Assembly: GCF_001941485.1 (NCBI RefSeq)
Contig: NZ_CP009247.1
Location: 806,001-870,000, forward strand
Length of the DNA: 64,000 nucleotides
Source of the DNA: Corynebacterium frankenforstense DSM 45800
GTDB lineage: Bacteria > Actinomycetota > Actinomycetes > Mycobacteriales > Mycobacteriaceae
Reading direction: 5' to 3'
Below are positions 1-64,000 of this stretch, in pieces (position 1 is the stretch's first letter; each line of letters begins with the position of its first letter). A model generated the notes under the pieces. The model saw only the letters and a program-made list of their open reading frames with translations. It was not told the DNA's origin and did no database searches. Made by a program: the position numbers and the translations under genes.

Positions 1-1404
1 CTTGCGGACCTGGGCGTGCTCACCGCCGGGGTGGTCGGCCTGCCGCTCGTGTTCACCCTGATCGCGCTGTTCATGGTCTACGACGCCGCCTCCGTCTACC
101 CGGTCGACCTGCCCCCGGTGGGCCACGCCGTGCTCGCCACGGTGCTCGTGCACCTCGGCGCGCTGGTCACCGGCATGCGGGCCCGCCTGTGGCGGGCGTT
201 GGCGCACCGCTTCGGCTCCCCGGACTGGCTTGTCGACGCCGCGCGCACCGCGGCGCAGTTCCTGGGCCTCACCGCGGGTGCGGGGCTTCTGGCCTGGCTG
301 CTGGGCCTGGCCCTGCACGGCGGTGCGGTCGCCGAGATCTTCGGCTCCGCGCACGGCGTCGGCGAGGCGCTGCTCATCGTGCTGATCACCCTGCTGTACC
401 TGCCGAATGCGGTCATCTCCGCCGGCGCGGTGCTGCTCGGCTCGGAGGTGCACGCGGGTGCGGCCTCGATCTCGCTGTTCTCGGTGCACCTGGTGCCGCT
501 GCCGCCGCTGCCGATCTTCTCCGCGGTGCCCGCCGAGATGCCCGCCTGGGCGATGGTCCTGCTCCTGCTGCCGGCCCTGGCCGGGGCGTGGCTGGCCTAC
601 CGGCGCCTGCCGGACTGGCGGGAGGCGCTGGCCGGCGCCGGCTTCGCCGCGGTCTTCGCGTGGGCGGCCTGCTACCTCGCCGGCGGCGAGATGGGCGTCT
701 ACGGCCCCACGGGCCCGATGGCCTGGCTGGCCGGTCTGCTCGCCGCCGTGTGGCTCGGCGTGGTCGGGCTCGTGGCCGCGGGCCTGGCCGAGGTGCGGCG
801 CCGCCGCCTGGCCGCGGGGCTCTCCGAGGACGCCCTCGCCGCCGACGAACGCGCGGCGCAGGACATCGCGGATGTCGAGGATGTCGAGGGTGCCGAGGAC
901 CTCGACGATGAGGCCACGGAATTCGACGATGAGGCCACGGATATCGACGATGAGGCCGCCGAAGACTCCGAGGAGGACGTCACCGAGGAAGTGGCGGAAG
1001 AGGACACGGAAACGGTCGGCGGCGACGAAGACACTGACGACGCCGGCGGCGACGACACCGACGATGCCGATGCCGATGAAGCTGAGGCTGAGGATGGCGA
1101 CGCCGCGGACAACCGGGACGCTGATACCGGCGCCGAAGCCGTAGACACCGTGGACGCCGACACCGACGACACCGTAGACGACGGTCTCGGGGACAACGGC
1201 GCCGCCGCGGACACCGAAGCCACCGACAGCGACACCGACGCCGCCCCGCGCGGCTCGGCCGTCCCCGTCAGCGAGCTCCTCGACGCCGACACCACCGGGC
1301 CCGACTTCGACGGCTTCTACGAGGACTTCCAGGAGGACACCCCCGTCGACCCGGAGGCCGCAGGGGAGGGCGATGACCCGCGGTCCCCGCGGCCGCGCGA
1401 CTGA
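1..1404 (+). CDS. DUF6350-type integral membrane protein, 5' end cut off by the window
   Basis: The frame is open from base 1, so the true start lies upstream; the GTG at 16 is only the first internal start-like codon. About 270 residues hold several hydrophobic segments rich in Leu, Ala and Val. They are followed by a basic stretch (RRRR) and a roughly 180-residue tail made almost entirely of Asp, Glu, Ala and Thr. The membrane part and the position directly before purN resemble the actinobacterial DUF6350 family, whose function I do not know. The acidic tail is probably cytoplasmic and disordered. It contains a 21-bp DNA tandem repeat (listed separately). The family call is by resemblance and gene order. 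Confidence 0.7.
   Translation, partial: LADLGVLTAGVVGLPLVFTLIALFMVYDAASVYPVDLPPVGHAVLATVLVHLGALVTGMRARLWRALAHRFGSPDWLVDAARTAAQFLGLTAGAGLLAWLLGLALHGGAVAEIFGSAHGVGEALLIVLITLLYLPNAVISAGAVLLGSEVHAGAASISLFSVHLVPLPPLPIFSAVPAEMPAWAMVLLLLPALAGAWLAYRRLPDWREALAGAGFAAVFAWAACYLAGGEMGVYGPTGPMAWLAGLLAAVWLGVVGLVAAGLAEVRRRRLAAGLSEDALAADERAAQDIADVEDVEGAEDLDDEATEFDDEATDIDDEAAEDSEEDVTEEVAEEDTETVGGDEDTDDAGGDDTDDADADEAEAEDGDAADNRDADTGAEAVDTVDADTDDTVDDGLGDNGAAADTEATDSDTDAAPRGSAVPVSELLDADTTGPDFDGFYEDFQEDTPVDPEAAGEGDDPRSPRPRD
230..243 (+). other. near copy (13/14) of the dispersed 14-mer
   Basis: TTGTCGACGCCGCG in the DUF6350-type gene. It encodes L-V-D-A-A with the rare Leu codon CTT. Confidence 0.5.
904..961 (+). 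repeat. 21-bp tandem repeat inside the acidic tail
   Basis: The 17-mer GACGATGAGGCCACGGA recurs at 904 and 925, and its first 12 bases recur at 946, so the period is exactly 21 bp. It encodes repeated D-D-E-A-T heptads. It keeps the reading frame and probably arose by slippage within a low-complexity acidic domain. Confidence 0.85.
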
Positions 1405-1443
1405 CGGCCTGACCCGGCCGGGGGAGGGGCCAGGCCGACGCGC

Positions 1444-1449
1444 TAGGCT
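1444..1449 (+). promoter_or_regulatory. -10 box for purN (leaderless)
   Basis: TAGGCT fits the corynebacterial TANNNT -10 element. It ends 7 nt before the purN GTG at 1457, so transcription would begin at or next to the start codon. No Shine-Dalgarno sequence is present. Confidence 0.55.
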
Positions 1450-1456
1450 GTGAGCC

Positions 1457-2035
1457 GTGACATTCAGGGACCCGCTGAACATCGTCGTACTCGTCTCCGG
1501 AACCGGAACGCTGCTGCAGTCGCTGATCGACCACCAGGGCTCCGCCTACCGGATCGTCCGCGTCGTCGCGGACAAGGACTGCCCCGCGCTGGAGCGCGCC
1601 GGGCGCGCGGGGATCGAGGCCCTGACCGTCCCGCTCGAGGGGGACCGGGACTCCTGGAACGTCCGGCTCGCGGACACCGTCGAGGCCGCCGCGCCCGACT
1701 ACGTGGTCTCCGCCGGATTCATGAAGATCCTCGGCGCGCCCTTCCTCGACCGCTTCGGCGCGCGCACCGTCAACACCCACCCCGCGCTGCTGCCCTCCTT
1801 CCCGGGCGCCCACGCCGTGCGCGACGCACTGGCCTACGGGGTGAAGGTGACCGGATCGACCGTGCACTTCGTCGACGCCGGTGTGGACACCGGCCCGATC
1901 ATCGCCCAGAAGCCCGTCGAGGTCGTCGACGGCGAGGACGAGGCCGAGCTGCACGAACGCATCAAGAAGGTCGAGCGCCGCCTCATCGTCTCCGTCCTCG
2001 AGGGCTTCCACCGCGCCGGGGCCAGCCCCGACTGA
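1457..2035 (+). CDS. purN: phosphoribosylglycinamide formyltransferase
   Basis: PurN transfers the formyl group of 10-formyl-THF to GAR, the third step of de novo purine synthesis, in the cytosol. The 192-aa length is normal. The N-terminal nucleotide-binding loop reads [11 protein letters not shown]. The catalytic triad is visible as Asn107 and His109 in [12 protein letters not shown] and Asp144 in VDTGPI. The GTG start is chosen because a -10 box lies 7 nt upstream and the protein begins as expected for the family. purH follows 53 bp downstream on the same strand. Confidence 0.96.
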
Positions 2036-2088
2036 CCCGCGTGAGCGAGACGACCAGAACCCGAACGACCCAAGGAAGTGTCTGCCCC

Positions 2089-3666
2089 ATGACCGAAGAC
2101 CGCAAGCCCATCAAGCGCGCACTGATCAGCGTCTACGAGAAGACCGGCCTGGAGGAGCTCGCCCGCGGCCTGGCCGACGCCGGCGTCGAGATCGTCTCGA
2201 CCGGCTCGACCGCCGCCCGCATCGCCGACGCCGGCGTGGCCGTCACCCGCGTCGAGGAGCTCACCGGCTTCCCCGAGTGCCTCGAGGGCCGCGTGAAGAC
2301 CCTGCACCCGAAGGTGCACGCCGGCATCCTCGCCGACACCCGCAAGCCGGAGCACCTCGCCCAGCTCGAGGAGCTCGGCGTCGAGGCCTTCCAGCTCGTG
2401 TTGGTCAACCTCTACCCGTTCGCCGAGACCGTCGCCTCGGGCGCCGGCTTCGACGACTGCGTCGAGAAGATCGACATCGGCGGCCCGTCCATGGTGCGCG
2501 CCGCCGCGAAGAACCACCCGTCGGTGGCCGTGGTCGTCGACCCGGCCCGCTACGGCGACGCCGTGGAGGCCGCCAAGGCCGGCGGCTTCACCCTCGCCGA
2601 GCGCACGGAGCTGGCCGCCGCGGCCTTCCGCCACACCGCCGAGTACGACGTCGCGGTCGCCGGCTGGCTGGCCGAGCAGACCCGCGGCGAGGACCAGACC
2701 TTCCCGGCCTGGCGCGGCCAGGCCCACGAGCTGGCCCACGAGCTGCGCTACGGCGAGAACCCCCACCAGGCCGCCGCGCTCTACCGCGACCCGGCCGGCG
2801 GCGGGCTGGCCGGCGCGAAGCAGTACCACGGCAAGGAGATGAGCTACAACAACTACCAGGACGCCGACGCCGCGTGGCGCGCCGCCTGGGACCACGAGGA
2901 CGCCTGCGTCGCCGTGATCAAGCACGCCAACCCGTGCGGCATCGCCATCTCGGACGTCTCCATCGCCGACGCCCACAAGAAGGCCCACGCCTGCGACCCG
3001 ATGAGCGCCTACGGCGGAGTCATCGCCGCCAACCGCACGGTCACCCTCGAGATGGCCGAGCAGGTCAAGCCCGTCTTCACCGAGGTCATCGTCGCGCCCG
3101 GCTTCGAGCCGGAGGCCCGCGAGCTGCTCGAGACCAAGAAGAACCTGCGCATCATCGAGGCCGAGGCCCCGCAGCGCGGCGGCTACGAGGTCAAGCAGAT
3201 CTCCGGTGGCGCGCTCGTCCAGGAGCGCGACATCCTGCACGCCGACGGCGACGACCCGGCAAACTGGACGCTGGCCGCCGGTGAGCCCGCCGACGAGGCG
3301 ACCCTGAGGGACCTCGCCTTCGCCTGGCACTCCGTGCGCGCGGTGAAGTCGAACGCCATCCTGCTGGCCCACGACGGTGCCACCGTCGGCGCCGGCATGG
3401 GCCAGGTCAACCGCGTCGACTCGGCCAAGCTGGCCGTCGAGCGCGCCAACACCCTCGGCGGCGAGGGCAACGAGCGCGCCCGCGGCTCCGTCGGCGCCTC
3501 GGACGCCTTCTTCCCGTTCGCGGACGGCTTCGAGGTGCTCGCGGACGCCGGCGTGAAGGCCGTCGTCCAGCCGGGCGGCTCGATCCGTGACGAGGAGGTC
3601 ATCGCCGCGGCCGAGAAGGCCGGCGTGACGATGTACCTGACCGGCGCGCGCCACTTCGCGCACTAG
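2089..3666 (+). CDS. purH: bifunctional AICAR transformylase / IMP cyclohydrolase
   Basis: PurH makes the last two steps to IMP: formylation of AICAR, then ring closure. The 525-aa length is typical. The N-terminal cyclohydrolase (MGS-like) part covers about residues 1-150, with [10 protein letters not shown] and [14 protein letters not shown]. The transformylase part follows, with the catalytic Lys-His motif in VIKHANPCG and a C-terminal [12 protein letters not shown]. The same frame stays open upstream to 1450, but ATG 2089 is preceded by AAGGAAG and gives the family N-terminus ([20 protein letters not shown]). It probably forms an operon with purN and converges on amtR. Confidence 0.97.
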
Positions 3667-3700
3667 TCGCCGGCGGACGAACCAGCCGTCGGCGAGCGCA

Positions 3701-4372
3701 CTACTCGCCGGCGAACCCCTTGAGGAGGGCCACGGTGCGGGGACCGCGGCCCTCCGGCAGCTCGGTGTGCAGCACGTCGAGCGCCGCGTCGGCGAGCGTG
3801 ACCGCGATCTGCGGCAGCTCGTCGGCCTCGGCGTCGGCGGCGGGGGTGCCCGTGTTGTCGCGCATCTCGATCGCGCTCATCGCCAGGTGGAAGGGGAGCG
3901 TCAGCCGGGGGTCGTCCCCGCCGACCAGTTCGGCGGCCAGGGTCCGGAAGGACTCCGCGAGCTCCGCGCGCTGGGCGTGGTACTCGGCGAACTCCTCGGA
4001 GGCCGCCACGGGCAGCTGGTAGAGGCGCCCGACGTTCCACCGGCTGACCAGCAGCAGCCGCGCCTCGGCGGCCACCATCGCCCACAGGCGCAGCGGCGCG
4101 GGCTCGTCGGTGGCGGCCAGCTGCTCGGCCAACTTCACCGACGGCTCGATCGTGGACTTCAGCAGCGTCAGGAAGATCTCCGTCTTCGACGGGAAGTGGT
4201 AGTACAGCGAGGCCTGCCGGATGCCGACGGCGTCGGCGATCTGGTGGGTGGAGGTGGTGGCGAAGCCCTGGCGGGTGAACAGCTCACTGGCCGCGTCGAG
4301 GATCTCCTCGCGCGCCGTCGCGCCCCGGCGCCGCGGGCTCTGCTTGCGGGGGCGTCCCACCTGTCCTGCCAC
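3701..4372 (-). CDS. amtR: AmtR, TetR-family master regulator of nitrogen control
   Basis: In Corynebacterium, AmtR represses ammonium-uptake and assimilation genes and is released by adenylylated GlnK. The protein has 223 aa. Its TetR helix-turn-helix reads FTRQGFATTSTHQIADAVGI, followed by RQASLYYHFPSKTEIFLTLLKS, which matches my recollection of C. glutamicum AmtR nearly residue for residue. Later matches include SRWNVGRLYQLPVA and EEFAEYHAQR. The start is GTG 4372, with AGGAGG about 10 nt upstream and a TAGCAT -10 box at 4411-4416. The purH-amtR neighbourhood is also conserved. The gene downstream of the rpsR operon on this strand is immediately upstream of it. Confidence 0.93.
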   Translation of the reverse strand: MAGQVGRPRKQSPRRRGATAREEILDAASELFTRQGFATTSTHQIADAVGIRQASLYYHFPSKTEIFLTLLKSTIEPSVKLAEQLAATDEPAPLRLWAMVAAEARLLLVSRWNVGRLYQLPVAASEEFAEYHAQRAELAESFRTLAAELVGGDDPRLTLPFHLAMSAIEMRDNTGTPAADAEADELPQIAVTLADAALDVLHTELPEGRGPRTVALLKGFAGE

Positions 4373-4410
4373 GCTCTGCTACCTCCTGATCGTCTTTCCG
4401 GCCGTCGTCC

Positions 4411-4416
4411 ATGCTA
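4411..4416 (-). promoter_or_regulatory. candidate -10 box for amtR
   Basis: Read on the minus strand this is TAGCAT, 38 nt upstream of the amtR GTG. It leaves room for a short leader containing the AGGAGG ribosome-binding site. No AmtR-type inverted repeat was seen here, so autoregulation is not supported by eye. Confidence 0.4.
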
Positions 4417-4434
4417 CCCACCCGGGCAGCGGGG

Positions 4435-5388
4435 TCACGCCGGCGCGGCGGGCTCGTCGGCGGGGTCGGCGGCCTCGCCCTCCACGCGGGCGGCCACGGC
4501 GTCGATGACGGTCGCCAGCCCGCGCGCGGAGGCGCCGTAGGCGCTGCGCTGCACCGCCGAGAGGTCCTCGGCGGGCACGGGGCGGGAGCTGACCCGCTCG
4601 TCCCAGCGGCGCAGCCGGATGCGCACGCCCGTGCGCCAGGCCAGCTCGAGCTCCTCGGCCTCGGCGGGGGAGAGCACGCCGCGGTCGGCGGCCACGGCCA
4701 GCCGGCCCGAGGTCGTCATCGAGGGCGTGCCCGCGCTGTTGGCGGCCCAGCGGGCCACCGCGGCGACGGGCTCGATCAGGTCGCGCTCCACGTCCACGGT
4801 CACCGAACGGTCCGGCAGCCCGTCGCGCACCCGCAGGCCCACGGGGCGGGCGGCCTCGAAGCAGGCCGCCAACGGGGCCCAGGAGCGCTCGTCGAGCGTC
4901 TCCCCGTCGGAGAGCGCGGAGTCGGCGGCGTCGGCCACCGTGGCCATGTCCGCCCGCTCCAGGGCCTTCTCGAGGCGCTCGGCGCGCCCGGCCTCGGTCA
5001 CGGGCCCCCCGTCGGCCTCGGCCGACACCTCGGCGTCGGCGAAGAGCGCCACCACGCGCCCCACCGCGTCGTGCGCGCCCGCGCCGGCCGACGCGGCGTC
5101 GTCAAGCACGGCCGCGAAGCGCAGCGGGCTGTCGGGCAGCACCTCACGTCGCGCGAGTGCACCCAGCGGAACCAGCCGCACGCCGTCGGCGATCTCCGCC
5201 ACGGCGGGGGAGGCCAGCACCGCGGCGAGCACGCGTGAGTACCAGTGCACCAGTTCGGACTCGTCGTCGGAGTGGGCCAGGGCGTTGCGCAGAAGCTCGT
5301 GGGACTCGGCGAGGACGCCGCGGGCCTGGGCGGCCGATCGGCAGTCGGGCGCGGCCTCCTCGAGGGCCCGCAGGGAAGCGTGCAGCAT
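4435..5388 (-). CDS. nucleotidyltransferase-like protein with a DUF294-type C-terminal domain, active site degenerate
   Basis: This 317-aa cytosolic protein is not firmly recognised. The middle segment LGALARREVLPDSPLRFAA lines up with the G-S-x-G-R-x-E...D-x-D loop of GlnD/DUF294-type nucleotidyltransferases, but the second Asp is Pro. The C-terminal part (VDVERDLIEPVAAVARW, then ERGVLSPAEAEELELAWR-like helices) resembles the putative substrate-binding domain DUF294_C. The start is taken as ATG 5388, behind GGTGAGAGAG. ATG 5406 and GTG 5433 are also possible. It lies just upstream of amtR on the same strand, so a link to nitrogen signalling is conceivable but is inference. Confidence 0.6.
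   Translation of the reverse strand: MLHASLRALEEAAPDCRSAAQARGVLAESHELLRNALAHSDDESELVHWYSRVLAAVLASPAVAEIADGVRLVPLGALARREVLPDSPLRFAAVLDDAASAGAGAHDAVGRVVALFADAEVSAEADGGPVTEAGRAERLEKALERADMATVADAADSALSDGETLDERSWAPLAACFEAARPVGLRVRDGLPDRSVTVDVERDLIEPVAAVARWAANSAGTPSMTTSGRLAVAADRGVLSPAEAEELELAWRTGVRIRLRRWDERVSSRPVPAEDLSAVQRSAYGASARGLATVIDAVAARVEGEAADPADEPAAPA
5092..5105 (-). other. exact copy of the dispersed 14-mer TTGACGACGCCGCG
   Basis: Minus strand, inside the nucleotidyltransferase-like gene, encoding L-D-D-A-A with rare CTT. Confidence 0.7.
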
Positions 5389-5445
5389 GAGTGTCTCTCT
5401 CACCATCCTGAAGACGCGGTTGCGGTACCCCACGGAGCCTAGACG

Positions 5446-5488
5446 AAAAACCGCCCGCCCGGCTCCTCGGGGGAAACCGGGCGGGCGG
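5446..5488 (-). terminator. Rho-independent terminator of the rpmB-rpmG-rpsN-rpsR operon
   Basis: On the minus strand a perfect 12-bp GC stem (CCGCCCGCCCGG with its complement, 14-nt loop) is followed directly by TTTTT. It lies about 85 bp beyond the rpsR stop codon and before the next gene on that strand. Confidence 0.9.
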
Positions 5489-5571
5489 TCATGGCCGTCA
5501 CCGACGCGGGGTGAAACCAGCGGGATCGGGCCGCTGTTGCGTCCTAAGCGTCAGACGTCCTCAGTGCTGGT

Positions 5572-5820
5572 TTAGCGGCTGGTGAACGGCAGGAGCGCCA
5601 TCTCGCGCGCGTTCTTCACGGCGGCGGCGACCTCGCGCTGCTGCTTCGGGGTCAGGCCCGTGACGCGGCGCGAGCGGATCTTGTGACGGTCGGAGATGAA
5701 CTGACGAAGAGTCGTCGTGTCCTTGTAGTCGACCTTCTCGATGCCCGCTGCCTTGAGCGGGTTCTTCTTGTTGCGGCGGCTGTGCTCGACGCGGCCGCGC
5801 TTGGCGTTGTTACGCTTCAT
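5572..5820 (-). CDS. rpsR: 30S ribosomal protein S18, cysteine-free form
   Basis: S18 binds S6 on the small-subunit platform. The 82-aa sequence carries the signature [18 protein letters not shown] and a C-terminal [19 protein letters not shown]. It contains no cysteine, so it is the zinc-independent (C-minus) type. It is last in the minus-strand operon rpmB-rpmG-rpsN-rpsR, 19 bp after rpsN, and is followed by a strong terminator. A second S18 gene next to rpsF would be expected elsewhere in the genome. Confidence 0.96.
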
Positions 5821-5839
5821 GCTTTCTCAGAACTCCCTC

Positions 5840-6145
5840 TCACCAGCTCGACTTACGGACACCGGGCAGCTCGCCACGGTGGGCCATGTTGCGCATGCGG
5901 ACACGCGACAGGCCGAAGCGGCGGAGGTAGCCGCGCGGACGGCCGTCGTGGGAGTCGCGGTTGCGCACGCGCACCGGGGAGGCGTCACGCGGCTGGCGGT
6001 TCAGCTCGAACTGCGCCTCGAGACGGTCCTCGTCGGGGGTGTTCGGGTTCTTGATGATCTTCTTGAGCTCGGCGCGGCGCTCCGCGTAGCGGGCGACGAT
6101 TTCCTTGCGCTGCTCGTTCTTGGCGATCTTGGACTTCTTGGCCAT
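5840..6145 (-). CDS. rpsN: 30S ribosomal protein S14, long zinc-independent form
   Basis: S14 sits in the head of the 30S subunit. The 101-aa length is that of the long form. The short zinc form has about 61 aa and two CxxC pairs; there is no cysteine here. The C-terminal [20 protein letters not shown] and [11 protein letters not shown] are the family signature. The ATG is 3 bp after the rpmG stop, so the two are translationally close-coupled. Confidence 0.97.
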
Positions 6146-6148
6146 GAA

Positions 6149-6313
<165 letters not shown>

Positions 6314-6316
6314 TGG

Positions 6317-6553
6317 TTAAATCTTCTCCCCACGTGCTCGGATCTTCGCGACAACGGACTCGATGCCGTCGCGGTCGATGATCTTCAGGCCCTTGGTGGA
6401 AACGTTCAGGGTGATGGTCCGGCCCTCGGAGGGCAGGTAGAACCGCCGGCGCTGGACGTTGGGGTTCCAACGACGCGAGGTGCGGCGGTGCGAGTGCGAG
6501 ACTTGCTTGCCGAACTGCGGCTTGCGTCCCGTGACCTGGCAAATAGCCGACAT
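6317..6553 (-). CDS. rpmB: 50S ribosomal protein L28
   Basis: This 78-aa L28 begins [22 protein letters not shown] and continues [22 protein letters not shown]. It has a single cysteine, so it cannot form the four-cysteine zinc site. The frame is open further upstream, but ATG 6553 has AGGAGAAAG in front and gives the family N-terminus. It is the first gene of the four-gene minus-strand operon, which is divergent from rpmE2. Confidence 0.96.
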
Positions 6554-6911
6554 GGTTGGGTTCTTTCTCCTAGCCGCCCACGTCCGCTCCACGGCTGCGC
6601 CACACCGGCCGGAGGCATCGAGAGGCGGCTCGATGCGGGGTCGGGGCGCTGCCGTCGCCAGCGTACGGGGCGTAGACGATTATTTTCGACAACAGCAAGG
6701 GGACAGCATACACGGGCCCCGCCGCGGGACATAATCCCCGGTCGCGCGGCCGTTTAAGGCCCTGCCCGGGGCGATTTCGCCCACGGCGCCCCCACGTGTA
6801 CAGTGTCAGAGGTTCATCGAAGCCCAACTCAGGCACGATCCGTCCGGGCCGCCGCAGCGCGGTCCCGACCGGCGGAGACGACCTGAAGTTTCAACCCTGA
6901 GGGAATCGTAT
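6554..6911. promoter_or_regulatory. divergent promoter region between the rpmB operon and rpmE2-rpmF
   Basis: About 360 bp with no gene. On the minus strand TATGCT (6705-6710) is a good -10 box for the rpmB operon. On the plus strand TACAGT (6799-6804) is a possible -10 box for rpmE2, which would give a leader of about 100 nt. An AT-rich partly palindromic element lies at 6674-6688 (separate entry). The leaders are long enough for ribosomal-protein or metal control, but I see no recognisable riboswitch. Confidence 0.5.
6674..6688. promoter_or_regulatory. possible Zur-box-like operator
   Basis: AGACGATTATTTTCG matches the mycobacterial Zur pattern TGAAAATNATTTTCA at 11 of 14 defined positions. 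One half-site is good and the other poor. It lies 16-30 nt downstream of the minus-strand -10 box at 6705-6710, where a repressor would block the rpmB operon. The logic fits, because cysteine-free ribosomal proteins are often under Zur, but the match is imperfect. Confidence 0.3.
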
Positions 6912-7190
6912 ATGAAGAAGGACATCCACCCCGACTACCACATGGTGGTCTTCCGAGACGCGGGTACCGGTCACCAGTTCCTGACCCGCTCGACCGTCAC
7001 CTCCGACCGCACCGTCGAGTGGGAGGACGGCAACGAGTACCCGCTCATCGTCGCCGACGTTACCGCCGAGTCCCACCCGTTCTGGACCGGCGCGCAGCGT
7101 CTCATGGACACCGCCGGCCGCGTCGAGAAGTTCCAGAAGCGTTTCGGTGGCATGGCCCGCCGCAAGAAGCGCACCACCACCAACAACTAG
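6912..7190 (+). CDS. rpmE2: 50S ribosomal protein L31 type B
   Basis: This 92-aa protein begins [28 protein letters not shown] and has [26 protein letters not shown], the type-B L31 signature. There is no CxxC, so it is the zinc-independent replacement for type-A L31. It starts the plus-strand pair rpmE2-rpmF. Confidence 0.97.
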
Positions 7191-7211
7191 GAAAAAGGAG
7201 GGAAAGAGACC

Positions 7212-7385
7212 ATGGCAACCCCGAAGTTCAGGAAGTCCCGCGCGAACACCCACATGCGTCGTTCGCAGTGGAAGGCCAACAACACCGCCCTCCAGGAGGT
7301 CCGCATCGACGGCCAGACCGTGCGCATCCCGCGCCGTCTGGTCAAGGCCGCCCAGCTCGGCCTCGTCGACGTCGAGGAGTTCTAG
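7212..7385 (+). CDS. rpmF: 50S ribosomal protein L32
   Basis: The 57-aa sequence [20 protein letters not shown]..., ending [13 protein letters not shown], is corynebacterial L32. It is cysteine-free like its neighbours. An AAAAAGGAGGGAAAGAG ribosome-binding region precedes ATG 7212, 21 bp after rpmE2. A terminator follows. Confidence 0.96.
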
Positions 7386-7424
7386 CTCCCCGCGTCCCCG
7401 GACGCTTTCCGACGCCGCGCGCGC

Positions 7425-7438
7425 CTGACGACGCCGCG
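7425..7438 (+). other. near copy (13/14) of the dispersed 14-mer
   Basis: CTGACGACGCCGCG differs from TTGACGACGCCGCG only in the first base. It is intergenic, between rpmF and its terminator. See the finding on the dispersed motif. Confidence 0.6.
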
Positions 7439-7448
7439 CCCGTCACCG

Positions 7449-7481
7449 CCGGCCCCCGCCTCACGGCGTGGGCCGGTTTTT
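7449..7481 (+). terminator. Rho-independent terminator of rpmE2-rpmF
   Basis: Stem CCGGCCC / GGGCCGG, extended internally by CCGCC / GGCG, is followed by TTTTT on the plus strand. It lies about 65 bp after the rpmF stop. Confidence 0.88.
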
Positions 7482-7510
7482 CGTTGCCCGCGTCCCTTAT
7501 TGCTTAGGGC

Positions 7511-7541
7511 GGTGCCTATTTCTTGACGGTGCCTATTTCTT
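7511..7541 (+). promoter_or_regulatory. perfect 14-bp direct repeat upstream of htrA
   Basis: GGTGCCTATTTCTT occurs at 7511-7524 and again at 7528-7541, a 17-bp period. The repeat is AT-richer than its surroundings. It is about 100 bp upstream of the htrA start. Tandem direct repeats are typical of OmpR-type response-regulator sites, and the mycobacterial pepD/htrA gene is controlled by MprA, which binds a direct-repeat box. The regulator here is unknown. Confidence 0.5.
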
Positions 7542-7645
7542 AAGGCGTTCCGCGACTCGCCCACGGCATCCTCCGGGCGAACCGCTGGCCTGGTTCGGGC
7601 CCCTCTCGCAGCGAACATACAGGCGGATACGCCACAATGGGCGCC

Positions 7646-8986
7646 ATGGAAAACTTCAATTCCCAGGATCCCCGGCACCCCTCTGCGGGCCGGCCGGGGA
7701 ACGGACCGGCCGCCGGGTGGGGCGCGCCGGATCAGACGCAGGAGACTCCGGCGCAGTTAGGGCCGGAGCAGTGGCACACGCCGCAGGGCGAGCGGCAGGC
7801 CCCGACGGAGGGGCCTGTGCAGGGTCAGTTCCAGGGGCAACTGCAGGGCCAGCCGCAGCACGGCCACGAGCGACCCCGCCGCGTCGTCGGCGCGGGCGCG
7901 GCCACGGCGATGTGCCTGGTCGCCGCGCTCGTCGGCGGCGGCGTGACCGGTCTCGTCGTCTCGCAGACCGCCGGCCAGCAGCAGACCGCGGTCAACTCCC
8001 TGGAGAAGGAGCCCACCTCGGCGGACTCCGGCGCCGGTTCCGGCGAGGGCGAGGGCGGCACCACCGGGGAGACCACCGGTGTCGAGCGCGTGGCCGACGC
8101 CGTGCTGCCCTCGGTGGTCTCCATCCAGGTCGCCACCGCCCGCGGGGGAGGTGAGGGCTCCGGCTCGATCATCTCCTCCGACGGCCTCGTGCTCACCAAC
8201 GCCCACGTCGCCGCGCCCGCCGCGGAGCCGGGCTCCCAGATGCAGGTCACGCTCAACGACGGCCAGACGCACCCGGCCGAGCTCGTCGCCGCGGACACGG
8301 CCACCGACATCGCCGTGGTCAAGATCCAGGGCGTCGACGGGCTGCCCGTGATGGAGTTCGGCGACTCCAGCCAGCTCAAGGTCGGCCAGCCCGTCGTCGC
8401 AGTCGGCTCCCCGCTGGGGCTGTCCTCGACGGTGACCTCCGGCATCGTCTCCGCGGTCAACCGCCCGGTGCGCGCCTCGGCCGAGGGCGGCGAGTCCACC
8501 CTGATCGACGCCGTGCAGACCGACGCGGCGATCAACCCCGGCAACTCCGGCGGTCCGCTGGTCGACATGGACGGCCGGCTGATCGGCATGAACTCCGTGA
8601 TCGCCTCGCTCTCCGGCGGCGGCTCCAGCGAGCAGTCCGGCTCCATCGGCCTGGGCTTCGCCATCCCCTCGAACTTCGCGCAGCGCGTGGCCAAGCAGCT
8701 CGTGGACACCGGCGAGGCCAAGCAGCCGATGCTCGGCCTGCAGGTCCGCGCGGACGACCGCGTGCAGGGTGCCGTCGTCGCCGCCGTTCCCGACGGCCCG
8801 GCCAAGGAGGCCGGCATCGAGGAGGGCGACATCATCACCCAGGTCAACGACCGCCACGTGGACTCCGCCGACGCGCTCATCGCCGCCGTGCGCACCCACG
8901 ACTTCGGCGAGACGGTCACCCTCCAGGTCCGCTCCGCCGACGAGAGCGAGCCCCACCCGGTCGAGGTCACGCTCACGGGCGAGTGA
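7646..8986 (+). CDS. htrA: membrane-anchored HtrA-type serine protease (PepD-like)
   Basis: A periplasmic quality-control protease of about 446 aa. The N-terminal 75 residues are Pro/Gln/Gly-rich and cytoplasmic. One membrane segment follows (VVGAGAATAMCLVAALVGGG...). The trypsin-like domain shows His in VLTNAHVAAP, Asp in TATDIAVVKI and Ser in NPGNSGGPLVD. A C-terminal PDZ domain begins near QPMLGLQVR. ATG 7646 and in-frame ATG 7637 are both possible starts; neither has a clear ribosome-binding site. In C. glutamicum and mycobacteria the orthologue follows a two-component system, which is absent here. Confidence 0.93.
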   Translation: MENFNSQDPRHPSAGRPGNGPAAGWGAPDQTQETPAQLGPEQWHTPQGERQAPTEGPVQGQFQGQLQGQPQHGHERPRRVVGAGAATAMCLVAALVGGGVTGLVVSQTAGQQQTAVNSLEKEPTSADSGAGSGEGEGGTTGETTGVERVADAVLPSVVSIQVATARGGGEGSGSIISSDGLVLTNAHVAAPAAEPGSQMQVTLNDGQTHPAELVAADTATDIAVVKIQGVDGLPVMEFGDSSQLKVGQPVVAVGSPLGLSSTVTSGIVSAVNRPVRASAEGGESTLIDAVQTDAAINPGNSGGPLVDMDGRLIGMNSVIASLSGGGSSEQSGSIGLGFAIPSNFAQRVAKQLVDTGEAKQPMLGLQVRADDRVQGAVVAAVPDGPAKEAGIEEGDIITQVNDRHVDSADALIAAVRTHDFGETVTLQVRSADESEPHPVEVTLTGE

Positions 8987-9021
8987 CCGGGGGTGCCGCG
9001 CGGACGCACTGCGCGGAAGTG

Positions 9022-9050
9022 CTGACAGCGCAGGCGAGATGCATTAGTCT
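9022..9050 (+). promoter_or_regulatory. promoter of moaB2
   Basis: CTGACA (9022-9027), a 17-nt spacer and TAGTCT (9045-9050) form a good -35/-10 pair. The predicted start site is near 9057, leaving a leader of about 57 nt before ATG 9114. Confidence 0.55.
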
Positions 9051-9113
9051 GCGAAAAGACATCGAGGTCCCCGGACCGCGCCCGCGGCGGGCCGGGGTAG
9101 GACAGGACACGAG

Positions 9114-9815
9114 ATGACGGACGGGCCTGAGACGGAGACGGACGTGGCCGAGAACTTCGACCCGGTGGACACGGTCGACCCGATTGACGGGGTCGACGAG
9201 GTCGACGAGATGGACCGGCACTTCACGGCCGCCCACGGCGACCTGGCGGACCTGGGCGACCCGGACCCGGACTACCTGCTGGCCACCGAGCGCGAGCAGC
9301 CGGTGCACGCGCAGCGCAACGCGCTCGCCGTGATCGTCAGCGACCACCGCACCGAGGCGGTCGACGGCACCGGCTACCTGCTCACCGAGCTGCTCAGCGA
9401 GGCGGGCTTCGCCGTCGACGGGGTGCTGCGCGTGGCGTCGAACAAGTCGCAGATCCGGCAGGCCATCGAGACCGCCGTGGTCGGTGGCGTGGACCTGGTG
9501 GTCACCGTCGGCGGCACCGGGGTCAGCCCCCGCGACAAGACACCCGAGGCCACCCGCGCCGTGCTCGACCAGGTAGTGCCGGGTGTGCCGCAGGCGCTGC
9601 GCTCCTCGGCGCTGCGCGGCGGCGCCATCGACGCGTGCACCTCGCGCGGCACCGCCGGGGTCTCGGGGCAGACCGTCGTGGTCAACCTCGCCGACTCCCG
9701 GGCCGCCGTCCGCGACGGCCTGGCCACCATCCCGCCGCTGGTGCACCACCTCATCGACGAGCTGCAGCGGGCGAGCATGGGCGACGTCGCCCCGCGCGAC
9801 GAGGCGCACCGGTGA
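9114..9815 (+). CDS. moaB2: MoaB/Mog-family molybdopterin-binding protein (MoaB2-like)
   Basis: A 233-aa protein. The first 65 residues are an acidic, repetitive extension (DPVDTVDPIDGVDEVDEMD). The MoaB/Mog fold follows, with the signature VTVGGTGVSPRDKTPEATRAVLD and VNLADSRAAVRDGL. The family adenylylates molybdopterin or binds it. The order htrA-moaB2-mscL is that of mycobacterial pepD-moaB2-mscL, which supports the MoaB2 name. Whether it acts in cofactor synthesis or has another role is not shown. Confidence 0.85.
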   Translation: MTDGPETETDVAENFDPVDTVDPIDGVDEVDEMDRHFTAAHGDLADLGDPDPDYLLATEREQPVHAQRNALAVIVSDHRTEAVDGTGYLLTELLSEAGFAVDGVLRVASNKSQIRQAIETAVVGGVDLVVTVGGTGVSPRDKTPEATRAVLDQVVPGVPQALRSSALRGGAIDACTSRGTAGVSGQTVVVNLADSRAAVRDGLATIPPLVHHLIDELQRASMGDVAPRDEAHR

Positions 9816-10051
9816 CCGGGCGCGGGCGGCGGGAGCGCCGCCGTCGCGCGGTGCGCCGGCGCTCCACGGCGGCGAACATCGACCGGAGCGCAGACACGCC
9901 CCGCCACGGCTTCGGGCCGGGCGGGGCGTGGGATGAGTCAGCGGGGGACGCGGACGCCGCGCGTGAGGTCCTGCTGGACCCCGAGGCGGACGACGAGCCG
10001 CGCGGGCTCGAGTTCTTCCTCGAGCAGCGGCCCCCGCACTACGGCGGTTAG
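9812..10051 (+). CDS. small conserved hypothetical protein
   Basis: A 79-aa protein starting at GTG 9812, overlapping the moaB2 stop by 4 bp, so it is translationally coupled. The N-terminus is very basic (RGRRERRRRAVRRR). The C-terminus is acidic and ends in LEFFLEQRPPHYGG, which I recall as a conserved tail among corynebacterial proteins at this locus. There is no membrane segment. It overlaps the convergent mscL stop by 4 bp. Function unknown. Confidence 0.7.
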   Translation: MTGRGRRERRRRAVRRRSTAANIDRSADTPRHGFGPGGAWDESAGDADAAREVLLDPEADDEPRGLEFFLEQRPPHYGG

Positions 10052-10464
10052 TTGACGCCGGTGCCGCGCTGCTCCTTGAGCAGGTCGCGGATCTCGGAGA
10101 GCAGGTTGGCCTCGATGGAGGCCTCCTCGCCCTCCTCCTCGACGCCCTTGCGGCGCGCCTGGAGCTCGTTGAGCTTGTTCATCGGGGCGATCAGGATGAA
10201 GTAGACCACCGCGGCGATGATCAGGAAGTTGATGGCGGCGGTGATCACGGCACCGAAGTCCACGAACGTGGCCTCGTTGCCGGAGATGATGTGGATACCC
10301 ATGCCGGAGACGTCCGGGCCGCCGCCGATGGAGGCGATCAGCGGGTTGATGATGTGCTCCGAGAACGCGGTGACGATGGCCGTGAACGCGGAGCCGATGA
10401 CGACGGCGACCGCCAGCTCGATGACGTTGCCGCGCAGAATGAAGTCGCGGAATCCCTTGAGCAT
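10048..10464 (-). CDS. mscL: large-conductance mechanosensitive channel
   Basis: A 138-aa pentameric inner-membrane channel that vents solutes on hypo-osmotic shock. The N-terminus MLKGFRDFILRGNVIELAVAVVIG is the diagnostic S1 helix plus TM1. TM2 is AAINFLIIAAVVYFILIAPMNKL, and the C-terminal amphipathic helix is EANLLSEIRDLLKEQ. GGAGGG stands 5 nt before the ATG, and a TAAGAT -10 candidate lies at 10504-10509. Confidence 0.97.
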   Translation of the reverse strand: MLKGFRDFILRGNVIELAVAVVIGSAFTAIVTAFSEHIINPLIASIGGGPDVSGMGIHIISGNEATFVDFGAVITAAINFLIIAAVVYFILIAPMNKLNELQARRKGVEEEGEEASIEANLLSEIRDLLKEQRGTGVN

Positions 10465-10506
10465 TAATGCCCTCCAAATCGGATGTCTGATTTTGCCTAC
10501 CGGATC

Positions 10507-11172
10507 TTAGTCCACGGGGCCCCTCCCGGGGGAGGGACCGGCCCGCTCGCCGGTGAGCACCACGGTCAGGGGCCGCTCCAACGCCGCCGAGGCCACCGCG
10601 GCGGCCGCCTCCGGCGGCAGCGCGACGAGCAGGGCACCGGGCTCCTCGTCCTCGCCGCCGGTGAGCACCACCCGCGCCCCGCGGGCGATCTCGCGGGGGC
10701 CGTGCTCCTCGTCCTCCGCGGTCAGCACGGAGACCTCGTCGCCGTGGCGCAGCAGCCCGGCCACGCCCGGGTCCGCCAGGGCCAGCGGCACCAGGTGGCG
10801 TGGCCCCTCGTCGAGGGCGGCCACGCCGGCCGGGCCGAGCAGCTTGACCTCGGTGGCCGCCTCCCCGGCGCCGAGGGTGGTCACGGTGATCTCGCCGGCG
10901 GCCGACTCGAGTCCCTCCCGTCCGGTCAGCGCGCCCTCGGGCACCAGGTGCGGGGGTGTGGCACGCAGTTGGAGGTCCCCCTCGGCGACCGTCGTGCCGG
11001 CGGGCACCCGGTGGGTGAAGACGACGACCTCCACGTCGGCCTCCCCGCCGCGGGCGAGGTGGGCGACGAGCGCGAATAAAACCAGCGTGGCCGCGGCGAC
11101 GCGGCGCAGCAGCACGGTGCGCCGCCAGCCGGGGGTGGCCAGCGCGCGCAGGGCCGGGGGAAGGGGTCTCAT
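10507..11172 (-). CDS. SAF-domain (CpaB-like) protein with an N-terminal membrane anchor
   Basis: A 221-aa protein: a basic N-terminus, one membrane segment (VAAATLVLFALVAHLA), then an SAF domain beginning VVVFTHRVPAGTTVAEGDL, the pattern of CpaB/RcpC pilus-assembly and related proteins. The rest is extracytoplasmic, Gly/Val-rich, with VPLALADPGVAGLLRHGDEVSV as in CpaB. There are no other pilus genes nearby, so a pilus role is not supported. The gene lies between mscL and the 5-formyl-THF cyclo-ligase gene, as in other corynebacteria. Function unknown. Confidence 0.8.
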   Translation of the reverse strand: MRPLPPALRALATPGWRRTVLLRRVAAATLVLFALVAHLARGGEADVEVVVFTHRVPAGTTVAEGDLQLRATPPHLVPEGALTGREGLESAAGEITVTTLGAGEAATEVKLLGPAGVAALDEGPRHLVPLALADPGVAGLLRHGDEVSVLTAEDEEHGPREIARGARVVLTGGEDEEPGALLVALPPEAAAAVASAALERPLTVVLTGERAGPSPGRGPVD

Positions 11173-11256
11173 ACCCGGTTAGACCCGCGCGCCAGCCGCT
11201 CGGTTCCGTCAGCGCCCCGACGACTCAGCGGCCCACCGACTCAGCGCCCCGGCGAC

Positions 11257-11871
11257 TCAACGCGTGCGGAAGAGCCCCTTGTCCGTGACCACCACGTCGA
11301 CCGCGGCGTCGTGCTCCTCGACGGGGACCTCGCGCACGTCCCCGGCGTAGACCAGCGCGATCGTGCGCGGGCGCCGGCGGCCCTCGCGGGCGGCCAGCTC
11401 GTCGAGCTCGGCGAGCGTGCGGTCGTAGTAGCCGCCGCCCTGGCCCAGACGGCGCCCGGAGCGGTCGACGGCGAGCGCCGGCACGATCACCGCTGCGCAG
11501 TCGAGGAGCGCAGCGGTGTCCCGGTACGGCCCGGGCGGCTCCTGGGTGCCCAGGGGGCCGGGGGTCATGCGCGCCCGGCCGCGGAAGACGCCCCAGGTCA
11601 GGTGCCCGTTCTTCCCGGAGACGGGGAGCACGACGCGCTCGGCCTCGCCCTGCAGGACGTCGACAAGCATGCGCCCGCCGGGCTCGGCGCCGACGGGGAA
11701 GTAGGCCGCCACGGCGGCCGGCGGGCGGTCCATCGCGCGCAGCTCGGCGGCGAGGTGGGCCAGCAGCGCGGCGTCGAGGTCGCTGCGCCGCTCCGGTCCT
11801 ATCTCCCCGCGCGCGGCGCGGATGCGTCGGCGTAGCTCACGTTTCTCGGCGTGCAGCGGGTTGTCCGTCAT
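11257..11871 (-). CDS. fthC: 5-formyltetrahydrofolate cyclo-ligase
   Basis: This 204-aa enzyme converts 5-formyl-THF to 5,10-methenyl-THF with ATP. The N-terminus HAEKRELRRRIRAARGEI is the usual first helix. The signature GRRLGQGGGYYDRTLAEL (folate/ATP site) and the C-terminal VPVEEHDAAVDVVVTDKG are present. ATG 11871 is chosen over the long upstream extension, which runs into the galU gene antisense. It is divergent from galU. Confidence 0.95.
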   Translation of the reverse strand: MTDNPLHAEKRELRRRIRAARGEIGPERRSDLDAALLAHLAAELRAMDRPPAAVAAYFPVGAEPGGRMLVDVLQGEAERVVLPVSGKNGHLTWGVFRGRARMTPGPLGTQEPPGPYRDTAALLDCAAVIVPALAVDRSGRRLGQGGGYYDRTLAELDELAAREGRRRPRTIALVYAGDVREVPVEEHDAAVDVVVTDKGLFRTR

Positions 11872-11933
11872 GAACTCCAAGTTAGTCGCGGTGCGCGCCG
11901 CTGTGTCTCCCTCAGACCCGGGCGTGCGGTGGG

Positions 11934-11939
11934 TAGGCT
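11934..11939 (+). promoter_or_regulatory. -10 box for galU (leaderless)
   Basis: TAGGCT ends 8 nt before ATG 11948, with no Shine-Dalgarno sequence between, so the transcript should start at the initiation codon. Confidence 0.55.
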
Positions 11940-11947
11940 GAAAGATT

Positions 11948-12895
11948 ATGACTAGACCCATCGCGCAGCACCCCCACGCGGTCAAGACGGTCGTCGTACC
12001 GGCCGCGGGACTGGGGACGAGGTTCCTGCCGGCCACCAAGACGGTGCCCAAGGAGCTGCTCCCCGTCGTCGACACCCCCGGCATCGAGCTGATCGCCGAT
12101 GAGGCCGCCGCCCTCGGGGCCTCCCGCCTGGCCGTGATCACCGCGCCCGGCAAGGCCGGGGTGCTCGCGCACTTCGACGCCGCCCCGGAGCTCGAGGAGG
12201 TCCTCGAGGCGCGCGGCAAGACCGAGCAGCTGGACAAGGTCCGCCACTCCTCGCGCATCATCGAGGCCTGCCCCGTCACCCAGGACAAGCCGCTGGGCCT
12301 CGGCCACGCCGTGGGCCTGGCCGAGTCGGTGCTCGACGAGGACGAGGACGTCGTCGCCGTCATGCTGCCGGACGACCTGGTGCTGCCGGTCGGCGTGATG
12401 GAGGAGATGGCCCGCGTGCGCCGCGAGTTCGGCGGCTCCGTGCTCTGTGCCGTGTGCGTGCCCGACGACGAGGTCTCCAACTACGGCGTCTTCGACGTCG
12501 CCGAGGTCGACGGCCGCGAGGACGTGCGCCGCGTGGTCGGCATGGTGGAAAAGCCCGCCCGCGAGGACGCCCCCTCCAACCTGGTGGCCACCGGCCGCTA
12601 CCTGCTCGACCGCGACATCTTCGACGCGCTGCACCGCATCACCCCCGGCAAGGGCGGCGAGCTGCAGCTGACCGACGCCATCGAGCTGCTCATCTCCGAG
12701 GGCCACCCGGTGCACGTCGTCGTGCACCGCGGGCACCGCCACGACCTGGGCAACCCGGGCGGCTACATCCGCGCCTGCGTCGACTTCGGGCTCTCGCACC
12801 CGACCTACGGGCCGGGCCTGCGTCGGGCGATCGACCAGATCCTCGCCGAACACGACGCCGCGGCGGCCGGGGCCGCCGACCGCGCGGGGGACTAG
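11948..12895 (+). CDS. galU: UTP-glucose-1-phosphate uridylyltransferase
   Basis: This 315-aa enzyme makes UDP-glucose for trehalose, glycogen and cell-wall precursors. The nucleotidyl-transfer loop VVVPAAGLGTRFLPATKTVPKE is at about residues 15-36. Further signatures are KPLGLGHAVGLAE, the metal-site segment VMLPDDLVL, VGMVEKP and GKGGELQLTDAIELL. It is upstream of glp-rimJ-glpR, an order shared with mycobacteria. Confidence 0.97.
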   Translation: MTRPIAQHPHAVKTVVVPAAGLGTRFLPATKTVPKELLPVVDTPGIELIADEAAALGASRLAVITAPGKAGVLAHFDAAPELEEVLEARGKTEQLDKVRHSSRIIEACPVTQDKPLGLGHAVGLAESVLDEDEDVVAVMLPDDLVLPVGVMEEMARVRREFGGSVLCAVCVPDDEVSNYGVFDVAEVDGREDVRRVVGMVEKPAREDAPSNLVATGRYLLDRDIFDALHRITPGKGGELQLTDAIELLISEGHPVHVVVHRGHRHDLGNPGGYIRACVDFGLSHPTYGPGLRRAIDQILAEHDAAAAGAADRAGD

Positions 12896-12898
12896 ACT
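12893..12898 (+). promoter_or_regulatory. candidate -10 box for glp
   Basis: TAGACT overlaps the galU stop codon and lies 54 nt before the glp GTG. This leaves a short leader containing AAGGAGG (12940-12946). Confidence 0.4.
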
Positions 12899-12952
12899 CC
12901 GCAAGCGACAGCGCGCCCCCGCCACGGGGTCGCGCGGAAGGAGGAACGCGCC

Positions 12953-14251
12953 GTGCGATCCGTCGAGGAACAGCTGGAACTGGTCACCGACGCCGCGCTG
13001 ACGCCGGAGCCGGTGCGCGTGTCGATCGTCGACTCCCTCGGGCTGATGTGCGCCGAGGAGGTCCAGGCGACCCACGAGCTGCCCGGCTTCGCCCAGGCCG
13101 CCGTGGACGGCTACGCCGTGCGCGCCGTCGACGTCGGCGGTGAGCGCGCCCTGTCCGGCCGCTCGCGGCCGACCCGCGAGGACGGCGAGGAGTCCGGCCC
13201 GTCCCGTCTGACCCCGCTCGAGCAGTCGCTGCCCGTGGTGGGGGAGGTCGCCGCCGGCTCGCAGCAGCCCCTGCGTCTGCAGCCGCGCCAGGCCGTGCGC
13301 GTGCACACCGGTGCCGCGCTGCCCGCGCTTGCCGACGCCGTGCTGCCCCTGGCGTGGTCCGACCGTGGCCGTCGGCGCGTGGTCGCCGCCCGCGCCGTGC
13401 GCTCCGGCGACTTCGTGCGCCGTCCCGGTGACGACATCGGGCGTGGCGACGTCGCGGTGACCTCCGGTGCCGTGCTGGGCCCGGCCCAGGTGGGGCTTTT
13501 GGCCGCCGCCGGGCGGGCCAACGTGCTCGTCTACCCGCGGCCGCGGCTCTCCGTGATCTCGGTGGGCGCCGAGCTCGTCGACGTCAACCGCGAGCCCGGC
13601 CTCGGCCAGACCTACGACGTCGCCGGTTACGCGCTGGCCGCCGCGGCCAAGGAGGCCGGGGCGGACGTGCACCGCGTCGGCATCGCCGCCGGCGAGCCGC
13701 GCCGCCTGCGCGAGATCATCGAGTCGCAGCTGATGCGCTCGGAGATCCTCGTCGTCACCGGCGCCGTCGGCGGCAGCGGGGCGCTGCGCGTCCAGGAGGT
13801 GCTGCGCGAGTTCGGCGACGTGGACACCACGCGCGTGGCCATGCACCCCGGCTCCGTGCAGGGCTTCGGCCTGCTCGGCGACGAGCGCACCCCGGTCTTC
13901 CTGACCCCCTCGAACCCGGTCAGCTCGCTGGTCATCTTCGAGGTGCTCGCCCGCCCGCTCATCCGCCTCTCGCTGGGCAAGCGCAACGCGAAGCGCCGCA
14001 TGGTGCGCGCCCGCGCCCTCGGCAAGGTCGCCTCGCGCCCGGGCCGCACCGGCTTCATCCGCGCCCGCCTCATGCGCGACGCCCACACCGGCGACTACCT
14101 GGTGGAGGGCCTCGGCGGGGCCACCGGCGCCCCGGCGCACCTGCTGGCCGGCCTCGCCCAGGCCAACGCCATGATCCGGGTGCCGGCCGACGCCGCGGAG
14201 ATCCGCCCCGGCGACGTCGTCGACGTCATCTTCCTCTCCCAGGCGGGCTGA
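12953..14251 (+). CDS. glp: MoeA-like gephyrin homologue Glp
   Basis: A 432-aa MoeA-fold protein with AAVDGYAVRA (domain I), a long domain II and the gephyrin E-like core. In corynebacteria the MoeA homologue at this locus, Glp, is reported to act with FtsZ and a membrane receptor in division and polar growth. The classical molybdenum-insertion loop T-S-G-G-V-S-x-G-x-x-D reads VTGAVGGSGALRV here, and P-G-N-P-V reads PSNPVSS. The active site therefore looks degenerate. The GTG has AAGGAGG upstream. rimJ follows by 6 bp. Glp is preferred over catalytic MoeA for these reasons. Confidence 0.82.
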   Translation: MRSVEEQLELVTDAALTPEPVRVSIVDSLGLMCAEEVQATHELPGFAQAAVDGYAVRAVDVGGERALSGRSRPTREDGEESGPSRLTPLEQSLPVVGEVAAGSQQPLRLQPRQAVRVHTGAALPALADAVLPLAWSDRGRRRVVAARAVRSGDFVRRPGDDIGRGDVAVTSGAVLGPAQVGLLAAAGRANVLVYPRPRLSVISVGAELVDVNREPGLGQTYDVAGYALAAAAKEAGADVHRVGIAAGEPRRLREIIESQLMRSEILVVTGAVGGSGALRVQEVLREFGDVDTTRVAMHPGSVQGFGLLGDERTPVFLTPSNPVSSLVIFEVLARPLIRLSLGKRNAKRRMVRARALGKVASRPGRTGFIRARLMRDAHTGDYLVEGLGGATGAPAHLLAGLAQANAMIRVPADAAEIRPGDVVDVIFLSQAG

Positions 14252-14257
14252 CCGCGG

Positions 14258-14950
14258 GTGATCGACCTCTTCGGGCTGCGGCGCGCGCGTCGGGCGCGCC
14301 CCGCCACCGGCGACCCGCACCCCGACCACCCCGGCTGGCCCGAGGTCACCGAGACGGTGCGGCTCACCGACGGCGGGCAGCTGCGCCTGCGCCCGATGAC
14401 CAGCTCCGACGGCGACCCCTGGCGTGCGATGCGGGTGGCCGACGAGCCCTTCCTGCGCCCGGTCGAGCCGACGCTTCCCGGCGGCTGGGCCCAGGGCCAC
14501 ACCCCGGCGCAGTGGTGGGCGCACTTCATGGAGCTGCGCGCCGCGGCGAACGCGGGCACCGTTGTGCCGATGGCCATCGAGCTCGACGGCCGCTTCGTCG
14601 GCCAGGTCACCCTGGGCAACATCCAGCACGGGCCCGTCTCGGAGTGCTGGATCGGCTACTGGGTCCACTCCGCCTGCACGGGCCGCGGCGTGGCCACGGC
14701 CGCCTGCGCCCTGGGCACCGACCACGCTTTCCGACGCGTGCGGCTGCACCGCGTCACCGCCACCTTCCTGCCGGCCAACCCCGCCTCCGGGCGGGTGCTG
14801 CACCACAACGGCTTCCACGACGAGGGCGTGCTGCGCGGCAACCTGCACATCAACGGCCGCTGGCAGGACCACAACTTCGTCGCCCAGCTCGCCGGCGAGC
14901 ACCGCGGCACCTGTGTCGAGCGGCTGCGCGCCGCGCGCCGGATCGCCTGA
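14258..14950 (+). CDS. rimJ: GNAT N-acetyltransferase, RimJ-like
   Basis: A 230-aa protein of the RimJ/RimL type, which acetylates N-terminal amines of proteins. The acetyl-CoA segment is IGYWVHSACTGRGVATAACALGTDHAF. LHRVTATFLPANPASGRVLHHNGF is the C-terminal part of the fold, and RLRPMTSSDGDPW is near the start. It lies between glp and glpR in a compact group. The actual substrate is unknown; the name follows the mycobacterial rimJ at the same locus. Confidence 0.85.
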   Translation: MIDLFGLRRARRARPATGDPHPDHPGWPEVTETVRLTDGGQLRLRPMTSSDGDPWRAMRVADEPFLRPVEPTLPGGWAQGHTPAQWWAHFMELRAAANAGTVVPMAIELDGRFVGQVTLGNIQHGPVSECWIGYWVHSACTGRGVATAACALGTDHAFRRVRLHRVTATFLPANPASGRVLHHNGFHDEGVLRGNLHINGRWQDHNFVAQLAGEHRGTCVERLRAARRIA

Positions 14951-15043
14951 CACCCGGCGTGGCGGGCCGGGGCAGCGGTACCCCACGGATAACCTGACAG
15001 TGAACAACTGTCCCCGTCGTCCTGAAAGGTGATGGTCGCGGCC

Positions 15044-16228
15044 ATGTCCGGTGGAATTGTCCTGGTGCTCGTCATCGTCCTCTGGCTCTTCGTGCTCGCT
15101 CCGCTGTGGCTGCGCGGCCAGAAGCCGATCCGCAAGGCCGGCGAGGCCTTCGACGAGACCCGCGTGGTCTACGAGGGCGGCACCGAGCTGCCGCGCGCCG
15201 CCCGTGGCCCCCGCGTCGGTGCCGCCGACGTGCGCGAGGCCCGCGGGGAGGACGCGGACGAGGACTACGAGATCGTCTCGGCCGACGCCGCGGACGAGGA
15301 GAACGTCGACGACGTGCTCATCGACGAGCGTGAGGAGAAGGACGACCACGCCACCTCCGACGAGGTCATCGACGGCGACGTCGTCCGCGAACTCGAGGCC
15401 GGGGACACGGTCACCGAGCCCGTCGCCGAGGCCGACGACGGGGAGCTCCCGGAGGCGGAGCCCGCCCCCGGCGACGAGGACACCTACGAGCTGGCCGAGA
15501 CCTTCACCTCCCCGGAGGACCTGCTCTACCCGGACGCCACCCGCCGCACCCGCGGCGAGGCGATCCGCGTCGTGCGCGACGAGGAGGCCGCCGGGGACGC
15601 GGCCGACTCCGACGCTGACGCCGATGCCGACGACAACTCGGACATCGCCGACGCCGGCTCTGAGGTCGCCGCCACCGCGACCGCCGCGGGCACCGACCGC
15701 GTCGACGACGAGTCGAGCCTCGCCGACGCCGCGGAGGAGCTGACCGAGGAGGAGCTCGAGTTCGCCGCCAGTCGGCGCGGCCGCGGCGGCTGGGACCCCG
15801 AGGCCGACGAGCGTCACAGCCTGGACCGCTACCAGCGTCGCCGCCGCACCCTCTACGCACTGGCCGGCGTCGTCGTGGCCACCCTGATCCTCGGTGTCAT
15901 CGCCGGCGGCTGGGTCTGGCTGGCCCCGGTGCTCGCCGTGGCGCTCACGGCCGCCTACCTGGTCGCCCTGCGCAGCCAGGTGCGCCAGGAGCAGGCGCTG
16001 CGCGCCCGCCGCATCCGCCAGCTGCGCCGCGCCCGCCTCGGCGTGCGCCACCGCGACGACGAGGCGCTCGCCATCCCGCGCGCGCTGCGTCGCCCGGGCG
16101 CGATCGTCGTGGAGCTCGACGACGAGAGCCCGGACTTCTCCACCCTGCGTACCGTCGAGTCGCCCTTCGGCCACGGCGGTGACGACGAGCCGCGCGCCGG
16201 CTCCTACCGCGACCGCGTCGCGGGCTGA
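15044..16228 (+). CDS. glpR: membrane receptor of Glp (GlpR-like)
   Basis: A 394-aa membrane protein. TM1 is at residues 3-22 (GGIVLVLVIVLWLFVLAPLWL). It is followed by the cytoplasmic motif RKAGEAFDETRVVYEGG and about 200 residues of acidic, Asp/Glu/Ala-rich, probably disordered sequence. Two more membrane segments (about 267-310), a basic stretch (RQEQALRARRIRQLRRARLGVRHRD) and a short tail complete it. This layout and the place after glp-rimJ fit the Glp receptor described in C. glutamicum. ATG 15044 is preferred because GAAAGG lies about 15 nt upstream; GTG 15029 and ATG 15032 are too close to it. Confidence 0.75.
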   Translation: MSGGIVLVLVIVLWLFVLAPLWLRGQKPIRKAGEAFDETRVVYEGGTELPRAARGPRVGAADVREARGEDADEDYEIVSADAADEENVDDVLIDEREEKDDHATSDEVIDGDVVRELEAGDTVTEPVAEADDGELPEAEPAPGDEDTYELAETFTSPEDLLYPDATRRTRGEAIRVVRDEEAAGDAADSDADADADDNSDIADAGSEVAATATAAGTDRVDDESSLADAAEELTEEELEFAASRRGRGGWDPEADERHSLDRYQRRRRTLYALAGVVVATLILGVIAGGWVWLAPVLAVALTAAYLVALRSQVRQEQALRARRIRQLRRARLGVRHRDDEALAIPRALRRPGAIVVELDDESPDFSTLRTVESPFGHGGDDEPRAGSYRDRVAG

Positions 16229-16306
16229 ACGGGCTCAAAAATCCCCTCACCTGCCGGTTAGGTGTTTCAGGTACCGCCGACTATGGTGTTGGGGGTGCCC
16301 GGCACT

Positions 16307-16379
16307 GGGGCTATAGCTCAGTTGGTAGAGCGTCGCGTTCGCAATGCGAAGGTCAGGGGTTCGATTCCCCTTAGCTCCA
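16307..16379 (+). tRNA. tRNA-Ala (anticodon CGC)
   Basis: A complete 73-nt cloverleaf. The acceptor GGGGCTA pairs with TAGCTCC, the D arm is GCTC-AGTTGGTA-GAGC, and the anticodon loop TTCGCAA has anticodon CGC. The T arm is AGGGG-TTCGATT-CCCCT and the discriminator is A. CCA is not encoded. TATGGT about 24 nt upstream is a plausible -10 box. Confidence 0.97.
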
Positions 16380-16386
16380 CAGATCA

Positions 16387-16419
16387 CGAAACCCCTGGTC
16401 GAAGAGACCAGGGGTTTCG
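16387..16419 (+). terminator. terminator hairpin after tRNA-Ala
   Basis: A perfect 14-bp inverted repeat, CGAAACCCCTGGTC / GACCAGGGGTTTCG with a 5-nt loop, starts 8 nt after the tRNA. The U tract is weak, but position and stem strength favour a terminator. It could also stop transcripts from the convergent gene. Confidence 0.75.
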
Positions 16420-16462
16420 TCGTGTCTATGCACATGAGCGGTTGCCAGTGGGGCCTACGCGT

Positions 16463-17083
16463 TCAGGCGGCCTCCAGAGCGCTCAAGAGGCGGCTGAAGT
16501 GCGTGGGATCTGCCGTGTCGTAATAGTCGAACCAGGCGTCGATCGCTTCCTGGGGATACAGCCCCAGCTGTTCGATGATCAGTTTGGCCCAGAGGAGAGG
16601 CCCCGCTGAACTGGCTGTCACAACGTGCTCATTCGCGACAGCGGCCGCATGCTCGTAGAGGTGCTCGCCCCGGTATGACCCGACCGCCGTGAGAAACTCG
16701 GGGGCGTTGCTCGTGTGGCGGCGCGTATCGAGCAGGCCTCTGCCTGCGAGGCCGAGTGTGGCCCCGCAAATTGCTGCGACGGTGCCGTCGTGTTCAAGGA
16801 CTTCTTCGGCGAGGTCGAGCACGTGGCGTCGATCGTCCGCCAACCAGGTGTCTGCGCCGATCAGGACGAGGGCGTCGAGGTCTGCCGGGACAACGTCCTC
16901 GACGATGCTGTCGGGGACGACCGTCATGCCGCCCACAGTGGTGACGGGGTCGGGGGTATCGGCCACGAAACGCACGTCGCAGACGGGATTCGGCAGTGCG
17001 TTCTGAAGCGAGATCCCCTGCAGAAGATAACCGTGTTCCCAGTCGGCCATCGTGTCCTGGATGTAGATGCAGATGTGCTTCAC
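16463..17083 (-). CDS. DJ-1/PfpI-family protein
   Basis: A 206-aa cytosolic protein of the class-I glutamine-amidotransferase-like DJ-1/PfpI fold. The nucleophile elbow is AAICGATLGLAGRGLL, with Cys in the expected place, and ALVLIGADTW precedes it. GTG 17083 is chosen because GAGGGAAA lies 5 nt upstream; the frame is open further but without such a site. The family includes chaperone/deglycase and protease-like members, and the substrate is unknown. It is less GC-biased than the neighbouring genes. Confidence 0.85.
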   Translation of the reverse strand: MKHICIYIQDTMADWEHGYLLQGISLQNALPNPVCDVRFVADTPDPVTTVGGMTVVPDSIVEDVVPADLDALVLIGADTWLADDRRHVLDLAEEVLEHDGTVAAICGATLGLAGRGLLDTRRHTSNAPEFLTAVGSYRGEHLYEHAAAVANEHVVTASSAGPLLWAKLIIEQLGLYPQEAIDAWFDYYDTADPTHFSRLLSALEAA

Positions 17084-17372
17084 GAAGTTTCCCTCACATG
17101 CTGGAGCTGAACGCGGTTTGTCGAGACGAGCGTAAGGGTACCGCCGGGCGTGGTGGAGCACTTGACCGGACGGTCTGCAGTTCAGCTGCGGGTCTCGCTG
17201 CGGTCCACCGCCACGAGGCCGCAGAATCACCGGCTTGACGGCAGAGGAGGGGCCGGGGGAGGGGAGGCCCGGGCGGCGGCCGGTGGTTGTTCGGCCGGAA
17301 CCGGTTCTCTTCACCGCCCGCGCGAGCCCGAACCGCGTTAATGTGTGGGCACCACGCACGGAGAGGAAGCAC

Positions 17373-17636
17373 GTGAGCGAGTTCTACTACAACGACCCCT
17401 TCAACGGCGGCAGGCGCCGCATCGAGGCCGCCGAGGGCAGCCGCTACGTCGTCGTGCGGCAGCGCACCGGCGGTCCGCTCGAGGCGCTGGAGTGCTTCGC
17501 GGACCACGACGCGGCCCGCGAGCTCGTCGTCGGCGAGCTCGAGCGCGCCGCGCGCACCGTCGACGAGCTCGGCTACGGCGAGGACGTGCGGGTCACCCAC
17601 ATGAACCTCAAGCCGATGCCCGTCTTCGACGCCTGA
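17373..17636 (+). CDS. small conserved hypothetical protein
   Basis: An 87-aa soluble protein beginning MSEFYYNDPFNGGRRRIEAAEGSRYVV. It has an alternating alpha/beta pattern and no cysteines in a motif or membrane helices. GTG 17373 follows GAGAGGAAG and a TAATGT -10 candidate (17339-17344). It converges on the DUF4442 gene with no gap. No family recognised. Confidence 0.65.
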   Translation: MSEFYYNDPFNGGRRRIEAAEGSRYVVVRQRTGGPLEALECFADHDAARELVVGELERAARTVDELGYGEDVRVTHMNLKPMPVFDA

Positions 17637-18104
17637 CTAGCGCTTCTTGAGCCGGTAGTAGACCTGCCGGCGGTGCCGGGCGATGACGGTGCCGGACTCG
17701 TCGACGGCTTCGGCCTCGAACCAGTGCAGGTACTTCGAGCCGTCCGCCGTCTTCTCCCGGATGACCTTCAGGTCCTCCTCGGTGACCTCGACGACGACGC
17801 GGATGCGCCCGTGGCCGGGCTTGAGGAACTGCACCTCGGCGGCGGTGTCCCAGACGTAGTAGCCGCCGCCGAGCTGCATCATCGAGCTGAGCATGAAGAA
17901 CGGGTCGATCATCGACATCAGCGTGCCGCCGAAGGCCGTCTTGACCGCGTTGCGCGTCAGGACGTTCGGGCGGTGCTCGATGACGAAGCGTGAGCCGTCC
18001 TCGGCGGCCTCGGCCACCTTCACCCCGGCGCCCAGGTAGGGCGGCCAGAGCCACATGAAGCGGCGCAGGTTGGTCGCGTTGAAGATCTTCTTGTTCAGGG
18101 CCAC
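17637..18104 (-). CDS. DUF4442 hotdog-fold (thioesterase-like) protein
   Basis: A 155-aa protein with LRRFMWLWPPYLGAGVKV near the start, then TAFGGTLMSMIDPFFM, which marks the hotdog helix, and DTAAEVQFLKPGHGRIRVVVEV. These are features of DUF4442, a hotdog-fold family related to acyl-CoA thioesterases. Substrate unknown. No operon partner is evident. Confidence 0.82.
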   Translation of the reverse strand: MALNKKIFNATNLRRFMWLWPPYLGAGVKVAEAAEDGSRFVIEHRPNVLTRNAVKTAFGGTLMSMIDPFFMLSSMMQLGGGYYVWDTAAEVQFLKPGHGRIRVVVEVTEEDLKVIREKTADGSKYLHWFEAEAVDESGTVIARHRRQVYYRLKKR

Positions 18105-18167
18105 TGTGTGGGCTCCAATCCGTGTCGGGGCAGTGACGTCCGCTACAGATGTAGCACGCCCGCCGGC

Positions 18168-18776
18168 CTAGCGGGGCCAGATTCCGGAGCAGCCCCGCCG
18201 GTGCGAGTCCATCAGATGGGTGTCGACGACGCCGACGGCCTCCATCAGCGCGAACATCGTCGTCGGCCCGACGAAGCGGAAGCCCGCCTTCTTCAGGTCG
18301 CGCGCCAGCGCCTCGGACTCGGGGGAGACCGTGGGCACCTCCGACATCGTGCGCGGCTCCGGGGTGCGCTCCGGCCGGTGCGACCAGACCAGGTCCACCA
18401 GGCCGCCGTGGGCGCGCAGCGCCACGGTGGCCCGGGCGTTGTGCACCGCGGCGTCGATCTTGGCCGCATTGCGGATCAGCGCGGCGTCGGAAAGCAACCG
18501 CTGTCTGTCGCCCTCGTCGAAGGCGGCGACGACGTCGGGGACGAAGCCGGCGAAGGCCTCCCTAAACGCCGGGCGTTTGCGCAGCACCGTCGCCCAGGAC
18601 AGTCCCGCCTGGAAGCCCTCGAGCACGATGCGCTCGTAGAGCCCCGTCTCGTCGCGCACGGGTACGCCCCACTCGGTGTCGTAGTACTCGCGCAGCAGGG
18701 GGTCGCGCGCCGCCCACGGCGGGCGGCGCAGGCCGTCGTCGCACAGCACGGTGCCGTCGTTCTCAGAATCTCTCAT
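18168..18776 (-). CDS. tag: DNA-3-methyladenine glycosylase I
   Basis: This 202-aa enzyme excises 3-methyladenine from DNA (base-excision repair). LREYYDTEWGVPVRDETGLYERIVLEGFQAGLSWATVL is the family core. The zinc ligands are visible as Cys near the N-terminus (VLCDDG) and HLMDSHRRGCSG at the C-terminus. ATG 18776 gives the expected N-terminus, and it is divergent from doxX. Confidence 0.95.
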   Translation of the reverse strand: MRDSENDGTVLCDDGLRRPPWAARDPLLREYYDTEWGVPVRDETGLYERIVLEGFQAGLSWATVLRKRPAFREAFAGFVPDVVAAFDEGDRQRLLSDAALIRNAAKIDAAVHNARATVALRAHGGLVDLVWSHRPERTPEPRTMSEVPTVSPESEALARDLKKAGFRFVGPTTMFALMEAVGVVDTHLMDSHRRGCSGIWPR

Positions 18777-18820
18777 GTCAGGTATGACTCCCGGAGACCA
18801 GTCTACGGTTCCACGGAAGG

Positions 18821-18826
18821 TACCCT
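18821..18826 (+). promoter_or_regulatory. -10 box for the doxX-type gene (leaderless)
   Basis: TACCCT ends 7 nt before ATG 18834, with no ribosome-binding site between. Confidence 0.5.
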
Positions 18827-18833
18827 GGGCTTC

Positions 18834-19238
18834 ATGGACAGGCCCGCGGTGAGAGACGCCATGCTGCTCATTCTGCGCGTCGTGCTCGGCGTCATCTTCG
18901 TCGCCCACGGCTGGCGCATCCTGCTCATCGACGGGATCGCGGAGACGACCGGCCAGTTCAGCGCCTGGGGCGTGCCCCAGCCGGCGCTCTCGGCCTGGGT
19001 CGCCGCGCTCGGCCAGCTGCTCTGCGGCGCGCTGCTCTGCGTCGGCCTGCTGACCACCGCCGTGGCCGGGGTGCTCGCCGTCTTCGTCGCCGCCGCGGCC
19101 TACCTGGTGCACCTGGACAACGGGCTCTTCAACGTCGACGGCGGGCTCGAGTACCCGCTCGTGCTCATCGCCGCGCTGCTGGTCATCGTCGTCTTCGGCA
19201 CCGGGCGCGCGAGCGTCGACGGGGTGTTGTCGCGATGA
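18834..19238 (+). CDS. DoxX-family membrane protein
   Basis: A 134-aa protein with four membrane segments. LILRVVLGVIFVAHGWRIL is the typical first helix, followed by QLLCGALLCVGLLTTAVA and YPLVLIAALLVIVV. DoxX proteins are small quinone-linked or redox-stress membrane proteins, and the precise role is unknown. ATG 18834 is supported by the -10 box 7 nt upstream. It overlaps the next gene by 4 bp, so the two form an operon. Confidence 0.88.
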   Translation: MDRPAVRDAMLLILRVVLGVIFVAHGWRILLIDGIAETTGQFSAWGVPQPALSAWVAALGQLLCGALLCVGLLTTAVAGVLAVFVAAAAYLVHLDNGLFNVDGGLEYPLVLIAALLVIVVFGTGRASVDGVLSR

Positions 19239-19948
19239 TCGGCCACGAGGACATCCAGGACGAGCTCTCCGCCCGCCTCGACGGCGAACCCGGCCGGCTC
19301 TCCGACGACGTCGTGGAGGCCCACCTGGCCGCCTGCGAGCGGTGCCGCGCCTTCTACGAGCGCGCCCGCTCCCTGAAGGACATGCTCGGCTCCGACGAGC
19401 CCGAAAAGGTCGAGCCGCAGGCCGTGGCCCCCGACCTGACCGCCGAGATCCTCGCCGAGGTCGAGACCGAGTGGCGCCGCGCCGCCGGCACCCGCCAGGC
19501 GCTCCTGGCCACCTGCCGGGTCGTGCTCGTCGTCGCCGGGCTGCTCTTCGCCGTCTGGGCCGTGATGACGGTGGCCGCCACCGGCGGGCTGACCACCACC
19601 GACACCGAGGCCGGGGTGCTCGCCCCGGACGCGCAGCCGGAGCTGGCCGCGATGCTCGGCCAGGCCGCCGCGGTGCGCCTGGCCACGGCCATCACCCTCT
19701 TCTTCGGCGCGTGGCGCCCGCGGATCCTGCCCGGCTTCCTGGTCTTCCTGTGCGCGTGCACCATGTTCAACCTGGGCTTCGCCATGCGCGACCTGGTCCT
19801 CGACCTGGCCGGCACCGTCCAGGTCGCCGGGCTGCTGCTCTACGCGGTGACCACCGTCGTCGCCGCCGTCGCCTGCTGGCTGTCCTGGGACGCCGGGCGC
19901 GCCGGCGGCTGGCGCATCCTCGGCGCCGGGCCCTCGGAGCTCGGCTGA
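19235..19948 (+). CDS. zinc-finger (zf-HC2) membrane protein, anti-sigma-factor-like
   Basis: A 237-aa protein. The N-terminal residues show H-E...LSARLDGEPG...HLAACERCRAFYERA, a His-x(n)-Cys-x2-Cys zinc-binding anti-sigma domain (ZAS-like). Four hydrophobic segments follow from about residue 90. No sigma-factor gene is adjacent, so a partner cannot be named. It is translationally coupled to the DoxX-type gene. It could be a redox or zinc-sensing anti-sigma factor, or a descendant that has lost its partner. Confidence 0.78.
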   Translation: MIGHEDIQDELSARLDGEPGRLSDDVVEAHLAACERCRAFYERARSLKDMLGSDEPEKVEPQAVAPDLTAEILAEVETEWRRAAGTRQALLATCRVVLVVAGLLFAVWAVMTVAATGGLTTTDTEAGVLAPDAQPELAAMLGQAAAVRLATAITLFFGAWRPRILPGFLVFLCACTMFNLGFAMRDLVLDLAGTVQVAGLLLYAVTTVVAAVACWLSWDAGRAGGWRILGAGPSELG

Positions 19949-19983
19949 CCCCACGGCTGTGCCCGTGTCCGGGCCTGCGGGAC

Positions 19984-21555
19984 TCAGTGCCAGCTCGGCA
20001 GCCACATCAGCTGCTGGTACCAGAACTCGGGGACGAGGATCCCGTAGAGGATCGGGGAGAAGTAGACGAACATCGCGACCACCAGGCCGAGGTAGCAGAC
20101 CACGGCGAAGGTGCCCGTGCGCAGCGGCCGGCCCGCCAGCGCGGTGACGGCCCGCGAGTGCAGCGGGCGCCCGGCGCCGACGAGCCCCGCGGCCGCCAGC
20201 GCGATGAGCAGGACGATGAAGGGCGCCAGCGGCTCGGCGTAGAAGAAGTACATCTGGCGGTCGTAGGTGGCCAGCCACGGCAGGAAGCCCGCGGCGAAGC
20301 CGATCAGCGGCACCGCGAAGCGCACGTCGCGGCGCACCAGAAGGCACCACAGGCCCCACAGCAGCGCCGGGACGGTCAGCCACCAGATCGCCGGGGTGCC
20401 GAAGAGGAAGATCATCCGCCGGCACTCGCCGGCCGCGCAGTCCACCCCGTCCGCGGACAGGTAGAGGATGGGCCGGCCCGAGACCAGCCAGGACCACGGC
20501 TTGGAGTCCCACGGGTGCGAGTGGCCCGAGGAGGTGGTCAGCCCGGCGTGGAAGTCCAGCACCGAGCGGTGGTAGTACAGCCACCCGGCCAGCCCGTCGG
20601 GCAGGTGGCTGAGCAGCGAGCCCGGCTCGATGCTGCCGTCGGCCGCCGCGTGCCGGTAGACGGAGGTCTCCGAGGCGAACCAGGCCCGCCAGGACCAGAC
20701 GTAGACCAGCAACGGCACCAGCACCAGGGACGCCAGGGCAGGCACGGCGTCGCGAAGCAGTGCGCCCCACCAGGGGCTGCGCACACCGTAGCGGCGCCGC
20801 AGCAGCGCGTCGGCGCCCACGGAGGCCAGCCCGAAGAACGCGATGTAATAGAGGCCGGACCACTTCACCCCGCACGCCAGGCCCAGCAGCACGCCGGCGG
20901 TGAAGCGCCACCAGCGGAAGCCCATCCGCGGCCCGAGCCTCCCGCCCGCCAGCGGACCGGCCGCCCACGCCGCGTGCAGGCGGGCGTGCACCTGCCTGTG
21001 GTCGTTGACCAGCGCCCAGGCGGCCAGCACGATGAAGAGGACCTGGAAGATGTCGAGCATGCCGAAGCGGGAGCCGACCAGCAGCACGCCGTCGAAGACG
21101 GCCAGCACACCCGCGATCAGCGCCACCCGCCGGCTCGCGCTGAGCTGGCGGGCCAGGCCCATCGTCGCGAGCACCACGCCCACGCCGAAGGCCGCGCCGA
21201 CCACGCGCCAGCCCCACGGCGAGTAGCCGAAGACGTGCTCGCCGAGCGCGATGAACTGCTTGGCCACCGGCGGGTGCACCACGAGCCCGTAGCCCGGGTT
21301 CGACTCGATGCCGCCGGTCAACGGGTTGTCCTGGGAGAGCACCATGTCCCAGGCCTGGGGCACGTAGTGCTTCTCGTCGAAGACGGGCGTGCCCGAGGAC
21401 GTCGAGCCGCCGAGGCCGAGGAAGCGGGTCAGCGCCGCCAGCAGGCCGACGACGAGGAAGGACAGGGTGTCCGCGCGGCCCCAGGGCAGGGTCGCGGGCG
21501 GGCGCGGCGCGGGTCGCGCCACGCGGAGGGGGCGGTGGCTCGCGGTGGTGGTCAC
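19984..21555 (-). CDS. pmt: protein O-mannosyltransferase (GT39)
   Basis: A 523-aa multi-spanning membrane enzyme. It uses polyprenyl-phosphate mannose to glycosylate secreted proteins. The first extracytoplasmic loop carries the acidic site in PVFDEKHYVPQAWDMV, with later HPPVAKQFIALGEHVFG, WSWLVSGRPILYLS and a C-terminal FYAEPLAPFIVLLIALA, all typical of actinobacterial Pmt. GTG 21555 is preferred because a TACAAT -10 box sits 7 nt upstream; longer starts would overlap the divergent rsmI region. Confidence 0.93.
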   Translation of the reverse strand: MTTTASHRPLRVARPAPRPPATLPWGRADTLSFLVVGLLAALTRFLGLGGSTSSGTPVFDEKHYVPQAWDMVLSQDNPLTGGIESNPGYGLVVHPPVAKQFIALGEHVFGYSPWGWRVVGAAFGVGVVLATMGLARQLSASRRVALIAGVLAVFDGVLLVGSRFGMLDIFQVLFIVLAAWALVNDHRQVHARLHAAWAAGPLAGGRLGPRMGFRWWRFTAGVLLGLACGVKWSGLYYIAFFGLASVGADALLRRRYGVRSPWWGALLRDAVPALASLVLVPLLVYVWSWRAWFASETSVYRHAAADGSIEPGSLLSHLPDGLAGWLYYHRSVLDFHAGLTTSSGHSHPWDSKPWSWLVSGRPILYLSADGVDCAAGECRRMIFLFGTPAIWWLTVPALLWGLWCLLVRRDVRFAVPLIGFAAGFLPWLATYDRQMYFFYAEPLAPFIVLLIALAAAGLVGAGRPLHSRAVTALAGRPLRTGTFAVVCYLGLVVAMFVYFSPILYGILVPEFWYQQLMWLPSWH

Positions 21556-21562
21556 CCGGCTG

Positions 21563-21568
21563 ATTGTA
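21563..21568 (-). promoter_or_regulatory. -10 box for pmt (leaderless)
   Basis: TACAAT on the minus strand lies exactly 7 nt upstream of GTG 21555. It decides the start codon. Confidence 0.55.
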
Positions 21569-21599
21569 GGCCCGCGGGGCCTGTGGGATGCTGGCAGGC

Positions 21600-22463
21600 A
21601 TGGACGAGCGTCAGGAAGAGTCAGGCGCCCCGGCACTGCCCCGGGGCGTGATCGTGGCGGCCACGCCGCTGGGCAACATCGACGACGCCTCCCCGCGCCT
21701 GCGCGCCGCGCTCGCGGGCGCCGACGTCGTCGCCGCCGAGGACACCCGGCGCACCCGGGCCCTGGCTGCCGCGCTGGGCCTGGAGATCCGCGGGCGCGTG
21801 GTCTCCAACTTCGACCACAACGAGGCGCGCCGGGCGGAGACGCTTCTCGACGCCGCGCGCCACGGCACCGTGCTCGTGGTCACCGACGCCGGCATGCCCG
21901 TCGTCTCGGACCCGGGCCTCACCCTCGTCGACGCCGCGCTCGACGCCGGCGTGCCCGTGACCTGCTTCCCGGGACCGTCGGCCGTGCCCACGGCGCTGGC
22001 GCTCTCGGGTCTGTCGGTCGGCCGCTTCATCTTCGACGGCTTCGCGCCGCGCAAGTCCGGCCGGCGCCGCAGCTGGCTGGAGTCGCTGAAGGGGGAGCGG
22101 CGTGCGGTCTGCTTCTTCGAGTCCCCGCACCGGCTCGCCGAGACGCTTCACGACGCCGCGCAGGTGCTCGGCGCGCAGCGGCGCGCCGTGGTGTGCCGCG
22201 AGCTGACCAAGACCCACGAGGAGGTCGTGCGCGGCACGCTGGGCGAGCTGGCGGAGCGTGCCGACGCCGGCGTGCTGGGCGAGGTCACCGTGGTGCTCGA
22301 CGGCTCCGACGGGGAGGAGACAGACGTGGCCGGGCTCGTCGACGCGGTGCTCGAGCGGGTGGCCGCCGGTGAGCGGCTCAAGGCCGTGTGCAAGGACGTC
22401 GCCGGGGCCGCCGGGGTCTCCTCGCGCGAGCTCTACGAGGCCGCTCTCGCCGCCCGTGGCTGA
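21600..22463 (+). CDS. rsmI: 16S rRNA (cytidine-1402-2'-O)-methyltransferase
   Basis: This 287-aa SAM-dependent enzyme of the tetrapyrrole-methylase fold modifies C1402 in the decoding centre. Diagnostic motifs are VAATPLGNIDDAS at the N-terminus, AAEDTRRTRAL, VTDAGMPVVSDPG, FPGPSAVPTALALSGL and FESPHRLAETLHD. GGCAGG immediately precedes ATG 21600. It is divergent from pmt. Confidence 0.96.
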   Translation: MDERQEESGAPALPRGVIVAATPLGNIDDASPRLRAALAGADVVAAEDTRRTRALAAALGLEIRGRVVSNFDHNEARRAETLLDAARHGTVLVVTDAGMPVVSDPGLTLVDAALDAGVPVTCFPGPSAVPTALALSGLSVGRFIFDGFAPRKSGRRRSWLESLKGERRAVCFFESPHRLAETLHDAAQVLGAQRRAVVCRELTKTHEEVVRGTLGELAERADAGVLGEVTVVLDGSDGEETDVAGLVDAVLERVAAGERLKAVCKDVAGAAGVSSRELYEAALAARG

Positions 22464-22484
22464 GATGGTCATGACAACTTCCGG

Positions 22485-22514
22485 TTAGCCAGCGGGACAT
22501 TCTCCGCGTACCCT
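22485..22514 (+). promoter_or_regulatory. candidate promoter of the BCCT transporter gene
   Basis: TTAGCC (22485-22490), an 18-nt spacer and TACCCT (22509-22514) precede ATG 22562. The leader is about 40 nt and carries GGAAGGA. The -35 is weak. Confidence 0.4.
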
Positions 22515-22561
22515 GAAAAGACGGTGCAGAAAAAGTAATCAATCTGACAGGGAAGGACGTC

Positions 22562-24412
22562 ATGACCGATCGAGAAAGAGAGACAGCGGCTTCCGCGCCG
22601 GCTCCCGACCCCGATGAGGCGGTCGTGGCCCGGCAGGTCCCCGAGGAATACGAGACCGTCGCCGAGCAGATGGACAAGCGCTCCGCGACCGCGCAGCTCG
22701 ACGACATGCTGCACTCCCGCGAGGAGATCGAGGCCGAGCTCGCCAACCCGGAGAAGGTCGAGCTCGCCGCCGAGAGCGACTCGAACCGCATCAACTGGGT
22801 CGTCGTCGGCATCGCCGGCGCGATCGTCCTGGCCACCGTGCTGTGGGGCCTGCTCGGCGCCGACAGCTTCGCCGACTTCGCGGCCTCCGCGCTCGACGTC
22901 GTCGTCAACAACCTGGGCTGGGCCTTCGTGCTCTTCGGCACCGTCTTCGTCGTCTTCGTCATCGTCATCGCGCTCAGCCACTTCGGCACGATCCGGCTGG
23001 GGCAGGTGAACGAGGAACCGGAGTTCAACAGGGTCTCCTGGATCGCGATGATGTTCGCCGCCGGCATGGGCATCGGCCTGATGTTCTACGGCGCCAGCGA
23101 GCCGCTGAACTTCTACCGCGACGGCGTGCCCGGCCGCGGCACCGAGGACGTCTCCGCGTCCATGGCCTCCGCGATGTTCCACTGGACCCTGCACCCCTGG
23201 GCGATCTACGCGATTGTCGGCCTGGCCATCGCCTACTCCACGTTCCGCATCGGCCGTAAGCAGCTGATCTCCTCGGCCTTCGTGCCGCTGATCGGCGAGA
23301 AGAACGCCAACGGCTGGGTCGGCCAGCTCATCGACATCCTGGCCATCTTCGCCACCGTCTTCGGCACCGCCTGCTCCCTGGGCCTGGGCGCCCTGCAGAT
23401 CGGCGCCGGCCTGACCGCCGCCGGCTTCGTCGACTCCGTGGGCAACCAGCTCATCGTCGGCATCGTCGCCGTGCTGACCCTGGCCTTCCTGCTGTCCGCC
23501 ATGTCGGGCGTGGGCAAGGGCATCCAGTACCTGTCCAACACGAACATGGTGCTGGCCGCCATCCTGGCCATCTTCGTCTTCGTCGTCGGCCCGACCCTGG
23601 CCGTGCTCAACCTGATCCCGGGCACCGTCGGCGCCTACCTGGCGGACTTCTTCGACATGGCCTCGCGCACCGCGACCAACTCCGACGGCGAGTGGCTGTC
23701 GAGCTGGACCATCTTCTACTGGTCCTGGTGGATCTCCTGGTCGCCGTTCGTCGGCATGTTCCTGGCCCGCATCTCGCGCGGCCGCACCATCCGCGAGTTC
23801 TGCCTCGGCGTGCTCTTCGTGCCCGCCGGCGTCTCCATGATCTGGTTCGCCATCTTCGGCGGCACCGCGATCACCATGGAGCGCGAGGGCGAGTCCATCT
23901 GGGGCGACGGCAGCGCCGAGACCCAGCTGTTCAACCTGCTGCACAACCTGCCGGCCGGTGAGATCGTCGGCGTCGTCGCCGTGATCCTGCTGGGCACCTT
24001 CTTCATCACCTCGGCCGACTCGGCCTCCACGGTGATGGGCTCGATGTCCATGTTCGGCCGCTCCGACGCCAACCCCTGGGTCTCCGCCTGCTGGGGCCTG
24101 GCCACCGCCCTGATCGGCATGACCCTGCTCATCTCCGGCGGCGACGACGCGCTGAACAACGTCCAGAACGTCACCATCGTCGCGGCCGCGCCCTTCCTGG
24201 TGATCATCATCCTGCTGATGTTCGCCATCGTGAAGGACCTGAGCAGCGACGTCATCTACCGCGACTACGTCGAGGACGCGGACTTCAGCCGCCGCCTGTC
24301 CCGCGAGCGTCGCATCCGCGCCGCCCAGCTGCGCGCCAAGGCGCTGACCGAGCGCTACTCCGAGCGCACCGGTCGCCCGCGCGGCGCGGCGGCCGACACC
24401 GCGGAGGACTAG
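22562..24412 (+). CDS. betP: BCCT-family compatible-solute transporter, BetP-like
   Basis: A 616-aa, 12-TM secondary transporter for glycine betaine or related osmolytes. The core shows [20 protein letters not shown] and the tryptophan-rich [29 protein letters not shown] of the substrate and Na+ sites. The N-terminal 75 residues are acidic. The last about 45 are Arg-rich ([20 protein letters not shown]), as in osmosensing BetP. The position next to pmt-rsmI also suggests BetP. EctP or LcoP cannot be excluded on sequence alone. Confidence 0.8.
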
Positions 24413-24445
24413 ACCCCTCCCCGGTGCGCCGGGCCGGGCGCCCAG

Positions 24446-24451
24446 TAGAGT
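24446..24451 (+). promoter_or_regulatory. -10 box for metS (leaderless)
   Basis: TAGAGT ends 7 nt before ATG 24459 and supports that start over the upstream in-frame GTG at 24450. Confidence 0.5.
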
Positions 24452-24458
24452 GTCACCC

Positions 24459-26291
24459 ATGAACGACACTGTGCTTGTCTCGGTTGCCTGGCCCTACGCC
24501 AACGGCCCGCGCCACATCGGTCACGTGGCCGGCTTCGGCGTCCCCTCGGACGTCTTCGCCCGCTACCAGCGAATGCGTGGCGCGGACGTGCTGATGATCT
24601 CCGGCACCGACGAGCACGGCACCCCGCTGCTCGTCCAGGCGGACAAGGAGGGCGTCAGCGTCCAGGAGCTGGCGGACCGCTACAACCGCCAGATCGTCGA
24701 GGACCTCGCGGGCCTCGGCCTCTCCTACGACCTGTTCACCCGTACCAGCACCCGCAACCACTACGCGGTGGTCCAGGAGCTCTTCCGCGGCCTGCTGGAC
24801 AACGGGTACATGATCCGCCAGAAGACCCTCGGCGCCGTCTCGCCGTCGACCGGGCGCACCCTGCCGGACCGCTACATCGAGGGCACCTGCCCGATCTGCG
24901 GAGCCGACGGCGCGCGCGGCGACCAGTGCGACAACTGCGGCAACCAGCTCGACCCCGTGGACCTGATCAAGCCGGTGAGCAAGATCAACGGCGAGGCCCC
25001 GGAGTTCGTCGAGACCGAGCACTTCCTGCTCGACCTGCCCGCGCTGGCCGGCGCCCTGGAGAAGTGGCTCAAGACCCGCGACTCCTGGCGCCCCAACGTG
25101 CTGAAGTTCTCGCTGAACCTCCTCGGCGACCTGCACCCGCGCGCGATGACCCGCGACATCGACTGGGGCATCCCGGTGCCGGTCGAGGGCTGGCAGGACA
25201 ACAACGCCAAGAAGCTCTACGTCTGGTTCGACGCCGTCGTCGGCTACCTCTCCGCCTCCATCGAGTGGGCCTGGCGCAGCGGCGACCCCGAGGCCTGGAA
25301 GAAGTGGTGGCAGGACCCGGAGGCCACCAGCTACTACTTCATGGGCAAGGACAACATCACCTTCCACTCCCAGATCTGGCCCGGCGAGCTCCTCGGCTAC
25401 GCCGGCAAGGGCGACAAGGGCGGCGAGGTCCACCGCTACGGCGAGCTGAACCTGCCCACCGAGGTCGTCTCCTCCGAGTTCCTGACGATGTCCGGCTCGA
25501 AGTTCTCCTCCTCCAAGGGCGTGGTCATCTACGTCAAGGACTTCCTGCGCGAGTTCGGCCCGGACCCGCTGCGCTACTTCATCGCGGTGGCCGGCCCGGA
25601 GAACAACGACACCGACTTCACCTGGGACGAGTTCGTCCGCCGCATCAACAACGAGCTGGCCAACGGCTGGGGCAACCTGGTCAACCGCACCGTGTCGATG
25701 GCGCACAAGAACTTCGGCCAGGTGCCCGCCCCGGCCGCGCTCGAGGCCGCCGACGAGGAGATCCTCGGCCTGGCCGAGCGCACCTTCGACGAGGCCGGCG
25801 AGCTGCTCGCCCAGTCGAAGTTCAAGGCCGCCATCACCGCCGTGATGCACGTCGTCGGCGAGGCCAACGCCTACATCGCCGACCAGGAGCCCTGGAAGCT
25901 GGCGAAGGACGAGTCCGCCCGCGAGCGCCTGGCCACCGTGCTGTGGACCGCGCTGCAGGTCGTCAGCGACTGCAACACGATGCTCACCCCGTTCCTGCCG
26001 CACACCGCCCAGGCCGTCCACGAGACCCTCGGCCGCTCCGGCGTGTGGGCCGCCGAGCCGCGCGTCGAGGAGGTCACCGACGACATGCCGGTCGACCTCG
26101 TCGGCGTCGGCCTGCCGGAGGAGGGGCGCACCTACCCGGTGATCATGGGCGACTACGCCGAGGAGAAGGCCCGCTGGGCCCGCGTCGACGTCGAGCCGGG
26201 CACCCCGCTGGCCAAGCCGAAGCCCCTGATCGCCAAGCTCGACCCCGAGCTCGCCGAGACCGGACCTGAATGGGCTCCCGTCGCCGAGTAG
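24459..26291 (+). CDS. metS: methionyl-tRNA synthetase
   Basis: A class-I tRNA ligase of 610 aa. HIGH is at residues 19-22, and the KMSKS equivalent is KFSSSKG. A zinc knuckle is seen as [18 protein letters not shown]. The anticodon-binding helical domain occupies the C-terminal third ([20 protein letters not shown]). There is no C-terminal tRNA-binding EMAP-like domain, as expected for this actinobacterial type. Its last 22 bp overlap the next gene. Confidence 0.97.
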
Positions 26292-27481
26292 GGCGCGTCA
26301 CCGCCGCGCTGGCCTTCGTCGCGATCTTCCTCGCGGCGCTCAACCTGCGCGCCGGCATCGCCTCCGTCGGACCCGTCCTCGCCGACGTCCTCGCCTGGTA
26401 CTCCGCCGGCGGGGCCCTGGCGGGCCTGGTCACGGCCATGCCCTGCTTCTTCTTCGGGGTGATGGGCCTGGCCGCCGTGCCGCTGGCCCGCCGCGTCGGG
26501 CTCTCCCGCGCGCTGCTCGGCGGCATGGTGCTGACCACCGTCGGGCTCGGGGTGCGCCCCTGGGTCGGCTCGGTGTGGGCCTTCCTCGTGCTCACCGCCT
26601 GCGTGGTGGCGGGCATCGCGCTGTCCAACGTGCTCATCCCCGCCTGGGTCAAGACCCACGGCGGGCGCAACATGGTCACGCTGATGACCGTCAACTCCTC
26701 GGTGCTCGGCCTCTCCGGCGCGCTCGGCCCGCTCTCCGCGGGCCTGGCCCACGAGCCCGGCGGCTGGCGCCACGCCCTGTTCATCTGGGTGTGGCTCTCG
26801 GTCGCCCAGGTCCTCGCCTGGGTGATCGTCGCCTGGCGTACCGGCTACGACTTCCCGCGCAGCGGCACCCGTGGCTCCGGCCCGGCCGTCCCGCTGCGCC
26901 GCTCGCCGACGGCCGTCGCACTCACCGCCTACTTCGGGCTGCAGTCCCTGCAGGCCTACACGCAGATGGGCTGGCTGCCGCAGATCCTCATCGACTCCGG
27001 CCAGTCCCGGGGGATCGGTTCGCTGGCGCTGTCGATCACCCTCGTGCTCGGCATCCTCGGCGGCCTGGTCATGCCCGCCGCCCTCGCCCGCGCCGAGTCG
27101 CCGCAGGTCTACCCGGTCCTCTTCGCCGCGCTGACCGCGCTCGGCTGGGTCGGCGTGCTCCTCGCCCCGTCCTGGTCGGTCCTCTGGGCCTTCGTCCTCG
27201 GCGTCGGCGGCTGGTCGTTCCCCACGGCGCTCAACCTGATCGTCGTGCGCGCCCGCGACCCCGAGGTCGCCGCCCGCCTGTCCGGCTTCGTCCAGCCGGT
27301 CGGCTACTTCCTGGCCATGCTCGCCCCGCTGGCCGTCGGCTTCGTCTACCGCCCGGAGATGGACTGGACCGTCGTCATCCTGGTCCTCGCCGGCCTCGCC
27401 GTGGCGAAGGGCGTGGTCGGCCGCCGCGCCGCCCGCCCGGTGCTCGTCGACGACGAACTCGCCGTCGCGCGCCCCTGTTAG
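26270..27481 (+). CDS. MFS transporter, CynX/NimT type
   Basis: A 403-aa protein with about 12 membrane segments. [21 protein letters not shown] near the N-terminus and [22 protein letters not shown] in the middle are the hallmarks of the CynX/NimT subfamily (cyanate or nitroimidazole-type small-molecule export). The substrate is unknown. The start lies inside the end of metS (22-bp overlap), so it is probably co-transcribed. The stop codon forms part of the -10 box of recQ. Confidence 0.88.
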
Positions 27482-27484
27482 GTT
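27479..27484 (+). promoter_or_regulatory. -10 box for recQ (leaderless), overlapping the upstream stop codon
   Basis: TAGGTT begins with the TAG stop of the MFS gene and ends 7 nt before ATG 27492. Confidence 0.5.
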
Positions 27485-27491
27485 GGCGGAC

Positions 27492-29585
<2,094 letters not shown>

Positions 29586-29690
29586 GCCGGCGCTCCGGGG
29601 AGCGCTCCGCACCGGGGGAGCGGTGGGTGACTCGGCCGTTTAGCCTCTGCCTCGGCAGACAAAACGAGAAGAGACGACCGGAGGCGGGCC

Positions 29691-32039
29691 ATGACGAAGG
29701 GTGCGGAAGCGGACGGCAAGAAGTCGGGTGGGAGGAGCCACTCGACCTGGAACGCGGGGGAGCTCGCCTGGGTCCCCGAGGGGTACCTGACCGATGAACT
29801 GCCGGACTGGCGGATCGCCAGCTTCGCGATCATCCTCCCCATGCCGCAGCTCTTCGGCGGGTGCTCGGAAGACGGGGGTGATGAGCGTCTGCTGGATCTC
29901 GCGGGGAAGGAGATCGCGGGGAGACCGTGGCGGCCCGGGCGTTTCAAGGGGATGAAGGGCGTTGAGGTCCTGTGGCAGCGGGGTACCTCGAACTCTGACT
30001 CGGGCTCGGACTCGCCCAAGTGGGGAGAGCACCCCGCCGGTGAAAACAGGTGGGACAACATGAAGTCGACGTTCTACCACGGCGCAAAATCCCGGTTCCC
30101 GGGAGGACTCCGTGAGGCGGTGGGCGCGGAGTTCTCGGACTGCGACCTCAAGTCGCGGAACGACGGTGACGACTTCCGCGCGCCGGAGACGTGGGCGGAT
30201 GTCGGTGTCCGGCACAAGCACAGGATGCACATGCACAACGTCACCTTCGACGGTGACGACGAGGTCACTTTCGAGCTGGCTGACGAAGTCGACGGAAAGG
30301 AGCGGAGAAACGGCGCAAGCTGCGAGCTCAAGGCGGTCGAGGTACTCGAGTACCAGGATGTCCGTGTGCACGAGGACTTCCGGAACTCCGACAGGAAGTC
30401 CGATGAACCCACGCCGGGCGCGAATCTGCTGACCGAGTCCGCCCGCGAGGTCTCCGTGATCTGCCGATTTCTCGTGCTGCACGTCTGGGCGCAGAACTGC
30501 AGTTCCTGGCAGCTCGAGAGGCTCTCGCAGAGCCTCTCTCGGCCCCGCGGGAAGTTCACGGCCTACACCCGTGACGAGGAGAAGATCGAGAAGTTCTCCC
30601 CGGTCAGTCACTTCGCCGGTCTCGCGATCGACGGGATCTGGCCGGAGGAGAAGTCGGCGCCGATCAAACTGAAGTCCGGCGGTTTTCTCGATTACGTGAC
30701 CATGGAGGACCGGGAAGCGGGCAAGGGAAATGAGCCCGGGGCCCCGACGCTCTCAGAACGGCAGTACAGCCGCCCGCAGCGCGTCGTCGTGGCCATCCCC
30801 GCAAAGGCCCAGGTCGCTCCGTTCCCTGAGGTCGAGAACTACCTGCTGCGCGCGGAGGAGGAGGGGGAGGAGACGGACGTCGCCTGGTCCGACGCGGACA
30901 TCTGCGCATGGCAGTTGTCCACGGGGGCGGACCGCTATTTCGACGCCGTGCCGGACTTCCACCGCGCGGTCGCGCGTCCGACCGACGTCCCCCTGGAGCA
31001 CTGGCGGGTGTCGTCGGCGACCGAGGGCTTCGCGATGGTGCGGATAGACACCGCGGATCCGGTCGCGGGCAAGTTCTGGTCTCTGGTCCCGACACGCTAC
31101 GTCGATCTGATCGTCCTCCAGATGCGCGCCCTCGAGACGATCAGCATGCTCACCACCAACCTGAGGAACTGCCGGGTCTCGGGGAAGGCCCCCGGAAACG
31201 AGTCGGAAGGCTGTTTCCTGGACGAGGTGCGCGGGAACCTGGGGAGACTGCAGCAGATCCAGACGGACTTCGTGGAGTTCCGGGACAGACTCTGGTTCAG
31301 CTCCGTCTACCGGCACCCCTTCGACGAGCGGCTCATGCTCGACACGAAGTGCTCGCTCGGGCTCGACATCATGTTCAAGGACTTCACGGAGGAGCTCGCC
31401 CTGCGCGAGGAGATCTACAACGCGCAGTTCTCGATCCTCGGCACCGAGCAGCAGCGGGCGGAGAGCCGCCGGCGGCAGCAGCGTCAGGAGGACGAACGGA
31501 AGCAGGAGCAGAAACGGGAGCACGAATGGCAGGTGCAGCAACAGCAGCGTCAGGAGGACCAGGAGAGACGCGCGAGGGAGCAGCAGGAGGAGGACGCCCA
31601 CCGGCGTAGGCGCCAGGAGGAGCGCGAGGAGGAACAGCAGCGGCGGGAGAAGTCCTCGAGCCGCATGAACCTCGCCCTGGCCTGCGCCTCCGCGTTCATC
31701 GGCGCGCCCGCGATCGTGGACATCATGGGCGTCGAGAAGGACCCGCTCGCGCTCCTGTGGACGGTCGGCATCGCCCTCGTGATCTTCGCGCTGGTCGGGC
31801 TGTTCATCACCTTCATGGAGGCGCCGGGGACCCGCAAGGCGTTCATCAAGCGGAACTGGAACAAGTTCCTCTTCCTGTGCGGCATGGAGAGCAGGCGCGA
31901 GGCCGCCGGCGAGGAGCCGCCCCGCAGCTCAGTCGAGGATGCGCTGCAGGTAGACCAGGGTCAGCCAGTTGCCGAACTTGCGCCCGACCTCGGGCATGCG
32001 GGCGACCTCCGTGAAGCCGAGACGCGCGTGCAGGCGTAG
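29691..32039 (+). CDS. unknown 782-aa protein with a charged coiled coil and two C-terminal membrane helices
   Basis: No family recognised. Residues 1-580 look soluble and mixed alpha/beta, with paired helices at about 465-575 (RYVDLIVLQMRALETISML..., GRLQQIQTDFVEFRDRLWF). Residues 585-655 are almost only Gln, Glu, Arg, Asp: a long coiled coil. Two membrane helices follow at about 660-680 and 687-708, then a basic patch. The outline recalls CorA-type proteins, but no GMN motif is present. Arg AGG/AGA and Gly GGG codons are commoner than in neighbours, suggesting transfer. The last 37 residues are read antisense through the GNAT gene. GGAGGCGGGCC precedes ATG 29691. Confidence 0.72.
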   Translation: MTKGAEADGKKSGGRSHSTWNAGELAWVPEGYLTDELPDWRIASFAIILPMPQLFGGCSEDGGDERLLDLAGKEIAGRPWRPGRFKGMKGVEVLWQRGTSNSDSGSDSPKWGEHPAGENRWDNMKSTFYHGAKSRFPGGLREAVGAEFSDCDLKSRNDGDDFRAPETWADVGVRHKHRMHMHNVTFDGDDEVTFELADEVDGKERRNGASCELKAVEVLEYQDVRVHEDFRNSDRKSDEPTPGANLLTESAREVSVICRFLVLHVWAQNCSSWQLERLSQSLSRPRGKFTAYTRDEEKIEKFSPVSHFAGLAIDGIWPEEKSAPIKLKSGGFLDYVTMEDREAGKGNEPGAPTLSERQYSRPQRVVVAIPAKAQVAPFPEVENYLLRAEEEGEETDVAWSDADICAWQLSTGADRYFDAVPDFHRAVARPTDVPLEHWRVSSATEGFAMVRIDTADPVAGKFWSLVPTRYVDLIVLQMRALETISMLTTNLRNCRVSGKAPGNESEGCFLDEVRGNLGRLQQIQTDFVEFRDRLWFSSVYRHPFDERLMLDTKCSLGLDIMFKDFTEELALREEIYNAQFSILGTEQQRAESRRRQQRQEDERKQEQKREHEWQVQQQQRQEDQERRAREQQEEDAHRRRRQEEREEEQQRREKSSSRMNLALACASAFIGAPAIVDIMGVEKDPLALLWTVGIALVIFALVGLFITFMEAPGTRKAFIKRNWNKFLFLCGMESRREAAGEEPPRSSVEDALQVDQGQPVAELAPDLGHAGDLREAETRVQA

Positions 32040-32420
32040 CGACGCCTCGTTGGTGGCGGTCACGCCCGCGACCATCACGTGCATGCCGGCCGCCCGGGCA
32101 CGGTCGATCAGCTCCTCCATCAGCGTCGTGCCGAGCCCACGGCCCTGGGCGGCGGGGGAGAGGTAGACCGAGTTCTCCACGGTCAGGTCGTAGCCGGAGA
32201 AGCCCCGGAAGCTCGAGTAGCAGGCGTAGCCGAGGATCTCGCCGTCATCCTCGGCGACGATGACCGGCTGACCCCGGTCCTGGTGATCGCGCAGCCAGGC
32301 GGAACGGTCGGCGACGTCGACCTCCTCGTCGCGCCAGACCGCGTCGCCCTCGCGGATCGCCTGGTTGTAGATCTCCACGATCGCGGGGACGTCGGCGGCT
32401 CGTGCGTCTCGGATATCCAT
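31929..32420 (-). CDS. GNAT acetyltransferase, phosphinothricin-acetyltransferase-like
   Basis: A 163-aa protein. MDIRDARAADVPAIVEIYNQAIREGDAVW is typical of the Pat/Bar/YncA group acetylating phosphinothricin or methionine-derivative amines. The acetyl-CoA loop is LSPAAQGRGLGTTLMEELI, followed by LRLHARLGFTEVARMPEVGRKFGNWLTLVYLQ. Its 3' 111 bp are overlapped antisense by the 782-aa gene. The physiological substrate is unknown. Confidence 0.9.
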   Translation of the reverse strand: MDIRDARAADVPAIVEIYNQAIREGDAVWRDEEVDVADRSAWLRDHQDRGQPVIVAEDDGEILGYACYSSFRGFSGYDLTVENSVYLSPAAQGRGLGTTLMEELIDRARAAGMHVMVAGVTATNEASLRLHARLGFTEVARMPEVGRKFGNWLTLVYLQRILD

Positions 32421-32483
32421 GCGGGCGAGGGTACCGCGTCACCGCGCCGCTACGGGAAGCCACCGCGCCGCCACGGGGCGGCG

Positions 32484-33383
32484 CTATCCCGCGGCGGCGT
32501 CGAGCCGCGCCTTCTGCTCCGCGGTGAGCCGCAGGTCGTCGGTCGCGAGGTTCTCCTCGAGGTGTTCGACGCTGCCGGTGCCCGTGATCGCGACCGTCGT
32601 CGGGTTCTCGGCCAGGTGCCAGGCCAGACCGACCTGCGTCGGGGTCGCCCCGAGCTCCGCGGCGACCTCGCGGACGGCCGGCAGGTCGCGTACCTGGGTC
32701 AGACCCGTCGCCTGCCCCACGCCGGCCCCGCCGCCGAGCGGGAAGTAGGGGATCCAGGCGATCTCCTCGCGCCCGCAGAGCTCGCGCAGTTCTCGTGCCT
32801 GCGGGTAGGCGAGGTTGTCGATGTTCTGCACCGCGGCGATGCCGGCGTCCAGGCCCGTGCGCACCTGCTCCGTGGTGACGTGGCTGAGCCCGATCGCGCC
32901 GATCTTGCCGGCCTCGCGCAGCGCGACCAGCTCAGCGAGCTGGTCCGCCAGCGAGACCTCGCCCTGCTCGCCCTCGGCCACCAGCCCGGGCAGGAAGTCC
33001 ATGCGGCGCAGGAAGACCAGGTCCAGGCGGTCGGTGCCCAGCGAGCGGAGGTTCTCCTCGACCTCCCGGCGCAGCTCGGCGGGCAGCTGCGCCGCGGTCA
33101 TCGGGAACCGGCCCGTGACCGGGCGCGCGCCGACCTTCGTGGCCACGAATACCTCGTCGAGGTCCCCGAACGCCTCGCGCAGCAGCTCGTTGGCGGTCTC
33201 CCCGCCGTAGAAGCGCGCGGTGTCGTAGTAGTCCACGCCGAGCTCCCGCGCCCGGCGCAGCAGCGCGACGGCGGCCTCGCGGTCTCCGCCGCCGGCGACC
33301 TTGCGCGCCAGCGGGCTCATGCCCAGCCCGATCCTGTTCACCTCGCGGCCGCCGACGGCCACGGTTCCCACAGTCGAATTCAC
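32484..33383 (-). CDS. aldo/keto reductase
   Basis: A 299-aa NADPH-dependent (beta/alpha)8 oxidoreductase. The catalytic tetrad is visible as Asp and Tyr in VDYYDTARFYG and Lys in FVATKVG. The usual His (DxxxxH) position reads VFLRRMDF, so the His may be replaced by Arg. The cofactor segment near the C-terminus is VAITGTGSVEHLEENL. Substrate unknown. It is in a minus-strand run with the cyclase and phosphotransferase genes, but a repeat-filled gap of about 105 bp separates it from the cyclase. Confidence 0.88.
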   Translation of the reverse strand: MNSTVGTVAVGGREVNRIGLGMSPLARKVAGGGDREAAVALLRRARELGVDYYDTARFYGGETANELLREAFGDLDEVFVATKVGARPVTGRFPMTAAQLPAELRREVEENLRSLGTDRLDLVFLRRMDFLPGLVAEGEQGEVSLADQLAELVALREAGKIGAIGLSHVTTEQVRTGLDAGIAAVQNIDNLAYPQARELRELCGREEIAWIPYFPLGGGAGVGQATGLTQVRDLPAVREVAAELGATPTQVGLAWHLAENPTTVAITGTGSVEHLEENLATDDLRLTAEQKARLDAAAG

Positions 33384-33399
33384 CCCCGGAAGCTTACGC

Positions 33400-33462
33400 G
33401 CCAGAACCGGGATCCGACGTGCCAGAACCGGGATCCGACGTGTCAGAACACCGCCGCCTCGC
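33400..33462 (-). repeat. 21-bp tandem repeat beyond the cyclase stop codon
   Basis: Two exact 21-bp units (33400-33420 and 33421-33441), each containing CAGAACCGGGATCC, are followed by a degenerate third that begins GTCAGAACACCGCCGCC. That third unit is itself a copy of the 3' end of the cyclase gene (TCAGAACACCGCCGCC at 33489), stop codon included. It lies in the gap between the cyclase and AKR genes. Confidence 0.85.
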
Positions 33463-33488
33463 GGGGCCCAGCAGCGCCGCCGCGCGGG

Positions 33489-34241
33489 TCAGAACACCGC
33501 CGCCGCGCGCGCCGGGAACCCCGAGGCCACCTCGGGGACCGGCCAGGTCGCCACGATCATCGCCCCCGTCGGCGGGACGGCCGCCAGACCTCGCATCGAC
33601 TCGATCATCCAGCCGTCGTGCTCGAGCCACCACCGCTGCGCACGCAGGTCACCGGCCGAGACCCGCACACCCGGGTCGCAGTCGCAGGTCTCGTGTCCGA
33701 CGGCCACCACCCCGCGCGCGGCGAGGACCTCGAGCGCCGACACACCCCAGCCGGGGGAGTGGAAGACACCCGCCGCGTCCGGGTTGTGCATCGCGTCGCC
33801 GGGCTCATCCCAGCGCCGCGACCACCCGGTGGCCAACGCGACGAAGCTGCCCTCCGGGATGCGGCCGTGCTCCGTCTCGAAGGCGGTGATGTGCGCGGCG
33901 GTGACCTCGAGGTCCACGTCGCGCTGCGCGACGTCGGCAAGCGGGAGGACCACCAGGGGCAGGACGGTGTCACGCACCGGCAGCTCGGCGAGCGTGCGGC
34001 CGCCGGCGGCGAAGTGCGCGGGCGCGTCGACGTGCGTGCCCCACTGGCCGATCAGCCCGAAGCGCTGCACCCACGCGCCGTCGTCGACGGTGCTGACGGT
34101 CTCGACCGTCTCGTCGGGGTCGCCGGGGAAGCTCGGCTGGCCGGGCGCGAAGCGGTGGGTCAGGTCCACCCAGCTCGCGGCGCGCAGCCGGCGGGCCACC
34201 TCCCACAGGTCGGCGGCGCCCACCGGGTCCCCGATACTCAC
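33489..34241 (-). CDS. cyclase-family (KynB-like) metal-dependent hydrolase
   Basis: A 250-aa protein of the cyclase/kynurenine-formamidase fold. The metal motif H-x-G-T-H-x-D-x-P-x-H reads QWGTHVDAPAH, so the first His is Gln; the remaining ligands are intact. WVDLTHRFAPGQPSFPGD near the N-terminus is typical. VAVGHETCDCDPG provides the late His region. Amide or lactone hydrolysis is the family activity; the substrate is unknown. It overlaps the phosphotransferase gene by 4 bp (ATGA), so they are coupled. Confidence 0.85.
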   Translation of the reverse strand: MSIGDPVGAADLWEVARRLRAASWVDLTHRFAPGQPSFPGDPDETVETVSTVDDGAWVQRFGLIGQWGTHVDAPAHFAAGGRTLAELPVRDTVLPLVVLPLADVAQRDVDLEVTAAHITAFETEHGRIPEGSFVALATGWSRRWDEPGDAMHNPDAAGVFHSPGWGVSALEVLAARGVVAVGHETCDCDPGVRVSAGDLRAQRWWLEHDGWMIESMRGLAAVPPTGAMIVATWPVPEVASGFPARAAAVF

Positions 34242-35137
34242 CGCGCCCCCGGGCGGGTCGGCTCGGCGGCGGCCGCGAACATCGTGCGGGCGAGCGCGGC
34301 GTCGGTGCGCCCCGTGGTCAGGTGGTCGACCAGCAGGAACACGGAGTCCCAGCGGTGGTAGAGCCAGGCGCGGTCGAGGATGCCCGGGTCGGCGGGGCCG
34401 GTGTAGCGGTCGAGAACGCGGTCGGCGAGGTCGTCGGCGACGTCGGTCAGGTTGGCGAAGTCGACGGCCGGGTCGCCGACGTTCATGTCCGAAAGATCGA
34501 TGACGCCCACGCGGTCGTCGTCGATGAGCACGTGGTCGACGGCCAGGTCACCGTGGACGGGGTGCGTCGCGCGCGCCGGGTCGAGCAGGCTGCGCGCCTC
34601 GCCGAGGATGCCGCGGGCGACGTCGAGTTCGTCCGGGCCCAGCGCGCCGGGCAGGGCCTCGGCGGCGCGGGCGTCGAGGAGGTCCATCTTCGCCGGCAGG
34701 CTGCGCGGGTGGTCGTTGGGGCGGCCGTCGCGGAACCAGGGCACCACCCCTTCGGCGGGTTCGGCGGTGTGCAGCACGGAGAGGAAGTCGGCGAGCTGGG
34801 CGACGATCCGTTCGCGCCGGTCCTCGGGCAGTCCCGCCCACAGCTCCGCGTCCAGCGGGACGCCGGGCACGCGGCGCTGGAGGGTCAGCCGGCCGTCGGG
34901 TGTGGTGCGCAGCGGGCGGGGCAGGGCGACCGTGGTGCGGTCGGCGAGCTGGTCGACGACGACCGCCTCGACGCGGGCCTGCTCGCAGTAGGTGTCGGTG
35001 AGCGGGCGGCGGGCGACGACGGAGTCGAAGACGACGACCGCGTGGTCGAGTCCCTGCTGCGGCACGGTCACCGTGCCGAGGTCCCCGAGGTCGGGCCAGG
35101 TCTCGGCGACCATCTTGACTAGACGATCCGGATCCAT
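34238..35137 (-). CDS. aminoglycoside/macrolide phosphotransferase-family kinase
   Basis: A 299-aa APH-fold small-molecule kinase. The catalytic Brenner motif is HPVHGDLAVDHVLIDDD, and the metal motif is GVIDLSDMNVGDPAVDFANL. The nucleotide-binding N-lobe includes VVARRPL. Macrolide 2'-phosphotransferases (Mph) are the closest impression, but many such proteins phosphorylate cell metabolites. It is first of a coupled pair with the cyclase gene. Confidence 0.87.
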   Translation of the reverse strand: MDPDRLVKMVAETWPDLGDLGTVTVPQQGLDHAVVVFDSVVARRPLTDTYCEQARVEAVVVDQLADRTTVALPRPLRTTPDGRLTLQRRVPGVPLDAELWAGLPEDRRERIVAQLADFLSVLHTAEPAEGVVPWFRDGRPNDHPRSLPAKMDLLDARAAEALPGALGPDELDVARGILGEARSLLDPARATHPVHGDLAVDHVLIDDDRVGVIDLSDMNVGDPAVDFANLTDVADDLADRVLDRYTGPADPGILDRAWLYHRWDSVFLLVDHLTTGRTDAALARTMFAAAAEPTRPGAR

Positions 35138-35149
35138 GGTTCCGCAATT

Positions 35150-36250
35150 CTAGTTGCGGGGCCCGGCGCTCCCGTCGTCCGTCTCTGCGTCGGCGTTCCC
35201 GGGCTCGGGTTCGGGCTCAGGCTCAGGCTGAGGCTCGGGCTCAGGGGGCTCGCCGGTCTCGAGGCGTTCGATGAGGTCCGGATCCGTGATCGCGGGGAAC
35301 TCGGTGGTCTGCGGCCAGAGCGACTGGTGGGGGACGGTGAACTCGCCGGTCGGCGTGGGTTCGTCGCCCGGCCCGGGCTGCGCCTCGAAGCTTCCGGTCG
35401 CGTCGATCACGGGCTCCGCGACGGTTCCGTCATGCCCGGGTTGGCCAGGCTGACCCGCGGCCTGCTGCGCGGGCATGGCGCCCGTCGGCGGCGCCCCCGT
35501 CGCGGCGGTGACCGGATGGGTGGTCGGGTTGACCGGCTCGCCGGGCACCCAGCCCATGCCGCGCAGGCGTCGCAGGGTGCGCGGGCGCGCCCAGGACAGG
35601 CGCGGTCGCGGCACGGAGAGTGTCTGCGGTTCGGGCAGGGTCCAGCGGCGCCAGCGCGAGAGCACGCCGAGCACCGGGCACAGCACGATGCACATCGGCA
35701 TCGCGATCGTCGGCTGGTCGAGCACCCCGATCACGGTCGCCGCGAGCGCCGAGCTCAGGATCGCGATGGTCGCGTAGAGGACACTGCCGCCGAAGATCGA
35801 CGGGATGCGGTTGAGCAGCACGTCGCGGAGCATGCCGCCGCCGACGGCGGTGACCACGCCCATCGCGACCGCCGGCAGCCAGCCGAGCCCGAGGCTCAGT
35901 GCCTTGGTGACGCCGGTGGCGGTCCAGCAGCCCATACCGAAGAAGTCGATGAGCACGAGCGCGCGGTTGGTCCACTTGCCCGAGAGGTCGATGAAGAACG
36001 CGACGGCCGCGGCGATCAGCGCACCGAGGAGGTAGGCCCGGTCGGTCAGCATGACTGGGAAGCCGTGCCCCAGGAGCACGTCACGGATCATGCCGCCGCC
36101 CATGCCGGTCACGACGGCGAGCAGGATGAACCCGATCATGTCGAAGCGGAAGGCGCGGGCGGCGACTCCGCCGAGCAGGCCGTTGGCCACCACGCCCGAG
36201 ACGTCGACTAACCGGAACAACGACTCCGAGTCAAACTCCACGGCCACCAT
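35150..36250 (-). CDS. TRIC/UPF0126-family membrane channel with a Pro/Glu-rich tail
   Basis: A 366-aa protein. Residues 20-200 contain two UPF0126 repeats, each with a glycine-rich GGGMIRDVLLG / GGGMLRDVLLN motif, which defines prokaryotic trimeric intracellular cation (TRIC) channels. The C-terminal about 160 residues are cytoplasmic, Pro-rich, with a run PEPEPQPEPEPEPEPG near the end. ATG 36250 is chosen over an ATG 9 codons upstream because it gives the usual short N-terminus. A potassium-type cation conductance is the family role; the tail is not part of the fold. Confidence 0.86.
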   Translation of the reverse strand: MVAVEFDSESLFRLVDVSGVVANGLLGGVAARAFRFDMIGFILLAVVTGMGGGMIRDVLLGHGFPVMLTDRAYLLGALIAAAVAFFIDLSGKWTNRALVLIDFFGMGCWTATGVTKALSLGLGWLPAVAMGVVTAVGGGMLRDVLLNRIPSIFGGSVLYATIAILSSALAATVIGVLDQPTIAMPMCIVLCPVLGVLSRWRRWTLPEPQTLSVPRPRLSWARPRTLRRLRGMGWVPGEPVNPTTHPVTAATGAPPTGAMPAQQAAGQPGQPGHDGTVAEPVIDATGSFEAQPGPGDEPTPTGEFTVPHQSLWPQTTEFPAITDPDLIERLETGEPPEPEPQPEPEPEPEPGNADAETDDGSAGPRN

Positions 36251-36384
36251 CCTAGCTGCCGTAAATGTGCTGTACACAGGGGCCCTTTACCCCTCCTTTC
36301 CCACCGCTTGCCGACGTCCCGTCGGTCGCCGTCGGCGACCGACCCCGCGGTTGGGCGGTGCTCTTCGTCTGCGGGGCACCGGGT

Positions 36385-36470
36385 CAGAACGAAACCTGTG
36401 CCGCCGGCCAGGTGTCCCAGAACGGGACCGGTGCCGCCGGCCAGGTGCCCCAGAACGGCACCGATGGTCC
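36385..36470 (-). repeat. 33-bp tandem repeat beyond the HNH gene stop codon
   Basis: CAGAAC occurs at 36385, 36418 and 36451, exactly 33 bp apart. The first two units share GTGCCGCCGGCCAGGTG; the third is truncated. The 3' end of the HNH gene itself (TCAGAAGGGCACCGG at 36485) resembles the unit, as if the end of the gene had been duplicated. Confidence 0.8.
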
Positions 36471-36484
36471 ATGACCGGACCGGC

Positions 36485-38002
36485 TCAGAAGGGCACCGGG
36501 GCTGCCGGGTCGTAACCGATCTTCTCGTTATGCACAGCCCGCCTCGCCTCACCACGAGCACGCGCCCGCTCCTCAGCCTGTTGGCGGTGCTCCGAGACCG
36601 TCATCGCCAACCGCGCACCACCCGGCGTCAGAGGACCATCCGGGACACTGACCTGGAAGATGTTGCCCGGCAACAACCACACCGTCATCCCCGTGACCGG
36701 ATCATGGAGGTATTTGACCTGCCCGTCGGTCTTCAGGTTGTGCCAGTGCTGCGACACCCGAGAGGCATTATCAAGTGCCGTGGCCCCGCCCTCCTCATGT
36801 GGGATGCGGTGCTCGAACTGCGTGGCAGGTGTCTTCGTCGTCGACGACGGACCGGAACAGCAGTCGTGCACACCCGTCACCCAGGCGACCAGACCCATCG
36901 TCGGATCATGGGCCTGGGTTTCCTCCTGCCTTCCTTCAGTGGCGTCTTTGACGACGGTGACCATCTCCTCCCACCGGGCCTGCGCGGCAGGCGACAACCA
37001 GCCGGCACCGGGCAGCCACATCGGCGCGTCAGTCAGATCCGCTGCCTTATAGACCCACTTGGTGACCGTGACGGTGGTGTTGTCGGTCAACGTGTCGTAG
37101 AACGCCTCAGTCAGACTCGTCTTATCGGAGATCGATTTCGTCTGCAGCACACTGTTGAGGATGCTGGCCTGGTCATCGGGCAGGGTGATGCGGTACTCGG
37201 TCAGCCCGGGAATCGAGTCGTCGGTTTCGAAGATGCCGGGCACCGGGGCGGGTTTGCCGCCGTCGTCGAAGTCGCGGGGCAGGCGGATCTTAGGGTCGTA
37301 GAGGTTGACCAGTTCGTTGATCTTGTCACTGATCTTCGAGGTGGTGGGAAGTGCCTGCCGGGGTGCTGTCGGGGTGAGGAAGTCGGTGATGCCCTCATCG
37401 ATGCGGGCGAGTATCTCGGGGTCTTTCACGGCCATGACCGCGGCCCCGATGGTGCGAAGGGATCCGACCTCGATGTGGAACAGCATCTCCTGCAGCGCCT
37501 TCAGGCGGGGCAGTTTGTCTGTGTAGGCACCCAGCGAGGTCACGTAGGAGTCTTTGATGGTGTAGCGGCTGACTGCGGTGGAGGCGGCCATGCGTGTCGA
37601 GTAGGCGGTGATGGTCTCATTCGCGCGGGGTTGGTTGTCCATCCAGATCTCGTAGTCGAGACGACGCTTCAGCCGGCTTTTCACCGCCACCGGGTCGGTC
37701 TGGTCGGTATTGGAGAAGTAGTTGGGTGGGTTGGTGCCGTCTTGTGGTGGGATGTGTCCTGCGGGGGTCTGGTTTTTCCGCCACCGGTTGGCCCGCATGA
37801 GGAGTAGTTGTTCTTCGCGTTTGTCGCGGGCGGCTTGGCGGGTGCGCAGTCTGGTCTTGATTTTCTTGGCGGCGATGCGTTGGCGTCGGGTGGTCTCCTG
37901 CCCGGCCATCGTGTGTCCGGCCCGTCGGAGGCCGAGTCGTTTTCTGATGTGGGTGTTCGATCTTTTGTGGTGGCCTTTGCGTTGTCCTAGGTGGTGTCGC
38001 AT
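36485..38002 (-). CDS. 13E12/DUF222-type HNH endonuclease
   Basis: A 505-aa protein. The N-terminal about 75 residues are strongly basic (RKRLGLRR, RRQRIAAKKIKTRLRTRQAARDKR). A helical central domain (YTDKLPRLKALQEMLFHIEVGSLRTIGAAVMAV) follows. The C-terminal HNH motif reads FEHRIPHEEGGATALDNASRVSQHWHN, with DCC before it. This is the repeated corynebacterial/mycobacterial 13E12-like family, linked in mycobacteria to repetitive elements carrying phage attachment sites. AGAAAGGACC precedes ATG 38002; a second start at 37909 is possible. Codon use is less GC-biased, especially at the 5' end. Its target is unknown. Confidence 0.88.
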   Translation of the reverse strand: MRHHLGQRKGHHKRSNTHIRKRLGLRRAGHTMAGQETTRRQRIAAKKIKTRLRTRQAARDKREEQLLLMRANRWRKNQTPAGHIPPQDGTNPPNYFSNTDQTDPVAVKSRLKRRLDYEIWMDNQPRANETITAYSTRMAASTAVSRYTIKDSYVTSLGAYTDKLPRLKALQEMLFHIEVGSLRTIGAAVMAVKDPEILARIDEGITDFLTPTAPRQALPTTSKISDKINELVNLYDPKIRLPRDFDDGGKPAPVPGIFETDDSIPGLTEYRITLPDDQASILNSVLQTKSISDKTSLTEAFYDTLTDNTTVTVTKWVYKAADLTDAPMWLPGAGWLSPAAQARWEEMVTVVKDATEGRQEETQAHDPTMGLVAWVTGVHDCCSGPSSTTKTPATQFEHRIPHEEGGATALDNASRVSQHWHNLKTDGQVKYLHDPVTGMTVWLLPGNIFQVSVPDGPLTPGGARLAMTVSEHRQQAEERARARGEARRAVHNEKIGYDPAAPVPF

Positions 38003-38167
38003 GGTCCTTTCTACCCCCTTGGTTATGTGGTGTGTGCTGGTGTTTTGTTGTGTCTTGTGTGTTCGGGTTTCAGTGTAGTGGAGGGGCGTGACAGGGTTCG
38101 CTGATGTGTTCGACCATGGGCTGTGGTTTTCAGGTGAGACGCCGCCTGACTGCTGTGGGTGGTGGTT

Positions 38168-38963
38168 GCAGTAAGTAACTGCACTGCCGCCCCGAAGCCG
38201 ACATCGGCGGGACTGGATGGGTGTTGCAGTAGGTCACTGCGTCGGAGGGGGTGCGGACCGGGAAAGGGGGCTCGCAGTGGATCACTGCGCGGTGAACCCG
38301 GTGCGACGAAGTCCTGGCGCTAGGTGGCATCGCAGTAGGTCACTGCATCGGTGCCGAGGGGCGGAGCGGCAACGGGGACTGAGTGGGGCTTGCAGTGAGT
38401 CACTGCAACAGGGGCGAAGGTTGGTGGAAGCCCAGGGGCGCGATCCCGGGGAGTCGATCCCCCGCCGGCGGTGGACTCCGGAGGGCGCTGCAGTGGATCA
38501 CTGCGTCGGGACGCGGAGGTGGCGGTTCCCGTGGTGCCGTCGGTGCCGGCTTGGGTTTTGCAGTGGATCACTGCACGGCTACTCGGTGGACTCTGATGGC
38601 AGGCGCTTGCAGTAGATCACTGCGCGGGCCACGGGAGTCAACGAAGTCCTGACGCTTGGTGGCTTTGCAGTGGGTCACTGCACTGCGGCATGGGAAACGG
38701 CGGAGCGGCGGAGGCGCTGTCCCCGGCAGCAGAGCACTGTGCCCGCAGCAGACTCCGGAAGGGGAGGGGGCTTGCAGTGGAATACTGCATCGCTGGTCGC
38801 GGTGGAGTCTCATGGTGAGAGTCGCAGTAGATCACTGCGGTCGGGTCTGGCGGCGGGGAAGGCCTCTGCAGTGGATCACTGTGCGTCAGCCGGAGCAGGG
38901 GAGGAGTGCAAGGGGCGCAGGGGGTGCAGGGGAGTGTGGAAGAGGGACGCAGTACATCACTGC
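38168..38963. repeat. array of 13 short palindromes GCAGTGRRTCACTGC
   Basis: Copies start at 38168, 38226, 38274, 38332, 38392, 38490, 38560, 38609, 38667, 38774, 38824, 38868 and 38949, each 15 bp. GCAGT and ACTGC arms are kept in all but the 12th, whose last base is T. With G at position 6 the arms are 6 bp around a 3-bp centre (GCAGTG-GAT-CACTGC). Start-to-start spacing is 44-107 bp, often 48-60. The base before is T or C. Spacers are G/A-rich and partly related: ACGAAGTCCTG..CGCT.GGTGGC occurs before copies 4 and 9. Confidence 0.95.
38898..38932 (+). other. potential G-quadruplex
   Basis: Four G runs of 4-5 (38898-38901, 38912-38915, 38920-38924, 38929-38932) are separated by 10, 4 and 4 nt on the plus strand. 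They lie between palindromes 12 and 13. Confidence 0.5.
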
Positions 38964-39116
38964 AGTCGCCGCACCTACCCGTGTCACCGACCACGTACCC
39001 CGCACCCACCCGCACGGACTCCGCCGACGGTGACCACGACGACGTCGGCAATTGAACGCGGGGAACGCCGCGCCTGAGTTGAAGAACCACAAGAACGGCA
39101 AGCCCCTGAATACGCG

Positions 39117-39143
39117 AAAACGCCCTCCCGGGAGGGGAGGGCG
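39117..39143 (-). terminator. Rho-independent terminator of the DUF981-type gene pair
   Basis: On the minus strand CGCCCTCC / GGAGGGCG, with a 7-nt loop, is followed by TTTT. It lies 15 bp beyond the stop codon of the gene ending at 39158. Confidence 0.85.
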
Positions 39144-39157
39144 TCACGGCGCGACGG

Positions 39158-39862
39158 CTAGAGCGTCGGGTGCGGGACCGGCTCGTTGAACGGGAACGGG
39201 AAGAAGCCGACGTGCCCGTAGAAGAGGGTGAAGCCCAGGAACGTCCACATCATGCCGATGAACCAGGTGATGCAGATGAAGATGGTGCGCACCTTCTTGT
39301 TGGTCAGTGCGAACGGCGAGAGCATCGCCGCGACACCGGTGCCGAAGTACATGGTGAACACGGTCAGCGGCTCAAGCAGGCTGCCCTCCAGCATGCGCGC
39401 GATCGGCTCGACTGCCGGCGGACGCCACTGGCCGAAGTGCAGGCCGGCGATGGCGAAGAAGATCAGGCCCACGCCACCGGCGGCGGCGACGTAGAGGATC
39501 GGGCGCAGCGTGGCCACGAGGTCGAAGTCGCGGATGCCGCGGTCGGCGCGGTCCTCGCCTCGGATGATGGCGAAGCCGGCGATGAGCGTGATGATGCCGT
39601 AGAACGCGGCGGGCTCACCGAAGGTCACGTTGTCGACGGCGCAGCAGAACGCGCCGTCGATCTGCTCGAGCGGCCAGGTCAGCGTCATGTGCAGGCCGGT
39701 GGCCCCCAGGTAGAGGCCCAGGATGACGAAGGCGTAGCCGAAGCCGGACAGGGTGCGGCCCGTGCGGGCCAGGGCGGTGCGCAGGAAGATCGGCACCAGG
39801 ATCATGATGACACCGACGACGAGGCCCATCGTGGTGTTGTAGGTGATTCCTTGCATCTCCAT
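39158..39862 (-). CDS. DUF981-type integral membrane protein
   Basis: A 234-aa protein with about six or seven membrane segments: TTMGLVVGVIMILVPIFL, GYAFVILGLYLGATGLHMTL, FYGIITLIAGFAII, LYVAAAGGVGLIFFAIAGLH, FTMYFGTGVAAMLSPFAL and IFICITWFIGMMWTFLGFTLF. The pattern TWPL....F.....VTFGEPAAFYG resembles DUF981 proteins of corynebacteria. Function unknown. It follows the small membrane protein gene by 6 bp and ends in a good terminator. Confidence 0.72.
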   Translation of the reverse strand: MEMQGITYNTTMGLVVGVIMILVPIFLRTALARTGRTLSGFGYAFVILGLYLGATGLHMTLTWPLEQIDGAFCCAVDNVTFGEPAAFYGIITLIAGFAIIRGEDRADRGIRDFDLVATLRPILYVAAAGGVGLIFFAIAGLHFGQWRPPAVEPIARMLEGSLLEPLTVFTMYFGTGVAAMLSPFALTNKKVRTIFICITWFIGMMWTFLGFTLFYGHVGFFPFPFNEPVPHPTL

Positions 39863-39868
39863 GGTGCG

Positions 39869-40120
39869 TCAGATCCTTTCCGCGAGCAGGGCCTGGCGAA
39901 TGGAGATCAGGGCGATGGCGCCGGAGCCGCCGGCGACCCAGGTCAGTGCGCCGAGGTCCTCGCCGAGCGCGCCGTCGACGGCCACCCAGATGATCGCGCC
40001 GACAACGGCGCCGAGGGCGATGACGACCAGCGAGAGCTTCGCGCAGAGATCGGCCCACTTGGCCGTCTTCGCGTCAATCTCCACCGGTGTCGCATCGCCG
40101 CGAGTGTCACTAGCAGACAT
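39869..40120 (-). CDS. small two-TM membrane protein
   Basis: An 83-aa protein: a hydrophilic N-terminus (MSASDTRGDATPVEIDAKTAKW), then two membrane helices (LSLVVIALGAVVGAIIWVAV and LTWVAGGSGAIALISI). ATG 40120 follows AGAGAAAGAG; the frame extends upstream only without a site. It is coupled to the DUF981-type gene and probably forms a complex with it (inference from the 6-bp gap). No family recognised. Confidence 0.65.
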   Translation of the reverse strand: MSASDTRGDATPVEIDAKTAKWADLCAKLSLVVIALGAVVGAIIWVAVDGALGEDLGALTWVAGGSGAIALISIRQALLAERI

Positions 40121-40248
40121 ACGACTCTTTCTCTGAGAAGTGATGATCAACCCAGTGAGTTGCCAGGCAACTCCAAAGCTAGGGCACCCTTACCGTATAT
40201 GCGTACTGTTTAAACGGCAATGCATTACCCCCGGTCAGAAAAGCGCTA

Positions 40249-40281
40249 CCCCCGCAGGTCAGAGGACCTGTGCGACGGGGG
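40249..40281 (-). terminator. two-part hairpin downstream of the quinone-oxidoreductase-like gene
   Basis: The outer stem CCCCCG/CGGGGG encloses an inner stem CAGGTC/GACCTG with an AGAG loop and a 5-nt bulge. There is no U tract, so termination is uncertain, but it lies 78 bp beyond the stop codon of the upstream gene. Confidence 0.4.
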
Positions 40282-40293
40282 CCACATCCCCCG

Positions 40294-40352
40294 CCACGAC
40301 GGAGTCACGTCCCGGCCGCGACGGCGTCACACACCCGTCGCGACGGCGTCGC
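40294..40352 (-). repeat. three tandem copies of a 22-bp unit
   Basis: The core CGACGG recurs at 40297, 40319 and 40341, within the consensus YCRCGACGGMGTCRC. It lies just beyond the stop codon of the quinone-oxidoreductase-like gene. Confidence 0.7.
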
Positions 40353-40358
40353 AGAACC

Positions 40359-41345
40359 TCAGTAGACGAGCGCCACCTTGCCGACGGCGCGCGCGGCCTC
40401 CATCAGCTCGTGGCCGTGGCGCACGGTCGCGGCGTCGAGGCCGTGGAGCACCTCGCCGGTGATCGTGCGGATGCGGCCGGTGTCGACGAGGTCGGCCACG
40501 CGGCGCAGCGCCTCGCCCTGGGCGGCGATGTCCGGGGTGTTGTGCACCGGGCGGGCGAACATCGACTCCCAGCCGACCTGGATCGCCTTCGACTTGAAGG
40601 GCGTGACGGTGAAGTCGCGGGGGTCGTCGATGAGCACCAGCTTCGACTGTGCCTTCATGGTCTTCGCGAGCTCGGCCTCGCGGGCGTCGGTGCGCGAGGA
40701 GAACACGAAGTCCACCGAGTTCTCGCCGAGTTGCTCGACCAGGTCACGCGAGTGGTCGACGACCCGGTGCGCGCCAAGGCCGCGGACCCAGTCGCGGGAG
40801 GCCTCGCGCGAGGCGGTGGCGACGACCTCGAGGCCGGTGAGCGCGCGGGCGAGCTGGATGACCTGGGTGGGCACCCCGCCCGCGCCGCCGAGCACGAGCA
40901 GGCGGCCGTGGCTCAGCGTGGAGACGGCGAGCCGGTCGAAGAGCGCCTCCCAGGCGGTCAGGGAGACCAGGGGGAGCGCGGCGGCGTCGGCGTCGGAGAG
41001 CGTGGCGGGCGCGTGGGCGATGATGCGCTCGTCGACGGCCTGGAACTCGGCGTTCGAGCCGGGGCGGTTGTTGGCGCCGGCGTAGAAGACGCGGTCACCG
41101 ACGGCGAAGCGGGAGGCCTCGGCGCCGAGCGCGGTGACGGTGCCGACGGCGTCGTAGCCGAGCACGAGCGGCTCCTCGCGCCTGCCGGCGCGCATCCGCA
41201 TCTTCGTGTCGATGGGGTTGAGCGAGGCGGCGGCCACGCGCACGACCACGTCGTGCGGGCCGGGTGTGGGTTCGGGGACCTCGACGTCGCGGAAGGCGTC
41301 CGGGGCGTCGACGGGCAGGGAATCGAATACGGCGACGGCTCTCAT
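40359..41345 (-). CDS. quinone-oxidoreductase-like (zinc-type alcohol dehydrogenase family) protein
   Basis: A 328-aa MDR-superfamily NADPH oxidoreductase. It has the GroES-like N-terminus VVVRVAAASLNPIDTKMRMRAG, LGYDAVGTVTALG and GDRVFYAG. The Rossmann loop is VLGGAGGVPTQVIQLAR. No structural-zinc cysteines are present, as in the zinc-free ZADH/QOR subgroup. Quinones or enals are likely substrates. It is divergent from tatD. Confidence 0.9.
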   Translation of the reverse strand: MRAVAVFDSLPVDAPDAFRDVEVPEPTPGPHDVVVRVAAASLNPIDTKMRMRAGRREEPLVLGYDAVGTVTALGAEASRFAVGDRVFYAGANNRPGSNAEFQAVDERIIAHAPATLSDADAAALPLVSLTAWEALFDRLAVSTLSHGRLLVLGGAGGVPTQVIQLARALTGLEVVATASREASRDWVRGLGAHRVVDHSRDLVEQLGENSVDFVFSSRTDAREAELAKTMKAQSKLVLIDDPRDFTVTPFKSKAIQVGWESMFARPVHNTPDIAAQGEALRRVADLVDTGRIRTITGEVLHGLDAATVRHGHELMEAARAVGKVALVY

Positions 41346-41364
41346 GGCGCCCAGGCTAGCCGCT

Positions 41365-41370
41365 TAGAAT
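41365..41370 (+). promoter_or_regulatory. -10 box for tatD (leaderless)
   Basis: TAGAAT ends 7 nt before ATG 41378. Confidence 0.55.
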
Positions 41371-41377
41371 CGGGCGC

Positions 41378-42214
41378 ATGTCGAAGAAGAAGCCCAAGCC
41401 CACGCCGCAGCCCGCCGAGACCCTGCCCGGCATCGTCGACGCCCACACGCACCTGGCCAGCTGCGGGGCGCGCACCGGCGCCGAGGTCGACGCCTTCGTC
41501 GAACGCGCCGTGGCCGCGGGCGTCGGCAAGATCTGCACCGTCGGCGACGGGCTCGCCGAGGCCGAGGACGCGCTCGCCGCCGCGCAGCACAACCCGCGCG
41601 TGTGGGCGGCGTGCGCGATCCACCCCACCCGGGCACGGGAGCTTGACGACGCCGCGCGTGCCCGGTTGGCGGAGATGGCGCGCGACCCGCGCTGCGTGGC
41701 GGTGGGGGAGACGGGCCTGGACACCTACTGGATCCGGCACAAGCCCGAGGAGACCGCCCCGCTGGAGGTGCAGGAGGAGGCGCTGCGCTGGCACATCGAC
41801 CTCGCGGTGGCCACGGGCAAGGCGCTGATGATCCACAACCGGGAGGGCGACGCGGACCTGATGCGCATCCTCGCGGACTCGCCGAAGCCGCGCGAGACCG
41901 TGCTGCACTGCTTCTCCTCGCCGCTGGACGTCGCCCACGAGGCGATCGAGCGTGGGTACGTGCTCAGCTTCGCGGGCAACGTGACCTTCAAGCGCAACGA
42001 CGAGCTGCGCGCGGCGGCGGCCGCGGCGCCGGCGGGCCAGCTGCTCATCGAGACCGACGCGCCGTACATGACCCCGGAGCCTTACCGGGGCACGCGCAAC
42101 GAGCCGGCCTTCGTCGGCCACACGGCCTACTGCGTGGCCGAGGCGCGCGGGCAGGATCCGGCGGAGCTGGCGGCGGAGGTCTCGGCGACCTTCGACCGCG
42201 TCTACGGGGTCTGA
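41378..42214 (+). CDS. tatD: TatD-family metal-dependent DNase
   Basis: A 278-aa TIM-barrel hydrolase. Metal ligands are visible in GIVDAHTHLA (HxH), the Glu of VAVGETGLD, IHNREG (His), VLHCFS (His) and LLIETDAPYM (Asp). A Lys/Pro-rich N-terminus (SKKKPKPTPQPAE) precedes the fold. It starts the conserved tatD-rpf2-ksgA-ispE order. It carries one exact dispersed 14-mer at 41643-41656. Confidence 0.95.
   Translation: MSKKKPKPTPQPAETLPGIVDAHTHLASCGARTGAEVDAFVERAVAAGVGKICTVGDGLAEAEDALAAAQHNPRVWAACAIHPTRARELDDAARARLAEMARDPRCVAVGETGLDTYWIRHKPEETAPLEVQEEALRWHIDLAVATGKALMIHNREGDADLMRILADSPKPRETVLHCFSSPLDVAHEAIERGYVLSFAGNVTFKRNDELRAAAAAAPAGQLLIETDAPYMTPEPYRGTRNEPAFVGHTAYCVAEARGQDPAELAAEVSATFDRVYGV
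41643..41656 (+). other. exact copy of the dispersed 14-mer TTGACGACGCCGCG
   Basis: Within tatD it encodes L-D-D-A-A using the rare Leu codon CTT, where CTC and CTG dominate the gene. Confidence 0.7.
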
Positions 42215-43626
<1,412 letters not shown>

Positions 43627-43629
43627 CGC

Positions 43630-44487
43630 GTGCCCGCGCAGCTGCTCGGGCCCGCCGAGATCCGCTCGCTCGCCGAGCGCCTCGACGTGACCCCGACCAA
43701 GAAACTCGGCCAGAACTTCGTCGTCGACCCGAACACGGTGCGCCGCATCGTCGCGGCCGCCGACGTGCGCGCGGACGACCACGTCGTCGAGGTCGGCCCC
43801 GGACTGGGTTCGCTGACGCTCGGCCTGCTCGACGCCGCCGCGCGCGTGACGGCCGTCGAGATCGACCCGCGCCTGGCCGCCGAGCTGCCCGCCACCGTCG
43901 CCTGGCGTGCGCCCGAGGCCGCCGAGCACCTGGAGGTGCTCAACCGCGACGCGCTGCGCATCGGCGCCGGTGAGCTCGACGCCCCGGACGCGCTGGTGGC
44001 CAACCTGCCCTACAACGTCGCCGTGCCGGTGCTGCTGCACATGCTGGCGACCTTCCCGACGATCGAGCGGGTGCTCGTGATGGTCCAGGCCGAGGTCGCC
44101 GACCGGCTCGCCGCCGCGCCCGGCTCCTGGATCTACGGGGTGCCCAGCGTGAAGGCCGCCTTCTACGGTGAGGTGCGCCGGGCCGGGGCGATCGGCAGGA
44201 ACGTCTTCTGGCCGGCGCCCAACGTCGCCTCCGGACTCGTGTCCGTCACCCGCCACGCCCCGGGCGCGGTGGACTGGGAGCCCGACGAGGCGACCCGGGC
44301 GCGCGTCTTCCCCGTCGTAGACGCCGCCTTCGCCCAGCGCCGCAAGACCCTGCGCGCGGCACTTGCCGGGCACTTCGGCTCGGCCGCCGCGGCCGAGGGG
44401 GCCCTCGTCGCCGCCGGCATCGACCCGCGCCAGCGCGGCGAGAAGCTCGGCGTCGCCGACTTCGTCCGCCTCGCGGGGGTCGAGTGA
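43630..44487 (+). CDS. ksgA: 16S rRNA (adenine-1518/1519-N6)-dimethyltransferase
   Basis: A 285-aa SAM-dependent enzyme that dimethylates two adenosines late in 30S assembly. Motifs are [34 protein letters not shown] (SAM loop), [11 protein letters not shown] and the catalytic [12 protein letters not shown]. The GTG starts 3 bp after the rpf2 stop. It overlaps ispE by 1-4 bp. Confidence 0.96.
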
Positions 44488-45392
44488 TGGCGGATGCGGT
44501 GAGCGTGCGCGCGCACGCCAAGGTCAACCTCTTCCTCGGGGTGGGGGAGCGGCGCGCCGACGGCTTCCACGAGCTGTCCACCGTCTTTCAGGCCGTCTCG
44601 CTTCACGACGACGTGACGGTCACCGCCGGGAGCGACGAGGTCACCGTCGCCGGACTCGACGCCGAGCGCGTGCCGGCCGACCCGACCAACCTCGCCGCCC
44701 GCGCGGCGCGCGCCGTCGCGGAGCACGTGGGGTGCGAGACGGAGCTGGGCGTGCACATCGACAAGGGCATCCCGACCGCGGGCGGCATGGCCGGCGGTTC
44801 CGCGGACGCCGCGGGCGCGCTCGTGGCCGCCGACCGGCTGCTGGACGCCGGGCTCGGCGAGGCCGAGCTGCTCGAGATGGCCGCGGAGCTGGGCTCGGAC
44901 GTGCCCTTCACCCTGCGCGGCGGTACGGCGCTGGGCACCGGGCGCGGCGAGAAGCTCGTGCCCGTGCTCGCCCGCGGCACCTTCCACTGGGTCTTCGCGA
45001 TCTCGGCGCGGGGGCTGTCCACCCCGGAGGTCTTCGCCAAGCTCGACGAGCTGCGCGCGGCGGGCAAGGCCCCGGGCCCGCGCACCGACGCCACCGCGGT
45101 GCTCTCCGCCGTGGCCGCCGGCGACGCCCGCGCGCTGGCCGAGGCGATGCACAACGACCTCGAGGCCGCCGCGTTCTCGCTGCGTCCGGACCTGCGCCGG
45201 CTGCGCGAGGCTGCGCGGGAGGCCGGGGCGCTGCGCGCGATGCTCTCGGGCTCGGGCCCGACGATGGCGTTCCTGTGCGCCTCGGGGGCGGACGCGGAGG
45301 CCGTGGCCGACGAACTGACCGGCGCGAACCTGTGCCGCGCGGCGTTCGTGGCCGAGGGGCCGCGGCCCGGGGTGGTTGGCCTAGACTGGTGA
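44487..45392 (+). CDS. ispE: 4-diphosphocytidyl-2-C-methyl-D-erythritol kinase
   Basis: This 301-aa GHMP kinase of the non-mevalonate isoprenoid pathway has RAHAKVNLFLGVGERRADGFHELSTVFQAV at the N-terminus. The ATP loop is IPTAGGMAGGSADAAGAL, and motif 3 is MLSGSGPTMAFL. ATG 44487 overlaps the ksgA stop, so the genes are coupled. Confidence 0.96.
   Translation: MADAVSVRAHAKVNLFLGVGERRADGFHELSTVFQAVSLHDDVTVTAGSDEVTVAGLDAERVPADPTNLAARAARAVAEHVGCETELGVHIDKGIPTAGGMAGGSADAAGALVAADRLLDAGLGEAELLEMAAELGSDVPFTLRGGTALGTGRGEKLVPVLARGTFHWVFAISARGLSTPEVFAKLDELRAAGKAPGPRTDATAVLSAVAAGDARALAEAMHNDLEAAAFSLRPDLRRLREAAREAGALRAMLSGSGPTMAFLCASGADAEAVADELTGANLCRAAFVAEGPRPGVVGLDW
45382..45387 (+). promoter_or_regulatory. 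candidate -10 box for the ABC-F gene
   Basis: TAGACT lies inside the last codons of ispE, 11 nt before ATG 45399. Confidence 0.4.
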
Positions 45393-45398
45393 GCCGTT

Positions 45399-47252
<1,854 letters not shown>

Positions 47253-48959
47253 GTGGGCCGGATCTCCCGGCTCTGGTTCAGCTTCCGGCTGGACCCGTGG
47301 GGACTCGTCGGCGCGGGCCTGATGTTCATGCTGGGGCTCACGCCCTCGCTCCTGCCGCGCGACTTCTTCTACCAGGGCGTGGTCTCCGGCATCGCCGCCG
47401 GCATCGGCTACGTCACCGCCCTCGGCGTGCACCAGGTGTGGCGCCGGTGGATCCACCCGCGCCTGGGCGGCGCCGTCGAGCGCCTCGACCGGCTCTCCGA
47501 GCGCACCCGCATGCGACTCGAGGTCGCCGAGACCGTCCTCGTGGTCGCCGTCGTCATCGGCTGGGTGCTCTTCGCCGTGCGCTGGCAGCACGCCATCGCC
47601 GCGCTGACGGGCGCGGAGGCCTACTCGGTGTGGACGTTCTTCCTGGTCGTGCCCGTCGGCTTCGCGGTCTTCCTGGCCATGGTCGCCCTGGGCCGGCTGC
47701 TGCGCCGGCTGGCGCACGCGATCACCGCGCGGTTGCCCGTCTCCGAGCGCGACCGCCGCGGGCTCGGCCGGCGCCTGGTCGGCTGGACGGCCGTGGTGCT
47801 GCTGTGCGTCTTCGCCGTCGAGCGCGTCATCCCGGGCACGGCGGTGCGCGTCGGCGAGGCCGTCTTCGCGGGCCGCGACGCGGACCCGGAGCCCGGCGTG
47901 CACGCCCCGGCCGAGGCCGAGCGCTCCGGCTCGCCGGAGTCCGCGGTCGCCTTCGACACCCTGGGCACCCAGGGCATGCGCTTCGTCGACGGCGGCCTGC
48001 GCGCCCACGAGCTCGAGGAGGTCTCCGGGCGGCCCGCCCGCGAGCCCGTGCGCGTCTACGCGGGCCTGCGCAGCGCGGCCGACGTGCGCGAGCGCGCGGA
48101 GCTGCTCATCGACGAACTCGAGCGCACCGGCGCGCGCGACCGGGAGGCGTTGCTGCTGGTGATGACCACGGGCACCGGCTGGGTCAACCCGCACGCCGCG
48201 CAGGCCTTCGAGGCGCTCTACGGCGGGGACACCGCCGTCGCCGCGGCGCAGTACTCCTACCTGCCCTCGGCCTTCCACTTCCTCGCCGGCGGCCAGCGCG
48301 TCCAGGAGGCCGGCCGCGAGATGATCACCCCCGTGGTCGATTGGTGGAACAGACTGCCCGAGGACGACCGCCCGCGCCTCTACCTCTACGGCGAGTCGCT
48401 GGGCTCCTCGGCGGTCGAGTCCGCCTTCTCCGGCATGCGCGACATCGCCAACTCCGTCGACGGGATCCTCCTGACGGGCCCGCCGAACTTCAACCCGCTG
48501 TGGCGCACCTTCGTCGACCGCCGCGACCCGGGCACCCGCGAGGTCGACCCGGAGTACTCCGCGGGCCTGGTCGTCCGCTTCGCGCAGGACGCCGCCGAGG
48601 TGCGGGGCTTGAGCGACGACGACGTCGAGTGGGGCCCGACGCGCATGCTCTACATCCAGCACGCCTCCGACCCGGTGGTGTGGTGGTCGCCGCAGCTGCT
48701 GTTCACCGAGCCGGACTGGCTCCGGGAGCCGGCCGGGGCGGACCGCCTGCCCGGCATGACCTGGCTGCCCGTGGTCACCTTCCTGCAGGTCTCGGCAGAC
48801 CTGCCCGTCAGCCAGAACGTCCCGCAGGGCCACGGCCACAACTACGGCGACGCCCTCGTCGCCGGCTTCGCCGCCGTCGGCGGGATTGACGACGCCGCGC
48901 GCGTGGCCGACGCCGAGCGCACGCTCGGCGCGGTCGTGGCCGCGACGTCGTCAAGCTAA
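47253..48959 (+). CDS. membrane-anchored alpha/beta hydrolase (Abhydrolase_9 type)
   Basis: A 568-aa protein. Four or five membrane segments occupy residues 1-210. A C-terminal alpha/beta-hydrolase domain carries the nucleophile elbow LYGESLGSSAVESAF, the acid region in IQHASDPVVWWSPQL and the His in GHGHNYGDAL. The linked N- and C-terminal domains define the actinobacterial Abhydrolase_9 family. A lipid or cell-wall substrate is likely because of the anchoring, but is unproven. The GTG abuts the ABC-F stop codon. Confidence 0.88.
   Translation: MGRISRLWFSFRLDPWGLVGAGLMFMLGLTPSLLPRDFFYQGVVSGIAAGIGYVTALGVHQVWRRWIHPRLGGAVERLDRLSERTRMRLEVAETVLVVAVVIGWVLFAVRWQHAIAALTGAEAYSVWTFFLVVPVGFAVFLAMVALGRLLRRLAHAITARLPVSERDRRGLGRRLVGWTAVVLLCVFAVERVIPGTAVRVGEAVFAGRDADPEPGVHAPAEAERSGSPESAVAFDTLGTQGMRFVDGGLRAHELEEVSGRPAREPVRVYAGLRSAADVRERAELLIDELERTGARDREALLLVMTTGTGWVNPHAAQAFEALYGGDTAVAAAQYSYLPSAFHFLAGGQRVQEAGREMITPVVDWWNRLPEDDRPRLYLYGESLGSSAVESAFSGMRDIANSVDGILLTGPPNFNPLWRTFVDRRDPGTREVDPEYSAGLVVRFAQDAAEVRGLSDDDVEWGPTRMLYIQHASDPVVWWSPQLLFTEPDWLREPAGADRLPGMTWLPVVTFLQVSADLPVSQNVPQGHGHNYGDALVAGFAAVGGIDDAARVADAERTLGAVVAATSSS
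48886..48899 (+). other. exact copy of the dispersed 14-mer TTGACGACGCCGCG
   Basis: In the hydrolase gene it encodes I-D-D-A-A using ATT instead of the prevailing ATC. A 13/14 copy in the opposite orientation lies 42 bp further on, at 48941-48954. Confidence 0.7.
48941..48954 (-). other. near copy (13/14) of the dispersed 14-mer
   Basis: On the minus strand TTGACGACGTCGCG; one mismatch. It lies at the 3' end of the hydrolase gene. Confidence 0.5.
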
Positions 48960-48965
48960 AGGGAT

Positions 48966-48971
48966 TACCAT
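48966..48971 (+). promoter_or_regulatory. -10 box for the monooxygenase gene (leaderless)
   Basis: TACCAT ends 7 nt before ATG 48979. Confidence 0.45.
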
Positions 48972-48978
48972 CGGGCCC

Positions 48979-49302
48979 ATGATTCTCATCAACGTCAAGT
49001 TCCGTCCGAAGCCCGAGTACGTGGAGAACTTCCGCGAGAAGGTCGCCGACTTCACCGACGCCTCGCGCGCCGAGGAGGGCAACATCTTCTTCGACTGGTT
49101 CCGCAACACCGACGACCCGGAGGAGTACATCCTCGTCGAGGCCTTCCACGACGACGCCGCCGAGGCGCACGTGGGCAGCGACCACTTCAAGGCCGCCCAG
49201 GAGCTGTTCCCGCAGCTCCTGACCCGTACCCCGGAGATCATCAACACGCTGATCGAGGGCAAGACCGAGTGGGACGCGATGGCCGAGTTCAAGGTCGACT
49301 GA
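48979..49302 (+). CDS. ABM-domain (YgiN-like) monooxygenase
   Basis: A 107-aa small ferredoxin-like protein of the antibiotic-biosynthesis-monooxygenase fold. MILINVKFRPKPEYVENFREKVADFTDASRAEEGNIFFDWFRN is the signature, with HFKAAQEL later. Members include quinol monooxygenases. Substrate unknown. The start is ATG 48979; the open frame upstream lies in the preceding gene. Confidence 0.88.
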   Translation: MILINVKFRPKPEYVENFREKVADFTDASRAEEGNIFFDWFRNTDDPEEYILVEAFHDDAAEAHVGSDHFKAAQELFPQLLTRTPEIINTLIEGKTEWDAMAEFKVD

Positions 49303-49328
49303 CGTTTCACCCCCTCCCCGCGGGGCGG

Positions 49329-49334
49329 TAGGGT
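49329..49334 (+). promoter_or_regulatory. -10 box for ppk2 (leaderless)
   Basis: TAGGGT ends 8 nt before ATG 49343. Confidence 0.5.
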
Positions 49335-49342
49335 TATGTGAC

Positions 49343-50263
49343 ATGAGCGCACAAGCCACCACCGGCGAGCACGGCACCGTCGACGAGCCCACCGACCCGC
49401 CCAAGCTGAACAAGAAGGCCTACGAGAAGGAGCTCAAGCGGCTCCAGGCCGAGCTGGTCGACATGCAGCAGTGGGTCGTCGAGACGGGCGCGCGGCTCGT
49501 GATCATCATGGAGGGCCGCGACGCCGCCGGTAAGGGCTCGGCGATCAAGCGCATCACCCAGTACCTCAACCCGCGCACGTGCCGCATCGAGGCGCTGCCC
49601 GCCCCGAACTCACGGGAGAAGGGCCAGTGGTACTTCCAGCGCTACGTCGAGCGCCTGCCCACCGCCGGCGAGATCGTCATCTTCGACCGCTCCTGGTACA
49701 ACCGGGCCGGCGTCGAGCGCGTGATGGGCTTCTGCACCTCCGAGGAGTACCGCCGGTTCCTGCACCAGGCGCCGATCTTCGAGCGCCTGCTCGTCGAGGA
49801 CGGCATCATGCTGCGCAAGTACTGGTTCTCCGTCTCCGACGAGGAGCAGATCGCCCGCTTCCGCTCCCGGCGCAACGACCCGCTGCGCCGCTGGAAACTC
49901 TCCCCGATGGACCTGCAGTCCATCACCCGGTGGGAGGACTACTCGCGCGCCAAGGACGAGATGTTCATCCACACCGACATCCCGGCCGCGCCCTGGTACA
50001 CGGTCGAGAGCGAGGACAAGAAGCGCTCGCGCATCAACGTCATCTCGCACCTGCTGTCGACCGTGCCCTACGAGAAGATCGACCGGCCGCTGCCGGAGAT
50101 CCCCTCGCGGCCCGTCTCCGACAACGACTACGAGCGCCCGCCGCGCAAGGAGTTCCGCTACGTGCCCGACGTGGCCGCGAAGCTGGAGAAGGGCAAGGTC
50201 AAGGCAGGGAAGTCCGGGAAGTCCGGCAAGGCCAAGAAGTCGAAGAAGAACAGGAAGGACTGA
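49343..50263 (+). CDS. ppk2: polyphosphate kinase 2
   Basis: A 306-aa PPK2-family enzyme transferring phosphate between polyphosphate and nucleoside diphosphates. Walker A is EGRDAAGKGSAIKRI, and Walker B is IVIFDRSWYNRAGVERVMGF. The lid follows as FRSRRNDPLRRWKLSPMD. The last 35 residues are Lys-rich (KGKVKAGKSGKSGKAKKSKKNRKD), possibly for polyphosphate binding. The single PPK2 domain indicates class I. Confidence 0.95.
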   Translation: MSAQATTGEHGTVDEPTDPPKLNKKAYEKELKRLQAELVDMQQWVVETGARLVIIMEGRDAAGKGSAIKRITQYLNPRTCRIEALPAPNSREKGQWYFQRYVERLPTAGEIVIFDRSWYNRAGVERVMGFCTSEEYRRFLHQAPIFERLLVEDGIMLRKYWFSVSDEEQIARFRSRRNDPLRRWKLSPMDLQSITRWEDYSRAKDEMFIHTDIPAAPWYTVESEDKKRSRINVISHLLSTVPYEKIDRPLPEIPSRPVSDNDYERPPRKEFRYVPDVAAKLEKGKVKAGKSGKSGKAKKSKKNRKD

Positions 50264-50264
50264 C

Positions 50265-50891
50265 ATGACGCGCGCGGCCGCCGGCTGGCTGGCGGCGACG
50301 GCCCTGGTCCTCGTGGCCACCGTCGCCTTCGCCGCCTCCTACTACGCCGCCGTGCCGGACCCGATGCCCGTGCACTGGGGTGCGGGCGGCCCCGACGGCT
50401 TCCAGCGCAAGACCCCGGCCGGTTTCCTCGGGCTGCACGCGCTGGCCCCGGGGATCCTGCTGGTGGTCCAGGCCGGCGGCGCGGCGCTGATTCGTGTGCA
50501 GGCGCGGGCGGCCGGGAGCCTCGACGAGCGGGCCCACCGCCTGTACCAGCGCGCGCTCGGCTCCTTCATGACGGGCGTGAGCCTCGTGTGCGCGCTCTTC
50601 GTCCACGGGCTGTCGCGCACCGCCGCCGGGGACGACGCCGCGCTGTGGCGGGTGCTGTCCTCCGGCTGGTTCTTCGCGGCCGGCCTCGTGGTACTGCTCG
50701 CGTGGCTGGCTCTCGGTTTCCGGGGCACCGGGGTGGTCTACTTCGACCGCGGGGACGAACGCGTGCTCGTCGAGCACCGCGGCGGCACCGGGGTGACGCT
50801 CAACTTCGCCCGGCCCGGGGCGTGGGGGATCCTCGCCGCGCTGCTGGCGCCCGCGGCGCTGGTCACGCTGCTCGCCGTGTTCGCGGGCTAG
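50265..50891 (+). CDS. DUF1648-type membrane protein
   Basis: A 208-aa protein with four membrane segments. The motif VPDPMPVHWGAGGPDGFQRKTP after the first helix is typical of DUF1648, seen in SdpI-like immunity and signalling proteins. Function unknown. AAGGAC 3 nt upstream and the 1-bp gap suggest coupling to ppk2. Confidence 0.8.
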   Translation: MTRAAAGWLAATALVLVATVAFAASYYAAVPDPMPVHWGAGGPDGFQRKTPAGFLGLHALAPGILLVVQAGGAALIRVQARAAGSLDERAHRLYQRALGSFMTGVSLVCALFVHGLSRTAAGDDAALWRVLSSGWFFAAGLVVLLAWLALGFRGTGVVYFDRGDERVLVEHRGGTGVTLNFARPGAWGILAALLAPAALVTLLAVFAG

Positions 50892-51703
50892 AGCAGCGAC
50901 TCGAGCACGGTGAGCACGCCGTGCTCGGCGTTGGAGGGCGCGATGTGGTCCGCGATCTCCTTGAGCCGCGGGTGCGCGTTGGCCATCGCGTAGGCGGTGC
51001 CGGCGGCGCGCAGCAGCTCGTAGTCGTTGAGGTAGTCGCCGAAGGCGACCGTCTCCTCCCGCGGGCAGCCGAGGTAGCCGGCGAGCTCGCGCAGGGCGCG
51101 GCCCTTGTCGGCCTCCGGGCTCATCACGTCGATCCAGTGCGCGCCGGAGACCACGACGTTCATGCCGCCGGCCGCCGGACGCAGCGCGGGAGCGACGACC
51201 GTCTCGGCGTCCTCGGGGGTGAACACCGCGAGCTTGACGACGTCCCCGGCGTCGGCCGCCGCGTGCAGGTCGGCGGTGACCTCGACGGAGTGGTAGTACT
51301 TGACCACCTCCGGGTCCCCGGCGGCCTCCGGGTCCGTGAGGTAGGCGACCTCGGGGCGGCAGACGAGCAGCCACAGCGGGGCGTGGCCGGTCCCGGCGGT
51401 GGCGGCGTTGAAGTCCGCCACGGCGTCGATGACGGCGTGCACGGGCCCGGCCGGCATCGGGGTGGTGGAGGTGACCTCGCCGTGGTGGACGACCACCGCG
51501 CCGTTCTCCGCGATGTAGCTCATCTGCTCGCCGAGCTCGCTGAACATGTCGGCCAGCGTGCGCAGCTGGCGGCCCGAGGCGGGCGTGAAGACCGCACCCG
51601 CGGCCGTGAGGCGGGGATACAGCTCGGCGAAGCCGGCGGGCACACGCCCGTCCGGGTCGAGGAAGGTTCCGTCCATGTCGACTGCGACGAGGCGGGGTGC
51701 CAC
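50888..51703 (-). CDS. HAD-superfamily (Cof-type) phosphatase
   Basis: A 271-aa protein. Motif I is VAVDMDGTFLDPDG, motif II is in FTPASGRQL, the Lys is in DVMSPEADKGRAL, and motif IV is VAFGDYLNDYELL. A C2-type cap lies between, as in Cof/YbjI sugar-phosphate or flavin-phosphate phosphatases. The GTG at 51703 is chosen because AGGAGG stands 6 nt before it; longer frames run over the neighbouring gene. Confidence 0.92.
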   Translation of the reverse strand: MAPRLVAVDMDGTFLDPDGRVPAGFAELYPRLTAAGAVFTPASGRQLRTLADMFSELGEQMSYIAENGAVVVHHGEVTSTTPMPAGPVHAVIDAVADFNAATAGTGHAPLWLLVCRPEVAYLTDPEAAGDPEVVKYYHSVEVTADLHAAADAGDVVKLAVFTPEDAETVVAPALRPAAGGMNVVVSGAHWIDVMSPEADKGRALRELAGYLGCPREETVAFGDYLNDYELLRAAGTAYAMANAHPRLKEIADHIAPSNAEHGVLTVLESLL

Positions 51704-51782
51704 CGGGTGTCCTCCTGAGGGATCGGGGAAAAATTTCGCTGGGCCGCCCGTGTCATGGGCAGTGATGTGCGACACTGGTCGC

Positions 51783-52820
51783 ATGACGGACACGACGAAC
51801 GCCTCCGATGCCCCGGTGCGGTGCAGCCTGGTCGAGTCTACCGGCCTGATCGAGCTGAACCGCCCGCGCGCGCTCAACAGCCTGAACCTCGAGATGGTCC
51901 GCGGGATCACCGCCGCGCTCGACGCCTGGCGCGACGACGCCGCCGTCGAGCAGGTGCTCGTGGTCTCCACCGGCCCGAAGGCCTTCTGCGCCGGCGGGGA
52001 CGTGCGCGCCGCCCGCGAGGGCGTGCTCGCGGGCCGCGACGACGAGGTCGAGGCCTTCTTCGCCGAGGAGTACGCCATGAACCTCGCGATCTCGGAGTAC
52101 CCCAAGCCCTACGTCGCGCTGCTCGACGGGGTGACCATGGGCGGCGGGCTGGGCGTGTCCGCGCACGGCTCGCACGTGCTGGCCACCGACCGGGCGAGCG
52201 CCTCGATGCCGGAGATGGCCATCGGCTTCTGCACCGACGTCGGGATGAGCCGGCGCTTCCAGGAGCTGCACCGCGGGCGTGCCATGGGCGCCTTCCTCGC
52301 GTTGACCGGCTTCCGGCTCAACGCTGCGGAGATGGCCTGGACGGGGCTGTCGACCGCCTCGCTCGGTGCCGCGGACGCCGACGAGGTGCGCGCCGCCGTG
52401 ATCGCCGAGGGCGTGGACGCCGCCGTGGCGCGGCTGGCCGCGCAGCCGGCGGGGGAGAACCGCCTGGCGGGCCTGGCCCTGCAGATCTCCGACGCCTTTT
52501 CCGCGGGAACGTGGCCGGCGGTGCTCGAGCGTCTCGAGCGGCCCGGCAACGCCCAGCTGCGCGAGCTCGTGGCGGAACTGACGGCGCAGGCGAGCCCCTC
52601 GTCGCTGGTGGCCACCACGCTGCTGTTCACGGCGAACGCGGAGGCCTCGCTCGCGGACGCGCTCGAACGGGAGCGGCGCCTGGCCGCGGTGCTGCGCGCC
52701 CGGCCGGACTTCGTCGAGGGCGTGCGCGCGGTGCTCGTGGACAAGGACCGGGAGCCGGCCTTCGCGCCCGCGGAGGTGGCGGAGGTGGACGCGGTGGACT
52801 TCGCCCCGGCGCTCACTTGA
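51783..52820 (+). CDS. enoyl-CoA hydratase/isomerase-family protein, 3-hydroxyisobutyryl-CoA hydrolase type
   Basis: A 345-aa crotonase-fold protein. Features are AFCAGGDVRAA (oxyanion hole), DGVTMGGGLGVSAHGSH, PEMAIGFCTDVGMSR (catalytic Glu, then Asp) and a C-terminal RAVLVDKDREPAF. That tail is characteristic of the HIBYL-CoA hydrolases of valine catabolism rather than simple hydratases. It converges on the TetR gene with an 8-bp overlap. Confidence 0.88.
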   Translation: MTDTTNASDAPVRCSLVESTGLIELNRPRALNSLNLEMVRGITAALDAWRDDAAVEQVLVVSTGPKAFCAGGDVRAAREGVLAGRDDEVEAFFAEEYAMNLAISEYPKPYVALLDGVTMGGGLGVSAHGSHVLATDRASASMPEMAIGFCTDVGMSRRFQELHRGRAMGAFLALTGFRLNAAEMAWTGLSTASLGAADADEVRAAVIAEGVDAAVARLAAQPAGENRLAGLALQISDAFSAGTWPAVLERLERPGNAQLRELVAELTAQASPSSLVATTLLFTANAEASLADALERERRLAAVLRARPDFVEGVRAVLVDKDREPAFAPAEVAEVDAVDFAPALT

Positions 52821-53421
52821 TGGCGCGCAGCACGTGGAAGGCCTGGTGGAGCAGCTCCACCCCGCGCTCCGGGTCCCGCGGAGCCGCGGACTCGTAGTAG
52901 GCCTCCAGCGCGTTGGCGGCGGTGGTCGCCAGCAGGTCCAGGCCCACCCCGGCCTCGAAGCGGCTCAGCTGCGGGTGGCGGGTGCGGAACTCGTCGATGA
53001 TCGGCATGAGCTCGGCGTGGACGGTGGCCTTCAGGTCGGCGCCCGAGGTGGTCTCGAGGAAGTCGGAGAGGCGGAAGATCGCGGCGATGCCCTCCGGGCC
53101 GTCGGTCTGGTCCATCCGCACGGCCTCGATGAGCAGCTGCTCGGCGGCGTCCGCCATACAGACCTCGGTGGGGATCTCGCTGAGGCGCTCGACGAGCGTC
53201 CGCACGCGGGTGGCCAGGGCCTCGACCAGCGGCTCCTCACGCGAGGTGAAGTAGTTGTGGAACGTGCGGGTCGACACCCCCGCGGCCTCGGCGACGGCGG
53301 CCACGGTGAGCTTCTCGGCGCCCTGGCGCAGCGCGATCTGCGCCGCGGCCTCGGACATCGCCGCGCGTGTGGCGGCCTTCTTCGTCTCCCGCAGACCCAT
53401 CTTCGACTCCGTTCCGCTCAT
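52813..53421 (-). CDS. TetR-family transcriptional regulator
   Basis: A 202-aa repressor. The HTH reads LTVAAVAEAAGVSTRTFHNYFTSREEPLVEAL at about residues 38-69. The C-terminal effector domain is all-helical with no recognised family. Upstream, CGATAGTAGTGCCGTACG is AT-richer and may hold the promoter. It could control the neighbouring CoA-ester gene, but this is inference. Confidence 0.9.
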   Translation of the reverse strand: MSGTESKMGLRETKKAATRAAMSEAAAQIALRQGAEKLTVAAVAEAAGVSTRTFHNYFTSREEPLVEALATRVRTLVERLSEIPTEVCMADAAEQLLIEAVRMDQTDGPEGIAAIFRLSDFLETTSGADLKATVHAELMPIIDEFRTRHPQLSRFEAGVGLDLLATTAANALEAYYESAAPRDPERGVELLHQAFHVLRAIK

Positions 53422-53501
53422 CGGCCCGACAACGATAGTAGTGCCGTACGAAAAGTTTCATCGGCGCTGCCATTATGCCGTCGGACACCACGCTGAAGGC
53501 C

Positions 53502-53541
53502 AACCCCGGGGGTGACGGGGGCACCCCGGGCACCCCGGGTT
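53502..53541 (-). terminator. GC-rich hairpin at the end of the sqdX-like gene
   Basis: AACCCCGGGGGTG and CACCCCGGGTT form an imperfect long stem overlapping the stop codon; there is no U tract. It is a possible intrinsic terminator for the minus-strand pair. Confidence 0.35.
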
Positions 53542-54677
53542 CAGCCGCGCCGCCGCGCCGCGAGCCGGTAGCAGTCGACGAGGCGTTCGGTGGCGGCACG
53601 CCAGGAGTGGCGCTCGGCCTCGGCGCGGGCGGCGCGCGCCATGCGCGCGCGCGACGCGGCGTCGTCAAGCAGGCCGGCGACGACCTCGGCCCAGCGGGCG
53701 TCGTCGGCCTCCGGGTCCACCAGGCGGCCGGTGGCGGGGTCGTCGACGACGAAGGGGATGCCGCCGGCGCGCGCGCCGACCACGGGCACGCCGGAGGCCA
53801 TGGCCTCGAGGGCGACCAGGCCGAGCGTCTCGGTGGTGGACGGGAAGACGAAGACGTCCGCGGCGGCGTAGGCGGCCGCCAGCTCGGCGCCGGCCAGGTA
53901 GCCGGTGAAGACCGTGGAGTCCGGGTCGAAGCCGCCGCGCAGGCGCTCCAGGTGCGGCCCGTCGCCGACCATGGCCAGCCGCGCGCCGGGCACCCGCCGG
54001 CGCAGCTCGGCCAGCACGCCCGGCAGGCGGTCGAGGCTCTTCTCCCGGCTCATCCGGCCGACGTAGGCGACCAGCGGGGCCTCGGGGTGGCCGTCGGTGA
54101 GCCGGGCGCGCATCTGCGGGTCGGCGGCCTCGGGGGTGAAGGCGACGGTGTCGACGGCCTTGGGCCACAGGTCGACGCGCTCGATGCCGGACCTCCGGGC
54201 CTGCTCGACCATCGGGGCGGAGGTGCACAGGTTGACCTGCGCGCGGTTGTGCAGGGCGCGGATGACCCACTCGGCCGGGCGGCGGGCGAACCCGATGCCG
54301 AGCGCTGCGGTGTACTCGGGCACGTTCGTGTGGTAGCTGGCCAGCAGCGGACGGCCGGTGGCGCGGGCGTAGAGCACGCCCGCGGCCGCGGTCCACACCG
54401 GGTTGACGGCGTGCACCACGTCGGGGTCGAAGCGGTGCACGGCGACCAGCGGGGCGGGGGTGGGCAGCCCGAAGCTCAGCTCGGGGTAGATCGGCCACAG
54501 CGGCAGCGAGGGCACGCGCACCACCCGTGCGCCGGCGTACTCGCGCGGCGGGGTGCCGGGCGCGACGACCTGCACCTCGTGGCCCAGGGCGGTGAGCTGC
54601 TCGACGGTGCGGGTCACGCGGGTGACCACGCCGTCGACCTTGGGGAGGAAGACCTCCGTGAACAGGGTGATGCGCAT
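53541..54677 (-). CDS. GT4 glycosyltransferase, SqdX (sulfoquinovosyltransferase)-like
   Basis: A 378-aa GT-B enzyme. [64 protein letters not shown] and [29 protein letters not shown] follow the cyanobacterial SqdX pattern closely. SqdX transfers sulfoquinovose from UDP-SQ to diacylglycerol. The donor site is in [23 protein letters not shown]. The ATG overlaps the stop of the SQD1-like gene (ATGA), so the pair is coupled. A corynebacterial MgtA-type mannosyl or glucuronosyl transferase is the alternative. One exact 14-mer lies at 53655-53668. Confidence 0.78.
53655..53668 (-). other. exact copy of the dispersed 14-mer TTGACGACGCCGCG
   Basis: Minus strand, encoding L-D-D-A-A in the SqdX-like gene with rare Leu codon CTT. 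Confidence 0.7.
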
Positions 54678-55915
54678 CAGGGCCGCTGGGTCGGGGCGCC
54701 CTCGGGGACGCCGGCCCGGTTGCCGCGCGTCCACAGGGAGCGCGCGGGGATCTTGTCCAGGTCCACCCGGTCGGCGTAGCGGCGGGCGGTGTCCTCGACC
54801 TCGTGGAGCAGGCCGTCGGACAGCGTCGTCGGCTTCAGACCCAGCTCGAGGAAGGCGTCGTTGACCACGTGCAGCTCGTTCTCGGCGGACTCGTTGCGCG
54901 GGTTGGGCACGTGCGCCACCTGCGCGCCGGAGATGCGCCCGAGCAGCTCGGCGAGGTCGCGCACGCGGTGCGTCTCGGTCATCTGGTTGAAGATCTTGAC
55001 CCGGTCGCCGCGCTCCGGCGGGTTGGCCAGCGCCAGCTCGATGCAGCGGACCATGTCGCGGATGTGGATGAACGCCCGGGTCTGCCCGCCGGTGCCGTGC
55101 ACCGTGAGCGGGTAGCCCAGCGCGGCCTGCACGAGGAAGCGGTTGAGCACGGTGCCGTAGTCGCCGTCGTAGTCGAAGCGGTTGATCAGCCGCTCGTCGC
55201 GCGCGGTCTGCGGGGTGTGCGTGCCCCAGATGATGCCCTGGTGCAGGTCGGTGATGCGCAGCCGGTCGTTCTTGGCGTAGTAGGCGAAGAGGTGCTGGTC
55301 GAGCACCTTCGTCATGTGGTAGACGCTGCCCGGGTTGGACGGGTAGAGGATCTCCTGGCTGACCTGGTGCTCCTCGGCGGGGTTGCCCGCGGCGTCCTCG
55401 TCGGCGGTGACCTGGACGGTCAGGTAGCCCTCCGGGATCTTCATGCCCGCGGTGCCGTAGCCGTAGACGCCCATGGTGCCCAGGTGGACGACGTGGACGT
55501 CGCGGCCGGACTCGACGACGGCGCACAGCAGGTTGTGGGTGGCGTTGGTGTTGTTGTCCACCGTGTAGCGCTTGGTGCGCGAGTTCTTCATCGAGTACGG
55601 CGCGGCGCGCTGCTCGGCGAAGTGCACCACGGCGTCGGGGCCGTTCTCCTCGTCGCCGATGAGCGCGAGCAGGGCGTCGTAGTCCCGGGCGACGTCGATC
55701 TCGGCGAAGCCGATGCGCCTGCCGGAGACCTCCTCCCAGGCGTCGAGGCGCTCGGCGAGCGGGCGGATGGGGGTCAGCGAGCTCGCGCCGAGTTCCGCGT
55801 CGATGGCGCGCCGGGAGAAGTTGTCCACGATCGTCACGTCGTGTCCCGCGTCCGACAGGTGGAGGGCCGTCGGCCACCCGCAGAATCCGTCGCCGCCGAG
55901 TACGACAATCTTCAC
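54677..55915 (-). CDS. UDP-sulfoquinovose synthase-like SDR enzyme (SqdB/SQD1)
   Basis: A 412-aa extended SDR. MKIVVLGGDGFCGWPTALHLSDAG is the NAD loop with the SQD1-specific GWPTALHL. Next come AVVHFAEQRAAPYSMKNSRTKRYTVDNN, HLGTMGVYGYG (catalytic Thr), VYHMTKVLDQ (Tyr-x3-Lys), ITDLHQGIIWGTHTPQT, FDYDGDYGTVLNRFLVQAALGYPLTVHGTGGQTRAFIHI and IFNQMTETHRV. These are the diagnostic blocks of the enzyme that makes UDP-sulfoquinovose from UDP-glucose and sulfite. It is coupled to the SqdX-like gene. Confidence 0.87.
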   Translation of the reverse strand: MKIVVLGGDGFCGWPTALHLSDAGHDVTIVDNFSRRAIDAELGASSLTPIRPLAERLDAWEEVSGRRIGFAEIDVARDYDALLALIGDEENGPDAVVHFAEQRAAPYSMKNSRTKRYTVDNNTNATHNLLCAVVESGRDVHVVHLGTMGVYGYGTAGMKIPEGYLTVQVTADEDAAGNPAEEHQVSQEILYPSNPGSVYHMTKVLDQHLFAYYAKNDRLRITDLHQGIIWGTHTPQTARDERLINRFDYDGDYGTVLNRFLVQAALGYPLTVHGTGGQTRAFIHIRDMVRCIELALANPPERGDRVKIFNQMTETHRVRDLAELLGRISGAQVAHVPNPRNESAENELHVVNDAFLELGLKPTTLSDGLLHEVEDTARRYADRVDLDKIPARSLWTRGNRAGVPEGAPTQRP

Positions 55916-56199
55916 GATGCTTCTCCCTACAGTTAATCGGACAAAATGACGCGCGGAGGTCCTGTGTCGGGCCTCTGCGCAACCCTTTAGGCTATTCGCA
56001 CATCCTAAGCGTTCCGGGGGTCTTCCCGCAGGTCGGGGGAGGGGAGAGGGTCACTTCGGGGGCCCCGGAAAAAGAATTCGAAGTTGAATTCGGGTTAACT
56101 TCCGGGAAAATGGCGAGCGTTTGCGTGGTGCCCGCAGGTGCGGATTGACGACGCCGGTGGCTAGGCTGGGCGGGTCCGTCCCGCGCCGAGAGGATCGCC
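55916..56199. promoter_or_regulatory. divergent intergenic region upstream of the sqdB-like gene
   Basis: 284 bp. An AT-rich patch at 56070-56110 contains the inverted pair GAATTC-GAAGTT-GAATTC, and on the sqdB side the minus strand reads GATTAACTGT as a possible -10. A 12/14 copy of the dispersed 14-mer is at 56145-56158, just before a TAGGCT -10 candidate (56161-56166) for the plus-strand gene. No gene seen. Confidence 0.4.
56145..56158 (+). other. near copy (12/14) of the dispersed 14-mer
   Basis: TTGACGACGCCGGT matches the first 12 bases. It is intergenic and close to the start of the membrane-protein gene at 56200. Confidence 0.45.
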
Positions 56200-56862
56200 T
56201 TGTTCCACGCCGTCTCCTTCGCCCTCCTCGACTCCGTCAACGTGCTGTTGATCGGCGTCGTCGTCGCGCTCGGCGTGATGCTGCCGCGCGAGGGGCGCTA
56301 CCGGGGCACCGCCGGCCTGCTCATCGCCGGCGACTGGCTGGGCGTCTTCGGGCTCTCCCTGGTCGTCCTGCTCGTCTTCGACGGCCTCGGCGACGTGGTC
56401 GCCCGCTTCCTGGATTCCCCGGCCTTCGGCGTCGTGCTCATCGCCGTCGGCCTGGCCTCCCTGGTGGCCACCTGGCGGGCGAGGCCCGGCGGCAACTCCG
56501 CGATGGTCGACCGGGTGCTGGGACCCCTGCTCAGCCCCTCGCGGGCGACCGTGCTCGTCGGCGTGGTGCTCGGAGCGATCCAGTCGGCGACCTCGGCGCC
56601 CTTCTACGCAGGCCTCGCGGCCATCAGCGCCGGCGGCTTCGGGGTGGTGGAGCGCTACCTGGGGCTTGTCGGCTACGCCTCGCTGGCGCTGAGCCTGCCG
56701 GCGCTCTCGGCCGTCTTCGTCGGCCTGGTGCGCGCCCGGCCGGACTCGGCCGCCGGGCGGGCCTTCGCCTGGATGCGCGCGCGGCCGACCCTGATGGCCC
56801 GCTGCGCCGGCTACCTCGTCGCCGTGCTGCTCACGGGCATGGGCGCGCTCGCCCTGGTCTAG
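56200..56862 (+). CDS. LysE/GAP-like multi-spanning membrane protein
   Basis: A 220-aa protein with about six membrane segments, starting MFHAVSFALLDSVNVLLIGVVVALGVMLP. The D-S-V-N in the first helix and the spacing recall the LysE-like GAP/SfLAP family of lipid or amino-acid exporters, but the match is weak. The TTG start has GAGAGGATC 4 nt upstream. It is divergent from the sqdB-sqdX-like pair, so a glycolipid export role is a guess only. Confidence 0.6.
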   Translation: MFHAVSFALLDSVNVLLIGVVVALGVMLPREGRYRGTAGLLIAGDWLGVFGLSLVVLLVFDGLGDVVARFLDSPAFGVVLIAVGLASLVATWRARPGGNSAMVDRVLGPLLSPSRATVLVGVVLGAIQSATSAPFYAGLAAISAGGFGVVERYLGLVGYASLALSLPALSAVFVGLVRARPDSAAGRAFAWMRARPTLMARCAGYLVAVLLTGMGALALV

Positions 56863-57245
56863 GACTCGACGACGACGCCGAGGTTGATCCCCGGGATCTC
56901 CCAGGCGCCCGGCTCCGGGCGCACCCGGTCGAGCAGCGCGGCGCGGACCTCGTCGGTCAGCGGGATCAGCCAGCCCTCGTCGGGGTCGAGCGCGGGTGCC
57001 TGGCGCGGATCCACGGCGGGCAGGAAGCTCACCGGCCGCGCCCCGGGCGCGCTCACGCGCACGGGCGTGCGCGCGTCGGCGAGCGCGGGCAGCAGCCCGG
57101 CGGCGGCGTCCGCGTCGACGGTGACCACCACCATGTCCTCGGCGGTGTGCACGGCGACGGCGCGCGCGGTCAGCTCGACGGGGGCCGACGGGGCGTCGAC
57201 AAGCGGGGCCGGGCGCCTCCTGCGCCACCACTCGCGCAGCCCCAT
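56859..57245 (-). CDS. conserved hypothetical protein
   Basis: A 128-aa protein beginning MGLREWWRRRRPAPLVDAPSAPVELTARAVAV. It is soluble, alternating strands and helices, with a Pro/Asp-rich middle and the ending GAWEIPGINLGVVVES. Its ATG overlaps the prfC stop (ATGA), so it is coupled to prfC. No family recognised. Confidence 0.65.
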   Translation of the reverse strand: MGLREWWRRRRPAPLVDAPSAPVELTARAVAVHTAEDMVVVTVDADAAAGLLPALADARTPVRVSAPGARPVSFLPAVDPRQAPALDPDEGWLIPLTDEVRAALLDRVRPEPGAWEIPGINLGVVVES

Positions 57246-58888
57246 CAGTCGGCCACCAGGGGCTCGAGGGTGAACTCGGGGTGCTCGCGCTCGATGAAGG
57301 CCAGCTTCCACTTGTCGCCGAACAGGGCGATCAGCTCGCCGTCGGTGCGGGTGAAGCACTCGACGCCGCGCTGGCGGTTGAGGCCCTCGACGCTCCCGGC
57401 GTCGGTGCGGCGGGCCACCGAGTAGGGGATCGGGTCGGTGACCGTCTCGACGTTGTACTCGTTCTCCATGCGCGCCTGCATGACCTCGAACTGCATCGGG
57501 CCGACCGCGGCCATGACCGGGGCGGCCTCGCCGCGGGCGTCGTTGCGCAGGATCTGGACCACGCCCTCGGCGTCGAGCTGCTCGAGCGCCTTGCGGAACT
57601 GCTTGTACTTGCCCAGCGACTTCGCGCGCAGGGTGCGGAAGTGCTCGGGGGCGAACTGCGGCATCGGCGGGTACTGCACCGCGCGGCCGGAGTAGATCGT
57701 GTCGCCCGGGGCCAGCGCGCCGGCGTTGACCAGGCCGACGATGTCGCCCGGGTAGGCCGTCTCGACGGTCTCGCGGGTGCGGCCGAAGACGGTCAGCGCG
57801 TACTTGGTGGAGAAGGAGCGGCCCGACTGGGCGTGGGTGACCTGCATGCCGCGGTCGAACTCGCCGGAGACGACGCGCATGAAGGCCAGGGTGTCGCGGT
57901 GGCGGCGGTCCATGCCGGCCTGCACCTTGAAGACCACGCCGGAGAACTCGTCGTCGACCTCGCGCTCGGAGTCCATCGCGCTGGTCGCCGCCTCGACGGC
58001 CGCGGGGTCGGACTCGCGGGCTGAGGGCGCCGGGGCCAGCGCGCACAGCGTGTCCAGGATCTGGTGCACGCCGAAGTTGAGCATCGCGGAGGCGAAGATG
58101 AGCGGGGAGGTCTCGCAGGCCTCGAAGAGGTCCTGGTCGTGCACCGCGCCGTCGGCGGCGAGCAGCTCGGCCTCCTCGACCGCGCGCTCCCAGGCGCCGT
58201 CCTCGCGCTCGAGGGCGGCGTCGGGGGAGTAGTGCTCCTCGGGGCTGATGTGGGCGCCGCCGGCGGTGCGCAGGAAGTGGACGTACTCGTCGACCTCGCC
58301 GTCGGCGCTGACCCGGGCCAGGCCGCGGAAGTCGCCGGCCTCGCCGACCGGCCAGTACAGCGGGGTGGGCTGCAGGCCGATCTCGGTGACGATCTCGTCG
58401 ACGAGCTCGAGCGGCTCGCGGCCCGGGCGGTCCCACTTGTTGATCACGGTGACGATCGGCAGGCCGCGCGCCTTGCACACGCGGAACAGCTGCAGGGTCT
58501 GCGGCTCGAGGCCCTTGGCGGCGTCGATGAGCATCACGGCGGCGTCGACGGCCATGAGCACGCGGTAGGTGTCCTCGGAGAAGTCCGCGTGACCGGGGGT
58601 GTCCACGAGGTTGATCACGTAGGGGTTCTCGGCTGCGGCCGCGTCGCCCTCCGGGGCGTACTCGAACTGCAGCGCCGAGGAGGCGATGGAGATGCCGCGG
58701 TCCTTCTCCATGTCCATCCAGTCGGAGACGGTGGACTTGCGGCCGGCCTTGCCGTGCACGGCGCCCGCCTCGGCGATCATGTGCGCGTGCAGGGCCAGCG
58801 CCTCCGTCAGCGTGGACTTGCCCGCGTCCGGGTGGGCGATCACGGCGAAGGTGCGGCGGCGGCTGGCTTGCGCGGCGGTGTCGGTCAT
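57245..58888 (-). CDS. prfC: peptide chain release factor 3
   Basis: This 547-aa translational GTPase recycles RF1/RF2. G1 is AVIAHPDAGKSTLTEAL, and switch I is GRKSTVSDWMDMEKDRGISIASSALQF. G3 is NLVDTPGHADFSEDTYRVL, and G4 is TVINKWDRPGREPLELVDEI. Domains II and III follow to FTLEPL at the C-terminus. The RF3-specific spacing and the SDWM motif separate it from EF-G. Confidence 0.96.
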   Translation of the reverse strand: MTDTAAQASRRRTFAVIAHPDAGKSTLTEALALHAHMIAEAGAVHGKAGRKSTVSDWMDMEKDRGISIASSALQFEYAPEGDAAAAENPYVINLVDTPGHADFSEDTYRVLMAVDAAVMLIDAAKGLEPQTLQLFRVCKARGLPIVTVINKWDRPGREPLELVDEIVTEIGLQPTPLYWPVGEAGDFRGLARVSADGEVDEYVHFLRTAGGAHISPEEHYSPDAALEREDGAWERAVEEAELLAADGAVHDQDLFEACETSPLIFASAMLNFGVHQILDTLCALAPAPSARESDPAAVEAATSAMDSEREVDDEFSGVVFKVQAGMDRRHRDTLAFMRVVSGEFDRGMQVTHAQSGRSFSTKYALTVFGRTRETVETAYPGDIVGLVNAGALAPGDTIYSGRAVQYPPMPQFAPEHFRTLRAKSLGKYKQFRKALEQLDAEGVVQILRNDARGEAAPVMAAVGPMQFEVMQARMENEYNVETVTDPIPYSVARRTDAGSVEGLNRQRGVECFTRTDGELIALFGDKWKLAFIEREHPEFTLEPLVAD

Positions 58889-58894
58889 GGGGCT

Positions 58895-59512
58895 CTACCC
58901 TAGTCGCCGGTGGATCTCGTTCTGCGCGGCGGTGAGCCCCTCGGCGAGGATGAGCTCCACGGCGCGCGCGGCGAGGGCGACTCCGGCGCCCAGGTCGGCC
59001 GACGCGGCGTCGTCAATCGGGGCCAGCACCCAGTCCGGCACGGACATGCCCTGCGGCGGGCGCCCCACGCCGACGCGCACGCGCAGGTAGTCGCGGGTGC
59101 CCAGGTGCTCGGTCAGGGACTTCAGCCCCCGGTGGCCGTTCTCGGAGCCGCCGGCGCGCACGCGCACCACGCCCGGGGCGAGGTCGAGCTCGTCGTGGAC
59201 GACGATGACCCGCTCGGCCGGCACACCCAGGCGGCGGGCCAGGGGAGCGACGCCCTCGCCGGAGAGGTTCATGTAGGTGCGCGGGCGCACGGTCACCACG
59301 GTCGCGCCGGCGCACTCGGAGAGGTCGGTGTCCGCGAGCTCGTCGAGGACCATGTGCCCGGCGTTGTGCCGGGTGGCCTCGTACTGCGCGCCGGGGTTGC
59401 CCAGGCCGACGACGAGCCAGTCGGCGTGCTCCGGGGCGGCGGGCTGCGGTGCGCGCTCCGGGGCCGGCTTTGCGGGGCGGAGGCGGGCGAGGAGATTCTG
59501 CAGGACGTTCAC
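58895..59512 (-). CDS. pth: peptidyl-tRNA hydrolase
   Basis: A 205-aa enzyme that frees tRNA from prematurely released peptidyl-tRNA. WLVVGLGNPGAQYEATRHNAGHMVLDEL includes the catalytic His. TYMNLSGEGVAPLA, VVHDELDLAPGVVRVRAGGSENGHRGLKSL and YLRVRVGVGRPP complete the family pattern. A 25-residue Pro/Arg-rich N-terminus precedes the fold. GTG 59512 is the best start; no strong ribosome-binding site is seen. One exact 14-mer lies at 59003-59016. Confidence 0.95.
   Translation of the reverse strand: MNVLQNLLARLRPAKPAPERAPQPAAPEHADWLVVGLGNPGAQYEATRHNAGHMVLDELADTDLSECAGATVVTVRPRTYMNLSGEGVAPLARRLGVPAERVIVVHDELDLAPGVVRVRAGGSENGHRGLKSLTEHLGTRDYLRVRVGVGRPPQGMSVPDWVLAPIDDAASADLGAGVALAARAVELILAEGLTAAQNEIHRRLG
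59003..59016 (-). other. exact copy of the dispersed 14-mer TTGACGACGCCGCG
   Basis: Minus strand within pth, encoding I-D-D-A-A with ATT in place of the usual ATC. Confidence 0.7.
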
Positions 59513-59543
59513 GGTAGAGCATCGTTTCACATACGCTGGGGGC

Positions 59544-60608
59544 ATGAGCATCCTCTCCCAGCTGGCCGTCCCCGTCATCGCCGCGCCCATGGCCGGCGGG
59601 CCCTCGACCCCGCGCCTGGTCGAGGCCGTGGCGCGGGTCGGTGGCCTGGGCTTTCTCGCCGGCGGCGTACTGCCGGCGGAGAAGTTCACCCCGCAGCTCG
59701 GGGAGGTCGACCCGGCCGCGGGGACCTGGGGCGTGAACCTCTTCGCCCGCCAGAACCCGTACCACTCGCTGGGCCAGATCCGCGACGTCGCCCGCATGCT
59801 CGAGCCCTACTTCGCCGAGCGCGGCCTGGAGCGCCCCCGGGTGTCCGAGGTCGACTACGACTACGGCTGGGACGGCAAGTTCGCCGCGGTCCTCGACGCC
59901 GCGCGCGCCGGGCGCGGGCCCGCGGTGGTCAGCTGCACCTTCGGGCGCTTCACCCTCGAGGAGACCGCGGCGCTGCACGAGGCCGGGCTCGAGGCCTGGG
60001 TGACCGTGACCCACGAGCGCGACGCGGTGGCCGCCGCGCGCGCCGGGGCGGACGCGCTGGTGGTCCAGGGCCCCGAGGCTGGCGGGCACCGCGGCACCTG
60101 GACGGTGGAGACGCTGCCGGACCTGCGGCCGCTGTCGGCGCTGGTCGCCGCCGTCGCCGAGGTCACCGACCTGCCGTTGGTCGCCGCCGGCGGATTGACG
60201 ACGCCGCGCCGCGTCGCCCGTGCGCTGACCTGGCCCGGCGTCGCCGCCGTGGCCTGCGGCTCGGCGTTCCTGCTGGCCGAGGAGGCCGGCACCTCGGCGG
60301 CGAACCGTCAGCTGCTGGCCGCCGGGAAGGCGGAGACGGAGACGACGCGGGCGTTCTCGGGGCGCCACGCGCGCGGGCTGGAGACCGCGTTCACGCGCGC
60401 CCACCGCGAGCTGCCGCCGAGCTACCCGCAGCTGAATATGATGCAGAAGCCGTTGCGCGGCGAGCCGGAGTTCGCCTACTGCCTGGCCGGGGAGAACTAC
60501 CGGGACGCGAAGGCCGCCCCGGCCGGCGAGATCGTGAAGTACCTCTCGGGGGCCGACGGGGCGGACCGTGGGACGGTCGACGACGGGAGGAGCGACGATG
60601 GGGCGTAG
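59544..60608 (+). CDS. nitronate monooxygenase
   Basis: A 354-aa FMN-dependent TIM-barrel oxygenase of the nitronate monooxygenase/2-nitropropane dioxygenase family. VIAAPMAGGPSTPRLVEAV at the N-terminus, DALVVQGPEAGGHRGTW and LPLVAAGGLTTPRRVARAL form the FMN and substrate site. It detoxifies alkyl nitronates such as propionate-3-nitronate. It carries an exact 14-mer at 60195-60208 and overlaps the next small gene by 11 bp. Confidence 0.93.
   Translation: MSILSQLAVPVIAAPMAGGPSTPRLVEAVARVGGLGFLAGGVLPAEKFTPQLGEVDPAAGTWGVNLFARQNPYHSLGQIRDVARMLEPYFAERGLERPRVSEVDYDYGWDGKFAAVLDAARAGRGPAVVSCTFGRFTLEETAALHEAGLEAWVTVTHERDAVAAARAGADALVVQGPEAGGHRGTWTVETLPDLRPLSALVAAVAEVTDLPLVAAGGLTTPRRVARALTWPGVAAVACGSAFLLAEEAGTSAANRQLLAAGKAETETTRAFSGRHARGLETAFTRAHRELPPSYPQLNMMQKPLRGEPEFAYCLAGENYRDAKAAPAGEIVKYLSGADGADRGTVDDGRSDDGA
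60195..60208 (+). other. exact copy of the dispersed 14-mer TTGACGACGCCGCG
   Basis: Within the nitronate monooxygenase gene, but in a different reading frame from the other coding copies: here it encodes G-L-T-T-P-R, using GGA and TTG. The DNA word is therefore kept while the peptide is not. Confidence 0.75.
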
Positions 60609-60864
60609 GAAGCGCGTCGGCCTGCGGGCGCTCTACCGGCGCGGGCTGTCGGTGACCGACCTCGCCGAGGCCGCCCCGGACGACTGGCACCAGGCGCGCA
60701 ACCCGTTTGCGCCGCCGAGCCCGGACAACCCGCTGGGGGTCCACGTGAAGTCGAAGTGCTGCCGCTCGCACCCGCGGTGCATCGCGTGCCCGGTGGTGCA
60801 CCGCCGCCTGCGCGCCGAGGGGGACTACTCGGCGGCGGCGGTGCAGCGCGCCCGGCGCTGGTAG
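60598..60864 (+). CDS. small Cys-containing conserved protein
   Basis: An 88-aa basic protein. MGRRKRVGLRALYRRGLSVTDLAEAAPDDWHQARNPF is followed by VKSKCCRSHPRCIACPVVHRRLRAEG. The Cys-Cys-x5-Cys-x2-Cys plus His cluster may bind zinc or a metal. It overlaps the nitronate monooxygenase stop by 11 bp. No family recognised; the arrangement suggests co-expression only. Confidence 0.68.
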   Translation: MGRRKRVGLRALYRRGLSVTDLAEAAPDDWHQARNPFAPPSPDNPLGVHVKSKCCRSHPRCIACPVVHRRLRAEGDYSAAAVQRARRW

Positions 60865-60894
60865 ACGCGGCCTGGAGCCGGCGCGGGGGCGGGC

Positions 60895-61725
60895 TCAGCG
60901 CTCGAAGACGGTCCGGTTCTCGATGCGGCCGAGCCCGGCGATCTCCACGGCCACGACGTCGCCGTCGGTGAGGTAACGGCGCGGGTCGCGGGCGTGGCCC
61001 ACCCCGCCCGGGGTGCCGGTGACGATGACGTCGCCCGGGTCCAGCGGGTAGAGCTGCGTGATGTAGGCGATCAGGTCCTCCGGGGTGAAGACCAGGTCGT
61101 CGGTGGGGGTGGACTGGACCTTCTCGCCGTTGAGCCAGGTCGCCAGCTCCCCGCCGCGCTGCCAGGAGTCGGCCGTGGTCAGCCAAGGGCCGAAGCCGGC
61201 CGAGCCCTCGAGGGACTTGCCCTGGTGCCACTGCAGCGTGCGGTTCTGGAAGTCGCGCAGCGAGTAGTCGTTCATCACCGCGTAGCCGGCGATGTGCGCG
61301 CCGGCCTCGGCCGCGGTGACGCGGCGGGCGCGTTTGCCGATGACGACGGCCAGCTCGCCCTCCCAGTCCAGCGCCTTGTTGGCCCACTCGGGCACGACGA
61401 CGTCGTCGGCCGGGCCGGTCAGCGCGTCGGCGAACTTGATGAAGAGCGTGGGGTGCTCGGCGGGCGTGCGCCCCATCTCCCTGATGTGGTTGGCGTAGTT
61501 CAGCCCGACGCAGATGATCTTCCGCGGTGCGGGGACCACCGGGGCCAGGTCCTTCGGCTCGAACTCGACCGGGGCGCCCGGGGCGTCCGCCGCGATCTGG
61601 GCCCAGTCCTCCTCCCGCAGCAGGGAGCCGACGTCCGCGTGGCCGGGGACCGGCACCGCGGTGGTGTCGGACTCGACGCGCACGGCGCGGGTGCCGGTGG
61701 GGGTTCGGAGGGTGGCGAGACGCAT
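60895..61725 (-). CDS. fumarylacetoacetate-hydrolase-family protein
   Basis: A 276-aa protein. [27 protein letters not shown], the metal site [32 protein letters not shown] and [17 protein letters not shown] are the FAH signatures. Activities in this family are C-C hydrolysis, decarboxylation or isomerisation of 2-keto acids. The substrate is not evident. GGAAAGACC precedes the ATG. Confidence 0.93.
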
Positions 61726-61764
61726 GGTCTTTCCTTTCGGGGAGGGAGGGGGTGAGGGGCCTTG

Positions 61765-63456
61765 TCAGTCGGCGTCGAAGTCGCTGAGCTGTCCGGTGCC
61801 GCCGAACAGCCAGGCCACGACGACGGCTCCGGGGTCGAGCACACCGTCGGTGCCGGCGCCGATGTAGCTGGCGCGGCCCTTGCGGGCGGCCAGGCCCGCG
61901 GTGCCGGCGGCCCCGTCGCGGGCGGCCGCGAAGATCTCGGGCAGCGTCTCCGCGGTCTCCGCGGCATCGGCCGCGGGGGCGAGGGCGTCGACGAGGGTGC
62001 GGTCGCCGACCCGGGCACCCCCCAGGGCCTGGACCTCGGTCAGGCCGCGGCGCAGGCCCTCGGCGAGCCCGTCGGCGCCGGCGAGCTGGCTGAACAGCGT
62101 GCCGAGCACGGCGCCGGAGGTGCCGCCGGCGCGCACGAACATCCGCCGGGAGAGGTTCTCGAGCACGGTGGCGTCGTCGCCGCGCAGGGGCAGCTCGAGA
62201 TCGCCGAAGGCGGCCGACATGTTGGCGCCGAAGTCGCCGTCGCCGGCCTTCCGGTCGAGCTCGCCGAGCGGTTCGACCGCGCCCTGGACGCGCTCGATGA
62301 AGTCGCTCAGCCACTCGTTGGCCGGGGCGTCCGCCTCGCCGGGCTGTCCGATCCCCGAGTCGAGGCGGGCCGGGCGGTACTCCCCGGCGGCGCGGGCGGT
62401 GCCGGCGTCCGGGGCACCGGCGATGCGGTGCGGCCAGGCGGGCGCGCCGGTCGGGGCGTCGAGCAGCTCGGTGAACTCGGCGGAGGCCTTCATCAGCGTC
62501 ACCGAGACCCCGGCCATCGACACCGAGGTCACCAGGGAGCCGACGATGCCGCGCGAGACGGTGACGCCGTGGTCGTCGAGCCAGGAGACGGCCTGGCCGT
62601 ACATCAGGTCCAGCTCGAGGCGGGAGGTGCCGCCCAGGCCGTTGACCAGCAGGTAGACCTCGTCCCCGGAGTCGAGGGAGAGGGCCTTGGCCACGGGGGA
62701 GAGCAGCCTGGCCGTGATGCTCGCCGCGTCCTCGGCGCGTTCACGCGACCTGCCGGGCTCGCCGTGGATGCCGACGCCGAGCTCCATCTCGCCGGGGCCC
62801 AGGTCGAAGGTCGCCCGGCCCGTGGTGGGCAGGTGGCCCGGGGCCAGGGCGGCGGCCATGGAGCGGGAGGAGTCGGCGGCGCGCTGGGCGAGCTCGGCGA
62901 CGGTGTCGATGTCGTCGCCGCGGGCGGCGGCCGCCCCAGCGATCTTCTCGACGAGCACCGTGGCACCCGTGCCGCGCCGCCCGGGCCCGTCGTTCTGCTC
63001 CGGGGTGGCGTCGGAGTCGGGGGAGTCCGTGGCCACGTCGTCGGCGACGACGACCTCCCGGGTCGCGGTGTCGGCGCAGGCGCGGCGGGCGGCGGCGAAG
63101 TTCATGATGTCGCCGGTGTAGTTCTTGACCACGTGCAGCACCCCGGCGCCACGGTCGGCCCAGCGGGTCGCCGCCGCGATCTGCACCGCGTTCGGGGAGG
63201 TGAACAGGCGCCCGGGCACGGCGGCGTCGAGCATGCCCGCCCCGACGAAGCCGGCGTGCAGCGGCTCGTGGCCGGACCCGCCGCCGGAGAGCACCGCGAC
63301 GCGGTTGGCGTCGCGCCCGGTGGCGCGGGCGATGAACCCCTCCTCGTGCCACTCGGCGTCGGGGTGGGCGGCGACCAGCCCGCCGAGCGCCTCGGCGAGG
63401 TAGTCGTCCGCGTTGTTTCGGAAGGACCGGTGGAACTCGGTGGCGGAGTCGCTCAT
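61765..63456 (-). CDS. dhaK: ATP-dependent dihydroxyacetone kinase, fused DhaK-DhaL
   Basis: A 563-aa fusion. The DhaK part (about 1-335) has VLSGGGSGHEPLHAGFVG, LHVVKNYTGDIMNF and the substrate-binding His in GVGIHGEPG. The DhaL part (about 365-563) has the nucleotide-metal motif LDRKAGDGDFGANM and GGTSGAVLGTLFSQ. The single-chain form uses ATP directly and is not coupled to the PTS. It produces dihydroxyacetone phosphate. GC-rich insertions lie between strands in the K domain (DSPDSDATPEQNDGPG). Confidence 0.93.
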   Translation of the reverse strand: MSDSATEFHRSFRNNADDYLAEALGGLVAAHPDAEWHEEGFIARATGRDANRVAVLSGGGSGHEPLHAGFVGAGMLDAAVPGRLFTSPNAVQIAAATRWADRGAGVLHVVKNYTGDIMNFAAARRACADTATREVVVADDVATDSPDSDATPEQNDGPGRRGTGATVLVEKIAGAAAARGDDIDTVAELAQRAADSSRSMAAALAPGHLPTTGRATFDLGPGEMELGVGIHGEPGRSRERAEDAASITARLLSPVAKALSLDSGDEVYLLVNGLGGTSRLELDLMYGQAVSWLDDHGVTVSRGIVGSLVTSVSMAGVSVTLMKASAEFTELLDAPTGAPAWPHRIAGAPDAGTARAAGEYRPARLDSGIGQPGEADAPANEWLSDFIERVQGAVEPLGELDRKAGDGDFGANMSAAFGDLELPLRGDDATVLENLSRRMFVRAGGTSGAVLGTLFSQLAGADGLAEGLRRGLTEVQALGGARVGDRTLVDALAPAADAAETAETLPEIFAAARDGAAGTAGLAARKGRASYIGAGTDGVLDPGAVVVAWLFGGTGQLSDFDAD

Positions 63457-63492
63457 GTGGCCAGGGTAACTAAAACGGCCGGCGTGAGGTGC

Positions 63493-64000
63493 TCACAGCG
63501 CCCGGGCCAGCGGATCGCGCTCCGGGGCGAGCGGTGCGACGCGGGCGCGGGCCCCGGCGACCCAGCAGCGCCTCGAGCCGGCGATGAGGGGCACCAGCTC
63601 GACGTCGATGAGTGCGGGGTGGTCGTCGGTGAGCCGGCTGACCGCGGCGAGCGCCTCGGCCACCGGCTCCAGGTCGGCCGCCGGAGTGCCCGACCAGCCG
63701 CGCAACAGGTCCGCCGCGGCGAGTTCGCCCAGCATGACCCGCGCCTCGGCCGGCGAGACGGGCGCGACGCGCCAGGAGACGTCGCCGGCCAGCTCCGCGG
63801 TCGGCCCCGAGACCGCCACCGAGACCATCGGGCCCAGCGCCGGGTCCTCGATGCCGCGCACCCGCAGCGACGTGCCGGGCCCCACCGTCGGCTGCACCGT
63901 CAGCCCGGCCGGCTCCGCCCCCGCGGCCTGCGCCAGGCGCGACAGCGTCACCCACGCCGAGCGCATCTGCTCGGCGTCGCCGATGTGCCGGATCGCCGAG
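63493..64000 (-). CDS. C-terminal part of an ADP-forming acyl-CoA-synthetase / ATP-grasp type protein, cut by the window end
   Basis: The frame is open to base 64000, so only about 168 C-terminal residues are seen, including SAIRHIGDAEQMRSAWVTLSRLAQAA. The pattern LTVQPTVGPGTSLRVRGIEDPALGPMVSVAVSG, then LLRGWSGTPAADLEPVAEALAAVSRL and VELVPLIAG, fits the ATP-grasp subunit of ADP-forming acetate-CoA ligases, often fused to a GNAT domain. It ends 36 bp before the dhaK ATG. Whether a GNAT domain is present cannot be seen. Confidence 0.7.
   Translation of the reverse strand, partial: SAIRHIGDAEQMRSAWVTLSRLAQAAGAEPAGLTVQPTVGPGTSLRVRGIEDPALGPMVSVAVSGPTAELAGDVSWRVAPVSPAEARVMLGELAAADLLRGWSGTPAADLEPVAEALAAVSRLTDDHPALIDVELVPLIAGSRRCWVAGARARVAPLAPERDPLARAL

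Follow-up and report, generated by a model that had tools for sequence, protein, structure and literature searches.

The 64,000-nucleotide stretch of the Corynebacterium frankenforstense DSM 45800 chromosome analysed here (the window) carries an array of short palindromes directly 5' of a gene for a diverged HNH-family protein. This chromosomal unit, composed of palindrome array, conserved leader and HNH protein gene, is present four times in the genome. Linkage, copy number, conservation of the motif over its spacers, purifying selection on the protein, and recurrence of the association with a second palindrome in congeners were all observed. The reading that we tentatively prefer, and regard as close to evenly balanced, is that the palindromes are cognate DNA sites of the adjacent HNH-family protein. 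The protein would bind the site, and this binding would control either expression or spread.

The palindrome array and the four-copy unit

The array spans positions 38168-38963 of the window and comprises thirteen palindromes and one degenerate copy, with the consensus Y-GCAGT-RRRTC-ACTGC-R. The thirteen lie where the first-pass annotation had placed them: eleven are exact copies of GCAGTNNNNCACTGC on either strand and two, those beginning at 38168 and 38868, have one mismatch. Given on the forward strand, they occupy 38168-38182 (site 1, with one mismatch, closest to the HNH gene), 38226-38240 (site 2), 38274-38288 (site 3), 38332-38346 (site 4), 38392-38406 (site 5), 38490-38504 (site 6), 38560-38574 (site 7), 38609-38623 (site 8), 38667-38681 (site 9), 38774-38788 (site 10, an exact copy on the reverse strand only), 38824-38838 (site 11), 38868-38882 (site 12, one mismatch) and 38949-38963 (site 13, the distal end of the array). 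The degenerate site, absent from the earlier count, lies at 38726-38740 on the same strand and has two mismatches to GCAGTNNNNCACTGC. Consecutive sites of the 13-site array are 44-107 bp apart, as previously described.

Between positions 37501 and 39500 there are 16 exact strand matches, whereas 500 first-order Markov shuffles gave 0.002 on average and never more than 1. Over the whole window, 50 matches with up to two mismatches were counted versus 25 expected, so the motif excess corresponds to the 38168-38963 cluster. The genome (2.60 Mb, a single contig) has 30 exact places of the motif, of which the window array accounts for 11, the arrays of loci L015, L016 and L018 for 8, 4 and 6, respectively, and a solo site for one. 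The earlier concern that the motif might be common at background frequency thus falls away, as 29 of the 30 exact places are within the four arrays. With mismatched sites included, the arrays hold 14, 10, 8 and 10 sites, 42 in total. The solo exact site (L017:4304-4318; C1:1694303) was discounted, because it may be due to chance: a neighbouring gene has its stop codon within this site, and single matches to a tighter form of the consensus occur in 9 of the 241 other congeners.

The tighter consensus GCAGTRRRTCACTGC has 17 forward and 9 reverse matches in this genome; in the 241 other congeners it was found at most once, with single matches in nine. The array therefore appears, by exact matches and among the genomes searched, private to the lineage. 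Likewise, no orthologous array was found in the congener genomes searched, a set with one genome per species. A single match, L078, was discarded, as by eye it lies inside an apparent coding gene.

Across the 42 sites, which share the consensus given above, mean pairwise identity is 0.84 for the 15-mer and 0.32-0.38 for the 15-base blocks on either side. The motif has thus been kept in four arrays while the spacers decayed, which argues for selection on the sites. A purine occupies positions 6, 7 and 8 in 42, 41 and 41 of the 42 sites, respectively. Outside the arms, a pyrimidine precedes 38 of the 42 and a purine follows all 42, with weak preferences further out. Both 5-bp arms are intact in 31 of the 42 sites. 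Of 210 arm pairs, 13 depart from pairing and none of these 13 is altered on both sides, as expected for a DNA site and not for an RNA stem. Spacing over the four arrays is 44-126 bp; a distance of 58 bp recurs (10 of 37), and no common helical phase was found.

The array had been called orientation-free, which proved incorrect: the centre RRRTC is asymmetric, and a single polarity fits 39 of the 42 sites. As for the exceptions, two fit both directions equally and one, in L018, fits better as the inverse. The purine bias attributed to the spacers is real but modest (59% in the window array, 52-55% in the other three). Partial homology between spacers, also noticed earlier, is illustrated by an 81-nt block repeated with 79% identity, and such repeated spacer blocks support the proposal that the array grew by duplication of larger blocks. 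The array does look non-coding, as had been assumed: the 37 spacings of the four arrays fall modulo 3 into classes of 13, 14 and 10, and each array has at least one stop codon in every frame. Nothing seen pointed to a decayed gene in relatives, among which no orthologous array turned up for comparison.

Every array is situated directly 5' of a gene for a 505-aa paralog, 154-168 nt before its start codon. In the window this gene occupies 36485-38002 on the reverse strand. The window protein shares 94, 91 and 90% identity with the three other 505-aa proteins, and the DNA of the other three units is 87-89% identical to that of the window unit across 1.8-2.0 kb. The leader between array and gene (38003-38167, reverse strand) can be aligned in all four copies and presumably contains the promoter. 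It includes a conserved block, GTCACRCCCCTCC (38080-38092, reverse strand), which in the four copies is separated from the first palindrome by 65-79 bp, as well as a possible -10 hexamer, TACACT (38072-38077), and a possible ribosome-binding site, AGAAAGGA (38005-38012), ahead of the ATG, both predicted from the sequence of the reverse strand. A sigma-70 scan of the leader did not find a promoter, and its placement there is hence inferred from conservation. If this placement is right, the array lies upstream of the transcript. A LexA/SOS box has the consensus TCGAAC-N4-GTTCGA and lies near a promoter; LexA control of the leader was considered and rejected, as the half site TCGAACA stands alone there and a genome-wide search for the full dyad, allowing up to one mismatch, gave no match.

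Close to its 3' end, the unit has a perfect 23-bp dyad (36321-36343) with 10-bp arms and a 3-bp loop, whose 23 bases are identical at L016 and differ by one base at L015; it is possibly a terminator or the end of the unit. A 33-bp tandem repeat in 2.4 copies (36385-36463) is located 3' of the HNH gene. A shorter version is present at L016 and, by eye, none at L015 and L018. Again by eye, the units of this repeat are similar to the last part of the coding sequence and include short dyads as well.

In all four loci, the next gene past the array lies upstream of the HNH gene and shares its strand. At L015 the last palindrome provides the stop codon of an AlkZ-like glycosylase gene. Overlap of a palindrome with the stop codon of a neighbour (CAG TGA within GCAGTGA) was seen twice, at this array end (L015:4486-4500) and at the solo site (L017:4304-4318). 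The window unit is flanked by a DUF981 gene, found at E <= 1e-40 in 9 of 242 genomes including its own, and a glycine-transporter gene. Eight relatives have the DUF981 gene with no glycine-transporter gene within 1.5 kb on each side or, in G008, within 13.5 kb. For the L016 copy, the dapF-like neighbour (identified by eye) was found in 3 of 8 genomes, one match being weak, and no ATPase gene lies within 1.5 kb of the two good ones. None of 8 genomes gave a match to the AlkZ-like neighbour of L015. Elsewhere in the window, an Rfam L31-Corynebacteriaceae ribosomal-protein leader is located at 6827-6904.

The HNH-family protein and its relatives

For the 505-aa window protein, searches of Pfam up to E 10 and of NCBIfam up to E 1 gave no matching model. 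Its family membership comes from relatives: among 25 aligned members, Pfam HNH was found in 16, DUF222 in one, a zinc finger in one, and no other Pfam family; DUF222 (PF02720) thus matches 1 of the 25 and not the window protein. In the alignment (A1), H398, H421 and K424 are invariant and N412 is present in at least 90% of the members. The HNH triad (H398, N412, H421) is therefore kept, and the motif sits at the C-terminus. Three cysteine columns, which we take to be the zinc-site cysteines of the HNH fold, read C-S-S in the five proteins of this genome and C-C-C in all 29 other aligned relatives. PDB profile matches with E < 0.01 were to McrA and Cas8f-HNH chains, at their HNH ends, and the weaker ones were mixed. 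PADLOC analysis of the A1 members gave a type IV restriction model for 3 of 25, a type II model for 1 of 25, and none for the window protein.

The protein also bears a basic N-terminal extension, with 26 K+R versus 4 D+E in the first 85 residues. Among the matches listed from other genomes, most start past about residue 60. When the four copies are compared, dN/dS amounts to 0.15-0.17 for the whole protein, 0.27-0.73 for its N-terminal part and 0.00-0.15 for the HNH region. The HNH genes are thus maintained, with purifying selection on the protein.

At E <= 0.001, with up to ten candidates scored per genome, HNH relatives were found in 122 of 151 genomes of the genus, including its own, and 106 of them have at least two matches. 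At E <= 1e-45, the genome itself is the sole one with a match among 150 genomes of the order. No relatives were found in plasmids (searched with protein and DNA), phages (DNA) or viral contigs (protein alignment and pattern), and a scan of genome contigs gave one weak stretch.

A fifth paralog in the same genome has about 47% identity (tblastn, 500 columns) and a single weak site upstream. The GTCACRCCCCTCC block also occurs ahead of this gene, 134 bp from the weak site. We rejected the idea that this site stands at an equivalent spacing, since 134 bp to the leader block compares with 65-79 bp in the four units and the start codon is uncertain. In place of an array, the upstream region holds a perfect dyad, GTAAAGCACTTTAC (L077:5117-5130), and a repeat with a 21-bp period (L077:5229-5280).

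A second palindrome beside HNH genes in ten congeners

The flanks of HNH genes in other genomes were scanned for exact dyads repeated at least three times within 400 bp. Such dyads were present at 4 of 6 HNH loci of one congener, G080, and at none of 86 distinct loci elsewhere; the same scan of 44 further loci, without an HNH check, gave none. The G080 palindrome, CGTCG-N7-CGACG, is unrelated to the window motif and lies 3' of the gene. It is spaced by 48-76 bp within four of its clusters and is present at all six G080 HNH genes. The six proteins have 44-97% mutual identity, some pairs only 44-54%, and by eye the C-x4-C and LC cysteines are kept. As the site accompanies proteins this divergent, the tie predates recent duplications.

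The consensus CGTCGTYTSANNCGACG has 9-18 strand matches in 10 of 242 congeners; five more congeners have single matches, and the window genome has none. The ten are to be read as a group, not a clade. Among the 87 places listed for them, 34 lie 3' of an HNH match at a distance of up to 350 bp, versus 0.075 expected, and 2 are on the 5' side. The 3' linkage remains when the discovery genome G080 is left out (24 of 71 places listed).

The gene-centred view is similar. Among 28 HNH loci, the best HNH matches in the ten-congener group, the palindrome occurs within 300 bp past the stop codon at 22 (19 of 25 without the three G080 loci), and on the 5' side at 2. Fifteen of the 22 loci carry two to four copies, and in 21 of the 22 the first copy is 3-31 bp past the stop. 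At the HNH loci of other congeners the palindrome was found in 0 of 81, on either side. Nor did the HNH copies of four congeners, G008 (6), G160 (3), G060 (3) and G045 (4), share convincing palindromes, although one 17-bp dyad occurs at 2 of the 4 copies of G045.

Several observations on this palindrome count against a cognate site. Six of the 28 checked loci lack it, and 25 of the 57 HNH matches in the ten genomes, fragments included, have a site among those listed. Moreover, 51 of the 87 places listed are more than 350 bp from any detected HNH match, some of them inside apparent coding genes. These in-gene palindromes include copies at orthologous places within the ten-genome group (L131, L130 and L132; L180, L188, L183, L194, L191 and L192). 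At L131, L180 and L188 much of the sequence around the palindrome is less conserved than the palindrome itself; between L132 and L191 and L192 its position is shifted. At least one in-gene palindrome may be conserved simply because the protein is.

Possible function of the palindromes and relation to known systems

The first-pass annotation had offered a multi-site operator, a partition or anchoring site, a recombination hotspot and a target of the adjacent HNH nuclease as possible roles of the array. Nothing observed pointed to partition or anchoring. The link to the HNH gene is now strongly supported, by four arrays that each lie 5' of a paralog and by the second palindrome in ten congeners; cleavage as its nature has become less likely. 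Two lineages with two unrelated palindromes at one gene family are most simply explained if the gene product recognises the palindrome, in which case each lineage would keep its own site beside the gene. According to the reading that we prefer, gene, leader and array would be inherited as one unit, now at four chromosomal places. Within the unit, sites would multiply by duplication of site-plus-spacer blocks, after which the spacers would decay. The HNH protein, or a partner, would gather at the array and set its own expression; as the leader that follows the array probably contains the promoter, the likeliest use would be a multi-site control region. An equivalent, unrelated palindrome is found in the ten congeners just past the stop codon of many HNH genes, in one to four or five copies.

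Against recognition by the HNH protein stand the opposite placement of the two palindromes (5' of the gene in the window, 3' in the congeners) and their unrelated sequences, the fifth paralog with its single weak site, and the HNH loci of other congeners, which have neither kind (second palindrome 0/81, any three-copy dyad 0/86). Moreover, the linkage could result from joint inheritance alone.

An unlikely explanation, which still deserves some weight, is that the array is an operator for a separate, unlinked host regulator that silences or activates the multi-copy HNH genes. The array is positioned just upstream of the conserved leader block, two-sided arm changes are lacking, and a 17-bp dyad is of typical size for a dimeric regulator. 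However, thirteen copies across 0.8 kb far exceed the usual operator, and one would expect sites of a host regulator at other places too, whereas 29 of the 30 exact places are in the arrays and none of the 241 congeners has more than one match.

It is rather unlikely, though likewise worth some weight, that the palindromes are selfish, REP-like mini-elements, copied perhaps by the HNH protein and devoid of a regulatory role. Growth of the arrays by block duplication would fit such elements, as would the dispersal of CGTCG-N7-CGACG in the ten congeners, where 5-16 places are listed per genome, some of them within genes. The window genome, however, shows no dispersal, with one possible solo site only, and in four arrays the motif has been retained while the spacers decayed, which implies that the sites are under selection.

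That the palindromes are targets of cleavage or nicking by the HNH nuclease, with the unit homing by break repair, seems improbable to us. The HNH triad is kept and the unit is present four times in one genome, but 42 sites have survived alongside intact genes, and no hint of their protection was seen, which makes a cleavage target less likely. In addition, two of the three cysteines kept in all 29 aligned relatives have been lost here, and the flanking gene pairs were not seen adjacent in the relatives examined, so there is no empty site to show. Similarly improbable is an array transcribed into RNA hairpins or a small-RNA precursor: although folding energies of -4.8 to -6.0 kcal/mol were obtained for four site forms as isolated DNA, the 10 wobble-type arm changes, which keep G-U in 8 cases for forward-strand and 2 for reverse-strand RNA, are too few to argue for RNA, none of the 13 departing pairs is two-sided, the array is upstream of the inferred promoter, and it has no Rfam match.

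Among known systems, REP/RAYT is the nearest in logic to the HNH gene and its palindromes, but the window unit fails its defining features. In the accessible parts of two papers (PMC2817692, PMC3733652), REP/RAYT is a gene family tied to its own short, lineage-specific palindromes, which form local clusters. A tie between gene and palindrome, lineage specificity and clustering are common to both, together with dispersed copies in the ten-congener group. On the other hand, the adjacent gene is HNH-like and does not encode a Y1 (HUH) tyrosine transposase, and no GTAG or CGTC tag is found outside the stem in the 42 sites of the window genome. High-copy dispersal is absent there, the second palindrome being partly dispersed (51 of 87 places listed). 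Inverted palindromes on both sides of the gene are also lacking, as the window palindrome is 5' only and the second mainly 3'. The accessible text of a REP survey (PMC12306157) mentions neither HNH nor Corynebacterium.

The REP13E12/DUF222 HNH family of actinobacteria consists of multi-copy HNH-containing genes of unknown function, and we know of no assigned function for genes of this type. In mycobacteria, REP13E12/HNH endonuclease/DUF222 genes appear as a repetitive category in the accessible part of one study (PMC10589994). The HNH genes of the window genome resemble them in being multi-copy and in having the HNH motif at the C-terminus. They differ in that matches to Pfam DUF222 and HNH are found in relatives of the window protein and not in the protein itself, and in that the presumed zinc-site cysteines of this genome's proteins are C-S-S and not C-C-C. 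We noticed no report in the open-access literature of palindrome arrays linked to REP13E12/DUF222 HNH genes, which is not proof of novelty, and the palindrome site, in five spellings, did not occur in the open-access literature searched.

A wider proposal, possible but more doubtful than not, is that diverged DUF222/13E12-like HNH proteins form a new gene-palindrome class, in which each lineage has its own cognate site on either side of the gene, with local multiplication and sometimes dispersal. This class would be an independent HNH counterpart of REP/RAYT and would explain the multiplication of these genes in actinobacterial genomes. HNH genes tied to private palindromes, twice and with unrelated sequences, provide a defined DNA ligand for testing. 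Should the protein bind the palindrome, a family of unknown function would gain a biochemical handle, and REP-like pairing of gene and palindrome would no longer be confined to Y1 transposases.

In multi-site operators and control boxes, dyad sites are found upstream of the promoter of the controlled gene. The dyads described here are likewise upstream of the presumed promoter of a gene that they possibly control, but they amount to 8-14 sites over 0.5-0.8 kb at four loci and occur almost nowhere else in the genome. CRISPR arrays have a constant repeat of about 23-47 bp and near-constant spacing. The short palindromic repeats with diverged spacers between them are reminiscent of such arrays; the units, however, are 15-17 bp long, the spacing varies from 44 to 126 bp, and the spacers are partly homologous. 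The initial judgement that the array is not CRISPR also agrees with PADLOC analysis, in which no cas gene was detected among ten neighbouring window proteins. The only matches for these ten were QatD on a TatD-like protein and mad2 on a KsgA-like protein, both of which were taken as cross-matches.
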